Origin: Eubacteriales bacterium
GTDB lineage: Bacteria > Bacillota > Clostridia > Peptostreptococcales > Anaerovoracaceae
DNA length: 64,000 nucleotides
NCBI GenBank assembly: GCA_028704515.1
Contig: JAQWFH010000002.1
Coordinates: 1-64,000, forward strand
Direction of reading: 5' to 3'
Shown piece by piece: positions 1-64,000 of this stretch; positions within the stretch are counted from its first letter, which is position 1; every line of letters begins with the position of its first letter. The position numbers were made by a program, and so were the translations under genes. The notes under the pieces are model-generated. The model saw nothing but the letters and a program-made list of their open reading frames with translations, was not told the DNA's origin and made no database searches.

Positions 1-13
1 GTATGCTTTCCTT

Positions 14-94
14 GTTCCATTGAGTTCACCCCGATTGCTTTGGTTTCACAGCTTTAAGTTTAATCGGTTTTGTTCCTCAATGGAACCTTTTTTT
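14..94 (+). terminator. Hairpin with internal stem followed by a T run
   Basis: An 11-bp outer stem (14-24 with 76-86) encloses a second 6-bp stem (CCGATT at 31-36 with AATCGG at 62-67), and seven Ts follow at 88-94. The layout is that of a rho-independent terminator with a long loop. It probably ends a transcript from a gene left of the window. It lies upstream of the transposase, so it may also insulate that gene from readthrough. The long, partly paired loop could make it a small structured RNA instead. Confidence 0.5.
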
Positions 95-251
95 ATTCTT
101 TTGGGCAATTCATTTTACAACTTACACTTGTTATATATTCCACGGAGAGGTGGACAAAGTTTAAACGCGACGTTACAATGGAAAGTAACAATGGTGGGGC
201 TGAAAAATGCTCAACTTGATTGTGAGTTTTGCGCGGGTGGAGGTGACGGCG

Positions 252-1859
252 GTGGATGCGAAACAATTTGAAAAACTATTGGCGCAGGCTAACGGCCTAT
301 CTCCTGACCAATTCAAGCGGTTGGTGCAAGCGTATGCCAGCGGCGGCGGACTTGACGCGGGGCGCGTCTGGGATAGTGCAGTCTATTCCATAGCAGAGCA
401 AAAACTCGCCGCCTTGGGTATCAACCGCGCCTGCCCAGGCTGTGGTTCCATTGCCGTAGAGCGAAACGGCACAAACGCCGCCGGCATTCAGCGGTTCCGC
501 TGTCAGGACTGTGGCAAGAGCTTCACCCACTTTACCGGAACACTCTTGGAGAAAAGCCGTTTTCCTTGGGAGGTCTGGGTGGAAGTCCTACGGATGGTTC
601 TCAATGATGATGCACTCCAAACAATCAAAACCGTGTTGGAACAGGACTTTGGCTGTGATGGGATCAACATTAAAACTGTCTTCGCTATGCGCATGAAGCT
701 CATTCATGCGATGGCGGCGATGCCGACCCCAAAGCTGACCGGCGTGATTCAACTGGACGAGAGCTTCATTCGGGAAAGCCAAAAGGGGCAGAATCGGGAA
801 CTGGTCAGCTATGTGAAAGGGATTGAACGGGCAGCCAGATATGGCCGTAAACCCTCTAAACTGGGGACGATGGGCGCGGAGTTTGCAACCATCCTGACCG
901 CCGTTGACAGTCGGGGTTATTGTATCTGCAAGGTGGTATCCCTTGGGCGGGCGAATCCTGATTCCGTGATTGACCTCTATGAAACCCATTGCATTGACGC
1001 GGCCTATCTCTGTTCAGACGCAAATTATATTTATGAAGACGCTTGCAATCTGTTGGATATTCCCCATTATGTGAGACCGTCTAACTATTCAACCGTGATA
1101 GAAAAAGCGGGCTATCTCTATGCTGACAGCGGCAAGCCTCCCGAGGAGCGAAAGGCGCACAACCGCGCGTTGCTGGAACGGCTCTATCGTGAGGGGCAGA
1201 TTGACTATATCGCCCACCGGGAAGACCTGACTTATGCCGATTTTGACCGTCTTAAAAAGAACTATCGCCTCAGCCTTGCCAGGGTCAATGAACTCCATTC
1301 TGACATCAAACTGATGATAGAGAAGAAGATGACCAATGTTGCGACAAAGTACCTCAACGCATATATGGGGTTCTTCACCTATCGCCGTAACTGGCGGGTG
1401 GAGCACGGGCACAGCCCCGCCAACCGTCGCGACGCGGAAACAATTCTCGAGCATCTCATAGCGCAAAAGATAACCCTCACGCGGCCGGAACTGGAACAGA
1501 TCACGCTGGACATCCCGCGCCCGTCGGGGAGAGCAGCGCAGATCCTCAAAGAGAAGACGGAAACGGCGCGAAAACTGACCGCCAACAAATACTTCAAATA
1601 TGACGAGGAAGACATCCCTTCGTTCAATACGCGCGAAATCCTATTGGACGCGCCGCGCAGCCGCCTTTTGGAAATCGCCAAAGCGCACAAGCTAAAAGGC
1701 TATACCAAAATGACCGGATGGGGCCTCGCCGCCGCCATCGCCAAACTGCCCAACATAGACGAAATCGTGATGGACCTGATTGTCCGTCACCGGAATTACG
1801 AGATAGCGGAAGAAGATATCAAATACCTGCAAAGTCTGCGCTTTCAAAGCAAGGACTAA
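252..1859 (+). CDS. IS1595-like DDE transposase with zinc ribbon and C-terminal Rho_N/SAP-like domain
   Basis: Predicted transposase of 535 residues. The start is taken as GTG 252 because GGAGGTGA lies five bases before it; ATG 207 is in frame but has a weaker site. An N-terminal zinc ribbon (CPGCG...CQDCGKSF, about residues 57-90) is followed by a DDE-type core: QLDESF near 170, CSDANYIY near 254, and LHSDIK with TKYLNAYMGFF near 348-372, the layout of IS1595-family enzymes. The last 100 residues are unusual for the family and contain a segment (LLEIAKAHKLKGYTKMTG) that resembles Rho N-terminal or SAP helices. I could not find terminal inverted repeats, so whether it sits in an intact insertion sequence is open. 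Family assignment is fairly secure; the C-terminal domain is inference. Confidence 0.75.
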   Translation: MDAKQFEKLLAQANGLSPDQFKRLVQAYASGGGLDAGRVWDSAVYSIAEQKLAALGINRACPGCGSIAVERNGTNAAGIQRFRCQDCGKSFTHFTGTLLEKSRFPWEVWVEVLRMVLNDDALQTIKTVLEQDFGCDGINIKTVFAMRMKLIHAMAAMPTPKLTGVIQLDESFIRESQKGQNRELVSYVKGIERAARYGRKPSKLGTMGAEFATILTAVDSRGYCICKVVSLGRANPDSVIDLYETHCIDAAYLCSDANYIYEDACNLLDIPHYVRPSNYSTVIEKAGYLYADSGKPPEERKAHNRALLERLYREGQIDYIAHREDLTYADFDRLKKNYRLSLARVNELHSDIKLMIEKKMTNVATKYLNAYMGFFTYRRNWRVEHGHSPANRRDAETILEHLIAQKITLTRPELEQITLDIPRPSGRAAQILKEKTETARKLTANKYFKYDEEDIPSFNTREILLDAPRSRLLEIAKAHKLKGYTKMTGWGLAAAIAKLPNIDEIVMDLIVRHRNYEIAEEDIKYLQSLRFQSKD

Positions 1860-1861
1860 CA

Positions 1862-1898
1862 CAAGGGGGCGCACTGTTATTGCCAGTGCGCCCCCTTG
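1862..1898 (+). terminator. Strong GC-rich hairpin after the transposase
   Basis: Two perfect 15-bp arms (1862-1876 and 1884-1898) with a 7-base loop begin two bases after the transposase stop and end 15 bases before the stop of the convergent gene at 1914. A good T run is missing on both sides, so it is an imperfect intrinsic terminator, possibly working in both directions. It could also be an element end, but no partner copy is visible upstream. Confidence 0.55.
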
Positions 1899-1913
1899 CA
1901 TATCCTATGTATC

Positions 1914-2426
1914 CTATTCTTGCGTTTGCTCCTGCTCTCGCTTATATTCGGCAACGGCTTGAAATACATCCGCTTCGCTTAACCCCGTGTCTTTGCAAAT
2001 ATCCTTAGGGTCAACATCCAACCGGCACATCGTCACAGCCACAATTTTCTCGCGGTTTTTAACGTAGTCAGGCTCCAAATTTTCCAGAACCTCAATCGCA
2101 GTCATGAAGTGATAATAATTGTACTGCGGCTCCGCCGCCGAAACAATATCCAGCTTTGCATCTTCAATGGCAGTCAGCGCATTTTTGAAGTCAGCCAGGC
2201 TAGTCCCGGCAAACTCCTTGACGGTATCCACATAAAGGGGATTGATGCTGCCGATGTCCTTCGCCCGCTTAATCATTTCGTCAAATGCCGTATGCTCTCC
2301 GGGCTTTTCAAGGAAGTCATAGCCGCCGGAGATAAAATGTCCCCGGTTCTTGGCCTCAATGGTTAGTGCTCTCATGACGGCCGGGCTATGAGCATATGCA
2401 AAGGGCCTAAATTTCTTATCTTCCAT
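1914..2426 (-). CDS. Unrecognised 170-aa protein with C-terminal helix-turn-helix-like segment
   Basis: I do not recognise this family. A strong ribosome-binding site (GAGGAGG) precedes ATG 2426, so the gene looks real. The protein is soluble, mainly helical and acidic, with no signal peptide or membrane segment. The last 40 residues (DPKDICKDTGLSEADVFQAV) look like a small helix-turn-helix. It faces the transposase and follows a decayed XRE regulator, which suggests a gene of mobile-element origin. No function is claimed. Confidence 0.5.
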   Translation of the reverse strand: MEDKKFRPFAYAHSPAVMRALTIEAKNRGHFISGGYDFLEKPGEHTAFDEMIKRAKDIGSINPLYVDTVKEFAGTSLADFKNALTAIEDAKLDIVSAAEPQYNYYHFMTAIEVLENLEPDYVKNREKIVAVTMCRLDVDPKDICKDTGLSEADVFQAVAEYKREQEQTQE

Positions 2427-2558
2427 AGGGGGCTCCTCCTCTGTAAGTGTCGGTAATAAGTGGCGGCTTTTGGCCAGATATTTTCCGAACGCATGTTTTT
2501 TGTGTTTTTTAAATAAAATTCCCTTGTTTTTTTTGCCGGGAATTAGTCCTGAAACCTG

Positions 2559-2742
2559 TTAAGTGTCGGATTGCAAACGCTTGTATGCCGGTATATTGAG
2601 CACGGCCGCAATTTTATACAGCGTCATTAAGAATGGGGCTTATAGCAATGAAAGTAGTTGAAACCTCGACGCGTTCAGCAAGATCATCTTGGCTTAGTTC
2701 GCTTATTTTACGGATGCTTTCACAGGTTGCTGTGCAATGATT
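2559..2742 (-). pseudogene. Decayed XRE-type HTH regulator
   Basis: No intact gene occupies 2427-2830, but the minus strand here translates in two frames to a recognisable XRE helix-turn-helix. The first frame reads ESIRKISELSQDDLAERVEV then STTFIAIS and stops; a shifted frame continues with LYKIAAVLNIPAYKRL and stops at 2559. The segment between the recognition helix and the last helix is missing or frame-shifted, and there is no start codon in the first frame. XRE proteins commonly control integrative elements, which fits the neighbours. The rest of 2427-2558 shows only A/T-rich sequence and the ribosome-binding site of the gene at 1914-2426. Confidence 0.6.
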
Positions 2743-2770
2743 TCACGCCAAAGCCAGCCGATCCAATTAT

Positions 2771-2808
2771 AAAAGGGCATCCGCCCACGCAATGTTTGAG
2801 CGGATGCC
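2771..2808 (-). terminator. Intrinsic terminator of the beta-helix SLH gene
   Basis: On the minus strand GGCATCCGC and GCGGATGCC pair (2800-2808 with 2776-2784) and are followed by CTTTTAT. It lies 22 bases past the stop of the SLH gene, the expected place. Confidence 0.8.
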
Positions 2809-2830
2809 TCTTTCTTATAAAATCAAAGAG

Positions 2831-5800
2831 TTATTTCCCCAGCAGGTTAACCATCACCTGGGCCATCTGGGCTCGTGTGGTGGTGGCGGTGGGCTCAAGC
2901 CTGCCGCCACTGCCCGAGACGATGCCCCACTCCACCAGGGTAGTCAGAGCCTCCCTTGCCCAGTCCGCGATGGCGTCGCTGTCGGCAAAGTCAGAGAGCG
3001 TCTTGCCGCTGTCGCCGGCAGGCAGGTCATCGAGCACCCCAAGGGCGTTGTACAGCAGGGTGAACATCTCCTGCCTTGTAATGGCCTGCTCGGGCGCAAA
3101 CTGATTGTCACCCACGCCGTTTGCAATCCCCAGCCTCTTGGCCGCCGCGAGATAGCCGGTGTAATAGGTGTCGCCCCCGTCGGCGAAGTTGTCCGCCGCC
3201 CCATCATCGGGCGCGATTTCATAGGCGCGCAGCAGCATCGTGATGAACTGGCCCCGCGTCAGGGTAGCGTCGGGGGAGAAGGTGCTGGCTGTGGTGCCCG
3301 CCGTAATCCCCTTTTGGGCGATGAAGGCCACCGCGTCATAGTACCAGCTTGATTCCTTCACATCGGCAAAGGGATTTTGCCACTCCGTGTCCTGCCCCAC
3401 CACATAGAGGGAGAGATGGTGAAGGGTGAAGTGAACCATGCCATCTTCAAAGGTGCAGTCAAGGCGCTCCAGCTCCCCCGCGTCACTCAGATACCACACA
3501 GCCACGGGAAGGGGCCCGTCATAGGGCACCGCCATGGCAAGGGTGCCGTCAAAATTACTGATTTTCTCTGTGCCCGAGTAGATATTGATGTCCAGCACCA
3601 GATCGCCGCTTCCCACCGCCGCCTTTTGCGCATCGGTGAGGGTGCTCGCCGCCGCCTGCTGCAGCTCAATACGCACATTCTCATCGGCGGCCTGAGCGGC
3701 CACCGAGGCCGCCGCTGCGCTGCTCAGCGTCATGGTGCCCGTAGGCAGTCTGAGCGTCACGTCAAGCCCGGCCTGTGCAAAAGAGTCCAGCGCGTCCCCC
3801 GGAAGCCGGGCCGCTGTGGCGCTGCCTGCCCGGGAGAGGTCAAACTCCGCCGCGCTGTCACCGCTCTTTTCAATGATTTCATTCACCTTGGTCGCCGGCA
3901 TTTGCAAGAACAGGGTGCCACCCGAGGCGGTATAGCTCACCCTCGCCGCACCGCCCACAGCAGGAATGGTGGGTGTGGATGTGCCGCCGCCCCCGCCGCT
4001 CCGAGGATTCACCGTCACCGGGACGGTTAGTTTAAGGGCAGTGGGGGTGTCCTCCAGACATACATGCAGCGCAAGCTGGTACGTGCCGGCCGCCCCGGGG
4101 AGCGTCAGCGTGACCTTGTTATCAGTGTCAATTTCCGCCTCCAACTCGACCGAGGTGGTGCCATCGATCTCAAAAGTCACGCCCTCACCAGCGGCAAGTG
4201 TAAACTCGGCCGTCCTTTGCCCTGCCGACACAGAGATGGGCGCGGGAAGGCTTTGGAGCAGTTCGAAAGAATCTTCATCCTCTGTCATATTATAAATACC
4301 GTCGTTAATCACAAGCCCTTCCGAGGATATGAGATTCACATCGCCAAAAGCAAGCAAGACGCCGAAGCTTAACTCGCCATCTGCCGTGATCGTGCCGCCG
4401 CTGATGGTGACATTGCCGTCAAGTACGCCAACACCGTAGCTTATCTCACCGATCGCCGTGATCGTTCCGCCGCTGATGGTGGCCTCACCATCTATAACCA
4501 AGACGCCGGCGCTGACTTCCTCGCCGGTTGCCGTGATCGTGCCGCCGGTGATGGTGACCTCGCCGCCCTCAACGACAACGCCGGCGCCGGTCGCCTTGAT
4601 CGTGCCGCCGCTGATGGTGGCTGTGCTATTATCAACTAAGACGCCCATGTCGGTCCCCGTGATTGTACCGCCGCTGATGCTGACCGTGCTATTATCAAAA
4701 ACTCCGACGCCTGCTTCGGTCCCCGTGATTGTGCCGCCGCTGATGGCAACTGGGCAGCCCTGAACTTCGACGCCTACTTCGGTCCCCGTGATTGTGCCGC
4801 CGCTGATGTTTACACCGCCGCTCTCCAAAACGCTGACGCCTTTGCTGCGCCTATCGCCCGCCCGAACGTTGATGCCTTTGCTCGTCGCGCCGGTCGCCGA
4901 GACTTCTGCCTCGCCGCCGATGTTGACCGTGCCGCCCGCCTGAACGCTGATGCCGTAGCTCCTCTCGCCGGTCACCAAGACTTTGGCCTTGCCGCCGATG
5001 TTGACCGTACCGCCCACCCAAATGCTGATGCAGGTTTTGTAGGAGAAGGTCTCCGTGATTTCGGCCTCCCCGCCGATGGTGACCGTGCCGCCCTCGACGC
5101 TGATGCCGTTGCTGATTTTGGCGTTGCCACCAATGTTTACACCGCCGCCATCCAAAACTCTGACGCCGGTGCTGTACTCGCCGTTCCCCGTGATTTCGGC
5201 CTCGCCGCCGATGGTGACCGTACCGCCCTCAACGCTGATGCCGGTGGACGACCTGATCGTGCCGCCGTTGATGGTGGTCTCACCGCCCTCAACGTAAACA
5301 CCAGTGCCGGGCGACACGATCGTGCCGCCGCTGATGGTGGCTGTGCCGCCTTCTTGAACCCTGACGCCATAATCATAAGCTTCGATCTTTACATCATCTT
5401 TTATGGTAACGGTGCTGTTATAAGCTAAGACGCCCGTAGACCTGTCGGTGTTTGCATAGGTCGCCGAGATTTTGGCCTCGCCGCCGATATTGACGGTGCC
5501 GCCAACACCCCCCCGGACGCCGTTGCCTCCATCGCCGGTCGCCGTGATCGTGCCGCCGCTGATGGTGGCTGTGCCTCCCGCCTCAACGTTGACGCCCTTG
5601 CCCCACTCGCCGGTCGCCGTGATCGTGCCGCCGCTGATGGTGGCTGTGCCGCCTTCAACCCAGACGCCGGTTTCGGTCGCCTCAATCTTACCACCGCTAA
5701 TGGTGCCTGTGCCGCCCTCAATCCAGACGCCGGTGCCTCCATCGCCGGTCGCCGTGATCGTGCCGCCGCTGATGGTGGCCTCGCCGCCCTCCTGCACCTC

Positions 5801-6280
5801 AATGACCTGATCTCCGGCGCCCTGCAAAACGAGTGCCCCGTCGAGGGTCAGGCTGCCACCGGATACAACCACAATGGAGGCGTTCTTCAGGTCGACGGTA
5901 TACTCGCCAGCCGAGGTGATGTGGATTGTTCTGTTGATGGTGATGGAATCGGACGCATCAAAACTACTTGTGATAGTTATGACCTCAACGGCTTCAGCTT
6001 CAATCGCATCCGTGAACTCGCCCCAATTGGCAACTTCACGGCTAGCACTGCCCTCATCGCCCTCATCGCCCTCTTCGCCCAGCATGGTCATGCCAAAAGC
6101 CACGGCAACCGCGCCCATGTCGGGTTCGCTTCCCCCGCCGTCCCCGCCGGTGTCGTGCGTATCTGACGTCACGGCGTCGTGGCCGCTTGCTTCCTCCGCC
6201 GCCAGCGCCGCCATGGGCAGCTGGGAAAACGCAAAGACCGCAATAAGTAACATCGCCAGTATTCTGTTCATTCTTTTCAT
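2831..6280 (-). CDS. Large surface protein: beta-helix repeats and three C-terminal SLH domains
   Basis: Secreted wall-associated protein of 1149 residues. The start is placed at ATG 6280, where a signal peptide begins (MKRMNRILAMLLIAVFAFSQ, cleavage after AALA); the reading frame extends 25 codons further upstream without one. Residues about 75-650 are degenerate 20-25-residue repeats of the type ATISGGTITATG, predicted to coil as a right-handed beta-helix. A glycine-rich hinge (near 763) leads to a domain also present in the protein at 9545-14773. Three SLH domains (about 968, 1030 and 1092 onward) should bind wall-linked pyruvylated polymers. It has its own promoter and terminator. An adhesin or glycan-binding role is inference. 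Confidence 0.85.
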   Translation of the reverse strand: MKRMNRILAMLLIAVFAFSQLPMAALAAEEASGHDAVTSDTHDTGGDGGGSEPDMGAVAVAFGMTMLGEEGDEGDEGSASREVANWGEFTDAIEAEAVEVITITSSFDASDSITINRTIHITSAGEYTVDLKNASIVVVSGGSLTLDGALVLQGAGDQVIEVQEGGEATISGGTITATGDGGTGVWIEGGTGTISGGKIEATETGVWVEGGTATISGGTITATGEWGKGVNVEAGGTATISGGTITATGDGGNGVRGGVGGTVNIGGEAKISATYANTDRSTGVLAYNSTVTIKDDVKIEAYDYGVRVQEGGTATISGGTIVSPGTGVYVEGGETTINGGTIRSSTGISVEGGTVTIGGEAEITGNGEYSTGVRVLDGGGVNIGGNAKISNGISVEGGTVTIGGEAEITETFSYKTCISIWVGGTVNIGGKAKVLVTGERSYGISVQAGGTVNIGGEAEVSATGATSKGINVRAGDRRSKGVSVLESGGVNISGGTITGTEVGVEVQGCPVAISGGTITGTEAGVGVFDNSTVSISGGTITGTDMGVLVDNSTATISGGTIKATGAGVVVEGGEVTITGGTITATGEEVSAGVLVIDGEATISGGTITAIGEISYGVGVLDGNVTISGGTITADGELSFGVLLAFGDVNLISSEGLVINDGIYNMTEDEDSFELLQSLPAPISVSAGQRTAEFTLAAGEGVTFEIDGTTSVELEAEIDTDNKVTLTLPGAAGTYQLALHVCLEDTPTALKLTVPVTVNPRSGGGGGTSTPTIPAVGGAARVSYTASGGTLFLQMPATKVNEIIEKSGDSAAEFDLSRAGSATAARLPGDALDSFAQAGLDVTLRLPTGTMTLSSAAAASVAAQAADENVRIELQQAAASTLTDAQKAAVGSGDLVLDINIYSGTEKISNFDGTLAMAVPYDGPLPVAVWYLSDAGELERLDCTFEDGMVHFTLHHLSLYVVGQDTEWQNPFADVKESSWYYDAVAFIAQKGITAGTTASTFSPDATLTRGQFITMLLRAYEIAPDDGAADNFADGGDTYYTGYLAAAKRLGIANGVGDNQFAPEQAITRQEMFTLLYNALGVLDDLPAGDSGKTLSDFADSDAIADWAREALTTLVEWGIVSGSGGRLEPTATTTRAQMAQVMVNLLGK
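4360..5830 (-). repeat. Array of degenerate beta-helix coding repeats
   Basis: Within the SLH gene, units built around the codons for ISGGTI or IGGEA recur every 60 to 75 bases, on the minus strand as ATCAGCGGCGGCACGAT with small changes. At least 18 units are readable between about 4380 and 5810. Such arrays can gain or lose units by recombination or slippage while keeping the frame, because unit lengths are multiples of three. Confidence 0.75.
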
Positions 6281-6363
6281 ATCTTTTGCCCTCTCATCTC
6301 TCTTGCTTGTAGTTTTTATAGGCACATACTCAATGCCAAGGAATCTAGAACACATTGCCTTCT

Positions 6364-6392
6364 ACTATAGTGCCAAATTAAGCTTATTGCAA
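6364..6392 (-). promoter_or_regulatory. Sigma-A-type promoter of the beta-helix SLH gene
   Basis: On the minus strand a TTGCAA -35 box (6387-6392) and a TATAGT -10 box (6364-6369) are separated by 17 bases. It lies about 85 bases upstream of ATG 6280, leaving a leader of roughly 75 bases. Confidence 0.6.
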
Positions 6393-6515
6393 GCACTAAT
6401 GATACTATAGCGATCATTTTTCAGTAAATTTGAGACAATCTTGAAGCTATCCAAAAAACAAAAACCCTCCTACAAGGGGAAACACCAATAAGGATGTTTT
6501 CAGTTTTTGAGATTT

Positions 6516-6549
6516 GCCGCAGGATTTTGAAGTCCTGCGGCTTTTCTCT
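6516..6549 (+). terminator. Hairpin with T-rich tail on the plus strand
   Basis: GCCGCAGGA (6516-6524) pairs with TCCTGCGGC (6533-6541), followed by TTTTCTCTT on the plus strand. No plus-strand gene precedes it, so it probably serves the recombinase remnant in reverse or is a relic. The T tail fits plus-strand termination best. Confidence 0.5.
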
Positions 6550-6553
6550 TGCC

Positions 6554-6700
6554 TTAAACTTTCCCTACAAAGTTGAAATACACATCAACCTGTTGGGTAT
6601 AGTTTTTCTTCTTCCACGGCTCACTGCGGTCATGGACAACGATTTTCTCAATAAACTCCCGTACCAGCTCCGGCGTCAGTTCCTGAATATCTGCTTTTGA
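6554..6700 (-). pseudogene. C-terminal stub of a large serine recombinase (DUF4368 tail)
   Basis: Only the last 48 or so codons remain: IQELTPELVREFIEKIVVHD followed by a lysine-rich turn and TQQVDVYFNFVGKV. This is the conserved end of the large serine recombinases carried by clostridial integrative elements. Upstream the frame continues to 6859 but the sequence no longer looks like a recombinase, and the resolvase and zinc-ribbon domains are absent. It marks where an integrative element was once inserted or partly deleted. Confidence 0.7.
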
Positions 6701-6770
6701 TGCTGGATACTGCCAGACTCGCCTATTCCTGCACTCCGGTATAAAAACTGCGTTTTTATCCGGTGTTTTA

Positions 6771-6792
6771 CCCTGCCGCAAGCGGCAGGGTG
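6771..6792. repeat. Perfect inverted repeat, 10-bp arms, 2-base spacer
   Basis: ACCCTGCCGC (6771-6780) is followed after AA by its exact complement (6783-6792). There is no T run on either strand, so it is not an ordinary terminator. It lies at the upstream edge of the recombinase stub and may be a deletion scar or an element end. Confidence 0.5.
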
Positions 6793-6849
6793 TTGCTTCG
6801 CTCCAAAAGCCGAAAGCCATAGCTGCACCTCCTTTCGGGGAATAATAAA

Positions 6850-6878
6850 TTGAAACCATACGGATATTCGTATATAAT
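6850..6878 (+). promoter_or_regulatory. Promoter with inverted-repeat operator in the spacer
   Basis: TTGAAA (6850-6855), 17 bases, then TATAAT (6873-6878) form a near-consensus sigma-A promoter for the HTH and two-component genes that start 39 bases later. The spacer contains an inverted repeat ATACG-N6-CGTAT (6858-6873) that reaches into the -10 box, a natural repressor site. The adjacent HTH protein is the obvious candidate to bind it; that is inference. Confidence 0.65.
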
Positions 6879-6916
6879 ATATAATGTCTTTTTATATCTG
6901 CACGGAGGTGAAATGC

Positions 6917-7108
6917 TTGAGCAGTTTGCAGGGATATATCTCAGCGCGGGAAGCGTCATACAAATGGGGCGTATCGGGACGACGTGTGCATCAATACTGT
7001 CAAGCTGGGCGCATCCCCGGGGTTTCCCGTTTTGGGCGCTCTTGGACTATTCCGGTGGATGCAAAAAAGCCTACTGATCCCCGAAAAGAAAATACCAGAA
7101 GGAAGTGA
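6917..7108 (+). CDS. Small excisionase/MerR-like helix-turn-helix protein
   Basis: Basic protein of 63 residues. TTG 6917 is chosen because GGAGGT lies seven bases before it and it gives the compact start MSSLQGYISA; longer in-frame starts have no such site. The sequence GYISAREASYKWGVSGRRVH, then GRIPGVSRFGRSWTIP, is the winged-helix pattern of small helix-turn-helix proteins widespread on clostridial mobile elements, where some act as excisionases and others as local repressors. Its stop overlaps the ribosome-binding site of the response regulator gene, so the three genes are probably one transcript. Confidence 0.7.
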   Translation: MSSLQGYISAREASYKWGVSGRRVHQYCQAGRIPGVSRFGRSWTIPVDAKKPTDPRKENTRRK

Positions 7109-7113
7109 CCGCT

Positions 7114-7851
7114 ATGCTGCGTATTGCTGTCTGTGACGACCAGCCGAGAGAGCTGGACATCATCAACGAACATATAAAAGAATACTTGGGCACCCATCCA
7201 TGGGAAGCGGAGATTCAGGCGTTTCCTCACCCGGATAAATTGTTGACCGCCACTGAATCGGAACGCTTTCATCTTTACATACTGGACATTGTCATGCCCA
7301 TGGTGAATGGCTTGGAATTAGGCAAAGAAATACGCCGCCTTGATCGTGAGGCGCAAATTATCTATGCCACCACCGAACCGCAGTTTGCTCTGCAAGCATA
7401 TGCGGCAAGCCCGATCAACTACCTCATTAAACCGATTGAAAAACAGCAGCTATTTGATACACTGACTCTCGCCATTTCGAAAGTAGACCTTGCGGAAGAT
7501 CAGACCTTTGCCGTCAAAACAGCAGAGAGCTTGCGGGTCATAAAGCTGTTGGATATCATTTGCGGTGAATACCGCAACCACGCTGCCATCTTCCGCTTAG
7601 CAAACGGTGAAGAAGTATCCAGCCGCACCTTTCGTGAGAATTTTTCAGAATACTGTGCGTCTATTTTGCGGGACAGGCACTTTCTGCAATGCCATACCTC
7701 GTTTATTATCAATCTGCGCCGGGTGGAGCGCTTCGCCAAGGATAGCTTCACCTTATACGGCGGCAAAATTGTGCCGATTGCGGCAAAGCAATACCCTGCG
7801 GTAAGAGATGCCTATATGGACTACCTGATGGCAAAGGAGGATCGGCAATGA
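7114..7851 (+). CDS. LytTR-family response regulator (AgrA-like)
   Basis: Response regulator of 245 residues. Start ATG 7114 follows GGAAGTG; GTG 7105 is in frame but lies inside that site. An N-terminal receiver domain (1-120) has the acidic pair CDD near residue 9-11, phosphoacceptor Asp57 in LYILDIVMP, and the KPI loop lysine near 108. Residues 135-240 are a LytTR DNA-binding domain (CHTSFIINLRRVERF). LytTR regulators bind paired direct repeats about two helical turns apart; such a pair exists at 9179-9220. The gene overlaps the kinase gene by four bases, so the pair forms a two-component system. Confidence 0.9.
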   Translation: MLRIAVCDDQPRELDIINEHIKEYLGTHPWEAEIQAFPHPDKLLTATESERFHLYILDIVMPMVNGLELGKEIRRLDREAQIIYATTEPQFALQAYAASPINYLIKPIEKQQLFDTLTLAISKVDLAEDQTFAVKTAESLRVIKLLDIICGEYRNHAAIFRLANGEEVSSRTFRENFSEYCASILRDRHFLQCHTSFIINLRRVERFAKDSFTLYGGKIVPIAAKQYPAVRDAYMDYLMAKEDRQ

Positions 7852-9134
7852 CTTCACTTTTCCCTGACCTTTTACGAGCAGTCATCACCGATATTATGCT
7901 GATCCTTATATTGTCCACCATGGCAACTCCAAAGTACAAAAGCAAGACTTTGTATATTTTATCAACGGCCATTATACTGGTGGTAAATGTCAGCATTAAC
8001 TATTACTTTTATCTTTCGGAAAACTATACTGCCGTTTTTTATGCTGACTTTACTATGCTCATGATGATTGGAATTGTCCTAAAGCCCCTTTTTACAGACA
8101 AAATAATGCAGTGGTGCTTTAGCTATATTACGATGCTGAATATTTATGAAGCGGTGGTGTTTTTAAGTTACATATTTAGTGATATTTTCCCCAATCCGGC
8201 TTATGGAAATGTTTTTTTACGTTTGATTTTATTTTTGGTTATCGTAGTTGTGTTTCACAAGTGGGTTTCAAAGCCATATCGCAGCGTGTTGGATTACTGG
8301 TACATCTATATACTGCCCATTGTCACGCTGCAGGCTTGCTTTTTAGGATATTTATTCGGCGGCAACATTGAGGAAATGCTGGTAAATAACTATATACCAC
8401 TCATGCTTCTCGTCCTCTTGGGCTTGTCAATATATGTTGCTATCATTCACTCCCTCAAAACCATAACGAAGCAATATGTTATGCGTGAGGCAAATCAAAA
8501 GATGCAGGCGGAGCGGGAGTATCTGCAACTGGCCGCCGGCAATATGTCTCAGAGGCTGGAGCTCATGGAGGAAGTATCGGCACAGAACAGCCGCGCCGCC
8601 CATGACCGCCGCCACTTTAACAATGTGCTTTTAGGGCTTTTAGAGCAAGAGAAAACCGGTGAGGCCACTGCTTTGCTGCAAAATCAAAATCAAATGACGC
8701 AGAAAATCAGCAGGGTTTACTGCGAAAATCCCGCTGTCAACGCCGCTGTTTGCCACTATGCGGCACTCGCGGAGCAGGCGGGTATTTCCACAGAGATTGA
8801 ACTGGATATTCCAAGAGAGCTAACCGTGGATTCCCTGGAGTTTTCCATGGTGGTGTCAAACCTTTTGGAAAATGCAATTCAGGCCCATGGAAGGATTACC
8901 GATGACACAAAACTTTATCTCCGTTTTGCCTGTAAAAGCGTGGGGCGGCTCTTGCTGGAGATGGAAAACCCCTGTGGGTCGGATACCGCCCTTGATGAAA
9001 ACGGCTATCCTTTTGCCAACCAAAAAGATCACGGCATCGGCAGTAAGAGTGTCATTGCTTTTGCAAAAAAATATGACGGAGAGCTGATTTATAACATCGA
9101 AAACGGTGTTTTTCGGGTGCGCCTGTTGGTGTGA
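7848..9134 (+). CDS. GHKL-type sensor histidine kinase (AgrC-like)
   Basis: Membrane histidine kinase of 428 residues. The first 210 residues contain about six hydrophobic segments, the sensing part. A helix follows with phospho-acceptor motif HDRRHFNN (His near residue 252), then a GHKL ATPase with N-box SNLLENAIQA (near 337) and G-box HGIGSKS (near 392). Kinases of this class pair with LytTR regulators and often sense secreted peptides. No AgrB processing protease or AgrD-type peptide gene is visible within the window, so the signal is unknown. Confidence 0.88.
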   Translation: MTSLFPDLLRAVITDIMLILILSTMATPKYKSKTLYILSTAIILVVNVSINYYFYLSENYTAVFYADFTMLMMIGIVLKPLFTDKIMQWCFSYITMLNIYEAVVFLSYIFSDIFPNPAYGNVFLRLILFLVIVVVFHKWVSKPYRSVLDYWYIYILPIVTLQACFLGYLFGGNIEEMLVNNYIPLMLLVLLGLSIYVAIIHSLKTITKQYVMREANQKMQAEREYLQLAAGNMSQRLELMEEVSAQNSRAAHDRRHFNNVLLGLLEQEKTGEATALLQNQNQMTQKISRVYCENPAVNAAVCHYAALAEQAGISTEIELDIPRELTVDSLEFSMVVSNLLENAIQAHGRITDDTKLYLRFACKSVGRLLLEMENPCGSDTALDENGYPFANQKDHGIGSKSVIAFAKKYDGELIYNIENGVFRVRLLV

Positions 9135-9178
9135 GATAACGGAGATTTCCGTTTGTCAAGAGCAAATTTCAATTAAAT

Positions 9179-9220
9179 ATGAGCTTTTTAAGTGTAAAAA
9201 TGAGCCTTTTAAGTGTAAAG
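9179..9220 (+). repeat. Tandem 21-bp repeat, candidate LytTR binding site
   Basis: Two copies of ATGAGCTTTTTAAGTGTAAA-like sequence lie head to tail with a period of exactly 21 bases (AAGTGT at 9190 and at 9211). LytTR domains typically bind two direct repeats about two helical turns apart, so this is a plausible site for the regulator encoded just upstream. The second copy also forms the terminator stem, so the duplication may instead be a by-product of hairpin evolution. Confidence 0.4.
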
Positions 9221-9234
9221 GCTCATTTTTTCTT
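9200..9234 (+). terminator. Intrinsic terminator after the kinase gene
   Basis: ATGAGCCTTT (9200-9209) pairs with AAAGGCTCAT (9217-9226) around a seven-base loop, followed by TTTTTTCTTTTT. It ends the HTH-regulator-kinase transcript and separates it from the surface-protein operon. Confidence 0.85.
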
Positions 9235-9307
9235 TTTCTCGTGGTAACCTCTTGGCTGTAACTTGTAGAAAAATCTGCATACTTTTCAGCGAAAGGAGCG
9301 TGATAGT

Positions 9308-9529
9308 ATGGAAAATCGTCGGCGCAGGCAGGAGGATACGCCCCTTTCTGCCCCCAATGCAGAGGGCAATGTATGGCCCAAGCAGGTTTGTCCGGCTTTT
9401 GAGCCGAGAGCCGATACACCGGAGGGCTTACAGCAGTGCTGGTATTGCCGGTGTGCCGATTTTCATTTGGACAAGCCCCGTTCGCTGGATGTGGGCGTAT
9501 GCTACTGGCCGAAAAAAATATCAAAATAG
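9308..9529 (+). CDS. Small Cys-rich protein of unknown function
   Basis: Protein of 73 residues, not recognised. A strong site (AAAGGAG) precedes ATG 9308. The second half holds four cysteines, CWYCRC near residues 44-49 and one in VGVCYWP, plus conserved-looking aromatic and acidic residues, which suggests a small metal-binding fold. There is an earlier single Cys near 28. No signal peptide or membrane segment. The stop overlaps the ribosome-binding site of the giant surface protein, so the two genes are translated from one message and may be functionally linked. Confidence 0.6.
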   Translation: MENRRRRQEDTPLSAPNAEGNVWPKQVCPAFEPRADTPEGLQQCWYCRCADFHLDKPRSLDVGVCYWPKKISK

Positions 9530-9544
9530 GAGGATAAAGATAAC

Positions 9545-12500
9545 GTGAGAAAAAGAATTTTAAGTATTTGGCTCTCGGTGTGCATGGTTCTGACCATGTT
9601 GCCGATTTCGGCTATGGCGAAAGAAGCCGACGCTTCAATCGGTACAAACGGAGAAATTATCGCATTTACACCGCTTGGCGAAACAGAAATATCGGTACCG
9701 ACCGGTACAGCAATTGAGGACTTGGGGCTGCCTGAAACTCTGACGGCAACGGTGAGGATAGCCGTAACTGCTGATAGCAGCACCGCGGAGGAATCCGTAC
9801 AGGATTCAGGAAACCCAGACAATTTGACAGAGGCAACTCCCGTTTCTGCCACTCCGACAGGCTCCGGCGAACAGGCAAAGGCAGACGAGACGACGGAGCC
9901 CGAATGGAACATCACAACCTCGGATATCCCGGTTACATGGACATCAGAGCCGAAATATGACATGGATGCCGAGGGCGATTATGTATTTACGCCGGTCATA
10001 GAGGACCACACGGTCAGTGCCGATCTGCCGGAAATTACCGTGACGGTGGGCGCGCAGCCACTTATGATGGCGCTGCGGACAGGTACCCCTGACACCTACG
10101 GCGACTTTTCGGTCAGCATAGACGAATCTGGCGAGGCGCCGACATTCGACGAAAGCAGCGAGACACTTACCTTTAGTGTGGCGGGTGAATATACCGTTGG
10201 CATGGCGGATGGAAAGACTTCCACTACCAACCGCATCGAGGTCACCTCGGCGGCGAACATCACCCTTGACGGCGTGAACATCGACGTGAGCGGTACTGAA
10301 AACGCGGCGGCATTCAAAATTACCGACACTGCCGGTGCGGTGAATATCACCCTTGCCGACGGCAGCGTGAACACATTGAAAAGTGGTAAATACTGTGCCG
10401 GCTTGCAAAAGGACACGACGGCAGAGGGAACCATGCTCACCATTGGCGGCACAGGCACACTAAACGCGACCAGCGGAGGCTTTGCTGCAGGCATCGGCGG
10501 CAGTAATGCCAAAAATGGCAGCTATATTACCATCAGCGGTGGAAGGATTACCGCCACCGGAAACGGTGCGGGCATTGGGGGCGGCATTAGTGCCAGCGGC
10601 AACCATATTGTCATCAGCGGCGGTACGGTTACCACACGGGGCGGCTACATGGCCGCAGGTATTGGCGGCGGCCATGGCGGCGACGGCAGGTACATCACCA
10701 TCAGCGGCGGTACGGTTACCGCAGAGGGCGGTGATTTAAGTGTGGGCATTGGCGCAGGCACTGACGGAGTAAGTAGCAACATCACCATCAGCGGAGGCTC
10801 AGTCAATGCCTACTGCTACAGTGGCAACGCCATCGGTGCAACGCCTACTAACGGTGCAGACACGCCTGTAAATGTTTACAAGGTCGTTATTCCCATTACA
10901 GGCGATACAACTGGCGGTGTGGATATCAGTTCTATGACCTTTACCAGCGGCGGCAATGCCTATATCTACAATATGTTTGGCGCAAAAAGCATTTTGGATA
11001 GCGGCGTGGGCAAGGTATATGTCTATCTGCCCGGCTCAAGCGAAGGAATTGCGGCAACGGCAAGCTACGGCGGAGTGACCTATTCCGGCGGCGTGACAAG
11101 CAGTGCGACAACGCTGACGCCCCCGGCCCCTCAAGCCCAATGGGGCGTGGCAGGAAGCGGCGGCGCCAAGCCGACAGCGTGGACACAAGGAACACTGGCC
11201 GACGCCATGAGCTATGCCAATAGCTTAGCAAGCGGTACGGCATATATTCAGCTCCTGTCTGACGTGAATCTTAACGCGGCGCTGGACTTTGTGTCGGGCA
11301 AGACCACCATCCTCGATTTAAACGGCAAGAAAATCGACCGTGGGCTGACGGCAGCAATTTCAGACGGCAATGTGGTCAATATCAATGGCAACCTGACCCT
11401 CAAAGACAGCAGCACGGCTATTGTTGCAAACCAAGGCAAAATCACCGGCGGTTTCTCCTCCGGTCCCGCTTCTACCTACGTCTACAACGGCGGCTGTGTT
11501 GACGTCAATAACCATGCCAGCTTCACGATGACGGGCGGCAATATCACCGGTAATAAGTCCACAAACAGTAGCCCAGGCGGTGGCGGCGTTTATGTCGATC
11601 AATATGGCAGTTTTATCATGACAGGCGGCAGCATCGACAACAACGAAGCGTTATACTGGGGCGGGGGTATCTATGCAAACGGCAGTTTTACCATGCTGGG
11701 CGGCAGTATCACCGGCAATAAGAGCAAAAATGGCGGCGTCTACTTTGCTTCAAACTTCACTGTAGGCGGTGCGACCGTGATTGATGATAACCAAACGACC
11801 GATGAAATACCCGTCGAGCGTAACGTGATGCTGGTTAACGATACGATTTCGGTGCATAGCGGGACGCCCCTCACCACCGGCGCATTTATCGGTGTGACCG
11901 CAAACTCCGCGCCCACAAGCGGCCTCCCGGTCAATGTCACAGGCACAAACTCCAACGATTACAGCAGCTATTTCTTCAGCGATAACAGCGGATACATGAT
12001 CCAAAATAGCGCAAGCAACGTGGTGCAGCTCGCGGTACTCGCACCCGTCATCGGCCCATTGACCATTTCCGATTCCTTTACAGCGGGGCATAACCTTGCT
12101 CTGAGCGACCTTGATGGTTATAAGCCAAGCATAACGAATAACGGGGTTACGATTACAGCGCAAGGCTGGCAGCAATGCGTTGAATTCGGCACTTCCTCTA
12201 GCGGTTGGTCAAATTGGTCGGCTGGAGTGCTTTCACCCGACACCGGAAGCACCTATAAGCTGCGCTATTACGCAACTTATTCGGACGGCACAGTTTACTC
12301 CAACGAAGTGACGCTTAACGTAGTCGGCAACACAACCTCCCTTGCGCTGACGGCAACGCCCGAAAGTCCACAGAACACGGGAACGCCCATCACCTTGACC
12401 GCAACTCTCACGGGCTTTTTTCCAGGAACCAGTGTCAGTGGGCAGGCAATTATCTTTAAGAACGGAGGATCGTCCTGCGGCAATGCAGCCCTAAACGCCG

Positions 12501-14773
12501 CTGGCGTGGCTGTATTTTCCTGGACGCCTCCCGGCACGGGAACCTATTCCCTAACTGCTGAATATTACGGCTCTCTTTACAACACCGCTGCCGCTTCAAG
12601 TGCTGTCAGCTACACGGTGGTGGTTGATTCGGATACTGAGGCCGTCACTGCGGCAAAAACCGCTCTGATTGACGGAAGTGTCAATGTGGCTTTCGGTGCA
12701 TCGCAGGCTGATAAAACAGCCGCCGTGCAAGCCTATGTGAACGGCCTGCTTACCGGGGATGTCACCGGGGTAACCGCAATCGTTACCTACAACAGCAGTA
12801 CCGGGAAGTATGATGTTGCCATCTCCAAAGGCAGTGTGAACGACACCAAGAGCCTTTCCATGACCGTGAACATCGCACCCGACCCGGATATTGCAATCGT
12901 CGCTGTGGCGAAAACCGCTGCGCAGGGTGCGAGCTATTCCAATATGACTCAAGCTGCTGCAACGGATGAGAATGCTATTGAAACGGCACTGAAAAATACT
13001 GCGGTAACGGCAGTCAACAGCAGCGATATTACAATTACTATAGACAAATACAGCTACATCCCGCCGATTGCGGGAACTTCCGCAAATCCCGGCGGTACGA
13101 ACGGCAGCTATACCTTTACCGTTATGGTATCCAAAGGCACTCAAAGCGAGACAACCGAGCAGAAAACCATTACCATCACGGCAACGCCTTATACAGGAGG
13201 AACTGGCGGTGGCGGCTCGAATGGCGGCGGCTCCACAACCCCTCCGTCCACCAAGCCAACCGAGCCGGTCACCGGCAGCACAGAAAACAAGGCCGCGGTG
13301 GACGATAAGGGCAACGCCAGCGTCAGTCTGACCGACAAAAACATCACAGATGCCATTGCAGACGCAAAGGCAGAAGCGGCAAAAAAAGGCGTGAACGCAG
13401 GCGACATCACAGCGGTGATCCATGTCACCACCAGCGGTAAGAACGCAGACACCGTGACAGTCAATCTACCCAAGACCACACAGGAGCAGGTCATCGGCAA
13501 CAAGATTGCCAGCGTTCAGCTTGTCATTGACCGTCCCGACCTTACCATTGGCATTGACCTTGCGGCGGTAACGGAGATCAACCGGCAGGCAAAGGCCGAC
13601 GTCCAGCTTTCTGCCACTCGCATGGACAATACAAAACTGTCCGGCAATGCAAAGGCCGCCATCGGCAACCGGCCTGCATATGACCTCAACGCACTCTACG
13701 GCAGCGGCAAGTCCGTGACCGACTTTGGCAAGGGAAGCGTCAGCGTGGAGATTCCTTATACTCTGCAAAAGGGTGAAATCGCGGGCAACGTCTACGCCGT
13801 CTATGTGGATGGTAATGGCAAAGTGACCTACCTTACCGATTCCAGCTACGATGCAAAACGCGGGACGGTGATGTTTTCCACCAATCACTTCTCCACTTAT
13901 GGCGTAGCCTACAAAGCCAGCTTCAAATTTACCGACATCAATGGTCATTGGGCAAAGGACGATATCCTCTTTGTCGCAAACCGTGGCCTTATGACTGGCA
14001 CCGGCGCCACCACGTTCAGCCCCAACGGTTCCATGACACGGGGTATGTTTGTAACAGCACTCGGACGTTTGGCAGATGCCGACATCAGCATCTATAAGCA
14101 GTCGAGCTTCACCGACGTAAAAGCCGACGCCTACTACAGGGGCTATATCGAATGGGGCGTGAAAAACAACATTCTGGTCGGCATCGGCGGCGGCAAGTTC
14201 GACCCGGACGGTCTTGTGACCCGTGAGCAGATGGCGGTTATTATGGACAGATATGCCACGGCTATCGGGTTCAAGCTGCCGGAAGTTCACGCACAGAACA
14301 CCTTTGCCGATAACACCAAAATTGGTGCGTGGGCGGCTCCTTCCGTAAAACGCATCCAGATGGCAGGCATCATCCAAGGCAAGGGCAACAATCTCTATGA
14401 TCCGCAGGGAACGGCTACCCGTGCCGAGGTGTCAGCCGTTATGCGCCGCTTTGTGGAGCTGGCGATTTTCAGTGATACCGCGCAGGGCTGGTCAATGAAT
14501 GACAGCGGTCAGTGGATGTATTACGAAAACGGCAAACCCATCATTGGAAAAAAGGACATCGGCGGCACAACCTATACCTTTGACCAGTACGGCGTGACGA
14601 CAGATGTGCCGAAAGGTCGGACGTATGCCACCTATACGGTACAGCGAGGCGACAGCTTTTGGGCGATTGCCCGTAAGTTCAACTGCACAATGGCCGAATT
14701 GGAACGGCTGAACAATAAGAGCAGATTCTCCCTCATCCACCCCGGCGATGTACTCCGGGTGCCGGAGAAGTAA
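9545..14773 (+). CDS. Giant modular surface protein with beta-helix, Ig-like, SLH, wall-binding and LysM modules
   Basis: Secreted protein of 1742 residues. GTG 9545 has GGAGG eleven bases upstream and gives a signal peptide (MRKRILSIWLSVCMVLTMLP, cleavage after SAMA). Modules in order: an Ig-like region (about 40-170); ISGGTVT-type beta-helix repeats (180-430); a second repeat region with GGSITGNKS units (600-730); a bacterial Ig-like domain (930-1030); two alpha-helical repeats with AVTAAKTAL and DIAIVAVAKTA motifs (1030-1220); a Gly/Ser/Pro hinge (1222-1245); a domain shared with the protein at 2831; three SLH domains (1459, 1519, 1585 onward); a wall-binding repeat (1648-1690, WMYYENGKPI); and a C-terminal LysM (1697-1742). 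It should be anchored very firmly to the wall. Ligand unknown. Confidence 0.88.
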   Translation: MRKRILSIWLSVCMVLTMLPISAMAKEADASIGTNGEIIAFTPLGETEISVPTGTAIEDLGLPETLTATVRIAVTADSSTAEESVQDSGNPDNLTEATPVSATPTGSGEQAKADETTEPEWNITTSDIPVTWTSEPKYDMDAEGDYVFTPVIEDHTVSADLPEITVTVGAQPLMMALRTGTPDTYGDFSVSIDESGEAPTFDESSETLTFSVAGEYTVGMADGKTSTTNRIEVTSAANITLDGVNIDVSGTENAAAFKITDTAGAVNITLADGSVNTLKSGKYCAGLQKDTTAEGTMLTIGGTGTLNATSGGFAAGIGGSNAKNGSYITISGGRITATGNGAGIGGGISASGNHIVISGGTVTTRGGYMAAGIGGGHGGDGRYITISGGTVTAEGGDLSVGIGAGTDGVSSNITISGGSVNAYCYSGNAIGATPTNGADTPVNVYKVVIPITGDTTGGVDISSMTFTSGGNAYIYNMFGAKSILDSGVGKVYVYLPGSSEGIAATASYGGVTYSGGVTSSATTLTPPAPQAQWGVAGSGGAKPTAWTQGTLADAMSYANSLASGTAYIQLLSDVNLNAALDFVSGKTTILDLNGKKIDRGLTAAISDGNVVNINGNLTLKDSSTAIVANQGKITGGFSSGPASTYVYNGGCVDVNNHASFTMTGGNITGNKSTNSSPGGGGVYVDQYGSFIMTGGSIDNNEALYWGGGIYANGSFTMLGGSITGNKSKNGGVYFASNFTVGGATVIDDNQTTDEIPVERNVMLVNDTISVHSGTPLTTGAFIGVTANSAPTSGLPVNVTGTNSNDYSSYFFSDNSGYMIQNSASNVVQLAVLAPVIGPLTISDSFTAGHNLALSDLDGYKPSITNNGVTITAQGWQQCVEFGTSSSGWSNWSAGVLSPDTGSTYKLRYYATYSDGTVYSNEVTLNVVGNTTSLALTATPESPQNTGTPITLTATLTGFFPGTSVSGQAIIFKNGGSSCGNAALNAAGVAVFSWTPPGTGTYSLTAEYYGSLYNTAAASSAVSYTVVVDSDTEAVTAAKTALIDGSVNVAFGASQADKTAAVQAYVNGLLTGDVTGVTAIVTYNSSTGKYDVAISKGSVNDTKSLSMTVNIAPDPDIAIVAVAKTAAQGASYSNMTQAAATDENAIETALKNTAVTAVNSSDITITIDKYSYIPPIAGTSANPGGTNGSYTFTVMVSKGTQSETTEQKTITITATPYTGGTGGGGSNGGGSTTPPSTKPTEPVTGSTENKAAVDDKGNASVSLTDKNITDAIADAKAEAAKKGVNAGDITAVIHVTTSGKNADTVTVNLPKTTQEQVIGNKIASVQLVIDRPDLTIGIDLAAVTEINRQAKADVQLSATRMDNTKLSGNAKAAIGNRPAYDLNALYGSGKSVTDFGKGSVSVEIPYTLQKGEIAGNVYAVYVDGNGKVTYLTDSSYDAKRGTVMFSTNHFSTYGVAYKASFKFTDINGHWAKDDILFVANRGLMTGTGATTFSPNGSMTRGMFVTALGRLADADISIYKQSSFTDVKADAYYRGYIEWGVKNNILVGIGGGKFDPDGLVTREQMAVIMDRYATAIGFKLPEVHAQNTFADNTKIGAWAAPSVKRIQMAGIIQGKGNNLYDPQGTATRAEVSAVMRRFVELAIFSDTAQGWSMNDSGQWMYYENGKPIIGKKDIGGTTYTFDQYGVTTDVPKGRTYATYTVQRGDSFWAIARKFNCTMAELERLNNKSRFSLIHPGDVLRVPEK

Positions 14774-14817
14774 ACAGAAATAATAAATCAATAGGTCAAG
14801 GGGAACTTGACGAAAGC

Positions 14818-14866
14818 AAAGGAGAACGCCAGACACAGTCACGTGCCCGGCGTTCTCCTTTATTTA
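14818..14866. terminator. Bidirectional intrinsic terminator
   Basis: A 13-bp stem (14818-14830 with 14849-14861) closes an 18-base loop and is followed by TTTATTT on the plus strand. It ends the giant surface-protein transcript and, read on the minus strand, follows the TnpV gene. Confidence 0.85.
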
Positions 14867-15214
14867 GATACAGATTAGTTGGTATGTCACAATTTCATCT
14901 GCAATCATCTGTGTCTGTGTAGAGAGACGAATTCGCTCCATTGCATCTTCTTCCGGCATAGGGTGTGCTTTCAGATAATCTGCACGAATCCGTTCTGCCA
15001 TCTCAAAAGCAGTCTCGTCAACTTTCGCACAATGCGCTGCCAGTTTGCCGGTCAGAAGCAATTCACGATACAATCCCGGCTTTTGTTCGTGCAGATAGCT
15101 TAAACGAAGCCGTCCATACTTTCCTAAACCGTCAAGTTCGGATTTTCCGTCAATTTCAATGTTTGGGTACAATAACCCATCAATCTCTGTGTATTCAAAT
15201 TCAAACTTTTCCAT
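14864..15214 (-). CDS. tnpV: TnpV-family transposon protein
   Basis: Protein of 116 residues matching the TnpV family of clostridial transposons: the core LGKYGRLRLSYLHEQKPGLY followed by RELLLTGKLAAH is characteristic. The role of TnpV is not established; it is carried as a passenger gene on Tn4451-like and other mobilisable elements. ATG 15214 follows GGAGG at a good distance. It is the last gene of the G+C-rich accessory region; the uraA gene begins the core 43 bases beyond its start. Confidence 0.8.
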   Translation of the reverse strand: MEKFEFEYTEIDGLLYPNIEIDGKSELDGLGKYGRLRLSYLHEQKPGLYRELLLTGKLAAHCAKVDETAFEMAERIRADYLKAHPMPEEDAMERIRLSTQTQMIADEIVTYQLICI

Positions 15215-15257
15215 AAAGCAAATCCTCCAATAGGAAGGTTTTTATAGTTATGCTTTT

Positions 15258-16553
15258 TTATTTCAAATAATCTGGCTCATCCGTATCATTTGCGATTCCG
15301 AGTTTATCGACAATAAAGAATGAAACCCCGAGGGAGATTCCCACGATTGTTGCAAGGCACATACCTGTGAGCTTTACGTCTCCTATTTGTATAAATGCGC
15401 CCGAAAGCCCCGTTACCAAAACAATTGCTGTCATTGCAAGGTTTCTGGCTTTGCCGTAGTTTACTTTTCTGTCTACGATGAGTCTTATTCCCGATGCCGC
15501 TATCATGCCATAAAGCAGGAAGCTTACGCCACCCATTACAGGGCCTGGAATAGTGCTGATAAGTGCCGATGCAGGAGCAAAGAATGCCAGAAGTATCGAG
15601 AATACAGCCGCACCGCCTATGACCCATACGCTGTAAACCTTAGTGACTGCCATTACACCGATATTTTCTCCGTATGTAGTCGTAGGAACAGCTCCCGAAA
15701 GCCCCGAGAGCGTTGTCGATATTCCGTCGGCAAAAAGAGATCTGTGAAGCCCTGGATCTTTGAGAAGGTCTCTACCGACGATTTCACTCGTAACTACCTG
15801 ATGTCCGATGTGCTCCGAAATTACTGTGAGCGATGCAGGTATGATAATAAGTATAGCTGTGAGATTAAATATAGGGAAGGTGAAATTCGGCATTCCCAAA
15901 ATGTGAGATTCGGAAACAGCAGTGAAGTCCACAAGTCCAAATGCCATGGCAACAACATATCCCGTAACAATTGATATAAGGATTGCTATAGCCGCTGCAA
16001 ATCCCTTAAATATTACTTGTCCAACTACCGCAACCAATATAGTTATAAGAAAAACAGCTACAAACTTAGGGTTTATTGCCGTATATGTATCGCTTAAAAT
16101 CAGTCCGCCGTTGCTTGCTGCAGTGCCTGCAAGTTCAAGACCTATGAGTGCTACAACAGGCCCCATTGCTGCAGGAGGGAGAACTACATCTATCCAGCTT
16201 GTCCCCGCGAGCTTTATAAGACCTGCTACTATACAAAATATAATGCCTGTCATCACGAAGCCACCCAAGGCATACTCATAACCGAAGTCCGGGTCGTTGA
16301 TAAGGAGCAGCGCTGGCGATAAAAATGCGAAGCTCGATCCAAGATATGCCGGAGCTTTACCCTTCGTCACTGCGATAAAGATGAGGGTTCCGATTCCGTT
16401 CATCAAAAGTACAATAGATGCGTTGATTCCAAATAACCAAGGAACGAGTACCGAAGCACTAAACATTGCAAAAGTGTGCTGGATGCTGAGAGGAATTCCT
16501 TGAGAAAGAGGTACTCTTTCTTGGACCTGTATAATTTTTCTTTGCTTAGCCAT
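15258..16553 (-). CDS. uraA: Uracil/xanthine permease (NCS2 family)
   Basis: Integral membrane nucleobase transporter of 431 residues with 12-14 hydrophobic segments. The NCS2 signature is clear (AMGPVVALIGLELAG near residue 140, and TTTYGENIGVMAVT near 288). It is a proton-coupled uracil importer in this family and sits 36 bases after pyrR in the same transcript, under the PyrR attenuator, so it is expected to be switched off when UMP is plentiful. No clear terminator follows the stop; the accessory island begins there. Confidence 0.92.
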   Translation of the reverse strand: MAKQRKIIQVQERVPLSQGIPLSIQHTFAMFSASVLVPWLFGINASIVLLMNGIGTLIFIAVTKGKAPAYLGSSFAFLSPALLLINDPDFGYEYALGGFVMTGIIFCIVAGLIKLAGTSWIDVVLPPAAMGPVVALIGLELAGTAASNGGLILSDTYTAINPKFVAVFLITILVAVVGQVIFKGFAAAIAILISIVTGYVVAMAFGLVDFTAVSESHILGMPNFTFPIFNLTAILIIIPASLTVISEHIGHQVVTSEIVGRDLLKDPGLHRSLFADGISTTLSGLSGAVPTTTYGENIGVMAVTKVYSVWVIGGAAVFSILLAFFAPASALISTIPGPVMGGVSFLLYGMIAASGIRLIVDRKVNYGKARNLAMTAIVLVTGLSGAFIQIGDVKLTGMCLATIVGISLGVSFFIVDKLGIANDTDEPDYLK

Positions 16554-16589
16554 GTTGTTTCTTCTCCTATTACAATTATTTTCTATAGC

Positions 16590-17129
16590 TTACTCTTCGA
16601 TATATAGATTGACGCATGTTTCATTGTCATATCCTTCAATACAAACTGAGACGATTTCATCCTTCGATGTAGGCACATTCTTGCCCACATAATCTGCCCT
16701 TATCGGTAGCTCTCTGTGGCCTCTGTCTATCAGCACCGCAAGCTGCACCGTCGCCGGCCTTCCTATATTCATCGTTGCATCAAGAGCCGCTCTTGCGGTT
16801 CTTCCCGTATATAGAACATCATCTACGAGGATTACATCCTTCCCTGTTATATCGAATTTTACATCTGTCTTATTGAGAATCGGTACAGAGGATTTTTCTT
16901 CAAGATCATCTCTGTAAAATGTAATATCCAATGTGCCAACGGGAGGCTCGATACCTTCTATGGCAAAAATGTTCTTTGATAAAATATGCGCAAGAGGTAT
17001 TCCTCTTCGCCTTATTCCCAAGAAGACCACACTATCGCAACCTTTATTCTTTTCCGCAATCTGATGTGCCATACGTTTTAGTGCACGCTTCATTTCATCT
17101 TCAGTCATAAGACTTGCTCGTAGCCTCAT
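16590..17129 (-). CDS. pyrR: PyrR, bifunctional pyr attenuation protein and uracil phosphoribosyltransferase
   Basis: Protein of 179 residues. The PRPP-binding loop [17 protein letters not shown] (near residues 97-113) and the [12 protein letters not shown] segment mark PyrR. With UMP bound it holds the anti-antiterminator loop in the pyr leader and promotes termination; it also has uracil phosphoribosyltransferase activity. ATG 17129 is preceded by GGAGGTGA. The leader directly upstream carries a matching binding loop and terminator. It is the first gene of a two-gene pyrR-uraA operon. A stable hairpin (17152-17170) lies just before the ribosome-binding site. Confidence 0.95.
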
Positions 17130-17192
17130 TTTGCTTCACCTCCGTTTCAATCAAGCAGCGACACGCTGCTTTACCGGGATATTTTCTTACAT

Positions 17193-17300
17193 AAAAAAAG
17201 TCTTGTCATACTCGACAAGACATAAATGCACCATCTTACCCGCAAAATAAATCCGCGGTGAAATTTAAACATATAATCTTGTCGGTATCTCTGTACTGAC
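17193..17300 (-). promoter_or_regulatory. PyrR-dependent attenuator upstream of pyrR-uraA
   Basis: In the transcript (minus strand) the first element, complement of 17281-17300, folds as a hairpin GUC-GUA closing the loop CAGAGA, the PyrR recognition loop. Its 3' side runs into GACAAGA (complement of 17278-17284). That sequence can pair with UCUUGUC, the 5' arm of the terminator hairpin (17200-17207 with 17214-17221), whose T run is at 17193-17199. Thus PyrR binding to the first hairpin frees the terminator, and absence of UMP-PyrR allows the antiterminator. The arrangement is the classical one for this family; it is read directly from the sequence. Confidence 0.88.
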
Positions 17301-17323
17301 TTAAAGATTTTTCTTCCTCAACT

Positions 17324-17352
17324 AGAATACATCATCCAGGTTTTCATGTCAA
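17324..17352 (-). promoter_or_regulatory. Promoter of the pyrR-uraA operon
   Basis: On the minus strand TTGACA (17347-17352), a 17-base spacer, and TATTCT (17324-17329). It lies just upstream of the PyrR binding loop, giving a leader of about 190 bases. Confidence 0.7.
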
Positions 17353-17353
17353 T

Positions 17354-17372
17354 AAAAAACGATATTTTATCG
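17354..17372 (-). terminator. Short terminator after the alarmone synthetase gene
   Basis: On the minus strand CGATA-AAA-TATCG (17360-17372) is followed by TTTTTT (17354-17359). The T run adjoins the -35 box of the pyrR promoter. The stem is only five pairs, so efficiency may be modest. Confidence 0.55.
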
Positions 17373-17386
17373 ACTTAAATTTTCAT

Positions 17387-18061
17387 CTATTCACTCTTTG
17401 TTTTTTCAAGGTCATTTAAGAAGCTATGTATTTTCTGCATTTTTACATCATTTTTATTTATATCCCTAGCACATTCTTTAAGCTCATCTGCAATGAATTC
17501 GGGAATTTCCCCGTGCGACTTGTATCTAAGCTGATGTTCAAGGCTGGCCCAAAAGTCCATCGCTATCGTCCTTATCTGAATTTCCACAGGCATATTCACC
17601 ACACCGCCAACGAAGAAGACAGGTACCTCAACTATAAGGTGAAGACTCCTGTAACCGTTTTCTTTAGGATTCTTTATATAATCCTTTTCGATTACAACTT
17701 GTATATCGGTTTGGCTCGAAAGCAGCTCAGATACAGTATAGATATCTTCTATGTAGTGGCAAATTACTCTAATCCCCGCCACATCAAATATATTTTCTGC
17801 AACCGCCTTAAATGAAATCGGAAGCTCTCTGGATTCTAGTTTTCTGACTATGCTTTCGGGGCTCTTTATTCTACTCTTCATATAATGTATCGGGTTATGC
17901 TCATGAAGGGCCTGAAAATCTTCATCTAGAATCTCGAGCTTTGTTTTTACCTCCCTTATAGCAGCACTGTAATTTTTTTGCATTGCGTTGTATTCGTCAT
18001 ACAGCTTTTTTATTCTTTTGCCAAGTAAATCAGACGTTTCTATATAATACTCTTCTTTCAT
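17387..18061 (-). CDS. Small alarmone synthetase (GTP pyrophosphokinase, RelQ/YjbM type)
   Basis: Protein of 224 residues made of a single RelA/SpoT synthetase domain, lacking the hydrolase, TGS and ACT domains of full-length Rel. Typical elements are the substrate-loop region DVAGIRVICHYIEDIY (near 92-107), NPKENGYRSLHLIVEVP (near 130-146), VEIQIRTIAMDFWASLEHQL (near 160-179). It makes (p)ppGpp in the cytoplasm as part of stress and envelope responses. Single gene with its own short terminator. The family fit is firm; which SAS subtype is less certain. Confidence 0.9.
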   Translation of the reverse strand: MKEEYYIETSDLLGKRIKKLYDEYNAMQKNYSAAIREVKTKLEILDEDFQALHEHNPIHYMKSRIKSPESIVRKLESRELPISFKAVAENIFDVAGIRVICHYIEDIYTVSELLSSQTDIQVVIEKDYIKNPKENGYRSLHLIVEVPVFFVGGVVNMPVEIQIRTIAMDFWASLEHQLRYKSHGEIPEFIADELKECARDINKNDVKMQKIHSFLNDLEKTKSE

Positions 18062-18176
18062 CAGGCTCTCCTTTTTCCCAATAGTTTCCGATTGATTTTA
18101 TTGTAGCATATTTTGCACCTAAACAAAAGTCACCTCATAATATGCAATATATCATTTATGAAAGGAGATTTTTGTT

Positions 18177-18542
18177 TTGAATATCAATATAACGCCCGCA
18201 AAGCATTTTGAAGAGCCCTACATCGGCATGCCGGTGTATTTGGACGATTGTGATAATGACGAGATAATCCCGCAAATAGGCGATGTTATACCCGATATTG
18301 ATGTTAACGATCCGGATATCATAGGCAGAATGCCCGAAATGGGCGATATCATGCCGCAGGACTGCCTCGACGCGTCCATATCCGATTGTATACCAGATAC
18401 CTGTCTTGAAAGTTGGGCTCTTGCAATGGCGTATGTTCCTATGCAGCAGTTTGAAAATCTTTATGAACCTCAGGAAGGCTTCAACCGAGGAACAATATTC
18501 CGCGATTTAGATCTTCCGTTTATAGGAGGGCAAAGACGATGA
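18177..18542 (+). CDS. cotJA: Spore coat protein CotJA with an extended acidic N-terminus
   Basis: Protein of 121 residues; TTG 18177 is the start, nine bases after AAGGAG. The last 45 residues (LAMAYVPMQQFENLYEPQEG followed by FNRGTIF) are the CotJA signature. The first 75 residues are unusually acidic and contain echoing segments (IGDVIPDI, MGDIMPQD) that I do not know from the short CotJA proteins. Its stop overlaps the cotJB start by four bases. CotJA is a spore-coat component, made in the mother cell, and needs CotJC for assembly in Bacillus. Confidence 0.85.
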   Translation: MNINITPAKHFEEPYIGMPVYLDDCDNDEIIPQIGDVIPDIDVNDPDIIGRMPEMGDIMPQDCLDASISDCIPDTCLESWALAMAYVPMQQFENLYEPQEGFNRGTIFRDLDLPFIGGQRR

Positions 18543-18787
18543 CAAGAGAAGAAATGATGAGGCGCGTACAGATGCTCGGCTTCGTACTCGTCGATGTGGT
18601 GGAATACTTGGATACTCATCCCAACTGTGAGAGAGCTCTTTGCTTCTATCACAAGTATAACGCCTTATATAAACAGGCAGTGGAGGAATACGAATCAGCA
18701 TTCGGGCCCATCACTCCGGCATCGGTAAGAAGTACAGAAACATGGACGTGGATTGAAGAACCATGGCCTTGGGAACAGGAGGAGTAA
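18539..18787 (+). CDS. cotJB: Spore coat protein CotJB
   Basis: Protein of 82 residues, standard length. The centre (GFVLVDVVEYLDTHPNCERA, then LCFYHKYNALY) is typical of CotJB. It is translationally coupled to cotJA and lies four bases before cotJC. It contributes to the inner layers of the spore coat. Confidence 0.92.
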   Translation: MTREEMMRRVQMLGFVLVDVVEYLDTHPNCERALCFYHKYNALYKQAVEEYESAFGPITPASVRSTETWTWIEEPWPWEQEE

Positions 18788-18790
18788 TTT

Positions 18791-19387
18791 ATGTGGACTT
18801 ATAACAAAAAACTTCAATATCCCGTCAATATCAAGACGCCTAATCCCGCCGCTGCAAAGTTTATCATAAGCCAAGCAGGCGGACCTGACGGTGAGCTGGC
18901 GGCTTCTATGCGCTATCTTTCCCAGCGCTTTGCTATGCCGTACAAGGAAGGGATCGCAATACTTACAGATATAGGTACTGAGGAGCTTGCTCATCTTGAG
19001 ATGGTAAGCACTATGTTACATCAGCTCACTCGCAATATGACAATCGAACAAGTCAAAGAGGCCGGTTTTGAACCATACTTCGTAGATCATACCGCCGGAG
19101 TATATATGCAGGCAGCCGCAGGATTTCCGTTCGATGCGCTGTGCTTCGCTTCAAAGGGCGATACTATCACCGACCTTGTGGAAGATATGGCGGCAGAGCA
19201 AAAGGCAAGGACTACTTACGATAATATCTTGAGGATGGTCGACGACCCTGATATAATAGAGCCTATTAAATTCCTACGTGAACGTGAGATTGTTCATTTC
19301 CAGAGATTCGGAGAAGCGTTGAGAATCGTTCAAGATAACTTGAATTCAAAAAATTTCTATGCAATAAATCCTGCATTTGATATGTAA
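18791..19387 (+). CDS. cotJC: Spore coat protein CotJC, manganese-catalase-like
   Basis: Protein of 198 residues, the usual length, homologous to dimanganese catalases. Metal-ligand motifs are visible: TEELAHLEMVSTM near 58-70, and EQKARTTYDNI and EREIVHFQRFGEAL further on. It is the last gene of cotJABC and has its own terminator. In related sporeformers it is a coat protein with catalase activity reported in some clostridia. Its presence shows that the organism makes endospores or descends from sporeformers. Confidence 0.93.
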   Translation: MWTYNKKLQYPVNIKTPNPAAAKFIISQAGGPDGELAASMRYLSQRFAMPYKEGIAILTDIGTEELAHLEMVSTMLHQLTRNMTIEQVKEAGFEPYFVDHTAGVYMQAAAGFPFDALCFASKGDTITDLVEDMAAEQKARTTYDNILRMVDDPDIIEPIKFLREREIVHFQRFGEALRIVQDNLNSKNFYAINPAFDM

Positions 19388-19408
19388 TTCAATTAAGCAA
19401 TCTTAAAA

Positions 19409-19476
19409 CAATACCTCCAAATCAGACAGTCTATTAAAAACAGACTATCTGCTTGGGGGTATTGTTTAATTTTTTA
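19409..19476 (+). terminator. Long intrinsic terminator after cotJC
   Basis: CAATACCTCCAA (19409-19420) pairs with TTGGGGGTATTG (19453-19464), an inner stem of CAGACAGTCT with CAGACTATCTG lies inside, and TTTAATTTTTT follows. Confidence 0.85.
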
Positions 19477-20088
19477 TGATATTATGAATTCAAATTCATC
19501 GCGAAATTCATTCAATCGTCTTCTGCGTTCCTTGTAATCAGGTATTATTTCCTCCACTACCTCCCAAAACCTATTGGAATGGTTCATTTCTTTGAGGTGC
19601 GCCAATTCGTGGATAACGACATAATCTATAAGGTCCTCAGGCGCAAATATTAACCGATAAGTAAAGTTAATATTTCCTTTTGAATTGCAGGAGCCCCAGC
19701 GTGTTTTCGCCTTGCTCACCTTGATTGTCTCATATTGCACACCCATCTTTGCGGCAAAATATGCGCACCTGTCTTGGAAATATTGCAGTGCTTTTTGGCA
19801 GCATGCCTTTTCCTCCTCCGGCGAGAGTCTGATGATTTTCTTGTTCGCCTCCCGGACCGACAAGCGCTCCAATGCGCTGGCAATCCACTCGGATTTGGCA
19901 GTAACAAAGCTGTTGATCAAAGCTTTGCTCGCCCTCAGGGGTGCTCTGACTTCGACCACCCCACCCGGCTTTATGTATATGGATATTGTTTTCCTTTTTG
20001 ATTTGATTAGATTATAGTCCATCATTCTCTTTGCTTTCATTACCTTTGAAGAGTTCATGATTCTCATCGGCGTTGCCATGTTGATCAT
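19474..20088 (-). CDS. YgjP/WLM-like zinc metallopeptidase (DUF45)
   Basis: Protein of up to 204 residues. The zinc-binding helix VVIHELAHLKEMNHSNRFW carries HELAH, and the fold markers RWGSCNSKGNINFTYRLIF precede it, as in the YgjP/SprT-like M48 group. Family members are cytosolic and often linked to DNA repair or restriction systems, but no specific role can be given here. Several Met codons crowd the N-terminus; the conserved part starts near MMDYNLIKSKRK, so the true start may be 19-22 codons downstream. Confidence 0.8.
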   Translation of the reverse strand: MINMATPMRIMNSSKVMKAKRMMDYNLIKSKRKTISIYIKPGGVVEVRAPLRASKALINSFVTAKSEWIASALERLSVREANKKIIRLSPEEEKACCQKALQYFQDRCAYFAAKMGVQYETIKVSKAKTRWGSCNSKGNINFTYRLIFAPEDLIDYVVIHELAHLKEMNHSNRFWEVVEEIIPDYKERRRRLNEFRDEFEFIIS

Positions 20089-20110
20089 TGCAATCTTTAA
20101 TAGAGAAAAT

Positions 20111-20152
20111 AAAAAATAATCGCCATGCTTTCACCGGCTGCGATTATTTTTT
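20111..20152. terminator. Bidirectional-looking terminator
   Basis: AAAAAATAATCGC (20111-20123) pairs with GCGATTATTTTTT (20140-20152). On the minus strand the hairpin is followed by TTTTTTATTTTC and would end the enoate reductase transcript. Confidence 0.8.
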
Positions 20153-20271
20153 AATCAAGGCAGAAGGCTAACCGTCTATCGGCAGCACTTCTTTGTTTAT
20201 ATTATATATCCGAGCACAGAGGAAAAGCAAGTGCTTTTTGCCTTCATTTTACCTTTCTGCCTGAAGTTTGT

Positions 20272-22275
20272 TTATACAATCGCACCGATGGCAGATCCAT
20301 CGCGGATGGCCATCATGATTGTGGCTGGAATTTGCGCATCGCCAATAAGCCAGACCTTTTTATCAGAAGAAGCATATACCTTCCTATACAATTCATTATT
20401 CGATTGATAGCCGACCGAAATGACAACACTGTCTGCGTCCAACGTTTCCGTTCCGTTTGCGCCGGATATTACGACGCCTTGCTCCGTGATTTCTTGCACG
20501 GCCGTACCGGTGTATGTCGGGATATTTTTGAAGATCAACAGTTCAAGCAGCATGTCACGGTTTGGTTGAGCAATCGGTTCAGCTCCGCCGAGGATCAATG
20601 CATCCCGGTTTTCAACGACTGACACATCGTATCCTCTATCTTTCAGCCAGATAGCAGTTTCACACCCCACCTGCCCGCCACCGATCATAACGATTTTCTT
20701 TCCTGGCACTTTTTCGCCCAGTAAAACCTCCGCTGAAGTCATCACTTTTTCACTGTCACCACCTGGAACAGGGAGTGTCCTTGCTTCACTGCCGGTGGCC
20801 ACAATAATTTCATCCGCATCCAATTTCAAGATTTCGTCCGCACCCATTATCGTGTTCAATTTTATTACAACATTAAGTTTCTCTATTTGACGCTTGTACC
20901 AATCGAGCAGCAAGGTATCCTTCTTCTTAAATTCGGGAACCTCTCCAGGAAGCATGAGTCCGCCCAACTTTTCTCCCCTTTCATAAACAGTCACTTTATG
21001 ACCGCGGATTGCTGCAACGCGTGCCGCCTCAAGTCCAGCCACACCACCGCCGATGATTGCAATATTCTTTGCAACATCTGCCTTTTGATATTTATCGGCT
21101 GTGCTCAGTTCGCAGAAGACATCCGGGTTTACCGCACATTTCATATCGATACCGCTCAACACGCGTGCGAGACAGCCATTGTTGCAATAAATACAAGGGC
21201 GAATATCTTCTACCTGACCTGTCTTGACTTTATTTGGCCAGTAAGGATCGGCTACCAGGCCGCGACCGACAGATAAAGCGTCAATCAAACCGTCTTTTAT
21301 TGCCTTGTTAGCCATTTCTGGAGCGGAAAGTTTTCCGGGGCAAATAACAGGAATGTTCACTGCTTTTTTCAGAATTGCAGCTTCTTCCAAATAGCAACCG
21401 TCATGCATATACATTGGCGGATAGAGCCAATAAATGGAATCATACGTTCCGGTTCCAAATACTATGCCGTCATATCCTGCTTCTTCTAGTTTTTTTGCAA
21501 TTTCAAGGCTTTCTTCCACGTCGCGCCCGAATTCGGTGTATTCTTCGCCGGGAAGATGTCCCACTCTCTCAGCTTTCATATGCGCTTTCGTGCCTACTCT
21601 TGTCGTAACTGGGAAGTCGGCCCCGCATCTTTCCTTTATTCCCTCAATAATTTTAATCATCAATCTTATTCTGCCGTCAACACCGCCGCCGAATTCATCG
21701 GTGCGGTGGTTAAAGGCAGCAGTTGCAAACTGATCCCCCAAATATCCGCCTTTTACGCCGTTTACGTTCACACCATCTGCACCCGCCTGCTGAGCAAGCA
21801 CAGCTCCCTGTATTACTGCCTCAATCAGTCGGTATACCTCTTCGGTTGTCAAAGGGCGGCATGTGACATCGGGATCATAACGATTGGCAACAGCAGACGG
21901 CGCAACCGGAAGTCCTTCCAGTATCGCTGGAACACCTGTACGTCCAGTGCCCAACTGCATTTGGAAGAATAACTTGCATCCGTATCTATGAACAGCATCA
22001 ACCAGTTTCTTTGTCTGAACCCGAAATGTATCTGGGCACGCAAATGGGGATTTCGTGAAGTCAGTGATTTCCAATCGTGAATCAGGGAAGCTTGCACCAG
22101 TAATAATCAGTCCAGCGCCACCCTTTGCCCGTTCTTCATAGTATGCGATCGTTTCATCGGTCACATTTTTGCATTCATCCAGATGGCCACCGGGAAGCAT
22201 AGGGGCCATACATATGCGGTTTTTAATCTCCAGCTTGCCTATCTTAAAAGGCTTAAATAATTCTCCGTATTTCAT
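20272..22275 (-). CDS. OYE-family enoate reductase / 2,4-dienoyl-CoA reductase-like (FMN, FAD, 4Fe-4S)
   Basis: Cytosolic flavoenzyme of 667 residues. ATG 22275 is chosen: AGGAGG precedes it and the conserved start MKYGELFKPFKIGKLEIKN begins there. Domain order: old-yellow-enzyme TIM barrel (1-350) with FMN; a 4Fe-4S motif C-x2-C-x3-C-x11-C (CIYCNNGC onward, about 359-378); then FAD (IAIIGGGVAGLEA near 404) and NAD (KIVMIGGGQVGCE near 528) dinucleotide folds. Relatives are FadH, clostridial 2-enoate reductase, the cinnamate reductase FldZ and the bile-acid enzyme BaiCD. All reduce conjugated C=C bonds with NAD(P)H. The gene stands alone, so its substrate cannot be told; Stickland-type acrylate reduction is one reasonable guess. 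Confidence 0.88.
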   Translation of the reverse strand: MKYGELFKPFKIGKLEIKNRICMAPMLPGGHLDECKNVTDETIAYYEERAKGGAGLIITGASFPDSRLEITDFTKSPFACPDTFRVQTKKLVDAVHRYGCKLFFQMQLGTGRTGVPAILEGLPVAPSAVANRYDPDVTCRPLTTEEVYRLIEAVIQGAVLAQQAGADGVNVNGVKGGYLGDQFATAAFNHRTDEFGGGVDGRIRLMIKIIEGIKERCGADFPVTTRVGTKAHMKAERVGHLPGEEYTEFGRDVEESLEIAKKLEEAGYDGIVFGTGTYDSIYWLYPPMYMHDGCYLEEAAILKKAVNIPVICPGKLSAPEMANKAIKDGLIDALSVGRGLVADPYWPNKVKTGQVEDIRPCIYCNNGCLARVLSGIDMKCAVNPDVFCELSTADKYQKADVAKNIAIIGGGVAGLEAARVAAIRGHKVTVYERGEKLGGLMLPGEVPEFKKKDTLLLDWYKRQIEKLNVVIKLNTIMGADEILKLDADEIIVATGSEARTLPVPGGDSEKVMTSAEVLLGEKVPGKKIVMIGGGQVGCETAIWLKDRGYDVSVVENRDALILGGAEPIAQPNRDMLLELLIFKNIPTYTGTAVQEITEQGVVISGANGTETLDADSVVISVGYQSNNELYRKVYASSDKKVWLIGDAQIPATIMMAIRDGSAIGAIV

Positions 22276-22323
22276 GTCTATTAAATCCTCCTTTTCTTCT
22301 CGCTGACGTTTGTGATTGTTAAA

Positions 22324-22352
22324 ATTATAACATTTGCCCAGAATACTGTCAA
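22324..22352 (-). promoter_or_regulatory. Perfect-consensus sigma-A promoter
   Basis: On the minus strand TTGACA (22347-22352), exactly 17 bases, then TATAAT (22324-22329). It lies about 50 bases upstream of the enoate reductase start and predicts strong constitutive expression. Confidence 0.85.
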
Positions 22353-22438
22353 CCCGACAATTCCGCAGGATTGCGTCAAGTTGGAATGGCAAAAACAAAG
22401 TCAGAGATTTGCCGAAAGCCAGCCCACTCAAGCTTCCT

Positions 22439-24913
22439 CTATGGCTCTAACGGCCAATCCCCGTAATGAACGCTCTCCGCTGTGGTTAACGCTCCTGTCT
22501 TGTTCACAGACCTGAACGGATATTGCCCCGTCAAAGCATTATCATAAGGATGGGTCTCGGTGTTGGAGCTACCCTCGGATGCCATCTCAGACCAAGTTTT
22601 GGCTTGGATTGTTTCTCCCTCCTCTTCCCCGATATAATCGCCTTCCCCTACATCGCTGATGTCGTCATTAATCCCGGCAAGCAAGTATACATTCTGAATC
22701 ATGCCCCCGCTCATTTTCCCTGCAAACGCGCCTTGAAATCCAGAGCCTTTCACAAGACCTGTCGAATAGCAGTCTGTATACGATGTATTCCCTGAATTAT
22801 CCGAACCCACAAAGCCCCCTGCCTCTATGCCACTCACCGAGCATGTCGAATAGCAGTTATCAAAGCTCGCATCGGCAGCTGGATTTTCGATCGCCCCGAC
22901 GATACCCCCTGCAGCGTCTATATTGGATGTGAGGTTGTATTTAATGCTGGAATATATTCCCTCGCTTGTGTTCCCTGCAGAATATGATTCTGCAACTTGT
23001 ACCTCAGCAACGCCCGATACCATTCCTATAATGCCTCCGCAGGCACCTGCGCTTCCTACAGTCATATCAAAATCCGCTGTTGCACATCCTTTGATAGAGA
23101 CCTTGCTCGCCCCCGCAATATTGCCTATTGCGCCGCCTATATGAGCATTTGTGGCGACAACGATGTCTATGCCTGTTATGAGCACCTCCGCTATAGCGGT
23201 CTGTGGTGCATCCGCAGCACAAGAGATTTGTCCGATCAGACCGCCTATATCGCCCGCGCCGGAAACTGTAAAGTTTAAACCGTTTATTTTTATCTCACTT
23301 AGTGAGACACTGCCTTTCGCCGAAATAGCGCCTATCAGTGCTCCGCTGTCGCCTGTCCCGGAAGCGGTAATGCTTATATTCTCCAAGTTCAGATCGGATA
23401 TCGCTAATCTTTGTGTTTCTCCCACCATCTTGAAAATACCTGCATTATCACTGGCATTCAAGGGCTGCATCCTCACATTTTTTATAAAATGATTGTTCCC
23501 AACATATGATAAAATCCATTTATTGTTTATTCCGTAATAGCTATCGTCGGCAAGCAATATTGACGGCACACCCGTTGTGCCATATGCGCGTATGTCTCCG
23601 CTCGGACAAGCCGCTTTGAACTCGTTCCAATCTATATCCCCGGTTTGTCGTACGCCCTTTACAAGATATTTTATCGGTCTTTCGCTGTTGTTCTTATCTA
23701 AGGCAATCGGTAGCCCTGACACTTTGCTGTCCAGGTTTTGCAGATGCCTTGTGCAGCTCACTTCCGCCACTGCGGCTTCTCTCGCAGGGTCATTTTTATC
23801 AATAGAAACATGCTTGAAAAGGCTATTTACAATAGCTTTCTCCCTGTTATTGCCCAGCGATGATGTCTTGCTGGTTGATTCTGCCGTGATTGTTATATCC
23901 TCTCCTGGTATCATTTCTGGCAATATATATGCAAAATGTCCTTCCGGAATGCTTATATTGTCAAGTTTTAGTGTGTATTTCAGGCAAGCTGTATTTTTGC
24001 CGTCTATCGACATATTAATTTTTTCTACACTCCACCATGCCGGTTGCCCCGGTGCTTTGGTAGGTGCAATTGCGTCATCATTCAACAGGAGCTCTATACT
24101 ACGTTCCTTGGCACTTTCACTTCCTTTAATTGAAAGGTTCACCTTTGTAAGAAGAGTATCTGTACCGCCCTCCGGTATTTGGAAATAATTCGTATCGATG
24201 ATTTCTACAGTCAATATGTCGCCGTTTTTTATCTTAATCATCGGCGCGGCAACGGTATTCCCCTCTATGTTGACGGCAGATGTTCCGCCGTAATATCCGA
24301 CAACGGTCTTTTGACCCTCTATCTGGTATTCACTCCTTATTTCCCCTCCGTCGCGGGTATTGGCTCTGCCCCCTGCGGCGTTGAGATCGATGACATTATT
24401 GTAAGAAAGGCCATTCTCGCTTTCCGTATAGAACACGCTGTAAATAAATGCGTTTTTTATGTTGTACTCGATTATATAGGAGCCCTTTGTCCTAAGAGAA
24501 TCATTTATAGCACCAAAAGGAAGCATATACTTCAATATGCTTTCTTCTAAGGTATCCGAATCGCCGGGATTGTATGTTATGTAATAATATTCTCCAGCAT
24601 CTATGCCCGCCACATCAGTCTCGTCCATGTCGGATGGCCTCTTCGTCATCAATTCTCCGAGCTTGTCCGGGTTGTTGGCTTCAAATTTCTTCAGTTCCCC
24701 CGTGGCCTCTGCCGATGTCATTCGATTTTGCGCCGCAATGAACATCTGTCTCGCGTTCGTGTCCATTTCGTGCTGCTTAAGATTCCCTCCATACTGCACG
24801 GCCGCAAGCATGGCCAGCCCCAAAAGCACAGTCACGATTCCGAGTGCCACAAGAACCTCTGGAAGCGTAAATCCCTTCTTGTTATTAAGTTTACAGTCCA
24901 TCGCGCTAATCAT
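22439..24913 (-). CDS. Giant prepilin-like protein with GLUG-type repeats (candidate pilus adhesin)
   Basis: Protein of 824 residues, last gene of the pilus operon. A class III signal (NNKKG/FTLPEVLVALGIVTV, cleavage after residue 14) and a hydrophobic helix are typical of type IV prepilins, but pilins normally have 120-200 residues. Residues about 500-800 contain five or six repeats with GGLIGQISC, GGAIGNIAG, GGIIGMVSG, GGIVGAIEN and GGFVGSDNSG, the GLUG pattern found in bacterial surface adhesins. Several paired cysteines (CYSTCSVSG) lie there. The start overlaps the pilO stop by eight bases; a second Met four codons later is an alternative. A tip adhesin incorporated as a minor pilin is a reasonable inference. 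Confidence 0.8.
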   Translation of the reverse strand: MISAMDCKLNNKKGFTLPEVLVALGIVTVLLGLAMLAAVQYGGNLKQHEMDTNARQMFIAAQNRMTSAEATGELKKFEANNPDKLGELMTKRPSDMDETDVAGIDAGEYYYITYNPGDSDTLEESILKYMLPFGAINDSLRTKGSYIIEYNIKNAFIYSVFYTESENGLSYNNVIDLNAAGGRANTRDGGEIRSEYQIEGQKTVVGYYGGTSAVNIEGNTVAAPMIKIKNGDILTVEIIDTNYFQIPEGGTDTLLTKVNLSIKGSESAKERSIELLLNDDAIAPTKAPGQPAWWSVEKINMSIDGKNTACLKYTLKLDNISIPEGHFAYILPEMIPGEDITITAESTSKTSSLGNNREKAIVNSLFKHVSIDKNDPAREAAVAEVSCTRHLQNLDSKVSGLPIALDKNNSERPIKYLVKGVRQTGDIDWNEFKAACPSGDIRAYGTTGVPSILLADDSYYGINNKWILSYVGNNHFIKNVRMQPLNASDNAGIFKMVGETQRLAISDLNLENISITASGTGDSGALIGAISAKGSVSLSEIKINGLNFTVSGAGDIGGLIGQISCAADAPQTAIAEVLITGIDIVVATNAHIGGAIGNIAGASKVSIKGCATADFDMTVGSAGACGGIIGMVSGVAEVQVAESYSAGNTSEGIYSSIKYNLTSNIDAAGGIVGAIENPAADASFDNCYSTCSVSGIEAGGFVGSDNSGNTSYTDCYSTGLVKGSGFQGAFAGKMSGGMIQNVYLLAGINDDISDVGEGDYIGEEEGETIQAKTWSEMASEGSSNTETHPYDNALTGQYPFRSVNKTGALTTAESVHYGDWPLEP

Positions 24914-25490
24914 TTTGGGCTTCTTCTAATCCTTCATATGAATCGGCATTATGCATCGTCTCAAAAAATGTAACTGTAAGATTGACGTCGACTACGCCCG
25001 AGCTAATCCCCCCGGTATTACCCGGCCCGTTTGACATGTTGATATCCCTTATCAAGCATCTGTACTCGCAATCGTAAAGCGCTTTCAATATATTCTTTGC
25101 TCCAGCATAGTTCCTCGCCGTGAAATCTATTTTTATGTCTCTGCGGACGATATTGTCTTCTTTGACGGGATTGCTAAAATTCAAGCTATACGATGAGCTT
25201 GCCGCCAATATATCGTTCAGTGCCTTCATTTCATTTCTCAAATTATCGTAGCTCGCAATATATGTCACTGCCCCAGCCTTGCCCGCCTCTATCTCCTTTT
25301 GCATTGAGGTGATACTTGCCGCTTTTATCTGCTCTATTTGAAGCTCTTCATTCAGCGCATCAAGATCATATTTCTGGGAGGCTTTGTCCACATTCCCCAA
25401 CACAAATTGGTAGTACATTACTGCGATGAGCAATACGGCTAAGATTGTAAAGAGAATTTTTTCTCTCAAGGAAAAGTTTCTTTTCTTCAT
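24906..25490 (-). CDS. pilO: PilO-like type IV pilus assembly protein
   Basis: Bitopic inner-membrane protein: short cytosolic N-terminus, one membrane helix (ILFTILAVLLIAVMYYQFVL, near residues 11-30), coiled coil, then an alpha/beta domain. This is the PilO layout; the sequence is divergent and identity rests mostly on topology and its place after pilM and pilN. ATG 25490 follows GGAGG; GTG 25502 is in frame but lies on the ribosome-binding site. It would form the PilMNO alignment complex. Confidence 0.75.
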   Translation of the reverse strand: MKKRNFSLREKILFTILAVLLIAVMYYQFVLGNVDKASQKYDLDALNEELQIEQIKAASITSMQKEIEAGKAGAVTYIASYDNLRNEMKALNDILAASSSYSLNFSNPVKEDNIVRRDIKIDFTARNYAGAKNILKALYDCEYRCLIRDINMSNGPGNTGGISSGVVDVNLTVTFFETMHNADSYEGLEEAQND

Positions 25491-25494
25491 GCTA

Positions 25495-26064
25495 TTACTC
25501 ACCTCCGACTTCTTTAAAGTTTATAATCATAGAGGTTGTAACAAAATCCCTAGAATTTTCTCCTGTAGTTGCATTCGATACCGAAACGAACAAAATCCGC
25601 TGATCGGCTTTCAACTCAGCTACGATATCGGACACTGTCGACAGTCTTACTCTGTCAATTGTCAATATCGCTGTATTGCCTTGTATATTCATAGAATATA
25701 TTCCAGCCTTTGCAAGGACTCCATTTTCGATTGCATCCAAGATCTGCATCCGATCCTGTTCCGCCTTTTCTTCTGTGTTGAGGTTGGATTTAAAGTAATG
25801 GCTGTATTCGCCTTTTATTTTATCGTATTCGCTGTTCTCTAGTCGAAGCTCTTCAATTAGAATTGCCGTCTGTCGGTACTGCTCTTCCGTTTCTTTGCTC
25901 TCAATCAGCTTGTCCACGACCGCAAATTTCCCAAAAAGTCCTATCACTATACTGAATATTAAAACAAGCTTCACCTTGGATTTCGGGTTGTCGTACTTAC
26001 TGTCATGATCCAAGAAATTCAGAGAATCCTTTTCGGGATATTTTTGCTTGATAAATTTTTTCAT
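25495..26064 (-). CDS. pilN: PilN-like type IV pilus assembly protein
   Basis: Bitopic membrane protein of 189 residues with ATG 26064 behind AGGAGG. A 40-residue cytosolic part, which in this family contacts PilM, precedes a single helix (VKLVLIFSIVIGLFGKF) and a periplasmic-side coiled coil (TEEQYRQTAILIEELRLE) with a small folded C-terminus. It lies between pilM and pilO as usual. Confidence 0.78.
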   Translation of the reverse strand: MKKFIKQKYPEKDSLNFLDHDSKYDNPKSKVKLVLIFSIVIGLFGKFAVVDKLIESKETEEQYRQTAILIEELRLENSEYDKIKGEYSHYFKSNLNTEEKAEQDRMQILDAIENGVLAKAGIYSMNIQGNTAILTIDRVRLSTVSDIVAELKADQRILFVSVSNATTGENSRDFVTTSMIINFKEVGGE

Positions 26065-26075
26065 AATCATGCCTC

Positions 26076-27077
26076 CTATTCCCACGTAATTCCCAGAGCT
26101 TTAATGCCCATGCGTATCTTATTGCGGTCCTCGTAATCATCGGCACAAAGCGCTTCGATTCCCTCTATCTTTACTTCGACGGATTGCGCTATCGCATCGA
26201 TGAGAGGTTCTATCAAAGATCCTCCTCCGCAATAATAAAGTGTTTCGATATTATTGTTGAGGTGATTGTAATTGTAAAAGTTCAGAACGCGCATTACTTC
26301 GATTGCCATGCGTCCGTATATCTCCATACATTGTTCTTCAAATAAGACGTTGTCTTCATTTGTTTCCTTCATGGCTCGTGCAGCCTCCAAGCCTACACGC
26401 TTGAAGCTCGCGATGGCAGCGTCTATGGCTTCACAGCCTTCCCCCATTACCCTCGTAATATCGTACCTGCCTTTCAAAAAGAAGAAGAGCTTAATCCCAG
26501 TATGCCCTATATCTAAGATGACATAATCCTTTTCGCCTTTTTCCCCGATGAGCGCCTCGTGGTCCTTTATAATCCGATTCAAAGCGTCGAATTCCGGTGC
26601 AATTACCGTCAGCTTTAGCCCGCTCCTGCGAAGCATCGTTCTGTAGCTCTCTATCAAATCCTTCGGCGCTGCGGTGATGATCAATTCCATTCCTATGAAA
26701 TTATCCTGGCTGTCGTATTTTTTTTCAATGAGTTCATAATCGTATATGTAATCTTCCTTGTCCTCCGTGATGTATTCTTGGAATTCATAAGGCAGGTTGA
26801 CTTTGAGCTGATTCACTGTCATAGCATGCATGAATACCCGTTTTGTATACACAAGCCTCTCGGGGAGCACTATTGCGACATTCTTGCAAGCAATTTTATT
26901 TTTTGCAATTGTATTCTTAATAAATTCCGACATCGCATCTCGCGATACAATTTCATCTCGCTCGACGAGGCCGTCAGGAATAGGCTCAACGACTATTTGT
27001 TCCAGGCTTCCCTTCAACCATACAGCCATCTTGATATTACAGTTCCCTATTTCGATTCCAAGTATCTTCTTTGCCAT
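26076..27077 (-). CDS. pilM: PilM, actin-like type IV pilus assembly ATPase
   Basis: Cytosolic actin-like protein of 333 residues. Phosphate-1 motif ILGIEIGNCNIKMAVW at the N-terminus, phosphate-2 motif YVILDIGHTGIKLFFF near 187, and adenosine motif TLYYCGGGSLIEPLID near 283 are readable. ATG 27077 has GAGGA before it. PilM recruits PilN and links the assembly platform to the cytosolic ATPases. Confidence 0.9.
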   Translation of the reverse strand: MAKKILGIEIGNCNIKMAVWLKGSLEQIVVEPIPDGLVERDEIVSRDAMSEFIKNTIAKNKIACKNVAIVLPERLVYTKRVFMHAMTVNQLKVNLPYEFQEYITEDKEDYIYDYELIEKKYDSQDNFIGMELIITAAPKDLIESYRTMLRRSGLKLTVIAPEFDALNRIIKDHEALIGEKGEKDYVILDIGHTGIKLFFFLKGRYDITRVMGEGCEAIDAAIASFKRVGLEAARAMKETNEDNVLFEEQCMEIYGRMAIEVMRVLNFYNYNHLNNNIETLYYCGGGSLIEPLIDAIAQSVEVKIEGIEALCADDYEDRNKIRMGIKALGITWE

Positions 27078-27110
27078 AACCAAATCCTCATCATCATCTA
27101 AAGTGTGTTA

Positions 27111-27887
27111 TTAAAGTAAATTTAAGTACCATGCGATTGCGTTGTCTCCTGCCAAAATGCTTATCAAAGTGGCCGCCGATATCGCTGGACCGAACGGGAT
27201 CCTGTTTTGTTTCATGAAAACCACCAAGACGATCCCAAGAATGCAGGATAGCATCACGTTGAAAATTCCGAGCAACGGTCCAAGATAAAGCCCTGTCATA
27301 AAAAACAGCTTGATATCTCCGCCGCCCAGGCTCTCTTTGCCCGTCAGCTTATCGAAAAGGAGCGCAATCAGTAACATTCCACCTCCGATTGCAAAGCCGC
27401 CTATCAAACCGTCCTTTATGTATTCTATCCAATTCATCTCCGCAAAAGGTATCGTTACAGCCCACCACACGGTTCCCGCAATGATGAATCGGTCGGGAAT
27501 CTCGTATATCTCCAAGTCTACAAGGGACAGACCGAGCAATATACAAACCAAAACGATATATATGAGCGTCAAGAATGAAACATCAAATCTATATACAATC
27601 AGCACAAATAAAAGTGCCGTTATAATCTCAATCAAAAGATATCGCGGGGCAACCTTCTCTCCACAATATCTGCACTTTGCTCGTAAAAATATATAACTAA
27701 AAATAGGGATCAGGTCGATCGCGCCTAGTGTATGATCGCAGACCGCGCAGTGACTCCTGCCCTTCAAAATACTTTCGTTATTTACAACCCTGTACGCCAT
27801 GCAGTTGATAAAACTGCCGATTGCGGCACCCGTTATAAACGCCAGTGCCAATATGTATGTTGTCAAAAATGGATCGATATGCAGCAC
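27111..27887 (-). CDS. pilD: Prepilin peptidase (A24 family)
   Basis: Polytopic membrane aspartyl protease of 258 residues. The two catalytic aspartates are in SLVDLEIYEIPDRF and LGGGDIKLFF. The N-terminal cytosolic loop keeps two Cys pairs (CAVCDHT and CRYCGEK), as in bifunctional peptidase/methyltransferases. GTG 27887 is the start, preceded by AAGGAG. It would cleave the pilin signals of this operon after glycine and may N-methylate the new end. Confidence 0.92.
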   Translation of the reverse strand: MLHIDPFLTTYILALAFITGAAIGSFINCMAYRVVNNESILKGRSHCAVCDHTLGAIDLIPIFSYIFLRAKCRYCGEKVAPRYLLIEIITALLFVLIVYRFDVSFLTLIYIVLVCILLGLSLVDLEIYEIPDRFIIAGTVWWAVTIPFAEMNWIEYIKDGLIGGFAIGGGMLLIALLFDKLTGKESLGGGDIKLFFMTGLYLGPLLGIFNVMLSCILGIVLVVFMKQNRIPFGPAISAATLISILAGDNAIAWYLNLL

Positions 27888-27921
27888 TTCTCGTCATTCT
27901 CCTTCTCTATGTGTCCGGCAT

Positions 27922-28023
27922 CTCCGATTCGCACCTCATGACCGCCTCAATTTATGCTTCCGGCAACTTCGGATTCGCACCCTTAACTGCCCTAATTATG
28001 CGCCCGTGCCTTCGGATTCGCAC
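27922..28023 (-). repeat. Three imperfect 43-46-bp direct repeats between pilA and pilD
   Basis: On the minus strand GTGCGAATCCGAAG occurs at 28023-28010 and 27980-27967, and a variant GTGCGAATCGGAG at 27934-27922. The bases that follow also match loosely (GCATAATTAGGGC, GCATAAATTGAGGC, ACACATAGAGAAGG). The array fills most of the gap and ends at the ribosome-binding site of pilD. Function unknown. Confidence 0.7.
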
Positions 28024-28066
28024 TTCAAGCCTCTTCAAAATGGTACTGTCATTGAAAGGAAGAATG

Positions 28067-28089
28067 CCTGTGTGCGTTGCGCACACAGG
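28067..28089 (-). terminator. Hairpin downstream of pilA
   Basis: CCTGTGTGCG and CGCACACAGG form a perfect 10-bp stem with a 3-base loop, 23 bases past the pilA stop. The following T content is weak (CATTCTTCCTTTC), so it may be a partial terminator or an RNA-stabilising end that keeps pilA message in excess over pilD. Confidence 0.65.
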
Positions 28090-28111
28090 CTGTATGTATT
28101 CTTTGTTAAAT

Positions 28112-28528
28112 TTACGTCAGATCTACCCATGTAAGAGTAACTGCACCAGCAGTACTAACTTCTACTTGGATAACATCATCCTTTTCACTCACTTCTGGGG
28201 TAGCACTAGTGTCTTTAACATTGGATCCTTGAGCGTAGCCTTCAGTAATGTCAGTAAGTGCATCAACAAGTTTTCCACTTTCTGCATCATAGAATTTATC
28301 TGTCACGGCATCTCCATCCCCGCTTAAGAACTCTACTACCGCAGCAGCCTTTGCCGCTCTCAGGTTCGCTTGGTCAGTCGCTGTTTTTGCTTTGTCAAGC
28401 TGCGCTGTAAAGATTGGGATCGAGATGGCTACGAGTACCGCGATAATCGCTACGACGACGAGCAGCTCCGCCAGGGTGAAGCCTCTTTTATTGAGCTTCT
28501 TTCTAAGTAAGTTATTCATTTGAATCAT
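28112..28528 (-). CDS. pilA: Major type IV pilin
   Basis: Prepilin of 138 residues. ATG 28528 is chosen because GGAGG precedes it and the signal MIQMNNLLRKKLNKRG/FTLAEL begins there; the open frame upstream is non-coding leader. After cleavage the helix FTLAELLVVVAIIAVLVAIS has the conserved Glu5. The globular domain is short and acidic (VEFLSGDGDAVTDKFY), with no Cys pair, as in clostridial pilins. A long structured leader before it and a hairpin after it suggest separate dosage control. Confidence 0.9.
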   Translation of the reverse strand: MIQMNNLLRKKLNKRGFTLAELLVVVAIIAVLVAISIPIFTAQLDKAKTATDQANLRAAKAAAVVEFLSGDGDAVTDKFYDAESGKLVDALTDITEGYAQGSNVKDTSATPEVSEKDDVIQVEVSTAGAVTLTWVDLT

Positions 28529-28572
28529 TTTAATTTTCCTCCATAGTGTGTTTATAATTTCATATATATCCT

Positions 28573-28601
28573 CGGGTACATTTCGTGGTTTTATATACCC
28601 G
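28573..28601 (-). promoter_or_regulatory. Structured leader of pilA
   Basis: The 147 bases between pilC and pilA contain a stem of CGGGTA with TACCCG (28596-28601 and 28573-28578) about 45 bases before the pilA start, with A/T-rich flanks. It could be an RNA regulatory or processing element. It does not match a c-di-GMP riboswitch consensus that I can recognise. Confidence 0.35.
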
Positions 28602-28675
28602 TAAAGACCTTCATCAAACAGCGGTGATAGGGAGTTGTTTCCTGTTAATTGCAATTAATTTTGTATATCCTTGCT

Positions 28676-29893
28676 CTACATCAGATTGTACATTGTAAAC
28701 ATCGGCAGATAAATCGATATGACAATAAATCCAGCAAAGAGTGCCATCACGATCAGTATCGTCGGCTCCAGTTTGCTCAGTGCCTTCGTGGTCGCATAGT
28801 CTGCCTCATTGTCAAAATATTCCCCGATTGTCTGCATCGTTTCATCGAGATCACCTGTTTCCTCTCCGATAGAGGACATCTCTATTAGCGTTTTGGGGAA
28901 ATACTTCGATCGCTTCATACAGGATCCCAATGTTCTACCTTCCTCAAGCCTTTCTCCCATATCAGCGGTTTCCAAGCTCAGCACATAATTATCCATGACT
29001 CCAGCTGTAATATTAAGCGCCTTATGTACGTTGACCCCAGTCTTGAGCAGTGTCGCCATCGTGTTCGCAAATTGTGCCGAACCGTTCATCAGTGCGATGT
29101 GCCCGAACGCTGGCAGTTTGAGCTTTGCCTTGTTATAAAATATTTTGCCTTTTTCCGTCTTGATCAGAAGCCTTACGCCCACAAGTATCATGATGAAGGC
29201 TATAAGAATAAGAGGCCAAAATTGTGCGAAGAAATCCGAGCTGCCTATCAGAAGCCTCGTAATCAAGGGAAGTTCACCTCCCAAGTCTTTAAAGGCTACG
29301 GATATCGCAGGAACTACTTTTATCATAACTACAGCAAGAACAATGATTGCGACAATTAATACAAACATTGGATAGGTCATCGATTGCTTAACCTTTTGAG
29401 ATGTTTTGTATGAGCGGGCGTAGTATTTTTCCAATGTTTCAAACGATCTTTCGAGTGTCCCCGATTCCTCTCCAGCTCTCACGGTCTCTATGAATGTAAT
29501 CGGTAGCTGCTCGTTGTTCTTTTTGAAGCTATCTGCGATACCGTTCCCCTCACTTACGTCCTTCGCAGTATACTCAAGCATCTTCTTGAGTTTTTTATCG
29601 ACCGTCTGCTCTGCCACCATTTCCATACATCTTGCAACGGAAACGCCAGAGCGTAGTATTATTGTAAATTGAGAGCACATTATCGAAAGCGCTTTTGTAT
29701 TTATGCCCTTTTTCCCTATCTCTATAAACAAAGGATTGGTTTTGTTTCCTTTAATTTGCGTAATCTTTGTAATGACGGGATACGTATCCTTAATCTTCTC
29801 TACCGCGGTGTATTCATCCTCAGCTTCGAGAATTCCCTTCACCTTAACGCCGTTCGAATTCATTGCTTTATATCGGTAAGTTATCAACGGCAC
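28676..29893 (-). CDS. pilC: PilC, type IV pilus platform protein
   Basis: Polytopic inner-membrane protein of 405 residues with two T2SS-F domains. Marker motifs are GEESGTLERSFETLEKYYARS (near 137) and GEETGDLDETMQTIGEYFD (near 340), and three hydrophobic segments lie near 170-200, 220-240 and 375-400. GTG 29893 is the start, with AGGGAG upstream. It is the rotor-like platform on which PilB and PilT act. Confidence 0.93.
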   Translation of the reverse strand: MPLITYRYKAMNSNGVKVKGILEAEDEYTAVEKIKDTYPVITKITQIKGNKTNPLFIEIGKKGINTKALSIMCSQFTIILRSGVSVARCMEMVAEQTVDKKLKKMLEYTAKDVSEGNGIADSFKKNNEQLPITFIETVRAGEESGTLERSFETLEKYYARSYKTSQKVKQSMTYPMFVLIVAIIVLAVVMIKVVPAISVAFKDLGGELPLITRLLIGSSDFFAQFWPLILIAFIMILVGVRLLIKTEKGKIFYNKAKLKLPAFGHIALMNGSAQFANTMATLLKTGVNVHKALNITAGVMDNYVLSLETADMGERLEEGRTLGSCMKRSKYFPKTLIEMSSIGEETGDLDETMQTIGEYFDNEADYATTKALSKLEPTILIVMALFAGFIVISIYLPMFTMYNLM

Positions 29894-29956
29894 CCCACTC
29901 CCTTTCGTAGAACTGAATCTTCGTAATTTTTATTTATTGATAATATATGCCAATTG

Positions 29957-31021
29957 CTATAACTTGTCAATATTCTTGTTCAGAAAATCTTTGTCATTTG
30001 CAGCCTCTTGGGCTGTTTTATGACTAATCATATTGGTCTTTACAAGTCTTATCAGATAATTATCCATGGTGACGCTTCCTTCTGCAGACGATGCAAGCAT
30101 CGAGGAGAACATCTGCGGTGTCTTTCCTTCTCTTATGAGATTTCTAAGCGCGCCTGTAACAACCATGACTTCGCAGGCCGCAATCCTTCCGGTTCCGCTT
30201 TTTTTTACAAGGAGCTGCTGGGCCAATACGGCTCTCAGTGTTGTCGACAGCTGCATTCTTATCTGCTGCTGTCTTTCTGCCGGAAATACGCCCACGATTC
30301 TGTCGACAGAATCTATCGCAGAATTTGTATGGAGTGTCGCAAATACGAGATGCCCTGTTTCCGCAGCCGTTATCGCGGTTTCAATCGTTTCGAGATCCCT
30401 CATCTCTCCTATCATGATTACATCTGGATCCTCTCTCAGTATTGCTCTGAGCCCTTTTGCATAGCTGACCGTGTCTTTGCCTATTTCTCTCTGATTGATC
30501 GTGCATTTATCCGGTGTGTACAGGTATTCTATGGGATCCTCCAGCGTTATGATATGCTTGTGGTATGTCTTATTTATTTCATTCAGTATGGATGCAAGTG
30601 TGGTCGATTTGCCGCTTCCAGTTTCGCCTGTTACAAGGACGATGCCTTTTTTATAATTTACAAATTCCTCAACGATGGGCGGAAGCTGCAAACTATGAAG
30701 CTCTGGTATTTTGTTACTCAGAATCCGAAGCACGGCCGATATACTTCCTTGCTGGCGGAACAAATTAATCCTGACACGCTCTCCAGCAATGGTCAATGCA
30801 AGATCGATCTCTCCGATATCTTTGATTTCTCCATAGCTCTCTTTTGCAAGCTCTTGTGCAATCGTTTCACAATCCTCGTCAGTAAGCACATTTTCGAAAA
30901 AATCCATGATAATGCCGTCTTTTCTGCACTTTGGCTTTTGCCCCGATACGAGATGTATATCGGAAGCTCCGATGTCCTTTGCTTTCTCTACTAAAGTTTC
31001 AATATCCATTATTTCTCCCAT
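29957..31021 (-). CDS. pilT: PilT, pilus retraction ATPase
   Basis: Hexameric secretion ATPase of 354 residues. Walker A GETGSGKST near 130, Asp box ITLEDPIEYLY, Walker B VIMIGEMRDLETIE near 200, His box HLVFATLHTNSA near 225. The C-terminus lacks the long extension of PilB. A dedicated retraction ATPase implies that these pili can twitch rather than only attach. Confidence 0.93.
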   Translation of the reverse strand: MGEIMDIETLVEKAKDIGASDIHLVSGQKPKCRKDGIIMDFFENVLTDEDCETIAQELAKESYGEIKDIGEIDLALTIAGERVRINLFRQQGSISAVLRILSNKIPELHSLQLPPIVEEFVNYKKGIVLVTGETGSGKSTTLASILNEINKTYHKHIITLEDPIEYLYTPDKCTINQREIGKDTVSYAKGLRAILREDPDVIMIGEMRDLETIETAITAAETGHLVFATLHTNSAIDSVDRIVGVFPAERQQQIRMQLSTTLRAVLAQQLLVKKSGTGRIAACEVMVVTGALRNLIREGKTPQMFSSMLASSAEGSVTMDNYLIRLVKTNMISHKTAQEAANDKDFLNKNIDKL

Positions 31022-31038
31022 TTAATAACTATGCTCGC

Positions 31039-32718
31039 TTAACTAATATTGCGCGCTAAAACCCTGCAGACTTCTTCAACTGTTGTGATACCCTTTCCAA
31101 TCAGCTTATCGCCATTCTTCAGCATAGAGACGAAATTCGTGTCGTTCACTAAGCTTGCCAATTCCTGCTTGGTACCGCCTCGGCTAATGCAATCTTTCAG
31201 TTTATCGTCCAGCGCTAAAATTTCAAACACACCAATCCTGCCTCTATATCCCGTTTGGAAGCAAATAGCGCATCCTTTGCCGTGATAATATTGCCTGTCC
31301 TCTTCTGGATCAATGCCACACATTACAAGTTGGTCTTTATCGGGAAGGTGGGGTTCCTTGCAATTTTTACAAATCCTCTTGAGGAGCCTCTGAGAAATAA
31401 CACCCCTCAGCCCTCCTGCAATAAGGAAGGGCTCGACGCCCATATCTCTAAGCCTATCTATTGCCGAGATTGCATCCTCGGTATGTATGGTCGATATTAC
31501 AAGATGTCCCGTCATTGCTGCTCTCATCGCTATTTCCGCAGTTTCGCCGTCACGGATTTCGCCTATCCCTATTATATCCGGATCCTGCCGCAATATGGAT
31601 CTCAACCCCCCAGCAAATGTCAATCCAGTTTTCTCGTTTATTTGAACCTGAACGGCGCCGTCTATCTTGTATTCTACGGGGTCTTCAAGCGTAATCAAGT
31701 TTATCTCTTCGCTTATGAGTTCTCTAATAATTGTATACATTGTTGAAGACTTTCCGCTTCCCGTAGGTCCGACAATGAGAATTACGCCGTTGTTTACGCC
31801 CATCAGTTTGTCCAGCTTGTCCGAATCGTCATCATAAATTCCGATACCCTCTCTGCTGAGCATCGTAGAATCGCCCAAAAGCAGTCTGATTACGGCTTTT
31901 TCATTATAGACCGTTGGTAGCGTTGATATACGCATATCTATATTTTGATTTCTTATCTTTATTTCCGCGTGACCGTCCTGCGGAAGTCGTCTCTCGGAGA
32001 TATCCATTTGACCCATTACTTTGATTCTCGATATAACAGGCTGACGCAAATCCTCGGGTATGACTAATATGTTTCGCAGGTCGCCGTCTATACGCATTCG
32101 CACCTTCATTCCGTCCTTGCCCGGCTCAAAATGTATATCGCTGGCCTTTTCTATAACAGCCCTCTCTATAATGGAATTCACGAGCCGAATCGTAGGCGCG
32201 GCACTTTCCTCCTCGGGGATCTCTGACAGTAGCCTTGGCGGGATAAAGCCTGATTCTGCACGCATCTGGGCCATCGCCTTTGTCGCACCTTCATTGCCGT
32301 AAAGCATGTTGATGGCATGGTCTATGCCGGATTCCGAAGAAATCATCGGAATAATTTTCTTTTTTGAAGCCTTACTCGCTTCCTCCATCGCCACGAAGTT
32401 CAATGGATCCTTCATAGCGATATGAAGGTTGCCGTCGTTTACCTCTATGGGGATGATTCCATATTTTTGGGCAATACTACCAGGGATTTCATTGAGCATT
32501 CCATGAGGTATTTCGACTTTGTTCAGATCTATGTAATCTATACCGAGTTGCATTGTCAATGCAACAATCAGTTGTGTTTCCGTTATAAAGTTATTGTCTA
32601 TCAGCACCTTGCCCAAACGATCCTTGGAAATCTTTTGAATTTCAAGCGCTTCTGCGAGCTTTTCTTCGTTCAGAAGCCCTGCTGCGATGAGCAAATCCCC
32701 GATGCGTTTATATTTCAT
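31039..32718 (-). CDS. pilB: PilB, pilus extension ATPase
   Basis: ATPase of 559 residues with ATG 32718 behind AAGAAGGA. N-terminal MshEN domain (1-150, GKVLIDNNFITETQL), which in many homologues binds c-di-GMP. Walker A GPTGSGKSS near 315, Walker B DIIGIGEIRDGET, and a tetra-Cys zinc site (CKNCKEP and GKGCAIC) near 460-485. It powers pilus polymerisation with PilC. Confidence 0.94.
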   Translation of the reverse strand: MKYKRIGDLLIAAGLLNEEKLAEALEIQKISKDRLGKVLIDNNFITETQLIVALTMQLGIDYIDLNKVEIPHGMLNEIPGSIAQKYGIIPIEVNDGNLHIAMKDPLNFVAMEEASKASKKKIIPMISSESGIDHAINMLYGNEGATKAMAQMRAESGFIPPRLLSEIPEEESAAPTIRLVNSIIERAVIEKASDIHFEPGKDGMKVRMRIDGDLRNILVIPEDLRQPVISRIKVMGQMDISERRLPQDGHAEIKIRNQNIDMRISTLPTVYNEKAVIRLLLGDSTMLSREGIGIYDDDSDKLDKLMGVNNGVILIVGPTGSGKSSTMYTIIRELISEEINLITLEDPVEYKIDGAVQVQINEKTGLTFAGGLRSILRQDPDIIGIGEIRDGETAEIAMRAAMTGHLVISTIHTEDAISAIDRLRDMGVEPFLIAGGLRGVISQRLLKRICKNCKEPHLPDKDQLVMCGIDPEEDRQYYHGKGCAICFQTGYRGRIGVFEILALDDKLKDCISRGGTKQELASLVNDTNFVSMLKNGDKLIGKGITTVEEVCRVLARNIS

Positions 32719-32732
32719 TTCTTATCCTTCTT

Positions 32733-33260
32733 TCAATTAGTTGGGCTAACTTTTATTTCCTGTTCAAGGACATCTTCACCGTTGTTCTTTATTTTAATCA
32801 CCGCTGTAAAGAGTTTATCTGTATCATCGTATTCTATGCTTTCTATCGCCGGTACTGGATCGAGGGTTTCCTCTTCTCCGGATGGAAGCGGTCTTTTGGG
32901 CAGTAGCGGCCTGACTTTATCCGGATTCCCTTCTGCCATTTCTATGTCGACGATCATAATCCCTTCGCTTTTGCTGGTTTCGTCGTTTTCAAGCTTTATT
33001 CTCTTGTTCGAATTACCGCTCAAAAATGAAATCTCTCCTCCCAAAGCTTGAATATCCTGAGCAAATCGGAGTTCATCCGTTATCTTGATTATCACGGTGG
33101 AAAGAAGTGTATCCGCCTCAGCTCTGAGCATAATATCATCGTATGAGTTTTTTACGGCACCTGCCCCTGTCACTGTGATGCCCGTGAGCAGCCCAATGAC
33201 CAAGACAACTACGAGAAGCTCTCCCAGCGAAAATCCCGCTTTTTTGTTCCTGTGTTTCAT
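32733..33260 (-). CDS. Minor pilin-like protein with type IV prepilin signal
   Basis: Protein of 175 residues. Signal NKKAG/FSLGELLVVVLVIGLL gives Glu5 after cleavage, then a helix and a soluble domain without close match. It lies four bases after the preceding minor pilin gene. Probably part of the priming complex at the pilus tip; which minor pilin it corresponds to is uncertain. Confidence 0.8.
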   Translation of the reverse strand: MKHRNKKAGFSLGELLVVVLVIGLLTGITVTGAGAVKNSYDDIMLRAEADTLLSTVIIKITDELRFAQDIQALGGEISFLSGNSNKRIKLENDETSKSEGIMIVDIEMAEGNPDKVRPLLPKRPLPSGEEETLDPVPAIESIEYDDTDKLFTAVIKIKNNGEDVLEQEIKVSPTN

Positions 33261-33263
33261 GGG

Positions 33264-33581
33264 TTATTCCTTTTCATATGAGACGATCGTGGATTTGCTG
33301 TCTTTGTATATACTAACATCGGAATAAGCCTTCTGTTTTGTGGCTCCGTCATACTCTATAATTACGGTTTGCCCCGATGTACCAGCTGAGCGCACCTCCG
33401 AAATCGTAAGGGCATTGTACAACTCTTGCGATTTCGCTTCGCTTTTTTCCATTATGTGCGTTGCGGAGAACACAAAAGACGATAAAAGCAGCATCCCCAC
33501 TACTGAAATCAAAACGGCTACAAGAACCTCGGCGAGGGATTCGCCGTTTTTCTGCTTCATTTTATTAATTATTACATTCAA
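33264..33581 (-). CDS. Short minor pilin-like protein (PilV/PilI-like)
   Basis: Protein of 105 residues with TTG 33581 after GAGGGAG. The signal KQKNG/ESLAEVLVAVLISVV starts the mature helix with Glu instead of Phe, as in some minor pilins and in PilV-type proteins. The remaining 60 residues are a small beta-rich domain. It belongs to the set of three small pilin-like genes that begin the operon. Confidence 0.7.
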   Translation of the reverse strand: MNVIINKMKQKNGESLAEVLVAVLISVVGMLLLSSFVFSATHIMEKSEAKSQELYNALTISEVRSAGTSGQTVIIEYDGATKQKAYSDVSIYKDSKSTIVSYEKE

Positions 33582-33597
33582 AATAAATACTCCCTCG

Positions 33598-34257
33598 TCA
33601 GTTTTTCACTATGGTTCCAGCCGACCACTCCAGCTTTGTCTCCATCCTTGTAATCACAACGATAACACCAGTCTTCTTCTCCTGATAACTATCGATTTCT
33701 ATGATTTCTTTATTTTTGTGTATCAATGCAGGGATGGTTAGTTTAGCGGCATATTTGTCTTTATCGGCTCCATCTAGTTCAAGCGCAACATCGATAGAAT
33801 AGTCACCATTCATCTTGAACATTCCATTTACATCGGAAAGATTGTTTTGATATCCAGGCGATTGCGGATATATTGTAAGTGAATCAGTATAGCTTGAAGC
33901 TCCATTATATATAGAAACGGAGCTGTCTTTGGCGGCTTTTTTGAGGAGATTTGCCAAGCTCCCGCCCGGCTCTGTTATATAGCCTTCCCTGGTTTTCGAG
34001 GTTACTCCGTTCCTCGATTCATATTCCTCGTAGTATTCGAATTTTTGATTTTTTATCTCATCTCTTATTAATCGAGCGGCAGAGGTTGTCGTATAGTACG
34101 CCTGTTCATTGACATCCGCCCCGATAACTCTGCCCGCGGCCGCACTGCTCGCTGCAAGAACAGCAGCGCCGACTACGGCACATAAAAGAAAGAACACTAG
34201 GGCAATTAGTATTGTTACTCCCGAATTTGAGTAAATTTTATGTTTTAAGCTCTTCAC
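33598..34257 (-). CDS. PilX/PulK-like minor pilin, first gene of the pilus operon
   Basis: Protein of 219 residues with GTG 34257 behind AAGGGAG. A short basic start (MKSLKHKIYSNSG) and hydrophobic segment (VTILIALVFFLLCAVVGAAV) resemble PilX-type minor pilins, though the processing site NSG/VTIL is atypical and lacks the usual Glu5. The rest is a soluble beta-rich domain with Tyr-rich stretches. Its role is judged from position and topology only. Confidence 0.65.
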   Translation of the reverse strand: MKSLKHKIYSNSGVTILIALVFFLLCAVVGAAVLAASSAAAGRVIGADVNEQAYYTTTSAARLIRDEIKNQKFEYYEEYESRNGVTSKTREGYITEPGGSLANLLKKAAKDSSVSIYNGASSYTDSLTIYPQSPGYQNNLSDVNGMFKMNGDYSIDVALELDGADKDKYAAKLTIPALIHKNKEIIEIDSYQEKKTGVIVVITRMETKLEWSAGTIVKN

Positions 34258-34307
34258 AATACTCCCTTTTTTTCATAATTCTAATCCAGTATGTCGAATT
34301 TTTACTA

Positions 34308-34336
34308 ATTATAGCAAAACGTGCCGTACATTGCAA
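34308..34336 (-). promoter_or_regulatory. Promoter of the type IV pilus operon
   Basis: On the minus strand TTGCAA (34331-34336), 17 bases, then TATAAT (34308-34313), about 50 bases before the first pilus gene. No other convincing promoter lies between the twelve genes, apart from the possible pilA leader. Confidence 0.75.
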
Positions 34337-34429
34337 CAAAAATCACAAAAGACTTGAATTTGTAACATCTTTAACATATATTTAATAAAAATAGGCTTGC
34401 ATGCGCTGATATTGCTCCACACAACAAAA

Positions 34430-34471
34430 TACTGGTGGAAATTGTTGTTTTCCCCACCGGTACATTTTTTT
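34430..34471. terminator. Terminator between the FMN dehydrogenase and pilus genes
   Basis: TACTGGTGG (34430-34438) pairs with CCACCGGTA (34454-34462). Plus strand follows with CATTTTTTTA; minus strand, the direction of the upstream dehydrogenase gene, follows with TTTTG. Confidence 0.75.
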
Positions 34472-34476
34472 ATATT

Positions 34477-35508
34477 TTATTTAATGACTCTGACCATGCT
34501 GCGATTGATTTCTGCCAAGCTATGTGCACCGCACATTTCCATTGCATCACACAAGTCCTTCTTGAGCATATCAATATACGGTTTTACTCCGTCTTTTCCA
34601 CCTCCGACTACTGCGATAGCAAGAGGTCTGGCTATGAGAACACCGTGTGCACCAAGTGCCAAAGCTCTGAATACATCATACCCGGTCCTTATACCGCCGT
34701 CGACAAGTACGGTCATCTTATCGCCTACCGCGTCGCAAATTTCCTCGAGAACCTCAGCTGTAGATGGCATACAGCTAAGAACTCTTCCCCCATGGTTTGA
34801 TACAACTATTGTATCAAAGCCTGCTTCAAGAGCCTTTCTTGCTCCACTTACCGTCATTATACCTTTTAATATGAATGGCATATCAGTGTACTCTCTGAGT
34901 TCCCTTAAGCTCTCAGTATTTTTACAGCCCGCATCATCAACATTTTCCTTAAACATCGGTAGACCTGCTCCGTCTATATCCATCAAGATTGCAGGCATTC
35001 CATATTCCTTGGACATATCAACATATCTCTTGAATTTACTGTTCGAAAAAGGCTTTATAGAAGGTATTAAAAATCCTCCAATTCCCTGATTTTTCATAAC
35101 CTCCAGCTTATTGAGATACGTATCTTCTTCAAAACCCACCCAATAACAGGCTGCTATATCGGCTTCGGCACATCCCGCCATTGCTTCGACGTCATATTCA
35201 ATTTCTTCATTATATCTTTCCGAAAAATGTAATTGGGGTGCCCCTATCGGTGCCGCAATTACAGGCATATCAAACTCTCTTCCAAAGATTTCGAATGTCG
35301 TGTCTATAGGCTGCCTTTGAGATATGTTGTCCATATTGAGGAAGACATCTTGCCATTTTTCATAGTTACGTGCCGCTGTATTATACGGTGGTCTGCAGCC
35401 AGGCCCCGGCATCGTAAATTTGCATGCAAGACCATTGCATACATCACAGGCTTTGCACTTGCCGTTAACCAGTTTCTTTGCATTCTGCATAACTTCATTA
35501 TAATTCAT
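34477..35508 (-). CDS. FMN-dependent alpha-hydroxy-acid dehydrogenase with N-terminal Cys cluster
   Basis: Protein of 343 residues of the lactate oxidase/glycolate oxidase family. FMN- and substrate-binding motifs are clear: VSNHGGRVLSCMPST near 258-272 with catalytic His and Arg, VLVDGGIRTGYDVFRALALGA near 290. Unusual is the N-terminus, with cysteines at 18, 21, 24, 29 and 38 (CKACDVCNGLAC), spaced like an Fe-S ligand set, which classic oxidases lack. In an anaerobe a dehydrogenase passing electrons to an Fe-S carrier is more likely than an oxidase. Substrate unknown; lactate or another 2-hydroxy acid. Single gene with a terminator behind it. Confidence 0.82.
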   Translation of the reverse strand: MNYNEVMQNAKKLVNGKCKACDVCNGLACKFTMPGPGCRPPYNTAARNYEKWQDVFLNMDNISQRQPIDTTFEIFGREFDMPVIAAPIGAPQLHFSERYNEEIEYDVEAMAGCAEADIAACYWVGFEEDTYLNKLEVMKNQGIGGFLIPSIKPFSNSKFKRYVDMSKEYGMPAILMDIDGAGLPMFKENVDDAGCKNTESLRELREYTDMPFILKGIMTVSGARKALEAGFDTIVVSNHGGRVLSCMPSTAEVLEEICDAVGDKMTVLVDGGIRTGYDVFRALALGAHGVLIARPLAIAVVGGGKDGVKPYIDMLKKDLCDAMEMCGAHSLAEINRSMVRVIK

Positions 35509-35675
35509 AAAGAGTCTCCTTTTTTAATTATCCGTTTTAGTTTATCATTTTTATATAATAATAATTATACATCACCAAAAAAGCCTGTCAATTCCGAAAA
35601 TAAAAAGAAGTGATGACAGCAACCCATTTTCCGTGGTATTATATAATGAAGTTTACAAATTGGGAGGAGTATGAC

Positions 35676-35930
35676 ATGTCAGATAAAGAATATATTGAAA
35701 ATTGCAAAGCTCTTTTGGCTAGAGTAGAAAATGATATCGATGATCCAAGGGCAAAAAACATTGCCGTACTCGTAAGAACTATAAATAAGAAAAAATATTA
35801 TCTCGACTATCAATTTTTTACAAAAAAGCTCGAAATTCAGCCTGATAGAGCCAAAAAAGAAAGAATGGAAATAATGCCGCTTAAAATATTGCGCGAAAGA
35901 ATCCTTGCAGAAATTAATTCTGCTGAATAA
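35676..35930 (+). CDS. Small unrecognised acidic/basic protein
   Basis: Protein of 84 residues starting at ATG 35676, with GGGAGGAG before it. It is charged and helical, with no Cys, signal or membrane segment. I do not recognise the family. It precedes the small zincin by about 20 bases on the same strand, so the two are probably co-transcribed. Confidence 0.6.
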   Translation: MSDKEYIENCKALLARVENDIDDPRAKNIAVLVRTINKKKYYLDYQFFTKKLEIQPDRAKKERMEIMPLKILRERILAEINSAE

Positions 35931-35950
35931 TATACGGATATTTATTGACT

Positions 35951-36334
35951 ATGGTTACAATTGACGAGGCACAAAAAATTCTTGAAGAATATGCGGAAGC
36001 GCTTCCACGGGAGCTTTACAAAGAGCTCAATGGGGGCATATTACTGCTTCCCGATAAAATAATAAGCGAGGATGCCGTTGACGACGATCTTTTCACCCTC
36101 GGCGAATACTGTAGCGATTTTGTTATGGGCCGTTATATAGTTATATATTATGGCTCATTTTATGAGCTATTCAAGGACTCGGATGAGGACGAATGGAGAG
36201 AGGAACTCAAAGAGACGCTCTATCATGAATTTGTACATCATATTGAAGACCTCGCCGGAGAACGAGGACTTGAAATTCAAGATGAAGAGGAGCTTTACGA
36301 ATATCTTAAAGGGAATACCTCAAGTTTTGCGTAA
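35951..36334 (+). CDS. Minimal zincin-like metallopeptidase (DUF1025 / zincin_1 type)
   Basis: Protein of 127 residues, start ATG 35951 (TTG 35945 also in frame; no strong ribosome site for either). The zinc-binding motif is HEFVHH in LYHEFVHHIEDLAGERGLE near residue 96-114, as in the small metallopeptidase family that contains little beyond the active-site core. Cytosolic; substrates are unknown in this family. It ends before a terminator shared with tsf. Confidence 0.8.
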   Translation: MVTIDEAQKILEEYAEALPRELYKELNGGILLLPDKIISEDAVDDDLFTLGEYCSDFVMGRYIVIYYGSFYELFKDSDEDEWREELKETLYHEFVHHIEDLAGERGLEIQDEEELYEYLKGNTSSFA

Positions 36335-36368
36335 ACTGTAACTTTTTATGTAAGATGGAAAAATAATT

Positions 36369-36401
36369 AAAGGGTAAGGACTTAAATCGTCTTTACCCTT
36401 T
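36369..36401. terminator. Bidirectional terminator between convergent genes
   Basis: AAAGGGTAAGGAC (36369-36381) pairs with GTCTTTACCCTTT (36389-36401), with A/T-rich flanks on both sides. It lies between the zincin gene and the end of tsf. Confidence 0.8.
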
Positions 36402-36453
36402 ATCTGTATTACATATATTCTTTAAGCTTTTCCAAAACCTCGGTGATTCCAGG

Positions 36454-37368
36454 TCAGTTTCCCATCTGCTTTGCAACTTCTGCAGCAAAGTCTTCTTCTT
36501 TCTTTTCGATACCTTCCCCAACTTCAAAGCGTACCATTGATGCTATTTTAATTGACTTGCCAATTTCTTTCGCAACTCCATCAACATATTGCTTTACTGT
36601 GAGATCACTGTCCTTTACAAACTTCTGGTCTACGAGGCAAACATCCTTAAGAAGAGCCTTTACCTTTCCAGGCATTATTTTTTCAATCAATTCAGGCTTC
36701 TTTCCTTCATTCAAAAGAAGATGCGAAGCGATTTTCTTTTCTTCTTCAAGCCAATCAGCATCGACGCCTGTTTCATCAACAAACTTAGGATTCATGGATG
36801 CAACCTGCATAGAGATATCCTTTCCAGCTTGTTGAACTTCATCGGCAGTTGCCTCAGTTTCAAGCCCCACGATTACGCCGATTTTGCCTGCGCCGTGGAT
36901 ATATCCGACATATACACAGCCTGGAGCAGAAAAGTTTTGAAATCTTCTTATGTTCATATTTTCGCCGATTTTAGCGATTTTTGCATTAAGCACATCAGTT
37001 ACTGTACCTTCGTTGCCATAAGGCGTCGCCATAAATTTATCCATAGAATCATCAGCATCTAAAGCCATTTCCGCAAGAGTTCCTACAAAATCGATAAACT
37101 CGTCGTTCTTGGCAACAAAATCCGTCTCAGAATTGACTTCCACAATAGCTGCTTTTTTGCTGTCTGCGGAGAATGCAACTTTTACAAGCCCCTCTGCAGC
37201 AACTCTGCCTGCCTTCTTAGCGGCCATTGCAAGACCTTTTTCTCTCAAAAGCTCGACAGCCTTCTTAATATCTCCTTCGGCTTCTACAAGAACTTTCTTG
37301 CAGTCCATCATGCCGGCACCTGTCATTTCACGCAGTTCCTTAACCATCCCTGCAGTAATATTTGCCAT
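36454..37368 (-). CDS. tsf: Elongation factor Ts
   Basis: Protein of 304 residues, normal for the family. N-terminal UBA-like helix bundle (VKELREMTGAGMMDCKKVLV) followed by the core with VNSETDFVAKNDEF near 78-91. It recycles EF-Tu from GDP to GTP form. It follows rpsB by 43 bases in the usual rpsB-tsf operon. Confidence 0.97.
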   Translation of the reverse strand: MANITAGMVKELREMTGAGMMDCKKVLVEAEGDIKKAVELLREKGLAMAAKKAGRVAAEGLVKVAFSADSKKAAIVEVNSETDFVAKNDEFIDFVGTLAEMALDADDSMDKFMATPYGNEGTVTDVLNAKIAKIGENMNIRRFQNFSAPGCVYVGYIHGAGKIGVIVGLETEATADEVQQAGKDISMQVASMNPKFVDETGVDADWLEEEKKIASHLLLNEGKKPELIEKIMPGKVKALLKDVCLVDQKFVKDSDLTVKQYVDGVAKEIGKSIKIASMVRFEVGEGIEKKEEDFAAEVAKQMGN

Positions 37369-37411
37369 TTGTTATTTCCTCCTGTCAACTTTCCTATCGT
37401 TTATAATGTTC

Positions 37412-38164
37412 TTACGCTTTGACCTCTTCAACAACCTCTTCTTCGGCTACCGCTTCTGTTACGGGGCCTTCATCAAAGCTTTCGCCCTGATTTGCTTCGA
37501 TGATTGCGTCTGCCATTCTTCCGGCAATCAGCTTTACCGCTCTGATTGCATCGTCATTCGCAGGAATAATGTAATCTACATCATCCGGATCGCAGTTTGT
37601 ATCAACAATACCGATAATAGGAATTCCGAGTATTCTTGCTTCTTTGATAGCGATTCTTTCTTTCTTAGGATCTACTATAAAGATTGCTCCCGGCATACCC
37701 TTCATATCCTTAATTCCACCCAAGAATTTTTCAAGTCTATCGTACTCGAGCTTGAGCTTAATAACTTCCTTCTTGGAAAGCTTTTCGAATGTTCCGTTAG
37801 TTTCCATAGCCTTAATATCGTTCAATCTTTTGATTCTAGCTGATATTGTTTTATAGTTTGTAAGCATTCCTCCTAGCCATCTTTCGGCTACGTAGTACAT
37901 GCCACATCTTGTAGATTCGTCCATTATTGCCTGCTGAGCCTGCTTCTTTGTTCCTACAAAAAGTACAGGCTTGCCGGATGCTCCGACTTCCTTCATGAAT
38001 TCGTAAGCTTCATCAATCTTCTTAACTGTCTTTTGAAGGTCAATGATATAGATTCCGTTTCTTTCTGTGAAGATATAAGGAGCCATCTTAGGGTTCCATC
38101 TTCTTGTTTGGTGTCCGAAATGTACACCTGCCTCAAGTAATTGTTTCATTGAAATTACTGCCAT
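37412..38164 (-). CDS. rpsB: Ribosomal protein S2
   Basis: Protein of 250 residues. ATG 38164 is chosen (AGGAGGAAAACAAA before it, and [20 protein letters not shown] is the conserved start); the open frame upstream is leader. S2 family signatures include [17 protein letters not shown] and [16 protein letters not shown]. The C-terminus has an acidic tail rich in Glu and Val. Confidence 0.97.
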
Positions 38165-38262
38165 TTTGTTTTCCTCCTGGTTTCTTCTTCCACTTCGATT
38201 TCCCCTGAAAGGAACCCAGCGGGCACCACCTTTCACGTAGTCGAGTGTGATTTTTAATAATA
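38165..38262 (-). promoter_or_regulatory. Structured rpsB leader, possible autoregulatory RNA
   Basis: The untranslated leader can pair GUGAAAGG with CCUUUCA, enclosed by CUCGA with UCGAA, and is preceded by GCCA-CUGU-UGGC. Ribosomal protein operons are often controlled by the protein binding its own leader. The structure is visible; the regulatory function is inferred. Confidence 0.4.
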
Positions 38263-38290
38263 TTTGCCAACAGTGGCAAAGCCAAAATTA

Positions 38291-38319
38291 ATAATACAAT
38301 AAAACCGTTGTATTTGCAA
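38291..38319 (-). promoter_or_regulatory. Promoter of rpsB-tsf
   Basis: On the minus strand TTGCAA (38314-38319), 17 bases, then TATTAT (38291-38296), giving a leader of about 120 bases. Confidence 0.65.
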
Positions 38320-38332
38320 GTGTTTTTTGCTT

Positions 38333-38689
38333 TTACTTCCGTATTATTTTCCTATTTTTTAAAAGATATGCTTTATAGAAACGGATTGTATCCGTGAATT
38401 TTTCTCTCGAGACATATATTTTCTCGCCACCCTCAAAAATAATTTGCTGACCCTTCATCTTTACGACCTTTTCCATATTTATTATACATCGGCTATGGCA
38501 TTTATAAAAACGAGAGTCTAAAAATTTTTCAGTCTCTGTAATTTTCGAATATGCGCTATGTGTTCCCTCGCGTGTTTTTACTGAAATTTTTCTCCCGTTG
38601 CTTTCGATATATATTATATCATTTACAAGCAATTTAACGGCCTCTCTGGCTTTAATTATAGGAATAAAAATTTTTTCTTCATTAGTCAT
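38333..38689 (-). CDS. LytTR-only DNA-binding regulator
   Basis: Protein of 118 residues consisting of a LytTR domain alone: IIYIESNGRKISVKTREG near 25-42 and FYKCHSRCIINMEKV near 61-75 are the characteristic strands. There is no receiver domain, so its activity is not set by phosphorylation; it may respond to a partner or act as a constitutive or autoregulated factor. Start ATG 38689 follows AAGGAG. It stands alone between ribosomal genes and rpoZ. Upstream repeats (38733-38797) are possible binding sites. Confidence 0.82.
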   Translation of the reverse strand: MTNEEKIFIPIIKAREAVKLLVNDIIYIESNGRKISVKTREGTHSAYSKITETEKFLDSRFYKCHSRCIINMEKVVKMKGQQIIFEGGEKIYVSREKFTDTIRFYKAYLLKNRKIIRK

Positions 38690-38732
38690 ATCAATTCACT
38701 CCTTTATTATAATTTTTTTCATTCTCATGTTT

Positions 38733-38797
38733 ATTTTACACCATTATGAGTGTAAAATCAGTGAATTTATGTGACATTTGCTCACGTTTCGTGACAT
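38733..38797. promoter_or_regulatory. Inverted and direct repeats upstream of the LytTR gene
   Basis: An inverted repeat ATTTTACAC-N8-GTGTAAAAT (38733-38758) is followed by two direct copies of GTGACAT (38771 and 38791, period 20). Direct repeats near two helical turns apart suit LytTR binding. Autoregulation is inference. Confidence 0.4.
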
Positions 38798-38851
38798 AAA
38801 AAAATGCGCCTCCTTATATTAAGCTGTAACGCTTATATTGGAGATGCATTT
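38798..38851 (-). terminator. Terminator of the yicC-gmk-rpoZ operon
   Basis: On the minus strand AAATGCATCTCC pairs, with two mismatches, with GGAGGCGCATTT; an inner stem GCTT/AAGC region lies inside and TTTTTT follows. It is 26 bases past the rpoZ stop. Confidence 0.7.
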
Positions 38852-38877
38852 CTCTTCTCGTATTTATCTTTTTCTTT

Positions 38878-39069
38878 CTAATCTCTATCGTATGTTATCA
38901 GGTCTTCCGCTATTTCATTTGCCGCTATCGACACTGGCTTATCAATATCAATATCAATAAGTGCCGGCTTCCCATCAATTATTTGTCTAGCTCTTTTGGC
39001 AGCCATTATAACCAGCGTGTATCTGCTGTCTGCCTTTTCCCTTATTTCATTTATAGATGGATATAACAT
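38878..39069 (-). CDS. rpoZ: RNA polymerase omega subunit
   Basis: Protein of 63 residues with the omega pattern YTLVIMAAKRARQI near 17-30 and the conserved AANEIAEDLI near the end. It aids folding of the beta-prime subunit. Its start codon directly follows the gmk stop, an order usual in Firmicutes. Confidence 0.93.
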   Translation of the reverse strand: MLYPSINEIREKADSRYTLVIMAAKRARQIIDGKPALIDIDIDKPVSIAANEIAEDLITYDRD

Positions 39070-39687
39070 CTACATCCCCTCCTTATACTTCTCAATTATC
39101 GCATTGACTTCCTCGGCATCATCCGATACCCTTACCCGTTCAGCCTCTATTATTGCGCCTGCTTGAGCCGCTGCAATATCTAAATCATCGTTCACAACAC
39201 AGTAATCGTAATTTCCTAAAAAAGAAATTTCATTTATTGCGGCGGACAATCTCGTCTTAAGCGATTCCTCAGTCTCTGTTCCTCTGGCTTTTATCCTTCT
39301 CTTCAGCTCCTCTTTGGACGGAGGAAGAATGAATATAAAGATAGCTTCACTACAAAACTTCTTTACGTTTAACGCACCTTGAGTGTCTATATCAAGGAGA
39401 ACATCCTTACCGCTGCTCAGTGTCTTTTGAATTTCCAAGCATGGGGTTCCGTAAAAATTACCGTAAACCTCAGCATGCTCAAGGAAACCGTTAGCATTTC
39501 GAATCTCTTGGAATTCCTCGTGTGATATAAAATAGTAATCTTCGCCGTGCTTTTCGCCTTCCCTAGGTTTTCGAGTTGTCATAGAAACTGAAAATCTTAA
39601 ATCTCTATCTTTAATCAGCCTATGGCAAATCGCCCCTTTACCTACTCCCGACGGGCCCGAAACGACAAACAAGCGTCCTTTCTCCAT
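39070..39687 (-). CDS. gmk: Guanylate kinase
   Basis: Protein of 205 residues; ATG 39687 has GGAGGG eight bases before it and gives the conserved start MEKGRLFVVSGPSGVGKGAI with the P-loop. SMTTRKPREGEKHGEDYYF is the GMP-binding region. It converts GMP to GDP with ATP. Middle gene of yicC-gmk-rpoZ. Confidence 0.96.
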   Translation of the reverse strand: MEKGRLFVVSGPSGVGKGAICHRLIKDRDLRFSVSMTTRKPREGEKHGEDYYFISHEEFQEIRNANGFLEHAEVYGNFYGTPCLEIQKTLSSGKDVLLDIDTQGALNVKKFCSEAIFIFILPPSKEELKRRIKARGTETEESLKTRLSAAINEISFLGNYDYCVVNDDLDIAAAQAGAIIEAERVRVSDDAEEVNAIIEKYKEGM

Positions 39688-39765
39688 TTTGTCAACCCTC
39701 CATGCATTTATATAAGAATATATTATAGCACCGTCTCGCTTTTTTTTCAAGGACAGGATTGAATT

Positions 39766-40650
39766 CTATTCAATATTTTGTACCTGCTCCCTTATCTTCT
39801 CTATTTCTGATTTTATTTCAAGCATTACATTTGTTATTCCGATATCATTTGCCTTTGAACCAATCGTATTTGCTTCCCTATTCATTTCCTGAACAAGAAA
39901 GTCGAGCTTCTTGCCGTCAGCACCATTACTTTCTGTAATTATATTATTTAACTGAATAATGTGACTGTCGAGTCTTACAAGCTCTTCGGTTATATTACAT
40001 TTGTCCGCAAAGACTGCCGCCTCAAGAAGAATTCTATCTTCGGCAATTTGTATGCTGTCACCGATTAAGTCCTTTATCCTGTCTCTCAGCTTCGCTAAGT
40101 ATAATCCCTTTACAAGAGGCGCTTTCTCTTCTATTTGTGATGTGAAATCACGTATCATACCAGCCCTCATGATAAGGTCATCAGCAAGCTTATTTCCCTC
40201 GGCAATTCTCATCTTATCGAGATTATCACCTGCAATATCGACAGCTTTTAAAAGAGCGTTAGTTATTTCCTCTTCATCCTCCACATCAGGAACAGTCTTA
40301 ATTACATCAGGGAACCCTGCAAGGAATTCAAGGTTTATATCGTCTTCCATACCGAAAAGCACCTTGAGCTCGTTCAAATTTTCATAATATTGCTTTGCAA
40401 CAGGGGCATTGAGTCTTACCTTCACATCTCCCTCGGCAACGTTATCGACAATTATAGATATATCAACCTTACCTCTTTTTACAGTTTTTTTAATGGTAGA
40501 TTTGATTTTATCCTCCGCAAATGTATATCTGCGTGGCATCCTCACCGATATATCCGTATAACGGTGATTTACTGTCTTGATTTCCACAATTATACTTCTC
40601 TTGCTGTCGTCATATTCTCCCTTACCGAACCCCGTCATACTCTTTATCAT
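39766..40650 (-). CDS. yicC: YicC-family endoribonuclease-like protein
   Basis: Protein of 294 residues. ATG 40650 follows AGAGGAG and begins MIKSMTGFGKGEYDDSKR, the conserved YicC start. The C-terminal DUF1732 part is readable (LDFLVQEMNREANTIGSKAND). Members of the family have been linked to RNA turnover and are nearly always next to gmk. Cytosolic. First gene of the three-gene operon. Confidence 0.92.
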   Translation of the reverse strand: MIKSMTGFGKGEYDDSKRSIIVEIKTVNHRYTDISVRMPRRYTFAEDKIKSTIKKTVKRGKVDISIIVDNVAEGDVKVRLNAPVAKQYYENLNELKVLFGMEDDINLEFLAGFPDVIKTVPDVEDEEEITNALLKAVDIAGDNLDKMRIAEGNKLADDLIMRAGMIRDFTSQIEEKAPLVKGLYLAKLRDRIKDLIGDSIQIAEDRILLEAAVFADKCNITEELVRLDSHIIQLNNIITESNGADGKKLDFLVQEMNREANTIGSKANDIGITNVMLEIKSEIEKIREQVQNIE

Positions 40651-40675
40651 ATGATTGTATCTCCTCTTATAATAT

Positions 40676-40703
40676 TGTATAATCAATTATACACCAATAT
40701 TGG
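40676..40703. promoter_or_regulatory. Adjacent palindromes between yicC and rqcH
   Basis: TGTATAAT-CA-ATTATACA (40676-40693) touches CCAATATTGG (40694-40703) in the 82-base divergent gap. The A/T-rich first palindrome contains -10-like boxes on both strands, so it probably combines promoter elements with a possible operator. Confidence 0.45.
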
Positions 40704-40732
40704 TATTTTGAGAATAAACATAGGAGAAATTT

Positions 40733-42451
40733 ATGGCATTTGACGGAATTGTGATGAAAGCTCTAGCCTCCGAACTGAAAACATCACTTATAGGAGGTAA
40801 AATAGAAAAGATATATCAGCTTGACGGCGAGCAATTAATATTGAACATACATTCAAAGGGAGAGCGAAAAAAGTTGTATATTTCGTGTGCTTCTTCATGT
40901 GCTTCGCTCTATCTTACAGATAATAGCTTTGAGAACCCCGCTCTTCCTCCTACATTTTGCATGCTTTTGAGGAAGCATCTCAGCGGCGCACGTATAGACG
41001 ATATAAGGCAATCGAGGAGTGAAAGGATAATAGAAATTGATATTCGCACGCTCGATGAAATAGGACTCGCTTCAAACAAGCGCCTAATCGTTGAGATCAT
41101 GGGCAAGCATAGCAATATTATCTTGGCAGATTCACATTCCGGTAAAATAATAGACAGTATAAAAAGAGTTTCTATAGACGTCAATCGCATCAGGCAGCTG
41201 TTGCCCGGTAAAATCTATGAATATCCGCCTTCTCAAAACAAAAAGGATTTTAGCGAAATATCGTACGAGGATTGCCTTGCCATCGTTTCTTCGGGAAGGG
41301 GCAATCTTTCAAAGGCCTTTCTTTCGGCAATAATGGGTATATCGCCGGGAATCGCTACGAATTTGGCAGAGCTATGTGAAAGCAAGAGTGATGATGAGGC
41401 TGCAGTGCCTACGTTTAATGCGATATGCGATATGCGTAAAAGCATTGAAGCGGCACAATATAATCCATCTGTCTATATTAATCAAGAAAACATTCCATTT
41501 GATTTTCATATATTCCCTCTCAACGCATATGAAGGGCATTTTAGTAAACAAAGCTTTTCCGATGTCAGCGGCATGACGCAATATTACTTTGCAAACAAAG
41601 CCGAAGCGGATAGGACGAAGCAAAAGGGGTCGGATCTTCAAAGGGCGGTAAAAGCATCTGTCCAAAAGCTATATCTAAAAAAACAACGCCTTTGTGAGGA
41701 TATACTCATCGCTCAGAATTCGGATGAGCTTCGCCTTTTCGGTGAGCTCCTTACGGCAAACATCCATAACATAACGCCCGGTGCGCCTGAAGCTGTAGTC
41801 ATAAATTATTACGATAATCAAGAAGTAAGGATACCTCTGGATATTCGTCATACGCCTGCAAAAAATGCACAGATGTACTATAAAAAATATGGGAAAGCTC
41901 ACACTGCCGTAAGAGAAAAAACAATTCGCCTCGAGGAGGCGGAGCACGAGATAGAATATTTGGAATCCGTAGCAGGCTTTATTGAGGCGGCGGATACTGC
42001 CGCGGCTCTGGAAGAGATAAGAGCGGAGCTCGTAGAATCGGGCTATCTAAAGAAGCGAAAGGGTGTATCTTTTTCTAAAAAAATAAAATCCGCACCGCAT
42101 GAGTACAAATCACCGGGCGGATTAAGAATTCTCGCAGGACGAAACAACATTGAGAACGACCTACTTACATTTAAGTCGGCAAGTAGCCGCGACATATGGT
42201 TTCATACAAAGGATATTCCGGGATCGCATGTAATATTATTTACTGAGAATATGCCTTTGGAGGATATCGCGGAAGAGGATATTTTCTTTGCCGCTTCTAT
42301 TGCTATACTGCACAGCAAGGGTAAAAGTTCCGAAAATGTCCCCGTCGATTATGTTCCCATCAAGTTTGTCAAAAAACCAAACGGTGCAAAGCCCGGGATG
42401 GTCATATTCACAAACAATCGTACGGTATGGACAAATCCTGCCCGGCTTTAG
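40733..42451 (+). CDS. rqcH: RqcH (NFACT family, Rqc2 homologue)
   Basis: Protein of 572 residues with the complete NFACT layout: NFACT-N (MAFDGIVMKALASELKTSLI, and FCMLLRKHLSGARI), a helical coiled-coil middle (330-430), and NFACT-R (SRDIWFHTKDIPGSHVIL near 486-503). In bacteria it binds stalled 50S subunits and directs alanine tailing of unfinished chains. The NFACT-N active motif, normally Asp-Arg, reads SER (Glu-Arg) here near residue 98. Its stop codon overlaps that of the convergent pgeF gene. AGGAG precedes ATG 40733. Confidence 0.93.
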   Translation: MAFDGIVMKALASELKTSLIGGKIEKIYQLDGEQLILNIHSKGERKKLYISCASSCASLYLTDNSFENPALPPTFCMLLRKHLSGARIDDIRQSRSERIIEIDIRTLDEIGLASNKRLIVEIMGKHSNIILADSHSGKIIDSIKRVSIDVNRIRQLLPGKIYEYPPSQNKKDFSEISYEDCLAIVSSGRGNLSKAFLSAIMGISPGIATNLAELCESKSDDEAAVPTFNAICDMRKSIEAAQYNPSVYINQENIPFDFHIFPLNAYEGHFSKQSFSDVSGMTQYYFANKAEADRTKQKGSDLQRAVKASVQKLYLKKQRLCEDILIAQNSDELRLFGELLTANIHNITPGAPEAVVINYYDNQEVRIPLDIRHTPAKNAQMYYKKYGKAHTAVREKTIRLEEAEHEIEYLESVAGFIEAADTAAALEEIRAELVESGYLKKRKGVSFSKKIKSAPHEYKSPGGLRILAGRNNIENDLLTFKSASSRDIWFHTKDIPGSHVILFTENMPLEDIAEEDIFFAASIAILHSKGKSSENVPVDYVPIKFVKKPNGAKPGMVIFTNNRTVWTNPARL

Positions 42452-43227
42452 GTCAGCATGATTACTGCAGCTAATGAGCCCCTTTGTAGCCCCATACGCC
42501 TGTGTGACCAGAACATATCGGTCTCACAGGCCGTACAGTTTTTTATAATTTCAATTTTATTAACTCCTGCTCTCTCCAGCAGGAGTTTGTTTATTAGCTT
42601 CAAATCCACATGATATTTATCACCTGTGCGAGTTATAGAGCATTCGGCATCATCTCCGAGCAGCTCTCTCATCGCGCTCGGAACCTCTCCTTGCGTTTCA
42701 AAGCAACAAGCGCTTATGCAAGGTCCAATGACTGAATATATGTTTTCGGGCTTACAACCGTATTCGAGGCTCATTTGAGCTACGGTTTTGCCGACTATAT
42801 CTATTGCTGTTCCTCTCCATCCGGAGTGCACGGCACCGATTGCTTTCCTTATCGGGTCGTACAAAAGGATAGGCGTACAATCCGCCGTAAATACAGTCAA
42901 TGCAACATTTTTGCTATTCGTTATAAAAGCGTCACCATTTGTTTCTATCTGTTTAAAAAGACCGATTCCCCGATCTTCCTCCGTCACCTTGATAATCGTA
43001 TCTTCGTGTATCTGGTCGGTCATCACCATATCTTCCGGTGTAAAACCGACCACATCACCCAGACGCCTGCAGTTTTCTATTACATTCTCAATTAAATCTT
43101 CTCTTCTCGGATCCGGATTCATGCTTTTGTAAATGCCTTCGCTTACTCCACCTTGCCTTGTCGAAAAACCAAGTGCAACACCCTCCGGGAAGGTTTTGCT
43201 TCCTATAACAATTTGCGTGTCACCCAT
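42448..43227 (-). CDS. pgeF: PgeF/YfiH-type purine nucleoside phosphorylase (multicopper-like fold)
   Basis: Protein of 259 residues of the YfiH/DUF152 family. Metal-binding residues of the family are present: TADCTPILLYD near 114, AVHSGWRGTAIDIVG near 132, and GPCISACCFE near 165. Members act on purine nucleosides and on mis-built peptidoglycan precursors. No signal peptide, so cytosolic. It overlaps the end of rqcH by four bases on the opposite strand. Confidence 0.9.
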   Translation of the reverse strand: MGDTQIVIGSKTFPEGVALGFSTRQGGVSEGIYKSMNPDPRREDLIENVIENCRRLGDVVGFTPEDMVMTDQIHEDTIIKVTEEDRGIGLFKQIETNGDAFITNSKNVALTVFTADCTPILLYDPIRKAIGAVHSGWRGTAIDIVGKTVAQMSLEYGCKPENIYSVIGPCISACCFETQGEVPSAMRELLGDDAECSITRTGDKYHVDLKLINKLLLERAGVNKIEIIKNCTACETDMFWSHRRMGLQRGSLAAVIMLT

Positions 43228-43245
43228 TTTTGTCCCCTCTTTGCA

Positions 43246-43274
43246 ATAGTACCGTATCAGTGATACGGTACTAT
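43246..43274 (-). terminator. Perfect palindrome spanning a stop codon
   Basis: ATAGTACCGTATCA and its exact complement flank one central base (43246-43274). The stop and last four codons of the small gene at 43257-43406 lie inside the stem. Minus strand T content after it is low (TTGC), plus strand has GTTTTT. It may be a terminator in plus, and RNA end or processing signal in minus. Confidence 0.6.
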
Positions 43275-43406
43275 GTTTTTAATCTCATTTCCTATTCTAG
43301 TCATATTTATTGTCTGTTGCAAGACATTTAACTCATAATCCGAGTTTTTTTCTATTTCCTTCGAAAAAATTATGTTATTTTTTTCATCTCTGATCTCAAT
43401 CTTCAT
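43257..43406 (-). CDS. Small protein of unknown function (49 aa)
   Basis: Not recognised. From ATG 43406 (CGGAG near it, AAAGGTG further up) it encodes MKIEIRDEKNNIIFSKEIEK followed by a short helix. A well-formed promoter (43443-43471) lies just upstream, which supports real expression. An in-frame start at 43454 would precede that promoter's start site and is less likely. It could be a leader of pgeF, which begins 30 bases later. Confidence 0.5.
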   Translation of the reverse strand: MKIEIRDEKNNIIFSKEIEKNSDYELNVLQQTINMTRIGNEIKNIVPYH

Positions 43407-43442
43407 ATCTCCGACACACCTTTCTTGTTTTATTACTTTATC

Positions 43443-43471
43443 ATAATAACGCATTAAATGATAAACGTCAA
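43443..43471 (-). promoter_or_regulatory. Promoter upstream of the small gene and pgeF
   Basis: On the minus strand TTGACG (43466-43471), 17 bases, then TATTAT (43443-43448). It lies between the end of the glycogen operon and the 49-aa gene. Confidence 0.65.
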
Positions 43472-43489
43472 TACCTTTTCAGTATTTAT

Positions 43490-45235
43490 TCAAAATATAC
43501 AGGCGGCACAAGATAGGGGCGGCAGATAAAGTAGGCCTTTATCATCTATTTTCGCTCCGTTTGCAGAAATGAAATCAGTCGGCTTATCATTTAATTGTAT
43601 CTCATCGGCATTATTTGTGTTTACTGCTACAAACAATCGCATTTCGTTGCTTTCGCGCTCAAAGGCAAAGATACCCCCTGAAATCTTCACGCATTTAAAC
43701 GATGCATACCCAGACTTTGATGTTTCCCCTATGCCCTTTATCTTTTTTCTGAAAATCAAAAGCTTTTCATAAAATTCTCTGACTTCCTTGTCAGCCTTTT
43801 CAGGTTCGAAACAGCCTCTGTTAAGAGGGTCTTTTCCGCCTGCCATTCCGTTTTCATCGCCGTAATATATACAAGGAATTCCCGGCAAGAACAGTTGAAG
43901 CATTATAGCCTGAAATAGCTTTTGGTTGTTTCCAAGGATGGTCTTTATTCTTGCTGTGTCGTGAGTACCAAGAATATTCATGAGACTGTGAAATATATCC
44001 CGCGGATAATTTTCCCTTAATGCTTCGATTGATTTTAGGAGTTCCTCTGCATTGAGGTTTCCGCTTACGAAACCGATGATGGCATCCTTGAGCGGATAAT
44101 TCATCACGCTGTCAAGCTGCCCTCCCTGCAAGTATCTGCGCCTCTTGCCGTAAGATACCTTATTTGATGCATCCTCCCAAACCTCACCTATCAGAGCAGC
44201 GTTTGCTTTTGTTCCTTTCATCGCCTCGCGAATACCGTCTACAAACTCATCCGGCAATTCGTCTGCCACATCAAGCCTTATCCCGGATGCACCGACCTCT
44301 AACCATTTCCTTATTACGGAATTCTCATCCTTATATATAAAATTGCTATAGCTTGGATTTTTCTCGTCTATTGCCGGAAGTGTGTCGATGCCCCACCAGC
44401 TTTCATAGGCATTGGGATAATCCGAGAATTCGTACCATTCATAATAAGGAGATTCTGGATCGTTATATGCGCCACCATCGCCATATGTCTTGTATTTGTT
44501 GAAATATATGCTGTCGCTACCCGTATGATTGAATACGCCGTCTATGATTATTCGAATACCCTTCTTTGCCGCAGAAAGACAAAGATTGCTAAAATCCTCT
44601 TCTGTCCCGAGAAGCGGGTCTATCCTCATGTAATCTGCCGTATCATACCTGTGATTTGAAAAAGCCTCAAATATGGGGTTCAGATATATTATCGTAACCC
44701 CGAGATCCGAAAGATAATCGAGCTTTTCTTCTATTCCTCGCAAGGTTCCCCCGAAAAAGTCAATGTTCCCCTCGTGTGGCATTTCACCCCAAGCTTTATG
44801 AAGATATCGGCCTCTTGTCATCAGCTTTTCGGCTTTCTCTTCATCAAATTCTTCACCACGCGAGAACCTGTCCGGAAAGATTTGGTACATCAGACCATGA
44901 GACAGCCATTCCGGAACCGGATATTGATCCTTTTCATAGACAGTAAGCTGGTGATTTGGGCTCACTTCGACAAATCCATCCTCGTATATTACTTTGAAGC
45001 CGTAATAAAATAAACCCCCGAAGGGTGCTTGCCATTCAAAGGTAAAACAATTTCCTGTATTTGAAGAGAACGAAACATATATCGGCTCTTCTCCGTCAAG
45101 GGCCATAACTAAATATGCCTCTTTGGCGAAATGCCCTTCCCTTTTTGCCTCAATGTTAAATTCCGCCGCCTGCATACAGGCGACGGCTCCAAAAGGTTTT
45201 TTATATCTTATATCCTTAGAATTGAAAATAATCAT
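43490..45235 (-). CDS. GH13 alpha-amylase / neopullulanase-like enzyme
   Basis: Cytosolic glycoside hydrolase of 581 residues without signal peptide. An N-terminal beta-sandwich (1-105) precedes the catalytic barrel starting at GLMYQIFPDRFSRG. Catalytic residues: nucleophile in GIRLDVADELP near 318, acid/base in LIGEVWEDAS near 348, and transition-state Asp in GTHDTARI near 425. The neopullulanase/cyclomaltodextrinase group degrades alpha-glucans and branched dextrins. As the last gene of the glycogen operon, it probably trims limit dextrins left by GlgP, since no separate debranching enzyme gene is present. Confidence 0.88.
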   Translation of the reverse strand: MIIFNSKDIRYKKPFGAVACMQAAEFNIEAKREGHFAKEAYLVMALDGEEPIYVSFSSNTGNCFTFEWQAPFGGLFYYGFKVIYEDGFVEVSPNHQLTVYEKDQYPVPEWLSHGLMYQIFPDRFSRGEEFDEEKAEKLMTRGRYLHKAWGEMPHEGNIDFFGGTLRGIEEKLDYLSDLGVTIIYLNPIFEAFSNHRYDTADYMRIDPLLGTEEDFSNLCLSAAKKGIRIIIDGVFNHTGSDSIYFNKYKTYGDGGAYNDPESPYYEWYEFSDYPNAYESWWGIDTLPAIDEKNPSYSNFIYKDENSVIRKWLEVGASGIRLDVADELPDEFVDGIREAMKGTKANAALIGEVWEDASNKVSYGKRRRYLQGGQLDSVMNYPLKDAIIGFVSGNLNAEELLKSIEALRENYPRDIFHSLMNILGTHDTARIKTILGNNQKLFQAIMLQLFLPGIPCIYYGDENGMAGGKDPLNRGCFEPEKADKEVREFYEKLLIFRKKIKGIGETSKSGYASFKCVKISGGIFAFERESNEMRLFVAVNTNNADEIQLNDKPTDFISANGAKIDDKGLLYLPPLSCAACIF

Positions 45236-47683
45236 CTACTTCTCCTCAGCTACCGGATTGATATGCCAGATATTCTCGGCATATTCGCTGACTGCCCTGT
45301 CTGCCGAAAAAATTCCCGCTTTTGATATATTCATAAGAGACATTTTGTTCCATTTATTCTTATCTTGATAGGCATTTGCCGCTTTTTCATGTGCATTTCT
45401 GTATGAATCAAAATCCGCAAGAACAAAATATTGATCGGCAAATGTGGTGTTATTGGTGATTGAGTTGGCAATTTCACCGAATTTCACTCCGTTTATACCC
45501 GAATTAAAAAGTGTCATTATCTCAGAAATATCAGGATTTGAAAAATACGTCCACGGATTGTATTGCCCCAAATTTCTCAAGGATTTTGCTTCATCGGCAT
45601 TCATTCCAAAGATAAAGATGTTATCATCTCCTACAGCTCTATGTATTTCAACATTTGCGCCATCCTCTGTTCCTAATGTCACTGCACCGTTAATCATAAG
45701 CTTCATATTCCCTGTTCCCGATGCTTCCTTACCTGCAAGTGATATCTGCTCAGAAATCTCTGCTGCTGGCATGATGATTTCGGAAAGAGATACGGAGTAA
45801 TTCTCAAGGAATACTACCTTTATCCTGCCTCGTACGTCATTATCGCGTTCCAGCATCTCAGAGAGATTGCAGGCAAGCGATATTATACGCTTCGCCATAG
45901 CATATCCGGCCGCGGCCTTCGCGCCGAATATGAACGTCCTCGGCTGAATATCTATACTCGGATTTTTCTTTATTTGATTGTATAGATATATTATATGAAA
46001 GATGTTAAGAAGCTGTCTCTTGTATTCGTGCAACCTTTTTACTTGAACGTCGAATACCGAAGATGGATCGGTTACTATCCCATTTTTCTTATAAATATAG
46101 TTTGCAAGCCTCTCCTTGTTGCTACGCTTTATTCTGTCCAGCGTTTCTAATACGGAAGTATCGTCTGCAAAGGCTGACAGCCTTTCTAGCTCGGCTGCAT
46201 CCCTCTTGAACTTATCTCCTATTAGCTCGGTTATGAAATCCGTAAGAAGCGGATTTGCTTGACAGAGCCATCTTCTGTAGGCTATGCCGTTCGTTACATT
46301 TGTAAATTTCGCAGGCATGATCGCCGAAAATCCTCTAAACAGATCATCTCTTATTATATCGCTGTGGAGAGATGAAACTCCGTTCACAGTGTTCGCTGCG
46401 ACTAAGCACATATTTGCCATTCTTATTGTTCCATTCGATACAATAATCATGCTTTCTCTTAGGGCTTCGTTATCGGGATAATTTCTAAACAGATCAATGT
46501 TAAATCGTCTGCTGATTTCGTTTATTATGGAATACAGCCTAGGAAGAATTTCTTTAAAAAGATCTGTAGGCCACTTTTCGAGCGCCTCAGGCATTACCGT
46601 GTGATTCGTATACGATATCGTATCAACAGTTATTTTCCACGCATCTTCCCAAGTGTATCCGTAACAATCCATGAGCACTCTCATCAGCTCTGGGATTGCC
46701 ATAGCAGGATGCGTATCGTTGATATGAATTGCGTTCTTATCGGCAAATTTATCCAAAGAGTCATATTTTTTTATATGTTTCTTCAGCAAACTCTGTATCG
46801 TGGCGGAAATAAAGAAATATTGCTGCTTTATACGCAGCTCCTTCCCCTCTCTATGCGCATCCTCGGGATAAAGTATCTTGGAAATAATCTCGGCTCTGTG
46901 CTTCTCCTCCATGGCTTGCAGATATTTTCCTTTTGCAAACAGCTCCATATCTATGCTGATTGGTGACTTTGACTGCCACAGCCTCAGCGTATTGACTACA
47001 TTGCCACCATACCCAGAGATGAGCATATCCCTAGGTACTGCAAGTACAGTTGTATAGCCCTTGTGACGCAGTCTCATACGCCCGCTTTCATCCCATACCT
47101 CCTCAAGCTTGCCTCCGAAATGTATCTCCTCGGTTTCTTCTTTCTTTGTGATAAGCCAGTTCTCGCCTCTGTCAAGCCAGTGATCCGGCTGCTCGGTCTG
47201 TTCGCCGCCTGTAATTTTTTGCTTGAATATGCCATACTCGTAGCAAATGGACATGCCGTGAACGAGATATCCTCGGGTTGCCGCCGCGTCCAAATAGCAA
47301 GAGGCAAGTCTACCGAGACCGCCGTTGCCCAGACCTGCATCGGGGTCCATATCATATATATTGTTTAAATCGTGTCCGAAATCCGAAAGAGCCTCTGCAA
47401 GCTCTTTTTGTATACCCATATTGAACACATTGTTCTTAAGTGATGTTCCTGGGAGAAACTCCATCGACAGATAATACACCTGTTTTTCTGTAGTCTGACT
47501 ATCTTCATCGTGATCCTTCAGCCAAATCTCCGACATTATATCTCTGACCACAATGCATGACGCTATATAAAATTGTTCTTGCGAGGCCGTATCTGGCTCT
47601 CTGCCAAAATTACGAAGAAGCTTATTTTCAATTCTTCTTTTGAATTCACTCTTTGAGTATACCGCTGCTATCATTGTCTCCAT
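45236..47683 (-). CDS. glgP: Glycogen/starch phosphorylase
   Basis: GT35 enzyme of 815 residues, full length. The pyridoxal-phosphate lysine is in EASGTGNMKLMINGAVTLGT near 660; NDTHPAMAIPELMRVLMD and VTNGIAYRRWL are family signatures. It releases glucose 1-phosphate from glycogen. The start (ATG 47683) lies inside the glgA gene, an overlap of 38 bases; a second Met three codons later is possible. The stop abuts the amylase start. Confidence 0.96.
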   Translation of the reverse strand: METMIAAVYSKSEFKRRIENKLLRNFGREPDTASQEQFYIASCIVVRDIMSEIWLKDHDEDSQTTEKQVYYLSMEFLPGTSLKNNVFNMGIQKELAEALSDFGHDLNNIYDMDPDAGLGNGGLGRLASCYLDAAATRGYLVHGMSICYEYGIFKQKITGGEQTEQPDHWLDRGENWLITKKEETEEIHFGGKLEEVWDESGRMRLRHKGYTTVLAVPRDMLISGYGGNVVNTLRLWQSKSPISIDMELFAKGKYLQAMEEKHRAEIISKILYPEDAHREGKELRIKQQYFFISATIQSLLKKHIKKYDSLDKFADKNAIHINDTHPAMAIPELMRVLMDCYGYTWEDAWKITVDTISYTNHTVMPEALEKWPTDLFKEILPRLYSIINEISRRFNIDLFRNYPDNEALRESMIIVSNGTIRMANMCLVAANTVNGVSSLHSDIIRDDLFRGFSAIMPAKFTNVTNGIAYRRWLCQANPLLTDFITELIGDKFKRDAAELERLSAFADDTSVLETLDRIKRSNKERLANYIYKKNGIVTDPSSVFDVQVKRLHEYKRQLLNIFHIIYLYNQIKKNPSIDIQPRTFIFGAKAAAGYAMAKRIISLACNLSEMLERDNDVRGRIKVVFLENYSVSLSEIIMPAAEISEQISLAGKEASGTGNMKLMINGAVTLGTEDGANVEIHRAVGDDNIFIFGMNADEAKSLRNLGQYNPWTYFSNPDISEIMTLFNSGINGVKFGEIANSITNNTTFADQYFVLADFDSYRNAHEKAANAYQDKNKWNKMSLMNISKAGIFSADRAVSEYAENIWHINPVAEEK

Positions 47684-49112
47684 TCAATACTCCTCCATAG
47701 ATCTCCATATACTTGTCCGCCCCTCTTTTCCAGGAAAAATCGCTTGAAAAAGCGTTATCCATAAGGCCCTGCCAATCGTAGGGATTCCAATAAAACGCAA
47801 TTGCTCTTTTTATTGCTCCGAGCATATCCTGTGCGTTTATCTTTCCAAATGTTACTCCGTTTCCTTTCTTTTCAGCAGGATTATACGGGATTATACTATC
47901 TTTGAGCCCACCTGTCGCTCTTACAATCGGGATAGTGCCGTATTTTGCCGCAATCATCTGAGAAAGACCACAAGGCTCGCTTAATGACGGCATCAGAAAC
48001 ATATCACTTCCCGCATATATTCTGCTTGCGAGTTTGGCATCAAAAGCCGTGTTTGACCATACTCTTCCCTTATACCTTTGCGTCGCCTCAGCGAAGAATC
48101 GCTCATATTTTTCATCCCCTGAGCCGAGCAAAGCGAATTGTATTTCCTCCTGCATAAGCTCATCGAAGATATTTATTATTAAGTCAATGCCTTTATGTCC
48201 CACCAGGCGAGTAACCATGCCAACTATAGGGATATCCAGGTTTTCATCCAAGCCGAGTTCCCTTTGAAGCGCGGCTTTGTTCTCTTTTTTTCCTTCTCTT
48301 TTTTTTGAAGAATATCTCTTATACAGATTCTTATCAAACCATGGATTGAAGATGCCAGCATCGATTCCATTAAGAACTCCCTCAAGCTTATATTCATTTT
48401 CCTTTATTATGTCCTCAAGCCCTCTTGCAAAATATCCGTATTTTATTTCATCCGCATAAGAGGGGCTCACGGTGGTAAGCTTATCACAGGTAACTATTGC
48501 CCCCTTCATAAGATTTATGCAACCGCGGTATTCCACGATATCCAAATCACTCCCGGTCAGAGAGAATAAATCCTCGGCAATTTCAAGCCCGAACTGCCCC
48601 TGGTACTCTATGTTGTGGATGGTAAACACTGTCCTCAGCTTGGAATGCTGGTTACTTTCTGCGTAAAGCGTCTTTATATATACGGGTATCAACGCCGTCT
48701 GCCATTCGTTGCAATGCAGTATATCGGGCTTGAAGTCAGGCAGAAGCGGTATAGAATCGAGAGCGGCTTTGCAGAAATATGCAAATCTCTCGCCGTCATC
48801 ATAATAGCCATAATACCTGTCCCTGCCAAAATACTCCTCACTGTCTATGAAGTATAGTGTGATACCGCCGTACTCCATCATATATAGGCCGCAATATTTT
48901 GAGCGCCACGATACTTTTGTGTCAAACTCCGCTATTTGCTGCATATCTTCGAAGTATTTTTCCTTTATGCTCTTATACATAGGCATTAAAACCTTTGCAT
49001 TTACACCTCTTTTTTTAAGCTCGGCAGGCAATGCGCCTATGACATCGCCAAGCCCCCCACTTTTTGCAAAAGGTGCAGCCTCTGTGCTTATAAATAAAAC
49101 CTTCATTTTCAT
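47646..49112 (-). CDS. glgA: Glycogen synthase (ADP-glucose type)
   Basis: GT5 enzyme of 488 residues. N-terminal KSGGLGDVIGALP (about 18-30) binds ADP-glucose; the C-terminal domain has SLSEPCGLSQMIAAKYGTIP near 383-402. It elongates alpha-1,4-glucan. It lies four bases after glgD and overlaps glgP. Confidence 0.96.
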   Translation of the reverse strand: MKMKVLFISTEAAPFAKSGGLGDVIGALPAELKKRGVNAKVLMPMYKSIKEKYFEDMQQIAEFDTKVSWRSKYCGLYMMEYGGITLYFIDSEEYFGRDRYYGYYDDGERFAYFCKAALDSIPLLPDFKPDILHCNEWQTALIPVYIKTLYAESNQHSKLRTVFTIHNIEYQGQFGLEIAEDLFSLTGSDLDIVEYRGCINLMKGAIVTCDKLTTVSPSYADEIKYGYFARGLEDIIKENEYKLEGVLNGIDAGIFNPWFDKNLYKRYSSKKREGKKENKAALQRELGLDENLDIPIVGMVTRLVGHKGIDLIINIFDELMQEEIQFALLGSGDEKYERFFAEATQRYKGRVWSNTAFDAKLASRIYAGSDMFLMPSLSEPCGLSQMIAAKYGTIPIVRATGGLKDSIIPYNPAEKKGNGVTFGKINAQDMLGAIKRAIAFYWNPYDWQGLMDNAFSSDFSWKRGADKYMEIYGGVLNGDNDSSGILKE

Positions 49113-49116
49113 TTCC

Positions 49117-50253
49117 TCATACTATTGTCTTTTTTTCAACGACAACAGGATATGTTTCATGACCTGCTATGTGTCTTCCGTCACGAACTATTACATCTTT
49201 GTCTAGTATTATATGTTCAAGGGTGACATTTTGCATTATTTCGGTATTCTGCATGACGATGCTGTTCTTTACAATGCTTCCTCTCCCTATTTTAACACCT
49301 CTGGATATTATACTATTCTCTACGCTTCCCTCTATAACGCAGTTGTCCGCCAAAAGAGAATTTTTCACTGAGCAGCCCGGCGCGTAAAGGGACGGGACAC
49401 TGTTCTTTACCTTAGTGTATATTGGCCTTGAAAAAACGCCATTTTGGACATCTTCATTCAGAAAGTCCATGTTTGCCTTCATATAGCCTGAAACTGTACT
49501 TATATCAAATAGAACTCCCTTGTATTCATAGCCTCGTATATTCAATTGCCCCACCAACCTATGTAATATATCGGCATGCCAACTGTACTTTCCGGCAGAT
49601 ATGCAATCTGCTACCAGACTTTCAAGCAGCGATTTCTTTATCACATATATGTCTGTAGACCAATTTGCTTCCTGCGGTTTTATTTCGTCTTTGTTAAATG
49701 TTACACTGTTTATCCTGTTTTCATCTCCCATGGAAAATATAGAGGCATTATAAGGGATTGTCTCTTCTCCGGGACCCGTGGTCCTATACACGGCTGTAAT
49801 GTCTGCATTTGTATTGATATGATTTTTGAGTAATTCATTGTAATCTATACCGCAGCAAACCGTGCTCGAACCCATCATAATCACATATTCAGCCATGGAA
49901 CGTCTTATGCTGCTCATGTGGCAATAGAGCGCATCGAGAGAGCCTTTGTAAATACTCTTGGATAGCGGATTGAATTCTACGTTGGACATTGGGGAAAGTA
50001 TTCTCAGCCCTCCCCGCTTTCTCGTCATATCCCAGTCTTTTCCTGCACCGACATGATCGACAAGAGAGTGATAATTATTTTTTGTTATTACGGAAACATC
50101 ATATATCCCTGCATTTACAAAGCTTGATAAAACAAAATCTATGATGCGATACTTACCTCCCAAAGGCAAAGATGCAAGCGTTCTGATTCTTGTCAGCTCC
50201 CTGAGGTTGACATCGTCGGAATATGAAAAGTTTATACCCAGTACGTTACGCAT
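49117..50253 (-). CDS. glgD: GlgD, regulatory homologue of ADP-glucose pyrophosphorylase
   Basis: Protein of 378 residues related to GlgC but without the pyrophosphorylase loop GGxGxRL at the N-terminus (here INFSYSDDVNLRELTRI), so it is not expected to be catalytic alone. C-terminal left-handed beta-helix repeats are present. In Firmicutes GlgD forms a hetero-tetramer with GlgC and raises its activity. Confidence 0.94.
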   Translation of the reverse strand: MRNVLGINFSYSDDVNLRELTRIRTLASLPLGGKYRIIDFVLSSFVNAGIYDVSVITKNNYHSLVDHVGAGKDWDMTRKRGGLRILSPMSNVEFNPLSKSIYKGSLDALYCHMSSIRRSMAEYVIMMGSSTVCCGIDYNELLKNHINTNADITAVYRTTGPGEETIPYNASIFSMGDENRINSVTFNKDEIKPQEANWSTDIYVIKKSLLESLVADCISAGKYSWHADILHRLVGQLNIRGYEYKGVLFDISTVSGYMKANMDFLNEDVQNGVFSRPIYTKVKNSVPSLYAPGCSVKNSLLADNCVIEGSVENSIISRGVKIGRGSIVKNSIVMQNTEIMQNVTLEHIILDKDVIVRDGRHIAGHETYPVVVEKKTIV

Positions 50254-50268
50254 ATCTTCTCCTCCTAT

Positions 50269-51474
50269 CTATATATCGCGGGAAACCATTTCGCCCGCAG
50301 GTATTTTTTGTGAGCTTGAAATTGAAATACCGTCCCCCATAACCGTTATCTTCGGATTGCCTTCGGAATCATTTTCTTCCCCTCCAACGATTGCTTTGTC
50401 ATGTATGCTTACTTCAGTCGCAATTACTGAATAGTTTACAACGGCGTCCTCTTCAATAACTGTATTTGACATTATGACCGAGTTGGATACTACAGCGCCT
50501 CGTTTAATTACGACGCCCGGAAATATTATGCTGTTGTTTATCTCACCGTTAATTGTACACCCCTCGGAAATATATGCATTTCTCAAGATAGCGTCTGACC
50601 CCACATATTGCGGAGGAAGAAGACCTGTCTTCGAATATATTTTCCAAGGCGGGTCATTTAACTCTAAAGGAACATTCGGATTTATAATATCCATATTCGC
50701 TTCCCAAAGCGATTCTATCGTCCCCACATCCTTCCAATATCCCTTGAATTCGTAAGCATATAGTGATTCTCCTGAATTCAGCATCTGTGGTATGACATTC
50801 TTGCCAAAGTCATTTTGGGATTTCGGATCTTCCTCATCTAAAATAAGATATTTCTTTAATTTTTTCCAGTTGAAAATATATACACCCATAGACGCAAGTG
50901 TACTCTTTGGTTCAGGGGGTTTTTCTTCGAATTCGTACACCTGATAATTTTCGTCGACATTCATAACCCCAAAGCGAGATGCTTCTGCAATCGGCACTGA
51001 AATGACCGCTATGGTGCAGTCTGCCTGCTTTTCCTTGTGATATACAAGCATATCAAGATAATTCATTTTGTAAACATGGTCGCCGGAAAGGATTATGACA
51101 TACTCAGGATCATAAATCTCAATGAAATTCATGTTCTGATATATAGCATTTGCCGTTCCTTTGTACCACTCGCCGGATTTCCCTTTTACATATGGCGGAA
51201 GTATACTAACTCCCCCATACAATCTGTCTAAATCCCATGGTTGGCCGCTTCCTATATAAGCATTGAGCTCCAAAGGCCTGTATTGGGTTAAAACACCTAC
51301 CGTATATATACCTGAGTTCGTACAATTCGAAAGTGGAAAATCAATTATCCTATACTTCCCTCCGAAGGGTACTGCAGGTTTTGCGACATTGTCAGTTAAA
51401 ACTCCAAGCCTGCTGCCCTGCCCCCCTGCCAGGAGCATGGCTACAATTTCTTTCTTTGTCATGTTAATCAACAT
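50269..51474 (-). CDS. glgC: Glucose-1-phosphate adenylyltransferase
   Basis: Protein of 401 residues. Nucleotide loop [16 protein letters not shown] near 14-29, glucose-1-P site [10 protein letters not shown] near 190, left-handed beta-helix at the C-terminus. It makes ADP-glucose, the donor for GlgA. ATG 51474 has AAGGAGGTG before it and overlaps the glgB end by 11 bases. Confidence 0.96.
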
Positions 51475-53359
51475 TATTGCACCTCCTTATTCTTTTCCAT
51501 ATGCTTGTAGAAAATCCCGGTATATCCAATGCTAAGCAAGGGGATGTCCCTTCGTTTGCTTTTCCAGGTCTTGTTTCGCACTTGCAAACAGCTCCTAATC
51601 CGCCGTAATCCTTCGCATCAGATGTAAAAACAAGATGGTACTCCGCCGCATCTTCAAGATTTATTAAATACTCTTCATAACAAATCGGCGAAAAGTTGCA
51701 TATAATCATCAGCTCATTTCCCGCCTTGTCAAAGCGTCTGAAGGAAAATACATTTCTGTCACTGTCGTCGGCATTCACCCATTGAAAACCATCCCAATCC
51801 GTATCACATTCCCAAAGCTCTTGTCTGTTCTTATAGATATGATTCAAATCCTTAACGAATTCATGAAATTTTTCGTGCTCCTTTGTATCAAGAAGATACC
51901 AATCAAGCTCTGCTTCATAGTTCCATTCCGAGAACTGGGCAAGCTCACCTCCCATGAATATCAATTTTTTCCCCGGATGACACATCATGTACGTAAAATA
52001 TGTCCTTAGATTTGCCAGCTTCTCCTTAAGTGTTCCCGGCATTTTGTTTGACAATGAGCCCTTTACATGAACGACCTCATCGTGCGAAAGCGGCAATATG
52101 AAATTCTCTGAAAATGCGTATGTCATCGAAAACGTAATTTTGTTATGGCAACCTCCCCGAAACAAGCTGTCCTGCCCCATATAGCAAAGCGTATCATTCA
52201 TCCAGCCCATATTCCACTTAAAGTTAAATCCCAGGCCCCCTATGTCTGTCGGTTTTGTAACCATAGGCCATGATGTCGATTCTTCCGCAATCATAAGAGC
52301 GTAAGGAAATCTGCCAAACACTACTTTGTTAAGCTGCTTCAAGAAATCTATAGCCTCAAGATTTTCCTTACCGCCATGCCGGTTCGGCCTCCAATTCCCG
52401 GAAGATCGGTTGTAATCTAAATATAGCATAGATGCAACAGCATCTACCCTTAGTCCGTCTATGTGAAACTTATCAAACCAAAACACAGCGTTTGATATTA
52501 AAAAGCTCTTGACCTCATGTCTTGCCCAATCGAAGACCATGGTCCCCCAAGCTTCATGTTTATTCTTAAACTCATCCGAATATTCATAACACGCTGTACC
52601 GTCAAATTTATATAAACCTGCGGCATCCTTTGGAAAATGCCCGGGCACCCAGTCCATTATTACACCTATGCCAGCTTGATGGCATTTATCTACGAATCCC
52701 ATAAATTCGGCGGGTGTTCCATATCTCGAGGTTACAGCAAAATATCCGATAATTTGATATCCCCATGAACCGTCGTACGGATATTCAGAAATAGGCATAA
52801 GCTCTATATGCGTATAGCCCATATTCTTTACATACGGGATTAATTCCTCTACCAATTTCGAGTAACTGAAAAAATTCCCATCCTCATAGCGTTTCCATGA
52901 TCCGAGGTGTACTTCATATATGTTCATTGGAGCTGCGTAAGGATTTGCTACGGCTCTTTTCTTTAGCCATGCTGCATCCTTCCACTCATATCCTTCAAGA
53001 TCATATATCTTTGAGGCCGTTTCGGGTCTGAGCTCAGCATGATATCCGTAAGGATCGGCCTTATATAGAATCTGCCCTTCTCGGTCTTCAATCATGTACT
53101 TATAGCTGTCGTACTCAGAAAGCCCGGGGATGAACAATTCCCAAAGTCCCTTTTCCGTTATTTTCCGCATAGAATATCGAGCATCCCAGTCGCAGAATGC
53201 TCCCGTAATATGTACGGCCACTGCGTTTGGTGCCCATACCCTAAATATATATCCGGCTTTTCCCGCTGACGTTTTCTTATGTGCTCCCAAGAGCTCATAT
53301 GCAGAAAAAAGCTCTCCGTCATGAAAAAGCTTTGCACTATTGATCAGGTCGATACACAT
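51464..53359 (-). CDS. glgB: 1,4-alpha-glucan branching enzyme
   Basis: GH13/CBM48 enzyme of 631 residues. N-terminal CBM48 (YELLGAHKK to GAFCDWD), catalytic barrel with [16 protein letters not shown] (nucleophile near 301), AEESTSWP (acid/base near 356) and [10 protein letters not shown] near 424. It creates alpha-1,6 branches in glycogen. First gene of the glycogen operon, with GGGAGGTG before ATG 53359. Confidence 0.96.
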
Positions 53360-53439
53360 CCTATTGCACCTCCCAAATACAAAAATAGACTTTATCTTTA
53401 CAAAAAATAACCATATTTTTACATTTTGATAAAAATTTG

Positions 53440-53468
53440 TTGAAATTTGTCACTATTTTACATAAACT
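53440..53468 (+). promoter_or_regulatory. Promoter for the 40-aa zinc-finger gene
   Basis: TTGAAA (53440-53445), 17 bases, TAAACT (53463-53468), about 38 bases before ATG 53506. The gap 53360-53505 also must contain the glgB promoter on the other strand; I could not choose one with confidence. Confidence 0.5.
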
Positions 53469-53505
53469 AATAATTGCTAGGGAACCGGCAAAGGAGAAAC
53501 AAGAT

Positions 53506-53628
53506 ATGAGTAAATATTGCCTAATATGCGGTTCACCCGCTGCAGTAATAGCTTTTAAGAACAATAACCTTTGCGAGGAATGCATGAGCTATATCAAGAA
53601 ATCCCACTTTCTTGATGAAGATGCTTGA
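53506..53628 (+). CDS. Forty-residue protein with two CxxC motifs
   Basis: Tiny protein starting at ATG 53506, with AAAGGAG before it: MSKYCLICGSPAAVIAFKNN then LCEECMSYIKKS. Two CxxC pairs 18 residues apart make a zinc ribbon likely. It has its own promoter, divergent from the glycogen operon. Small treble-clef proteins of this kind can be sporulation or regulatory factors, but none is recognised here. The 165 bases after it, to 53793, show no gene or hairpin. Confidence 0.6.
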   Translation: MSKYCLICGSPAAVIAFKNNNLCEECMSYIKKSHFLDEDA

Positions 53629-53793
53629 ACTCGTATATCCGCTATAGTCCATGCAATGTACTTACAAATATACATGACAGACCGATAAAATAATCCCCCC
53701 ATTATTGCAACTGCTGGTATTTATGTTTCCTTAGCAATCGGGTCAATGCAAAGTGCACTTTACGTCAGATAATCTGCCTTTTGCATTGGCTCA

Positions 53794-54411
53794 TTATTTT
53801 TTTGTGCGCTGCATTGCACGGCGCTCGGCATCTTTTCTTTTCTTAGTCTTCGGTTTCATTACGGAATACCCAAATGTTCCGACAGCTTTACTCTTCAATG
53901 GTATATATTCACCGTGGCAATATGCTATCAACCCCGCCTTATCTATGCGCAGCTTCCCGTTTTCTTGCTCCAAAGAGGCGTCCGCATGTACCTTGACTAT
54001 CTCTGCAATAAACATATCATGCGTAGGATATTCCTTTTGCTCTATTACGCGGCATTCCAGATTAACCGGTGCCTCTGCAATCATAGGGCATCCCACTTCA
54101 TCCGCCGGAAGCGGGGTAAGTCCCGTTTCATCCCATTTGTTGACATCCTTACCCGATTTAACACCGCAGTAGTCGCATTTTGATGCCATTGCCTCATTCG
54201 GCAGGTTGATTATAAATTCTCGTTCCCTTTCAATTATCGCATGCGAATGTCTTGACTTTCTGACCGATATATATGTTAACGGGGGGTCCGAGTTTATGAT
54301 TCCCGTCCAGGCTATAGTTATTATATTCTTCTCCCCGCCCTTGCCGCACGATACCATTATCGGAGGTATTGGCGAAAGCATTGCAGATCCTTTAAAGCTT
54401 ACCTTTTTCAT
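53794..54411 (-). CDS. Flavin reductase family protein (FMN-binding)
   Basis: Protein of 205 residues with the flavin reductase-like split barrel (IITIAWTGIINSDPPLTYIS near 30-49, and GEYIPL near 167). In anaerobes this fold is used as NAD(P)H-dependent FMN reductase or as flavoredoxin. The basic C-terminal tail (KPKTKKRKDAERRAMQRTKK) is unusual and may contact nucleic acid or membrane. The start overlaps the rluD stop by four bases. Confidence 0.85.
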   Translation of the reverse strand: MKKVSFKGSAMLSPIPPIMVSCGKGGEKNIITIAWTGIINSDPPLTYISVRKSRHSHAIIEREREFIINLPNEAMASKCDYCGVKSGKDVNKWDETGLTPLPADEVGCPMIAEAPVNLECRVIEQKEYPTHDMFIAEIVKVHADASLEQENGKLRIDKAGLIAYCHGEYIPLKSKAVGTFGYSVMKPKTKKRKDAERRAMQRTKK

Positions 54412-55355
54412 GCGTTTTTTTCTCCTCTCAATTTGTCCAAAATTGTTTGAAATTTTTCAGGCAGCGGGCTCTCAAATTCCATGTATTCATCCGTCTTAGG
54501 ATGAACGAAACCAAGCACTCCTGCGTGAAGCAATTGTCCGTTTGTTTTAAATGCCTGCTTGGTTGGTCCGTATAGCGGGTCATCCGCAAGAGGATGCTTT
54601 ATATATGCCATATGCACCCTTATCTGATGAGTACGGCCAGTTTCCAGTCTCACCGTTATATAGGTAAATCGGCCGAAACGCTCTTCAATCATATAGTGCG
54701 TTATGGCAGACCTTGATCCTTCCTGCAATTCGCCATTTATGGCAGGTATAACTGCTTTCCTGAGTCTATTTCTTGGGTCTCTTCCTATCGGCATGTCGAC
54801 AGTGCCTTCATCCTCGACAAAATTATTGTATACAATTGCGTGATATATCCTCTTGATACTATGCTCTTTGAGCTGCTTCGCAAGTGAATTATGAGCCTTA
54901 TCATTCTTTGCTATGACGAGAAGCCCGGACGTGTCCTTATCAATTCTATGCACTATTCCCGGTCTTATTACCCCGTTCACTTTTGAGAGATTATCACCGC
55001 AATGATTTATAATGGCGTTTACAAGTGTCCCCTCGGAATTCCCTGCTGCAGGATGAACTACCATCCCTCTGGGTTTATTTACTACCAACAGGTCGTTGTC
55101 CTCGTATATAATATCCAGGTCTATTTCTTCGCCCTTTACCTTAAGCTCAACTTTTTCGGGTACAATCACCTCAACGAGCGTGCCTTCCTTAAGCTTCTCT
55201 TTTTTTTCAAACCGCACGTTGCCGCCTATAGATACCGCGCCCGCCTCTATAAGCTTTTGAGCCTGGTTTCTTGTTATGCTGGGGATAGCCTTAGCTATGA
55301 CCGTATCGAGTCTGCTGTCACTCAGGCTTTTATCTACAATAAAGGTCTCCTTCAT
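54408..55355 (-). CDS. RluD-family 23S rRNA pseudouridine synthase
   Basis: Protein of 315 residues. N-terminal S4 domain (LDTVIAKAIPSITRNQAQKL), catalytic segment VHRIDKDTSGLLVIAK with the active Asp near 140, and the TGRTHQIRVHMAYIKHPL loop near 230. It isomerises uridines in rRNA. Translationally coupled to lspA upstream; lspA-rluD order is common. Confidence 0.93.
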   Translation of the reverse strand: MKETFIVDKSLSDSRLDTVIAKAIPSITRNQAQKLIEAGAVSIGGNVRFEKKEKLKEGTLVEVIVPEKVELKVKGEEIDLDIIYEDNDLLVVNKPRGMVVHPAAGNSEGTLVNAIINHCGDNLSKVNGVIRPGIVHRIDKDTSGLLVIAKNDKAHNSLAKQLKEHSIKRIYHAIVYNNFVEDEGTVDMPIGRDPRNRLRKAVIPAINGELQEGSRSAITHYMIEERFGRFTYITVRLETGRTHQIRVHMAYIKHPLADDPLYGPTKQAFKTNGQLLHAGVLGFVHPKTDEYMEFESPLPEKFQTILDKLRGEKNA

Positions 55356-55807
55356 GCGTTCTTTCCTTCACCGCTTTTATCAAAAAACAATATATATATA
55401 ATCATAAGAGCACATCCCGAACACACTGCTATATCCGCTATATTAAATACCGGAAATACCCTAAAATCAAAGAAATCAATAACATATCCAAGGCGTATTC
55501 TGTCTATAAGGTTACCGGCGCCTCCGGCTATTATCAGTGAAAGTGCTGCATTTAAGGACCAATGTTGGCTTTTGCCCTTTAATTTCATAAAAACAACTAT
55601 GGCGGTTATAAATAAAATCGGAAGAACCTTTAGCAGCAATGTTTGATCTTGCAATATTGAAAATGCCGCTCCTGTATTTCTTACATATGTTATATGAAAC
55701 ATGTCATACACTATCGGTATCGACTGCCCAAACGCCATACTTGCATGAATATATGATTTTGAAATTTGATCTGCGGCTATTACAACAAAAATCAATAAAT
55801 AGTACAT
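55352..55807 (-). CDS. lspA: Prolipoprotein signal peptidase
   Basis: Membrane aspartyl protease of 151 residues with four hydrophobic helices. Catalytic Asp residues lie in GAGNLIDRIRLGYVIDF (near 92-108) and VFNIADIAVCSG (near 116-127). It removes signal peptides from lipoproteins. No Shine-Dalgarno sequence is visible; the preceding sequence is the T-rich tail of a hairpin. Confidence 0.94.
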   Translation of the reverse strand: MYYLLIFVVIAADQISKSYIHASMAFGQSIPIVYDMFHITYVRNTGAAFSILQDQTLLLKVLPILFITAIVVFMKLKGKSQHWSLNAALSLIIAGGAGNLIDRIRLGYVIDFFDFRVFPVFNIADIAVCSGCALMIIYILFFDKSGEGKNA

Positions 55808-55811
55808 TTAA

Positions 55812-55836
55812 AAATTACGGGGTATAAAAACCCCGC
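55812..55836 (-). terminator. Hairpin between divIVA and lspA
   Basis: On the minus strand CGGGGT and ACCCCG (55830-55835 and 55818-55823) form a short stem followed by TAATTTTTAAATG, the last three bases being the lspA start. It looks like a weak terminator or attenuator directly at the lspA start codon. Confidence 0.55.
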
Positions 55837-55848
55837 TTTCCTTTCGTG

Positions 55849-56439
55849 TTAATCTTTAATTTTTTTTAGGACCATAGTTTTATCGTTGCTTGTATCGCTG
55901 TCGAATACGGCCATATTTACCCTGTGAAATGTATTGTTTTCAGTTTCCGGGACCTGCGAATTTACTTGTTTGACTCCTTCCGCATCAAAAAACAATTCAT
56001 ATGATACATTCTCAAATCTCTCAAATTCAGATTCAAGAAAGCTTCTATATTTTGTTTTGAAGGCGGCGAGGTTGTTTTTCATTCTTATGCCCTCTTCAGT
56101 CAGCCGTTCTACGGATTCTCGAGCTTCTCTCTGGATAAGTTCCGCATCCAATTCTGCATTTTTTAATAGGATTTCGGCGCGCTTTTCCGCACTTCCCGAT
56201 ATGTCGCTCATAAGCGCCTTTGCAGCTTCGAGTGTCTCAAGAACTGCTCCCTCCGAGCTCTTATATCTCGTTAAATCTTCCGACAGCTTTGAAATATTTT
56301 CCTTTAGAGACACGTTCTCCTGTAAAAGCTTTTCCATATCTACTGTTATTAAGTCAAGGAAAGCATCTACTTCTTCCTCTTTATAGCCGCGCACGACTTT
56401 AGAAAATTCTTTGTTTTGGATATCGAGGGGTGTAATCAT
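55849..56439 (-). CDS. divIVA: DivIVA-domain cell division protein
   Basis: Protein of 196 residues: conserved membrane-curvature-sensing N-terminus (ITPLDIQNKEFSKVVRGYKE then EEVDAFLD), then long coiled coil. It marks division sites and poles and helps place division, and in sporeformers chromosome anchoring. Directly follows sepF by six bases, the normal order. Confidence 0.93.
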   Translation of the reverse strand: MITPLDIQNKEFSKVVRGYKEEEVDAFLDLITVDMEKLLQENVSLKENISKLSEDLTRYKSSEGAVLETLEAAKALMSDISGSAEKRAEILLKNAELDAELIQREARESVERLTEEGIRMKNNLAAFKTKYRSFLESEFERFENVSYELFFDAEGVKQVNSQVPETENNTFHRVNMAVFDSDTSNDKTMVLKKIKD

Positions 56440-56445
56440 TAATAT

Positions 56446-56928
56446 TTACCTCCATATACTCTTGTTATTGCCTCCGAAATCTATACCTTTATGATCTACC
56501 GATGCGCTAATATCAACGTTTTCAGGTGCAAATACAAATATATTGTTCGCTATTTTTTGAACATTACCGTTCAGCGCATACGTCGCTCCTGAGAGGAAAT
56601 CAAAGATTTTCCTACCCATATCGGGCTCTACTTTCTCAAGGTTTATTATCACTGGCTTTCTTCCCTTTAGATTATCGACAAGCTTAGGACATTCATCAAA
56701 ATTTTTCGGTTCTATTATAACCATTTTGAAGGTTCCTGTCTTATCTGTAACGGTTGCTCTCTTCATCGGCATGACATTACTTTCCTTGTTTTGCACGTAG
56801 TTTTTCTTTGAGTCTACCGTTTTTCTCTCTATTTTGTTTGCTGCAGCCTGGATTTCTTCTTCCGTTATTTCATCATCGTCCACTTCTTCTATGCCTACCA
56901 GATCTTTCATTTTATCAAAAAACCCCAT
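56446..56928 (-). CDS. sepF: SepF cell division protein
   Basis: Protein of 160 residues: N-terminal amphipathic helix (MGFFDKMKDLVGIEE) that binds membrane, acidic linker, and the SepF fold (DNLKGRKPVIINLEKVEPDM, then GRKIFDFLSGATYAL) that polymerises and ties FtsZ to the membrane. Between yggS and divIVA as usual. Confidence 0.95.
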   Translation of the reverse strand: MGFFDKMKDLVGIEEVDDDEITEEEIQAAANKIERKTVDSKKNYVQNKESNVMPMKRATVTDKTGTFKMVIIEPKNFDECPKLVDNLKGRKPVIINLEKVEPDMGRKIFDFLSGATYALNGNVQKIANNIFVFAPENVDISASVDHKGIDFGGNNKSIWR

Positions 56929-56942
56929 ATTTCATCCCTCCC

Positions 56943-57644
56943 CTAATTTTGTTTATTATAATTTCTTTCTCCGAATATCGCTGTCCCGATTCTTATCATC
57001 GTGCTGCCCTCTTTTATGGCTACTTTGTAATCGTGCGACATACCCATGGAAATATATTTAAAATCAAGATTTTTGTGTTGTATCTTGGAATATTCATCGT
57101 AAAGTGCTTTTACTTCCCTGAAATATTGGCTCACATCTTCAGGATTCTCTGCAAATGGGGCTATACACATTAGGCCTCTTATTCTTATGTTTTCACAATT
57201 GTTGAGTATCCATTTTAGCATTGCCTCAGTCTCGTCTATAGTTATCCCGAATTTTGCTTCATCCATTGCAGGATTCACCTGGATAAGAATATCCATAGTG
57301 ATATTGAGCTGCGCTGCTCTTTTATCTATTTCTTCGGCAAGCCTTACAGAATCCACGGAATGTATAAGCGCTACCTTGTCAATTATATATTTAACCTTGT
57401 TTGTCTGAAGGTGGCCTACCATATGCCATCTGACAGGTATGATAAGGTCGTATTTTTCAAGTATTTCCTGCACCTTATTTTCACATATATCGGTTATACC
57501 GCAGTTAATAGCTTCGTTTATTTCCTCCGGAGTTCTTGTTTTCGTTACAGCGCATAACAGAATTTCATCAGTATCGCGCCCTACCTCTTTTGCAATTCTA
57601 TTTTTCTCTTCAATTATTAACTTAATATTGTCTTGTAACGCCAT
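56943..57644 (-). CDS. YggS/YlmE-type pyridoxal phosphate homeostasis protein
   Basis: Protein of 233 residues with a single TIM-barrel PLP-binding domain. PLP lysine is Lys35 in LLCAVTKTRTPEEI; GENKVQEILEKYD-like (here CENKVQEI) and MGMSHDYKVAIKEGSTMIRI near 207 are family signatures. It carries PLP and buffers its level rather than catalysing a known reaction. First of yggS-sepF-divIVA. Confidence 0.93.
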   Translation of the reverse strand: MALQDNIKLIIEEKNRIAKEVGRDTDEILLCAVTKTRTPEEINEAINCGITDICENKVQEILEKYDLIIPVRWHMVGHLQTNKVKYIIDKVALIHSVDSVRLAEEIDKRAAQLNITMDILIQVNPAMDEAKFGITIDETEAMLKWILNNCENIRIRGLMCIAPFAENPEDVSQYFREVKALYDEYSKIQHKNLDFKYISMGMSHDYKVAIKEGSTMIRIGTAIFGERNYNKQN

Positions 57645-57658
57645 AATTTGCCTCGCTC

Positions 57659-58639
57659 CTATTCCCCTGGATTCTTTAGAATCTCATCATATACTTCAAC
57701 TGTTTTAACTTGGTTCCCTTTGTCGTCATAATAAAGGGATTCGGCCGCAACAGAGTTTTGTCCGTCACTTGTTATTACTTTTATGGGCACAAATGTATAA
57801 TCTCCACCTTTTGTCTTTACATAAACCCCTATTTGACCTTCTTGTGCAGCGATACTCTTGTTGGGAATAATAAGTCCGCTGTATTCTGAGGTCACTATAG
57901 TCGCATCCACCTTACGAGCCTGTCCAAAATCCTCATAAAATCTATTTGTCTTTAAAACAACCTGCCAAACAATGCCATGCTCTTCTTTTATACTGGAAAT
58001 CTCAGCTCTCACGTCTCCGGCTGGCAGACGTACCGTAACACTTTTGCCTTGCTCATATTTTGCAACGCTACCCTCCTGAACCCAGCAGGTTATGTACCAT
58101 TCGTCATTTTCTATGATTTTATAGAGTGGCTCACCCTTTGCGGAAGTCTTCCTTGTCAGGTTGGTGGGCTCTTCGAGGCTTAATTTCTTGATTTCGTCAT
58201 AAGTCAGCTTTTCTATGTTTTCCGGCGAAAATACTGATTCAAATCCGTCGGCATAATATGAAACTATCCCATTAAATTCACTTTTGTAATTTGATTTTGT
58301 AATAGCATCCGAGCTCAGCTTTGTTATGATATCCTTATATTTACTCTCCACTTGATTGTCCTGAGAAGTATGGTTCAAGGCCAAAATAGTGTCTCCCGCC
58401 CTTACTTTTGTTCCGTTTTTTATGTAGTAATTTATACTGCCACCGGAAGCAGCGAGGTAAACCTTTTCGTTTGCCGATATGTAGCAGGCTTCCTCGTCGG
58501 TCACCTGCAAGGTGTCATAGCGCAGTATTTCTGTTGGCGTAAGCATGCCTGTAACAGAAGGGATTATATAAACTATAGTTCCTAGCACAGCCACGGCAAC
58601 CGCGTATGCTATGATCATGCGTTTCGAGTTTTTTTTCAT
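57659..58639 (-). CDS. HlyD-like single-span membrane protein
   Basis: Protein of 326 residues with one N-terminal membrane helix (RMIIAYAVAVAVLGTIVYII, near 7-26) and an extracytoplasmic part with lipoyl-like and beta-barrel motifs as in HlyD membrane-fusion proteins (GGSINYYIKNGTKVRAGDTI near 69-88). No ABC transporter partner is next to it. Such proteins occur beside yggS-sepF in many clostridia and may support division or wall function rather than export. The role is unproven. Confidence 0.75.
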   Translation of the reverse strand: MKKNSKRMIIAYAVAVAVLGTIVYIIPSVTGMLTPTEILRYDTLQVTDEEACYISANEKVYLAASGGSINYYIKNGTKVRAGDTILALNHTSQDNQVESKYKDIITKLSSDAITKSNYKSEFNGIVSYYADGFESVFSPENIEKLTYDEIKKLSLEEPTNLTRKTSAKGEPLYKIIENDEWYITCWVQEGSVAKYEQGKSVTVRLPAGDVRAEISSIKEEHGIVWQVVLKTNRFYEDFGQARKVDATIVTSEYSGLIIPNKSIAAQEGQIGVYVKTKGGDYTFVPIKVITSDGQNSVAAESLYYDDKGNQVKTVEVYDEILKNPGE

Positions 58640-58688
58640 GCCTATTGCTAATTCTCCGTTCTGTTACATTTTATCACAAGTACGGTCA

Positions 58689-59438
58689 TTAGTAAACTGA
58701 ATGCCCGCTTTGTTCGATGATTTTTTGAAGAATTTTCTTTTCTTCCTTCGTCAAATGTGGATCATCACAAAATTTGGCGAAGAGATCCGGACGGCGCTCT
58801 TTTGTCAGTTGCAGAGCCTTTTCCAGCTTCCAGAGAGATATGAGCTTATGATTGCCTCCCGTGAGTACTTCGGGCACATCCATGCCCATGAAGCTCCGAG
58901 GCTGCGTGTATTGGGGGTATTCGAGGAGGCCCGAATATACGGATTCTTCCGTTGCGGATTCTTTGCTAGCAAGTATACCAGGTATGAAGCGTGCGACTGC
59001 ATCGACAAGAATCATGGCCGGGAGCTCACCCCCCGTTAAGATGTAATCACCTATCGATATTTCTTCCATATCCCAATAATCTATCACACGCTGATCCACA
59101 CCTTCATAGTGCCCGCATAAAATCACAAGCTCTTCTTTTTTGGACAGCTCTTCAATCTTTGCCTTGTCCAAAAGCTTGCCTCTAGGGGACATATAAATTA
59201 TTTTTTTCTCTCCGGCTTGCAACGCTTCAAGTGCATCAAAGATAGGTTGAGCAAGCATGACCATTCCCGGCCCTCCGCCGAATGGATAATCATCGGCCTT
59301 TCTATGCTTGTTCGTACTATAATCTCTTATATCGGTTAACTTGATATCCAAAAGGTTTTTTTCCGAGGCTTTCCCGAGAATGCTTTCCGATAAAGGGGTA
59401 AACATTTCCGGAAAAAGGGTTAATATATCTATTTTCAT
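58689..59438 (-). CDS. trmD: tRNA (guanine-N1)-methyltransferase
   Basis: SPOUT enzyme of 249 residues. Knot region with YPFGGGPGMVMLAQPIF near 52-68, VILCGHYEGVDQRVIDYW near 104-121, and SIGDYILTGGELPAMILVDA near 127-146. It methylates G37 of tRNAs to keep the reading frame. It follows rimM by 18 bases. Confidence 0.97.
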   Translation of the reverse strand: MKIDILTLFPEMFTPLSESILGKASEKNLLDIKLTDIRDYSTNKHRKADDYPFGGGPGMVMLAQPIFDALEALQAGEKKIIYMSPRGKLLDKAKIEELSKKEELVILCGHYEGVDQRVIDYWDMEEISIGDYILTGGELPAMILVDAVARFIPGILASKESATEESVYSGLLEYPQYTQPRSFMGMDVPEVLTGGNHKLISLWKLEKALQLTKERRPDLFAKFCDDPHLTKEEKKILQKIIEQSGHSVY

Positions 59439-59456
59439 ATTTCTACCGTTTCCATT

Positions 59457-59951
59457 TTACAGCTCCAGAAGGCCTTCGGGAAGCTTAACCTTTATCTCTT
59501 TTATATTTAAATCGATATCAATTATGAATTCTTTTACCCCCGGGATTAACAGTAATTTGCCGTTTGCTCTTTCTATCTCGTAAAGATCCTGAGCAGCGTT
59601 TTGAATTATGTCCTTCACCTTGCCCAGGCTTTCACCGGTTTCATCAACTACGCTCATACCTATGAGATCTTTTATATAGTATGTGTCCTCCGGTAGCTCC
59701 GGCAAATCATCCTCTATGATATATATATACTTTTCTTTTGCGTTCTCTGCGCCAGTCCGGTCATCGATACCGGAGAGCTTAAGAATGACTATATTCTTTT
59801 GGTATCTGACATTTTCTATCCTGTGAATTTTTTCTTCCACATATATATCGGTCAATTCTTTGTAACGGGAAGGTTCCGAATATGAATATACCTTTACTTC
59901 GCCCTTTAACCCTACTGCATTGACAATTTTTCCCATTTTTATTTTTTTCAT
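59457..59951 (-). CDS. rimM: Ribosome maturation factor RimM
   Basis: Protein of 164 residues: N-terminal RimM barrel (KIVNAVGLKGEVKVYSY) and C-terminal PRC barrel (DTYYIKDLIGMSVVDETGES, then LGKVKDII). It helps assemble the 30S head around S19. A hairpin separates it from khpA. Confidence 0.95.
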   Translation of the reverse strand: MKKIKMGKIVNAVGLKGEVKVYSYSEPSRYKELTDIYVEEKIHRIENVRYQKNIVILKLSGIDDRTGAENAKEKYIYIIEDDLPELPEDTYYIKDLIGMSVVDETGESLGKVKDIIQNAAQDLYEIERANGKLLLIPGVKEFIIDIDLNIKEIKVKLPEGLLEL

Positions 59952-59974
59952 AAATCTTTCTCTTTATACAAAGA

Positions 59975-60001
59975 AGGCACATACGATTTTAATATGTGCC
60001 T
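59975..60001 (-). terminator. Hairpin between khpA and rimM
   Basis: On the minus strand AGGCACATA pairs with TATGTGCCT (9 bp, 9-base loop), followed by TCTTTG. It is probably a partial terminator that lowers rimM-trmD transcription relative to ffh-rpsP-khpA. Confidence 0.6.
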
Positions 60002-60018
60002 CAAGCTTATTGCGTTCA

Positions 60019-60246
60019 TTATTGAACAATTTCTACAGTCACTTTTTTGTTCGCCTTAGTTGCCGCAGCTTTTACTACAGTTCTGATCGCCTTAGCTATT
60101 CTTCCCTGCTTTCCTATTACTTTACCCATGTCGTCAGGGGCAACCCTAAGCTCTATTACGGTTCCTTGTCTTCCTGGAACCTCTTTTACTTCTACAGCTT
60201 CCGGATTGGCGACCAATGATTTTGCAATCGATTCAACCAAACTCAT
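60019..60246 (-). CDS. khpA: KhpA, KH-domain RNA-binding protein
   Basis: Protein of 75 residues, one KH domain with the GKQGRIAKAIRTVVKAAA loop-helix. It usually pairs with KhpB/Jag to bind RNAs and affect division and cell size. ATG 60246 is preferred over the Met one codon upstream. Between rpsP and rimM as in most Firmicutes. Confidence 0.92.
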   Translation of the reverse strand: MSLVESIAKSLVANPEAVEVKEVPGRQGTVIELRVAPDDMGKVIGKQGRIAKAIRTVVKAAATKANKKVTVEIVQ

Positions 60247-60266
60247 CATTTTACTTCACCGCTTTC

Positions 60267-60509
60267 CTATCCTATGATTCCGGATTTCTTGAAAAGCGTC
60301 TTTACTGTTTCTGTAGGCTGTGCACCAGTATCGAGCCACTTCTTTGCCTTTTCTTCATCAATCTTGATTTCCTTTGGTTCTACCATAGGATTGTAGTATC
60401 CGATTTCTTCGATAAATTTACCGTCTCTTGGTGATCTTGCATCAGCAACTACTACTCTGTAAAAAGGCTTCTTATGTGCGCCCATTCTCTTTAATCTAAT
60501 CTTTACCAT
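60267..60509 (-). CDS. rpsP: Ribosomal protein S16
   Basis: Protein of 80 residues with the conserved start [20 protein letters not shown] and [27 protein letters not shown] precedes ATG 60509. A small-subunit assembly protein. Confidence 0.97.
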
Positions 60510-60583
60510 TTTTTGTCCTCCGAATTTATATTTTTTATTTATATCTAAATTCTTATTGAATTTATGACCTCAAACTTGCGAGC

Positions 60584-61918
60584 CTAAAACCCTCTTAGCA
60601 TCTTATTTTTTTTCATTTTGCCACCCGTAAGCTGTTTCATCATCTTGCGAGCTTCCTCGTATCTCTTTATAAGTTGATTTATTTTTGATACGGGCTGGCC
60701 TGATCCGGCAGCAATTCTCTTCCTTCTGCTTGCATTTAAAAGAGAGGCGTTTCTTCTTTCCTCCGGAGTCATCGATAAAATAATTGCTTCCATTTTTACG
60801 AATTCTTGCTCCGATTCACTGAGCTGATCTCCCGTTACTGCGCTTGCATTGACTCCCGGTATCATCTCAAGAAGCTTTGCCACACCGCCCATGTTCTTCA
60901 CCTGACCCATTTGTTCAAGGAAGTCTTCGAGCGTAAATTCGTTTTTCTTTATCTTTTTCTCCAGCTGAGCGGCCTTCTCGTCATCGTAATTTTCCTGTGT
61001 CTTTTCGATGAGACTAAGGAGGTCTCCCATGCCGAGTATCCTGCTTGCCATCCTTTCGGGATGAAATACCTCAAGAGCGTCGGATTTTTCACCTACTCCG
61101 ATAAACTTAATCGGCTTGCCCGTAACCTTCTTGGTAGATAAGGCCGCGCCCCCTCTGGCGTCACCGTCCATCTTCGTCATGACAATTCCGTCTATGCCAA
61201 GCCTGTCGTTAAAGCCCTGTGCCGCATTTACGGCATCCTGCCCTGTCAACGCGTCGACTACAAGCAAAATTTCATGCGGTTTGACTGCAGTCTTTATTCG
61301 AACCAGCTCATCCATCAGATCGTCATCTATTTGGAGACGACCTGCGGTATCGACGATCAAAACATCGAAGCCCTTAAGCTCTGCTTCCTTCATTGCAGCA
61401 AGCGCTATTTTCTCCGGCTCCTTGCTGTCACGCATAGTAAACACCGGTGTATCAACACTCTTTCCGACAATTTCAAGCTGATCGATTGCGGCAGGTCTAT
61501 ATATGTCACAGGCACAAAGCATCGGCTTCTTGCCGTTTTTCTTGAGATATACGGCCAACTTTCCGCACGTAGTTGTCTTACCTGTTCCCTGTAGCCCCAC
61601 CATAAGAAGAACGGTGAACCCTCTGGACGAATATGTCAGCTTGCTTCCGGTCCCTCCCATGAGTTCTGTCAGCTCTTCATTTACTATTTTTATAACCTGC
61701 TGCGCAGGATTAAGGCTTTCATGGATTTGTGCACCCATAGATTTCTCTTTAACGGATGCGATAAATTCCTTTACTATCTTGAAGTTGACATCGGATTCGA
61801 GAAGCGCAAGCCTGACTTCTCGCATGGCCTGATCAATATCATCTTCTGTCAATATTCCTTTTCCTTTAAGTTTTTTAAAGACACCCTGCAGCTTTTCCGA
61901 TAAATTTTCAAATGCCAT
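60584..61918 (-). CDS. ffh: Signal recognition particle protein Ffh (SRP54)
   Basis: GTPase of 444 residues. N domain helices, G1 GLQGTGKTTTCGKLA near 108-122, G3 DTAGRLQIDDDLMDEL near 188, G4 TKMDGDARGG near 246, and the Met-rich M domain at the end. With 4.5S RNA it delivers membrane proteins to FtsY. It follows ylxM, as usual. Confidence 0.97.
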   Translation of the reverse strand: MAFENLSEKLQGVFKKLKGKGILTEDDIDQAMREVRLALLESDVNFKIVKEFIASVKEKSMGAQIHESLNPAQQVIKIVNEELTELMGGTGSKLTYSSRGFTVLLMVGLQGTGKTTTCGKLAVYLKKNGKKPMLCACDIYRPAAIDQLEIVGKSVDTPVFTMRDSKEPEKIALAAMKEAELKGFDVLIVDTAGRLQIDDDLMDELVRIKTAVKPHEILLVVDALTGQDAVNAAQGFNDRLGIDGIVMTKMDGDARGGAALSTKKVTGKPIKFIGVGEKSDALEVFHPERMASRILGMGDLLSLIEKTQENYDDEKAAQLEKKIKKNEFTLEDFLEQMGQVKNMGGVAKLLEMIPGVNASAVTGDQLSESEQEFVKMEAIILSMTPEERRNASLLNASRRKRIAAGSGQPVSKINQLIKRYEEARKMMKQLTGGKMKKNKMLRGF

Positions 61919-61937
61919 AGTCAGTATCCTTTCTTAT

Positions 61938-62303
61938 CTATATTTCCAAATTGTCTATGATGGCTTTTATACTCTTAAGCTCTTCGTTGAGCTTAACATC
62001 GCAATTGTTTTTGTCTATAATTGAACTCAATCTTTTGTCTATTTCCAGGATTGCTTTGCGACTTTCAGCAAATCGCTTCATGAGACCCAGCTTTTCCTCG
62101 TAACCCAAAAGAGATTTCTCTGCATTTTTCAGCGATATATGAACAGCTTGCCTCGATATCCCGTATTCCGAAGAAATTTCGGACAAAGAGTAGTTTTCCT
62201 GATGGTATAGGTTCATTACATCTCTTTGCTTTTCCGTAAGCAGCCTACCATAAAAGTCATATAGCAGGCTCGTTTCGGTTAACCTATCAAACATATATCT
62301 CAC
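61938..62303 (-). CDS. ylxM: YlxM family HTH protein
   Basis: Protein of 121 residues (UPF0122). Sigma-like helix-turn-helix YSLSEISSEYGISRQAVHIS near 37-56. In streptococci the homologue modulates SRP GTPase activity. First gene of ylxM-ffh-rpsP. Confidence 0.92.
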   Translation of the reverse strand: MRYMFDRLTETSLLYDFYGRLLTEKQRDVMNLYHQENYSLSEISSEYGISRQAVHISLKNAEKSLLGYEEKLGLMKRFAESRKAILEIDKRLSSIIDKNNCDVKLNEELKSIKAIIDNLEI

Positions 62304-62343
62304 CTCGCTTCATGACAATATTATCACCACACTAAATTAACAT

Positions 62344-62383
62344 AAAAAAATATGCCTGTCAAGTATTTTTACTTGAAAGGCAT
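62344..62383 (-). terminator. Terminator of the sppA/deacylase transcript
   Basis: On the minus strand ATGCCTTTCAAGTA pairs with TACTTGACAGGCAT (one mismatch) around AAAA, then ATTTTTTT. It lies 15 bases past the deacylase stop and separates it from ylxM. Confidence 0.85.
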
Positions 62384-62397
62384 GATTATTGAAAATA

Positions 62398-63351
62398 TTA
62401 ATCCTTGAATTCCAATTCTTCTGGCTTTCTAAGCCTTTGATGCTTGTAAATAGGCACATTGTATTTTTCACCCAAGGCACGGACTAAATCCTTATAGCAG
62501 CCCTTCATCTTATCATGGAATGCGATTGCCGAAATGCCGCCCTTTATGGATTCTACGCAATTAGAAATTCTTTCAAGGCCATCTTCATTCTCGTATTCTC
62601 CCGCAACAAGCCATTGGTTTGCTATTATATGGGTTACGCCGAATGCCTCATCATCCCACGAAGTAAGGGCAGCCTCTGCATAATTAGGGTCAAAGTGAAC
62701 GCCTCCAACGCAAAGCAAATTGTGTATTTTCTTCCCGTCACTGTCAAATATTTTTGTAGTTGCACGAGCAAGTGCACGACAAGCATCTCTGTTATTCCAG
62801 CTGCTCTCATCGCTTCCGACTTCAACGTCCATCATTGGCACTGTGAATTCCAGGAGAAGATTTGGATCTCCCTCTCCATCGTACACTCCCGACCAATGCG
62901 TCGCTTCCGTTACAACTTTATATTCCTCAAGGCCTGCAGCCTTTCTGTTCTCATCTATAGCAAGAAGTAAATTCCTCATATATTCCGGTGCGGACGGCCC
63001 ATACACGCCTGAGTTGACATCACCCAAAGAGTGAACAGTAAGCACGTTATCCGGGGCATTTTCGCCCTCATGCCATGTCAGCATTCCACAAATGTCAAAA
63101 TCCGAGAAATATTTCTTCATCTCAGGTAAGAACCTAGGGTAATCCCTGCATACAGCGATATCTGTAGGGACGAAATAAAATTCGTTGCCTTTTTCATCGG
63201 TGTTTTTCATAACCCGACGCCCTTGGAAAGTTATATCGGTTTCTTCCTGGAAACATCCTTCTTCTTCCAATATATCCCATATAATGTATGATACGTATCC
63301 CCATTCTTTATTATTTGCGATAAAATATACCGCCTTCTTGTTTGTAGCCAT
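62398..63351 (-). CDS. DTD2/GEK1-type D-aminoacyl-tRNA deacylase
   Basis: Protein of 317 residues; ATG 63351 (AAAGGAG upstream) gives the start MATNKKAVYFIANNKEWGYV. Family markers are THWSGVYDGEG near 166-176, LEFTVPMMDVEVGSDESSWN near 182-201 and LLCVGGVHFDPNYAEAAL near 226-243, whose histidines are expected zinc or catalytic ligands. The DTD2 family is best known from archaea and plants, where it removes D-amino acids and aldehyde adducts from tRNAs. The gene follows sppA by about 20 bases. Family assignment is by motif memory and moderately sure. Confidence 0.72.
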   Translation of the reverse strand: MATNKKAVYFIANNKEWGYVSYIIWDILEEEGCFQEETDITFQGRRVMKNTDEKGNEFYFVPTDIAVCRDYPRFLPEMKKYFSDFDICGMLTWHEGENAPDNVLTVHSLGDVNSGVYGPSAPEYMRNLLLAIDENRKAAGLEEYKVVTEATHWSGVYDGEGDPNLLLEFTVPMMDVEVGSDESSWNNRDACRALARATTKIFDSDGKKIHNLLCVGGVHFDPNYAEAALTSWDDEAFGVTHIIANQWLVAGEYENEDGLERISNCVESIKGGISAIAFHDKMKGCYKDLVRALGEKYNVPIYKHQRLRKPEELEFKD

Positions 63352-63371
63352 TTCTAAAATTTCTCCTTTCT

Positions 63372-64000
63372 TTATTGTTTTGCAAGTGCCTCGCAAAGAT
63401 AGCTAGCCGGATAACCGCCCTTACTATCAACAAAGTTTAAAATTGCTGCAGCTTCACTTGATTTTGTAATTTCTTCAAATCCGGAAAATACGTTCGTGAA
63501 TATATTTGTTTCTCCGACAAACTTCATATCTGTAAGCAAGCATGTTGACTTGTCTTTTTTAATCTTCTTAAGCATGCGCTCATACGCTTCATCAATACCG
63601 CCTATCTTATCAATCAAGCCTATTTCTTTAGCCTGTGCTGCGCTGTATATCCTTCCGTCAGCTATGCCTTTTACATATGCGGTATCCATATTGCGCCCTT
63701 CCGCAACAACACCAACAAACTGTTGATAGGCTTCATCGATTAAGTTTCTCCAAATAGCTTCTTCCTCTTGCGTCATTTCATCATACATGGACCCCATTGC
63801 TTTATTCTGGCCTGAAGTTATTGTTTTGACCTTAATGCCGTGATTGCTCAGAAATTCGGAAAAATCAAACATATTTCCGATTGTCACGCCAATTGAGCCT
63901 GTCCAAGTATTTCTGTTTGCAAAAATTTCATCGCAAGGAGCCGAAATATAATAGCCCCCGGAAGCCGCCATATTACCCATTACTGAGTATACTGGTCTAC
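63372..64000 (-). CDS. sppA: Signal peptide peptidase SppA (partial, runs off the right edge)
   Basis: The last 209 codons are present; the frame continues through 64000 without a start, so the N-terminus is outside the window. The catalytic serine is in GNMAASGGYYISAPCDEIFA and the lysine in ITSGQNKAMGSMYDEM, spaced as in the short Gram-positive SppA. S49 serine protease on the outer face of the membrane; degrades left-over signal peptides. Co-transcribed with the deacylase. Confidence 0.92.
   Translation of the reverse strand, partial: RPVYSVMGNMAASGGYYISAPCDEIFANRNTWTGSIGVTIGNMFDFSEFLSNHGIKVKTITSGQNKAMGSMYDEMTQEEEAIWRNLIDEAYQQFVGVVAEGRNMDTAYVKGIADGRIYSAAQAKEIGLIDKIGGIDEAYERMLKKIKKDKSTCLLTDMKFVGETNIFTNVFSGFEEITKSSEAAAILNFVDSKGGYPASYLCEALAKQ

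Follow-up and report, generated by a model that had tools for sequence, protein, structure and literature searches.

Modular pilins, which were listed in a 2021 InterPro survey, are thought to be located at the pilus tip for steric reasons (PMC8179133). The closest described examples are PilB and PilC of Streptococcus sanguinis (PMC8179133, PMC9934059), which share with the 824-residue protein described here a class III pilin module with a bulky binding module behind it (predicted in our case), a monoderm type IV pilus cluster and a location thought to be at the tip. The modules differ, being vWA or lectin in S. sanguinis and a GLUG-type β-helix behind a β-sandwich in the 824-residue protein; S. 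sanguinis PilB is also much smaller and its adhesion is proven, whereas that of the 824-residue protein is predicted. The survey further includes the combination IPR012902-IPR011493 as a single list line, worded "predicted peptidase" and read as an M26 peptidase (PMC8179133). Here, the combination comes without a peptidase motif, as one family and in a fixed gene context. Common to both are the pilin signal and the second module, IPR011493, which we take to represent GLUG in InterPro. Since pilin plus IPR011493 was already on record, the 824-residue protein is a modular pilin of a known kind.

A homologous β-helix is found in the N-terminal domain (NTD) of the M26 IgA1 metalloproteases (6xja, 6xjb, 7uvl; PMC7695701, PMC9637739), where the carrier is a secreted protease and not a pilin; the middle and C-terminal catalytic domains of these enzymes were not found here, nor was their HEMTH motif. 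Bulky minor pilins such as Thermus thermophilus ComZ and those of the GspK/PilX type also carry a large extra domain, although it is inserted in the pilin sheet, while in the 824-residue protein it is appended. The likeness to PilY1/PilC of diderm type IVa pili lies in the inferred job, in which I-J-K minor pilins present a large adhesin. Whereas PilY1 is no pilin, the adhesin candidate here is itself one: its pilin helix is present, and Pfam gave no match to the C-terminal β-propeller domain of PilY1. Little work has been done on the type IV pili of gut clostridia, and the literature searched yielded no description of a binding subunit in this group.

Gene, class III signal and pilus operon

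The window, a stretch of 64,000 nucleotides from an Anaerovoracaceae genome (contig JAQWFH010000002.1), contains on its minus strand an uninterrupted open reading frame of 824 aa at 22439..24913 (ATG at 24913, stop at 22439), exactly where the original prediction had placed it. The class III signal reads MISAMDCKLNNKKG^FTLPEVLVALGIVTVLLGLAMLAAVQY (leader ^ mature start). The leader, MISAMDCKLNNKKG, is encoded at 24872..24913, with predicted cleavage after G14 and a Glu at mature position 5. Both Pfam N_methyl (E 1.5e-6, 27.9 bits, cut-off 21.2) and NCBIfam TIGR02532 (E 5.6e-6, 26.0 bits, cut-off 16.3) exceeded their curated cut-offs, in agreement with the claim of a genuine signal on an outsized protein. 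G14 (G-1) and E19 (Glu5) are almost invariant across 38 homologues.

The gene is the last of a pilus operon, all on the minus strand, in the order K-like, I-like, J-like, PilB, PilT, PilC, PilA-like, PilD, PilM, PilN-like, PilO-like and the 824-aa gene. Pfam and NCBIfam searches revealed a type IVa-like machine, with PilB, PilT, PilC, PilD and PilM all present. The minor-pilin cassette opens with a K-like protein of 219 aa (33598..34257) that lacks Glu5 (SGVTILIALVFF) and gave no Pfam pilin match; it was assigned from its sequence and from homologues in the same cassette elsewhere. The I-like (GESLAE, 105 aa, 33264..33581) and J-like (GFSLGE, 175 aa, 32733..33260) minor pilins matched N_methyl below the cut-off, at E 0.0015 and 7.6e-4, respectively. 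These are followed by the extension ATPase PilB with an MshEN domain (31039..32718; PF00437 E 1.1e-121), the retraction ATPase PilT (29957..31021; TIGR01420 E 1.2e-128), the platform protein PilC (28676..29893; PF00482 E 1e-53), a PilA-like pilin of 180 aa that is probably the major pilin (28112..28654; N_methyl E 7.5e-8), the prepilin peptidase PilD (27111..27887; PF06750 E 1.8e-30, and PF01478) and PilM (26076..27083; PF11104 E 9.5e-26). PilN-like (25495..26085) and PilO-like (24906..25502) are assigned by position and mutual similarity only: the former lies between PilM and PilO-like, a position that a homologue occupies in other operons, and the latter has a weak T2SSM match (E 0.023). The ATG of the 824-aa gene overlaps the PilO-like stop codon by 8 nt (ATGATTAG). 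The proposed position at the operon end, together with the assembly machine, was thus confirmed.

A candidate operon promoter with an extended -10 (34308..34336, minus strand; TTGCAA-17-TATAAT, 10/12), identified by consensus match only, lies about 50 nt ahead of the operon's first gene. Between PilA-like and PilD, an 11-pair hairpin (28066-28090) is a candidate attenuator or mRNA stabiliser that would favour the pilin. Downstream of the operon, the stretch 22324-22352 before a flavin oxidoreductase gene has a perfect promoter consensus (TTGACA-17-TATAAT plus TG), again by consensus match only. Elsewhere in the window, 9545-14773 on the plus strand encodes a secreted surface-type protein of 1742 aa with glycine-rich β-helix-like repeats and a C-terminus that, by eye, has the look of SLH and LysM.

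Predicted fold and relation to IgA1 proteases

AlphaFold2, run with an alignment of 38 homologues, modelled the whole 824-residue protein at a mean pLDDT of 87.6 as a pilin helix (residues 17-71), a small mixed head, a β-sandwich (about 225-400) and a long β-helix reaching to about residue 760. On the minus strand of the window, these parts correspond to the α1 helix (residues 15-71, 24701..24871), the pilin head with a conserved linker (72-224, 24242..24700), the β-sandwich region (225-400, 23714..24241), the β-helix (401-760, 22634..23713) and a C-terminal tail with a conserved HYGDWP motif (761-824, 22442..22633). When the pilin module was folded alone (residues 11-224), mean pLDDT was 89.3; a search of this fold against the PDB gave no significant match for the head, with PAK pilin at E 1.5, a point against the pilin reading. 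The N-terminus of the family profile matched solved pilins at E 2.6e-9.

For the whole model, Foldseek against the PDB returned IgA1 proteases as the sole significant matches (E 3.9e-5 to 5e-4). Whole-chain TM-scores were low (0.19-0.25), as is expected if one domain alone is common to both proteins. The family profile matched 6xjb, the Streptococcus pneumoniae IgA1 protease, at E 5.5e-13; since a PDB search with the single 824-aa sequence yielded pilins only (E 0.05-0.18), the homology to IgA1 proteases rests on the family profile. Chain 6xja_P has 1299 residues, consistent with the 665-1963 construct, and the stretch matched in it would be about residues 844-993. This is inside the NTD β-helix, given as residues 781-1070 in the cryo-EM papers, according to which the NTD touches the IgA1 Fab and the β-helix moves as a gate (PMC7695701, PMC9637739).

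This homology to the M26 N-terminal region, together with the "predicted peptidase" wording for IPR012902-IPR011493 (PMC8179133), could be taken to indicate a pilus-borne M26 peptidase. We give this reading next to no probability and regard it as close to refuted: HExxH is absent from all 38 family members, so these are not peptidases, and Pfam detected no catalytic M26 region in the 824-residue protein or in its homologues (sets of 30 and 38), which together argues against the label. A second possibility is that the β-helix binds DNA, for uptake or biofilm, as in Thermus ComZ, a minor pilin with a β-solenoid thought to bind DNA (PMC8179133). PilT, encoded in the operon, is compatible with such a role; however, ComZ carries its solenoid as an insertion in the pilin sheet, the β-helix here is C-terminal, and the nearest relatives of the latter are IgA1 proteases, so that we consider a DNA-binding pilin improbable. 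β-Helices are common scaffolds, and the homology to IgA1 proteases therefore does not give the ligand.

The original prediction had described this part of the protein as GLUG repeats of adhesin type. In its simplest form the claim fails, since Pfam GLUG (PF07581) gave no match to the 824-residue protein even at E<=1; with a home-made GLUG HMM (six repeats of one protein), it was indistinguishable from shuffled sequence. What stands is a degenerate form of the repeats. Residues 401-824 contain five GGxhG motifs, at residues 557, 593, 626, 669 and 699 (22709..23245, minus strand), compared with a mean of 0.19 and a maximum of 3 in 20,000 shuffles. Furthermore, the family profile of this half aligned to a Pfam-GLUG protein (7 GLUG stretches, E 7.6e-24) at an hhalign E of 1.2e-15, with nothing obtained from the shuffled target, the reversed target or the N-terminal half of the family profile, and Pfam GLUG matched 11/30 homologues in one set and 14/38 in another. 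The region is better described as a β-helix related to the N-terminal β-helix of M26 IgA1 proteases. "Adhesin-type" is an inferred label, and we know of no established binding activity of GLUG.

We consider it probable that the 824-residue protein is a modular type IV minor pilin, most likely tip-exposed, that binds through its β-helix. The 14-residue leader would be removed by the operon's own PilD, after which the bare hydrophobic helix would be inserted into the pilus together with the K-, I- and J-like minor pilins. The shaft has no room to bury a head of 750 residues, and the protein would thus most likely sit at or near the tip, with the pilin head and a β-sandwich stalk holding the long β-helix outward. 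The β-helix may then bind a host or microbial surface, and PilT-driven retraction would pull on the surface so bound. The idea of a minor pilin bearing a tip adhesin, already put forward in the original prediction, is a reasonable one. K-, I- and J-like pilins are encoded in the operon, and the gene that most often precedes homologues is J-like: the upstream neighbour was J-like in 28 and PilO-like in 15 of 68 loci, a count in which some genomes belong to both sets and enter twice. With its fixed gene position, dedicated pilin carrier and IgA-protease-related β-helix, the family offers a testable candidate for commensal surface attachment.

Copies without the class III signal

UBA1440, from the same genus, encodes an orthologue of 851 aa that is 44% identical to the window protein and has the same flanking genes (ferritin-like and lactate oxidase-like), with the pilus genes absent from this place. 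Its N-terminus, RMLSKSRIAKILGITAALIAVVVFAAVQY, has neither G-1 nor Glu5, and no N_methyl protein, PilB, PilT, PilD or PilM above the cut-off was detected in this genome, which is 90% complete. In Aminicella lysinilytica, a second copy without the class III motif (L098:14062-18111, the same as L124:13263-17312) follows an intact one at a distance of 6 nt. With the first 45 residues left out, a tree grouped the window and UBA1440 proteins (100/100), and this tree would need the signal to have been lost twice, independently.

In both signal-less copies, the loss of conserved sites is restricted to the N-terminal helix, where 3/17 sites were kept compared with 139/198 elsewhere in one (p 3e-5) and 4/17 compared with 157/198 in the other (p 5e-6); the remainder was kept as in the intact sisters (146/198 and 157/198). 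The helix of the window protein is somewhat reduced too (8/17 conserved sites, p 0.03), and when N-terminal helices were compared directly the difference was weak (p 0.14 and 0.04). From this pattern we infer that the C-terminal part may keep its function without a pilus; the survival of the UBA1440 orthologue without a signal and without detected pilus genes suggests that this part can be useful off the pilus.

The existence of the two signal-less copies also raises the question as to whether the window protein is itself a membrane-anchored surface protein outside pili, its pilin signal being a relic. We regard this as very improbable, given that the window protein keeps G-1 and Glu5, as does every other homologue with the N-terminus present, and that nearly all homologues are encoded with pilus genes. 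Starting instead from a tip-exposed binding pilin, we tentatively suggest, at somewhat less than even confidence, that the sandwich and β-helix form a binding unit useful on or off the pilus. Loss of the class III signal alone would then turn the pilin into a membrane-anchored surface protein, in UBA1440 once the machine had been lost and in Aminicella lysinilytica beside an intact copy in the same operon. If true, one ligand may be bound at both the pilus tip and the cell surface. The signal-less orthologues offer natural controls for telling binding apart from piliation. No earlier report of class III signal loss in such pilins was found in the literature.

The family across Clostridia

The original prediction regarded the architecture as unknown in clostridia, which did not hold. 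The survey had already listed IPR012902-IPR011493 in 2021 (PMC8179133), and a scan of GTDB species with an alignment of four sequences as query revealed at least 44 homologue loci, mostly from Clostridia, that fall in Lachnospiraceae, Oscillospiraceae, Erysipelotrichaceae and others. A contig scan with the single 824-aa protein as query had found nothing. A literature search on GLUG and pilins returned nothing beyond the 2021 survey, and no experiments on any family member were found. What is new is that these proteins make up one coherent family spread over the Clostridia, whose genes nearly always lie next to pilus genes and whose pilin module never occurs on a small pilin.

Within the bacterial family of the window, Anaerovoracaceae, the full pilin module (E < 1e-21) was present in 29 of 350 genomes. 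All of the approximately 30 full-length matches were in open reading frames of about 600 aa or more; the module is therefore used by no small pilin seen. PilB was encoded in 25/29 genomes with the module and in 34/321 without it (Fisher p 4e-18, uncorrected for relatedness). The four module-bearing genomes without PilB comprise UBA1440 and three incomplete assemblies that have minor pilins beside the gene. The conserved core of the family ends in HYGDWP, where some members stop and others extend by hundreds to thousands of residues. The layout of this core, β-helix included, is conserved across gut and rumen Clostridia and is not hypervariable, which could also fit a structural role.

One such role would be that of a priming minor pilin, which fills the missing H slot of an H-I-J-K tip complex and starts pilus assembly, with the β-helix as a spacer or cap and adhesion as secondary. 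The cassette has K-, I- and J-like genes and no separate small H-like gene was recognised in it, the whole core is conserved down to HYGDWP, and a gene of the 824-aa type occurs in 19/22 genomes of the group with the closest PilB. However, two related PilB-bearing genomes, both incomplete MAGs, are without the gene, C-terminal extensions range from none to thousands of residues, and the signal-less copies retain the β-helix. We consider such a structural or priming role unlikely, and favour the tip-exposed binding pilin.

Two further kinds of large protein were seen at related loci. Another family of the same order encodes a 2568-aa pilin with Pfam N_methyl and GLUG matches (L096:2293-9996), which sits directly after PilD in its own pilus operon and contains several copies of a block that combines a YYEKYS..GY motif with GLUG repeats. 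At nine other loci, a giant open reading frame of about 2,000-3,000 aa adjoins the minor-pilin cassette; it is often truncated at the end of the locus, and wherever its start is visible this resembles a signal peptide. Of three that were scanned, two gave SpaA, Cna_B, MBG, PMP and Listeria-Bacteroides repeats and the other gave no match. It is possible that these giant proteins are non-pilin partners at the tip, comparable to PilY1.

Follow-up and report, generated by a model that had tools for sequence, protein, structure and literature searches.

The window, a stretch of 64,000 nucleotides from a Eubacteriales bacterium, carries a gene whose product is, judged by its sequence, a member of the PF04414 superfamily that stands outside DTD2 proper. 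Sequence comparison places it in a distinct and coherent bacterial branch of PF04414, which is patchy in Clostridia. With moderate confidence, we propose that the protein acts as an accessory aminoacyl-tRNA deacylase of altered specificity beside DTD1 (PF02580), the usual bacterial enzyme, which has the same nominal function and belongs to a different family. In passages of PMC10942605 and PMC10954443, DTD1 is the enzyme of bacteria and eukaryotes, DTD2 that of archaea and land plants, and DTD3 that of cyanobacteria. A bacterial branch of DTD2 type that is coherent and exists beside DTD1 contradicts this simple assignment to domains of life. Among the listings returned by our search of an open-access library, no paper describes a bacterial DTD2/PF04414 branch. 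Proteins of this kind are already found by the PF04414 models, so the novelty lies in the description of the branch and not in its detection.

The gene and its surroundings

An earlier note on this DNA had described a DTD2-type reading frame following sppA in a bacterium. Its coordinates are exact, and both the bacterial host and the position after sppA are borne out (Table 1): the stop codon of sppA, a gene truncated by the end of the window, lies 20 bases 5' of the DTD2-like gene on the same strand. Beyond the 3' end of the gene there is a hairpin and then a U-run, and the unit formed by sppA and the DTD2-like gene thus probably ends before the ylxM-ffh group. This hairpin, the stem of which is interrupted by mismatches, was not listed by a simple terminator scan.

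Table 1. Features at the end of the window; positions are those of the whole stretch.
Feature	Position	Strand	Evidence
DTD2-superfamily (PF04414) gene	62398..63351	-	ORF of 317 aa plus stop, ATG start; Pfam, modelled fold
Ribosome-binding site GAAAGGAG	63363..63370	-	11 nt 5' of the ATG; read from the sequence
sppA, 3' part (signal peptide peptidase, S49)	63372..64000	-	PF01343, 163 bits; TIGR00706, 171.6 bits, above cut-off
Hairpin and U-run, probable intrinsic terminator of the sppA-DTD2-like unit	62344..62383	-	-17.2 kcal/mol for 76 nt, z -3.53
ylxM (UPF0122), downstream neighbour, first of the ylxM-ffh group	61938..62303	-	PF04297, 84.4 bits

An sppA-type neighbour is also found beside the copy of a congeneric genome (L003/L009), which is 78% identical to the window gene. 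The two genes differ by 0.17, 0.10 and 0.59 at codon positions 1, 2 and 3, respectively, as is expected for coding sequences under purifying selection. The intact reading frame, the ribosome-binding site and this pattern of substitutions together indicate a working gene and exclude a chance open reading frame. The 1.93-Mb host assembly contains no further PF04414 match.

Family, fold and active-site signature

The profile search that the earlier note had proposed as a check matches residues 83-301 to PF04414 (tRNA_deacylase), at 106.8 bits (cut-off 33.6; E 1.4e-30). At E<=1 the protein matched no further Pfam family, neither PF02580, the DTD1 family, nor the TatD family, which DTD3 resembles. 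The D-aminoacyl-tRNA deacylase equivalogs of NCBIfam (PRK03995 set) were missed, the best being NF003072 with 62.2 bits against 272. A phmmer search of the PDB sequences returned AF0625 (1yqe) with an E value of 5e-6 and PH0006 (2gfq) with 2e-4; the latter is a protein which we take to be the P. horikoshii DTD2. Identity to these archaeal DTD2/UPF0204 proteins is about 22%. In passages of PMC10942605, P. horikoshii DTD2 is active on modified D-aminoacyl-tRNAs and the land-plant protein (GEK1, At2g03800) is described under the same family name.

The fold was analysed on an AlphaFold2 model of the protein calculated from 26 bacterial sequences as sole input (pLDDT 91.9, pTM 0.91). Three PH0006 chains and AF0625 occupied the top ranks in Foldseek (E 8e-19 to 5e-17), the next match following at 6e-6. 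VIA-align superposed the model on PH0006 with a Z score of 30.6 (2.3 A over 266 residues) and on AF0625 with a Z score of 29.2 (2.7 A over 272 residues), the likeness extending over the whole fold. These overlays indicate that, in the model, the DTD2-type fold spans the protein almost end to end and leaves no place for an added domain. The next VIA-align match was a nucleosidase (Z 11.7, model residues 2-204). The resemblance to MTA/SAH nucleosidases and purine nucleoside phosphorylases concerns the N-terminal 200 residues and, with Z scores of about 10-12 and 6-13% identity, is far below the DTD2 match. Residues 2-204 also resemble some N-acetylmuramoyl-L-alanine amidases. Surface charge was considered as a sign of tRNA binding and proved uninformative, since acidity is shared by TrmD and the archaeal proteins.

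Residues were compared between 57 bacterial rows and three archaeal sequences, namely PH0006, AF0625 and a Natronorubrum protein (L035) annotated as D-aminoacyl-tRNA deacylase. Loci L060-L064 stand outside this table and entered the motif check alone, which brings the motif scan to 62 bacterial loci. Thirteen residues, including five histidines and two glutamates, are invariant in 60/60 rows (H94, H107, G110, E149, T151, H152, E177, G179, S180, G216, G217, H219 and H241); they contain the elements T151-H152, E177-x-G-S and G216-G217-x-H219 shared with archaeal DTD2/UPF0204. DTD2 proper, of the archaeal and plant type, binds zinc, and candidate metal ligands are conserved in the bacterial branch.

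In contrast, six positions change between the archaeal sequences and every bacterial row: R to W93, N to D111, H to W153, P to G155, F to D175 and Y to F220. All six, like the insert described below, fall inside or next to the best-conserved parts of the family. The signatures E[AG]THW[ST], GGxHF and WHxG each occur in 62/62 bacterial loci, THH in none. The corresponding archaeal motifs, the generality of which rests on three sequences, two of them partial, are THHGP, GGxHYAP and SRHS; from archaea to bacteria, SRHS is replaced by xWHxG, GN by GD, THHGP by THW[S/T]G with an insert, and GGxHYAP by GGxHF. The insert, of about 11 residues, follows THW, while the seven-residue archaeal loop after residue 118 is absent from the bacterial proteins. 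Near the C-terminus, H279 is invariant in bacteria and found only there. The first histidine of the archaeal HH pair is kept as H152 and the second has become W153. In the Arabidopsis enzyme, H150A is presented as a catalytic mutant (in passages of PMC10942605); by its position in the sequence, H150 probably maps to this pair and may be either of the two histidines.

The retained histidines and glutamates, together with the whole fold, point to an unchanged chemistry, with hydrolysis of an ester beside a centre formed by a metal or a histidine. In sequence, the exchanges adjoin this retained set, which argues for a changed pocket, and the fixed changes and the insert could mean a different substrate. 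The rewritten active site is a natural experiment on the residues of DTD2 that set substrate choice. The name DTD2, as used in the earlier note, stands for the family and for the archaeal UPF0204/DTD2 fold; it fails at the HHGP motif, replaced in 62/62 loci, and at the NCBIfam cut-offs. On account of these rewritten motifs and unreached cut-offs, we file the protein in the PF04414 superfamily and not in DTD2 proper.

Distribution, phylogeny and gene settings

Carriers make up 7 of the 99 genomes sampled in the window's family, 27 of 297 in its order and 8 of 342 in its class; at the level of the phylum, the window's own genome is the single carrier among 398. In one scan of the genome_contigs collection, 25 loci were found, every one in a record with a Firmicutes/Clostridia-type title; the organisms include Anaerotignum lactatifermentans, Sedimentibacter hydroxybenzoicus and Clostridium sp. 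MD294. The plasmid collection added one locus, from Acetoanaerobium noterae (L034, NZ_CP154629.1). This record, titled 'Acetoanaerobium noterae plasmid pTPELB2', is 2.63 Mb long and lists no annotation for the DTD2-like gene; given this chromosome-like size, the plasmid label is probably wrong and the record a chromosome. As for carriage by mobile elements, the phage collection gave no match, and none of the 37 stretches of viral_contigs containing the pattern was confirmed. The culturable carriers Anaerotignum, Sedimentibacter and Acetoanaerobium are systems in which to ask why cells need both a DTD1 and a DTD2-type enzyme.

In a midpoint-rooted tree with the three archaeal sequences, the 62 bacterial rows (60 distinct sequences, as L003/L009 and L012/L059 are identical pairs) form one clade (100/100). 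The branches separating this clade from the archaeal three are 4.13 and 1.93 changes per column, making the join unsafe; their great length rules out a recent transfer from these three archaeal lineages. The rows of the window's family scatter over five places in the tree, indicating that the gene has often been moved or lost. Land plants resemble the bacterial carriers in having DTD1 and a DTD2-type protein together. The passages of PMC10942605 on the source of plant DTD2 leave it unclear whether this was archaea directly or an 'unidentified intermediate bacterium'. With motifs that diverge from the archaeal ones, the only sequences to which it was compared, the bacterial branch is an unlikely candidate for the missing donor of the plant gene.

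The neighbouring genes, whose domains were scanned in one representative per cluster, vary widely and include sppA, an HTH-cupin regulator and PhzF, among others. Over the loci examined, no neighbour is conserved across the branch, and no conserved tRNA or translation gene was found. Such a diversity of settings is the pattern expected of a self-contained enzyme. The neighbour is a nitrilase-type amidase in one cluster (L014, scanned, with L015, L016, L017 and L021), a tryptophanase-type lyase in L027 and a PLP decarboxylase in L029. A MarR-GNAT fusion, combining a regulator and an acetyltransferase, lies directly upstream in L057, L062 and L063 (domains scanned in L057).

A diaminopropionate ammonia-lyase gene is located directly upstream and on the same strand in 9/62 loci (L034, L040, L042, L043, L044, L046, L047, L050 and L052). 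This adjacency recurs in two separate clades of the gene tree, and the coordinates agree for eight genomes. The ammonia-lyase exceeds the TIGR03528 cut-off in all three cases scanned (L034, G703 at L065 and G651 at L066). Near the pair formed by the ammonia-lyase and the DTD2-like gene, an M20-type amidohydrolase and an arylformamidase-like protein are encoded in one locus (L065:2896-4829), and a glutamate racemase lies about 4 kb from the pair in another (L066:4527-5300).

Companion enzymes and proposed function

Six families were tested on a panel of 36 carriers, that is, all distinct carriers found, and 36 non-carriers, which were hand-picked and non-random, the status of some non-carriers resting on absence from match tables. 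DTD1 is present in 34/36 carriers, among them the window's genome (G000:C60), and in 34/36 non-carriers. Its presence in nearly all carriers led us to reject a replacement of DTD1 and shows that the DTD2-like enzyme is an addition, both types sharing one compartment.

The test of diaminopropionate ammonia-lyase was prompted by the observed adjacency. Genome-wide, this enzyme is encoded by 27/36 carriers and 6/36 non-carriers. The association persists when counted by genus (14/21 against 5/32, p 0.0003), among genomes of 1.9-3.4 Mb (12/16 against 4/20, p 0.002) and after removal of the three genera with adjacent genes (11/18 against 5/32, p 0.0016). The window's genome has a gene of the ammonia-lyase family on another contig (G000:C10), which exceeds the cut-offs of TIGR01747 and NF006058 and falls below that of TIGR03528. 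Histidine ammonia-lyase (HutH), used as a control, showed no link (20/36 carriers, 17/36 non-carriers). For the D-proline reductase PrdA, raw counts of 18/36 against 7/36 became 9/21 against 5/32 by genus (p 0.054), which is suggestive only. The purine/uric-acid cluster is marked by YgeY; a link to this cluster found no support, with 3/36 genomes over the cut-off in either group and 8 against 6 at E<=1e-60.

As an accessory deacylase, the protein would most likely be a histidine-dependent, possibly zinc-dependent, hydrolase. It would cleave the ester bond of an aberrant aminoacyl-tRNA, one whose amino acid is of the D form, unusual or modified, with a specificity shifted relative to that of the archaeal enzyme. 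The fixed changes with the insert, the low NCBIfam scores and the lack of a conserved tRNA or translation gene among the neighbours weigh against this reading. The association with diaminopropionate ammonia-lyase suggests that the load may come from amino-acid catabolism and not from acetaldehyde. In a bolder version, which we consider unlikely, the enzymes of the bacterial branch have been re-tuned and remove from tRNA 2,3-diaminopropionate (D or L) or a related amino acid of catabolism; the ammonia-lyase, as their recurrent operon partner, destroys the free form, the two acting as a two-step guard directed at a single toxic amino acid. According to a title cited in PMC9127364, L-2,3-diaminopropionate causes diverse metabolic stresses in Salmonella. 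If true, this version would add a new class of enzyme to translation quality control in Clostridia.

A serious rival, to which we give real but limited credence, is a repurposing of the DTD2 fold: the substrate would now be a small molecule from amino-acid catabolism (an amide, an ester or an N-acyl amino acid) and tRNA would have been abandoned. The six fixed substitutions around the conserved histidines, the new loop after THW, the loss of the archaeal loop and the bacteria-only H279 would all fit such a repurposing, as would the amino-acid or related enzymes that adjoin the gene in several loci and the genome-level link to diaminopropionate ammonia-lyase. However, the branch as a whole lacks a conserved neighbour, the full set of histidines and glutamates of archaeal DTD2 is retained, and the fold occupies nearly the whole protein.

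The earlier note had suggested that an anaerobe making acetaldehyde by fermentation could benefit from DTD2, which would make the protein an ordinary enzyme of archaeal origin guarding tRNA against acetaldehyde-modified D-amino acids. The family and the fold agree with this improbable explanation, and AdhE is encoded by the window's own genome (G000:C48, 1209 bits), for which the acetaldehyde idea keeps some plausibility. The most direct aldehyde link comes from a relative that follows an aldehyde ferredoxin oxidoreductase gene (PF01314) at a distance of about 100 bases (L006:2488-3642). The raw excess of AdhE among carriers (19/36 against 7/36 non-carriers at the NF010378 cut-off) nevertheless comes from one family, f144: outside this family the counts are 2/19 and 4/31, and by genus 5/21 and 6/32. 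Across the panel AdhE thus follows f144 and not the DTD2-like gene, and the acetaldehyde benefit, left without support, was dropped as an explanation. The very long branches to the three archaeal proteins and the signature motifs, which differ in 62/62 loci, also speak against an ordinary archaeal-derived DTD2.

Finally, a decaying or catalytically dead relic, which the loss of one histidine of the HH pair might suggest, is barely credible given the pattern of purifying selection, the 13 invariant residues with their five histidines and reading frames that are intact in nearly all loci, a stop being reported in L039.
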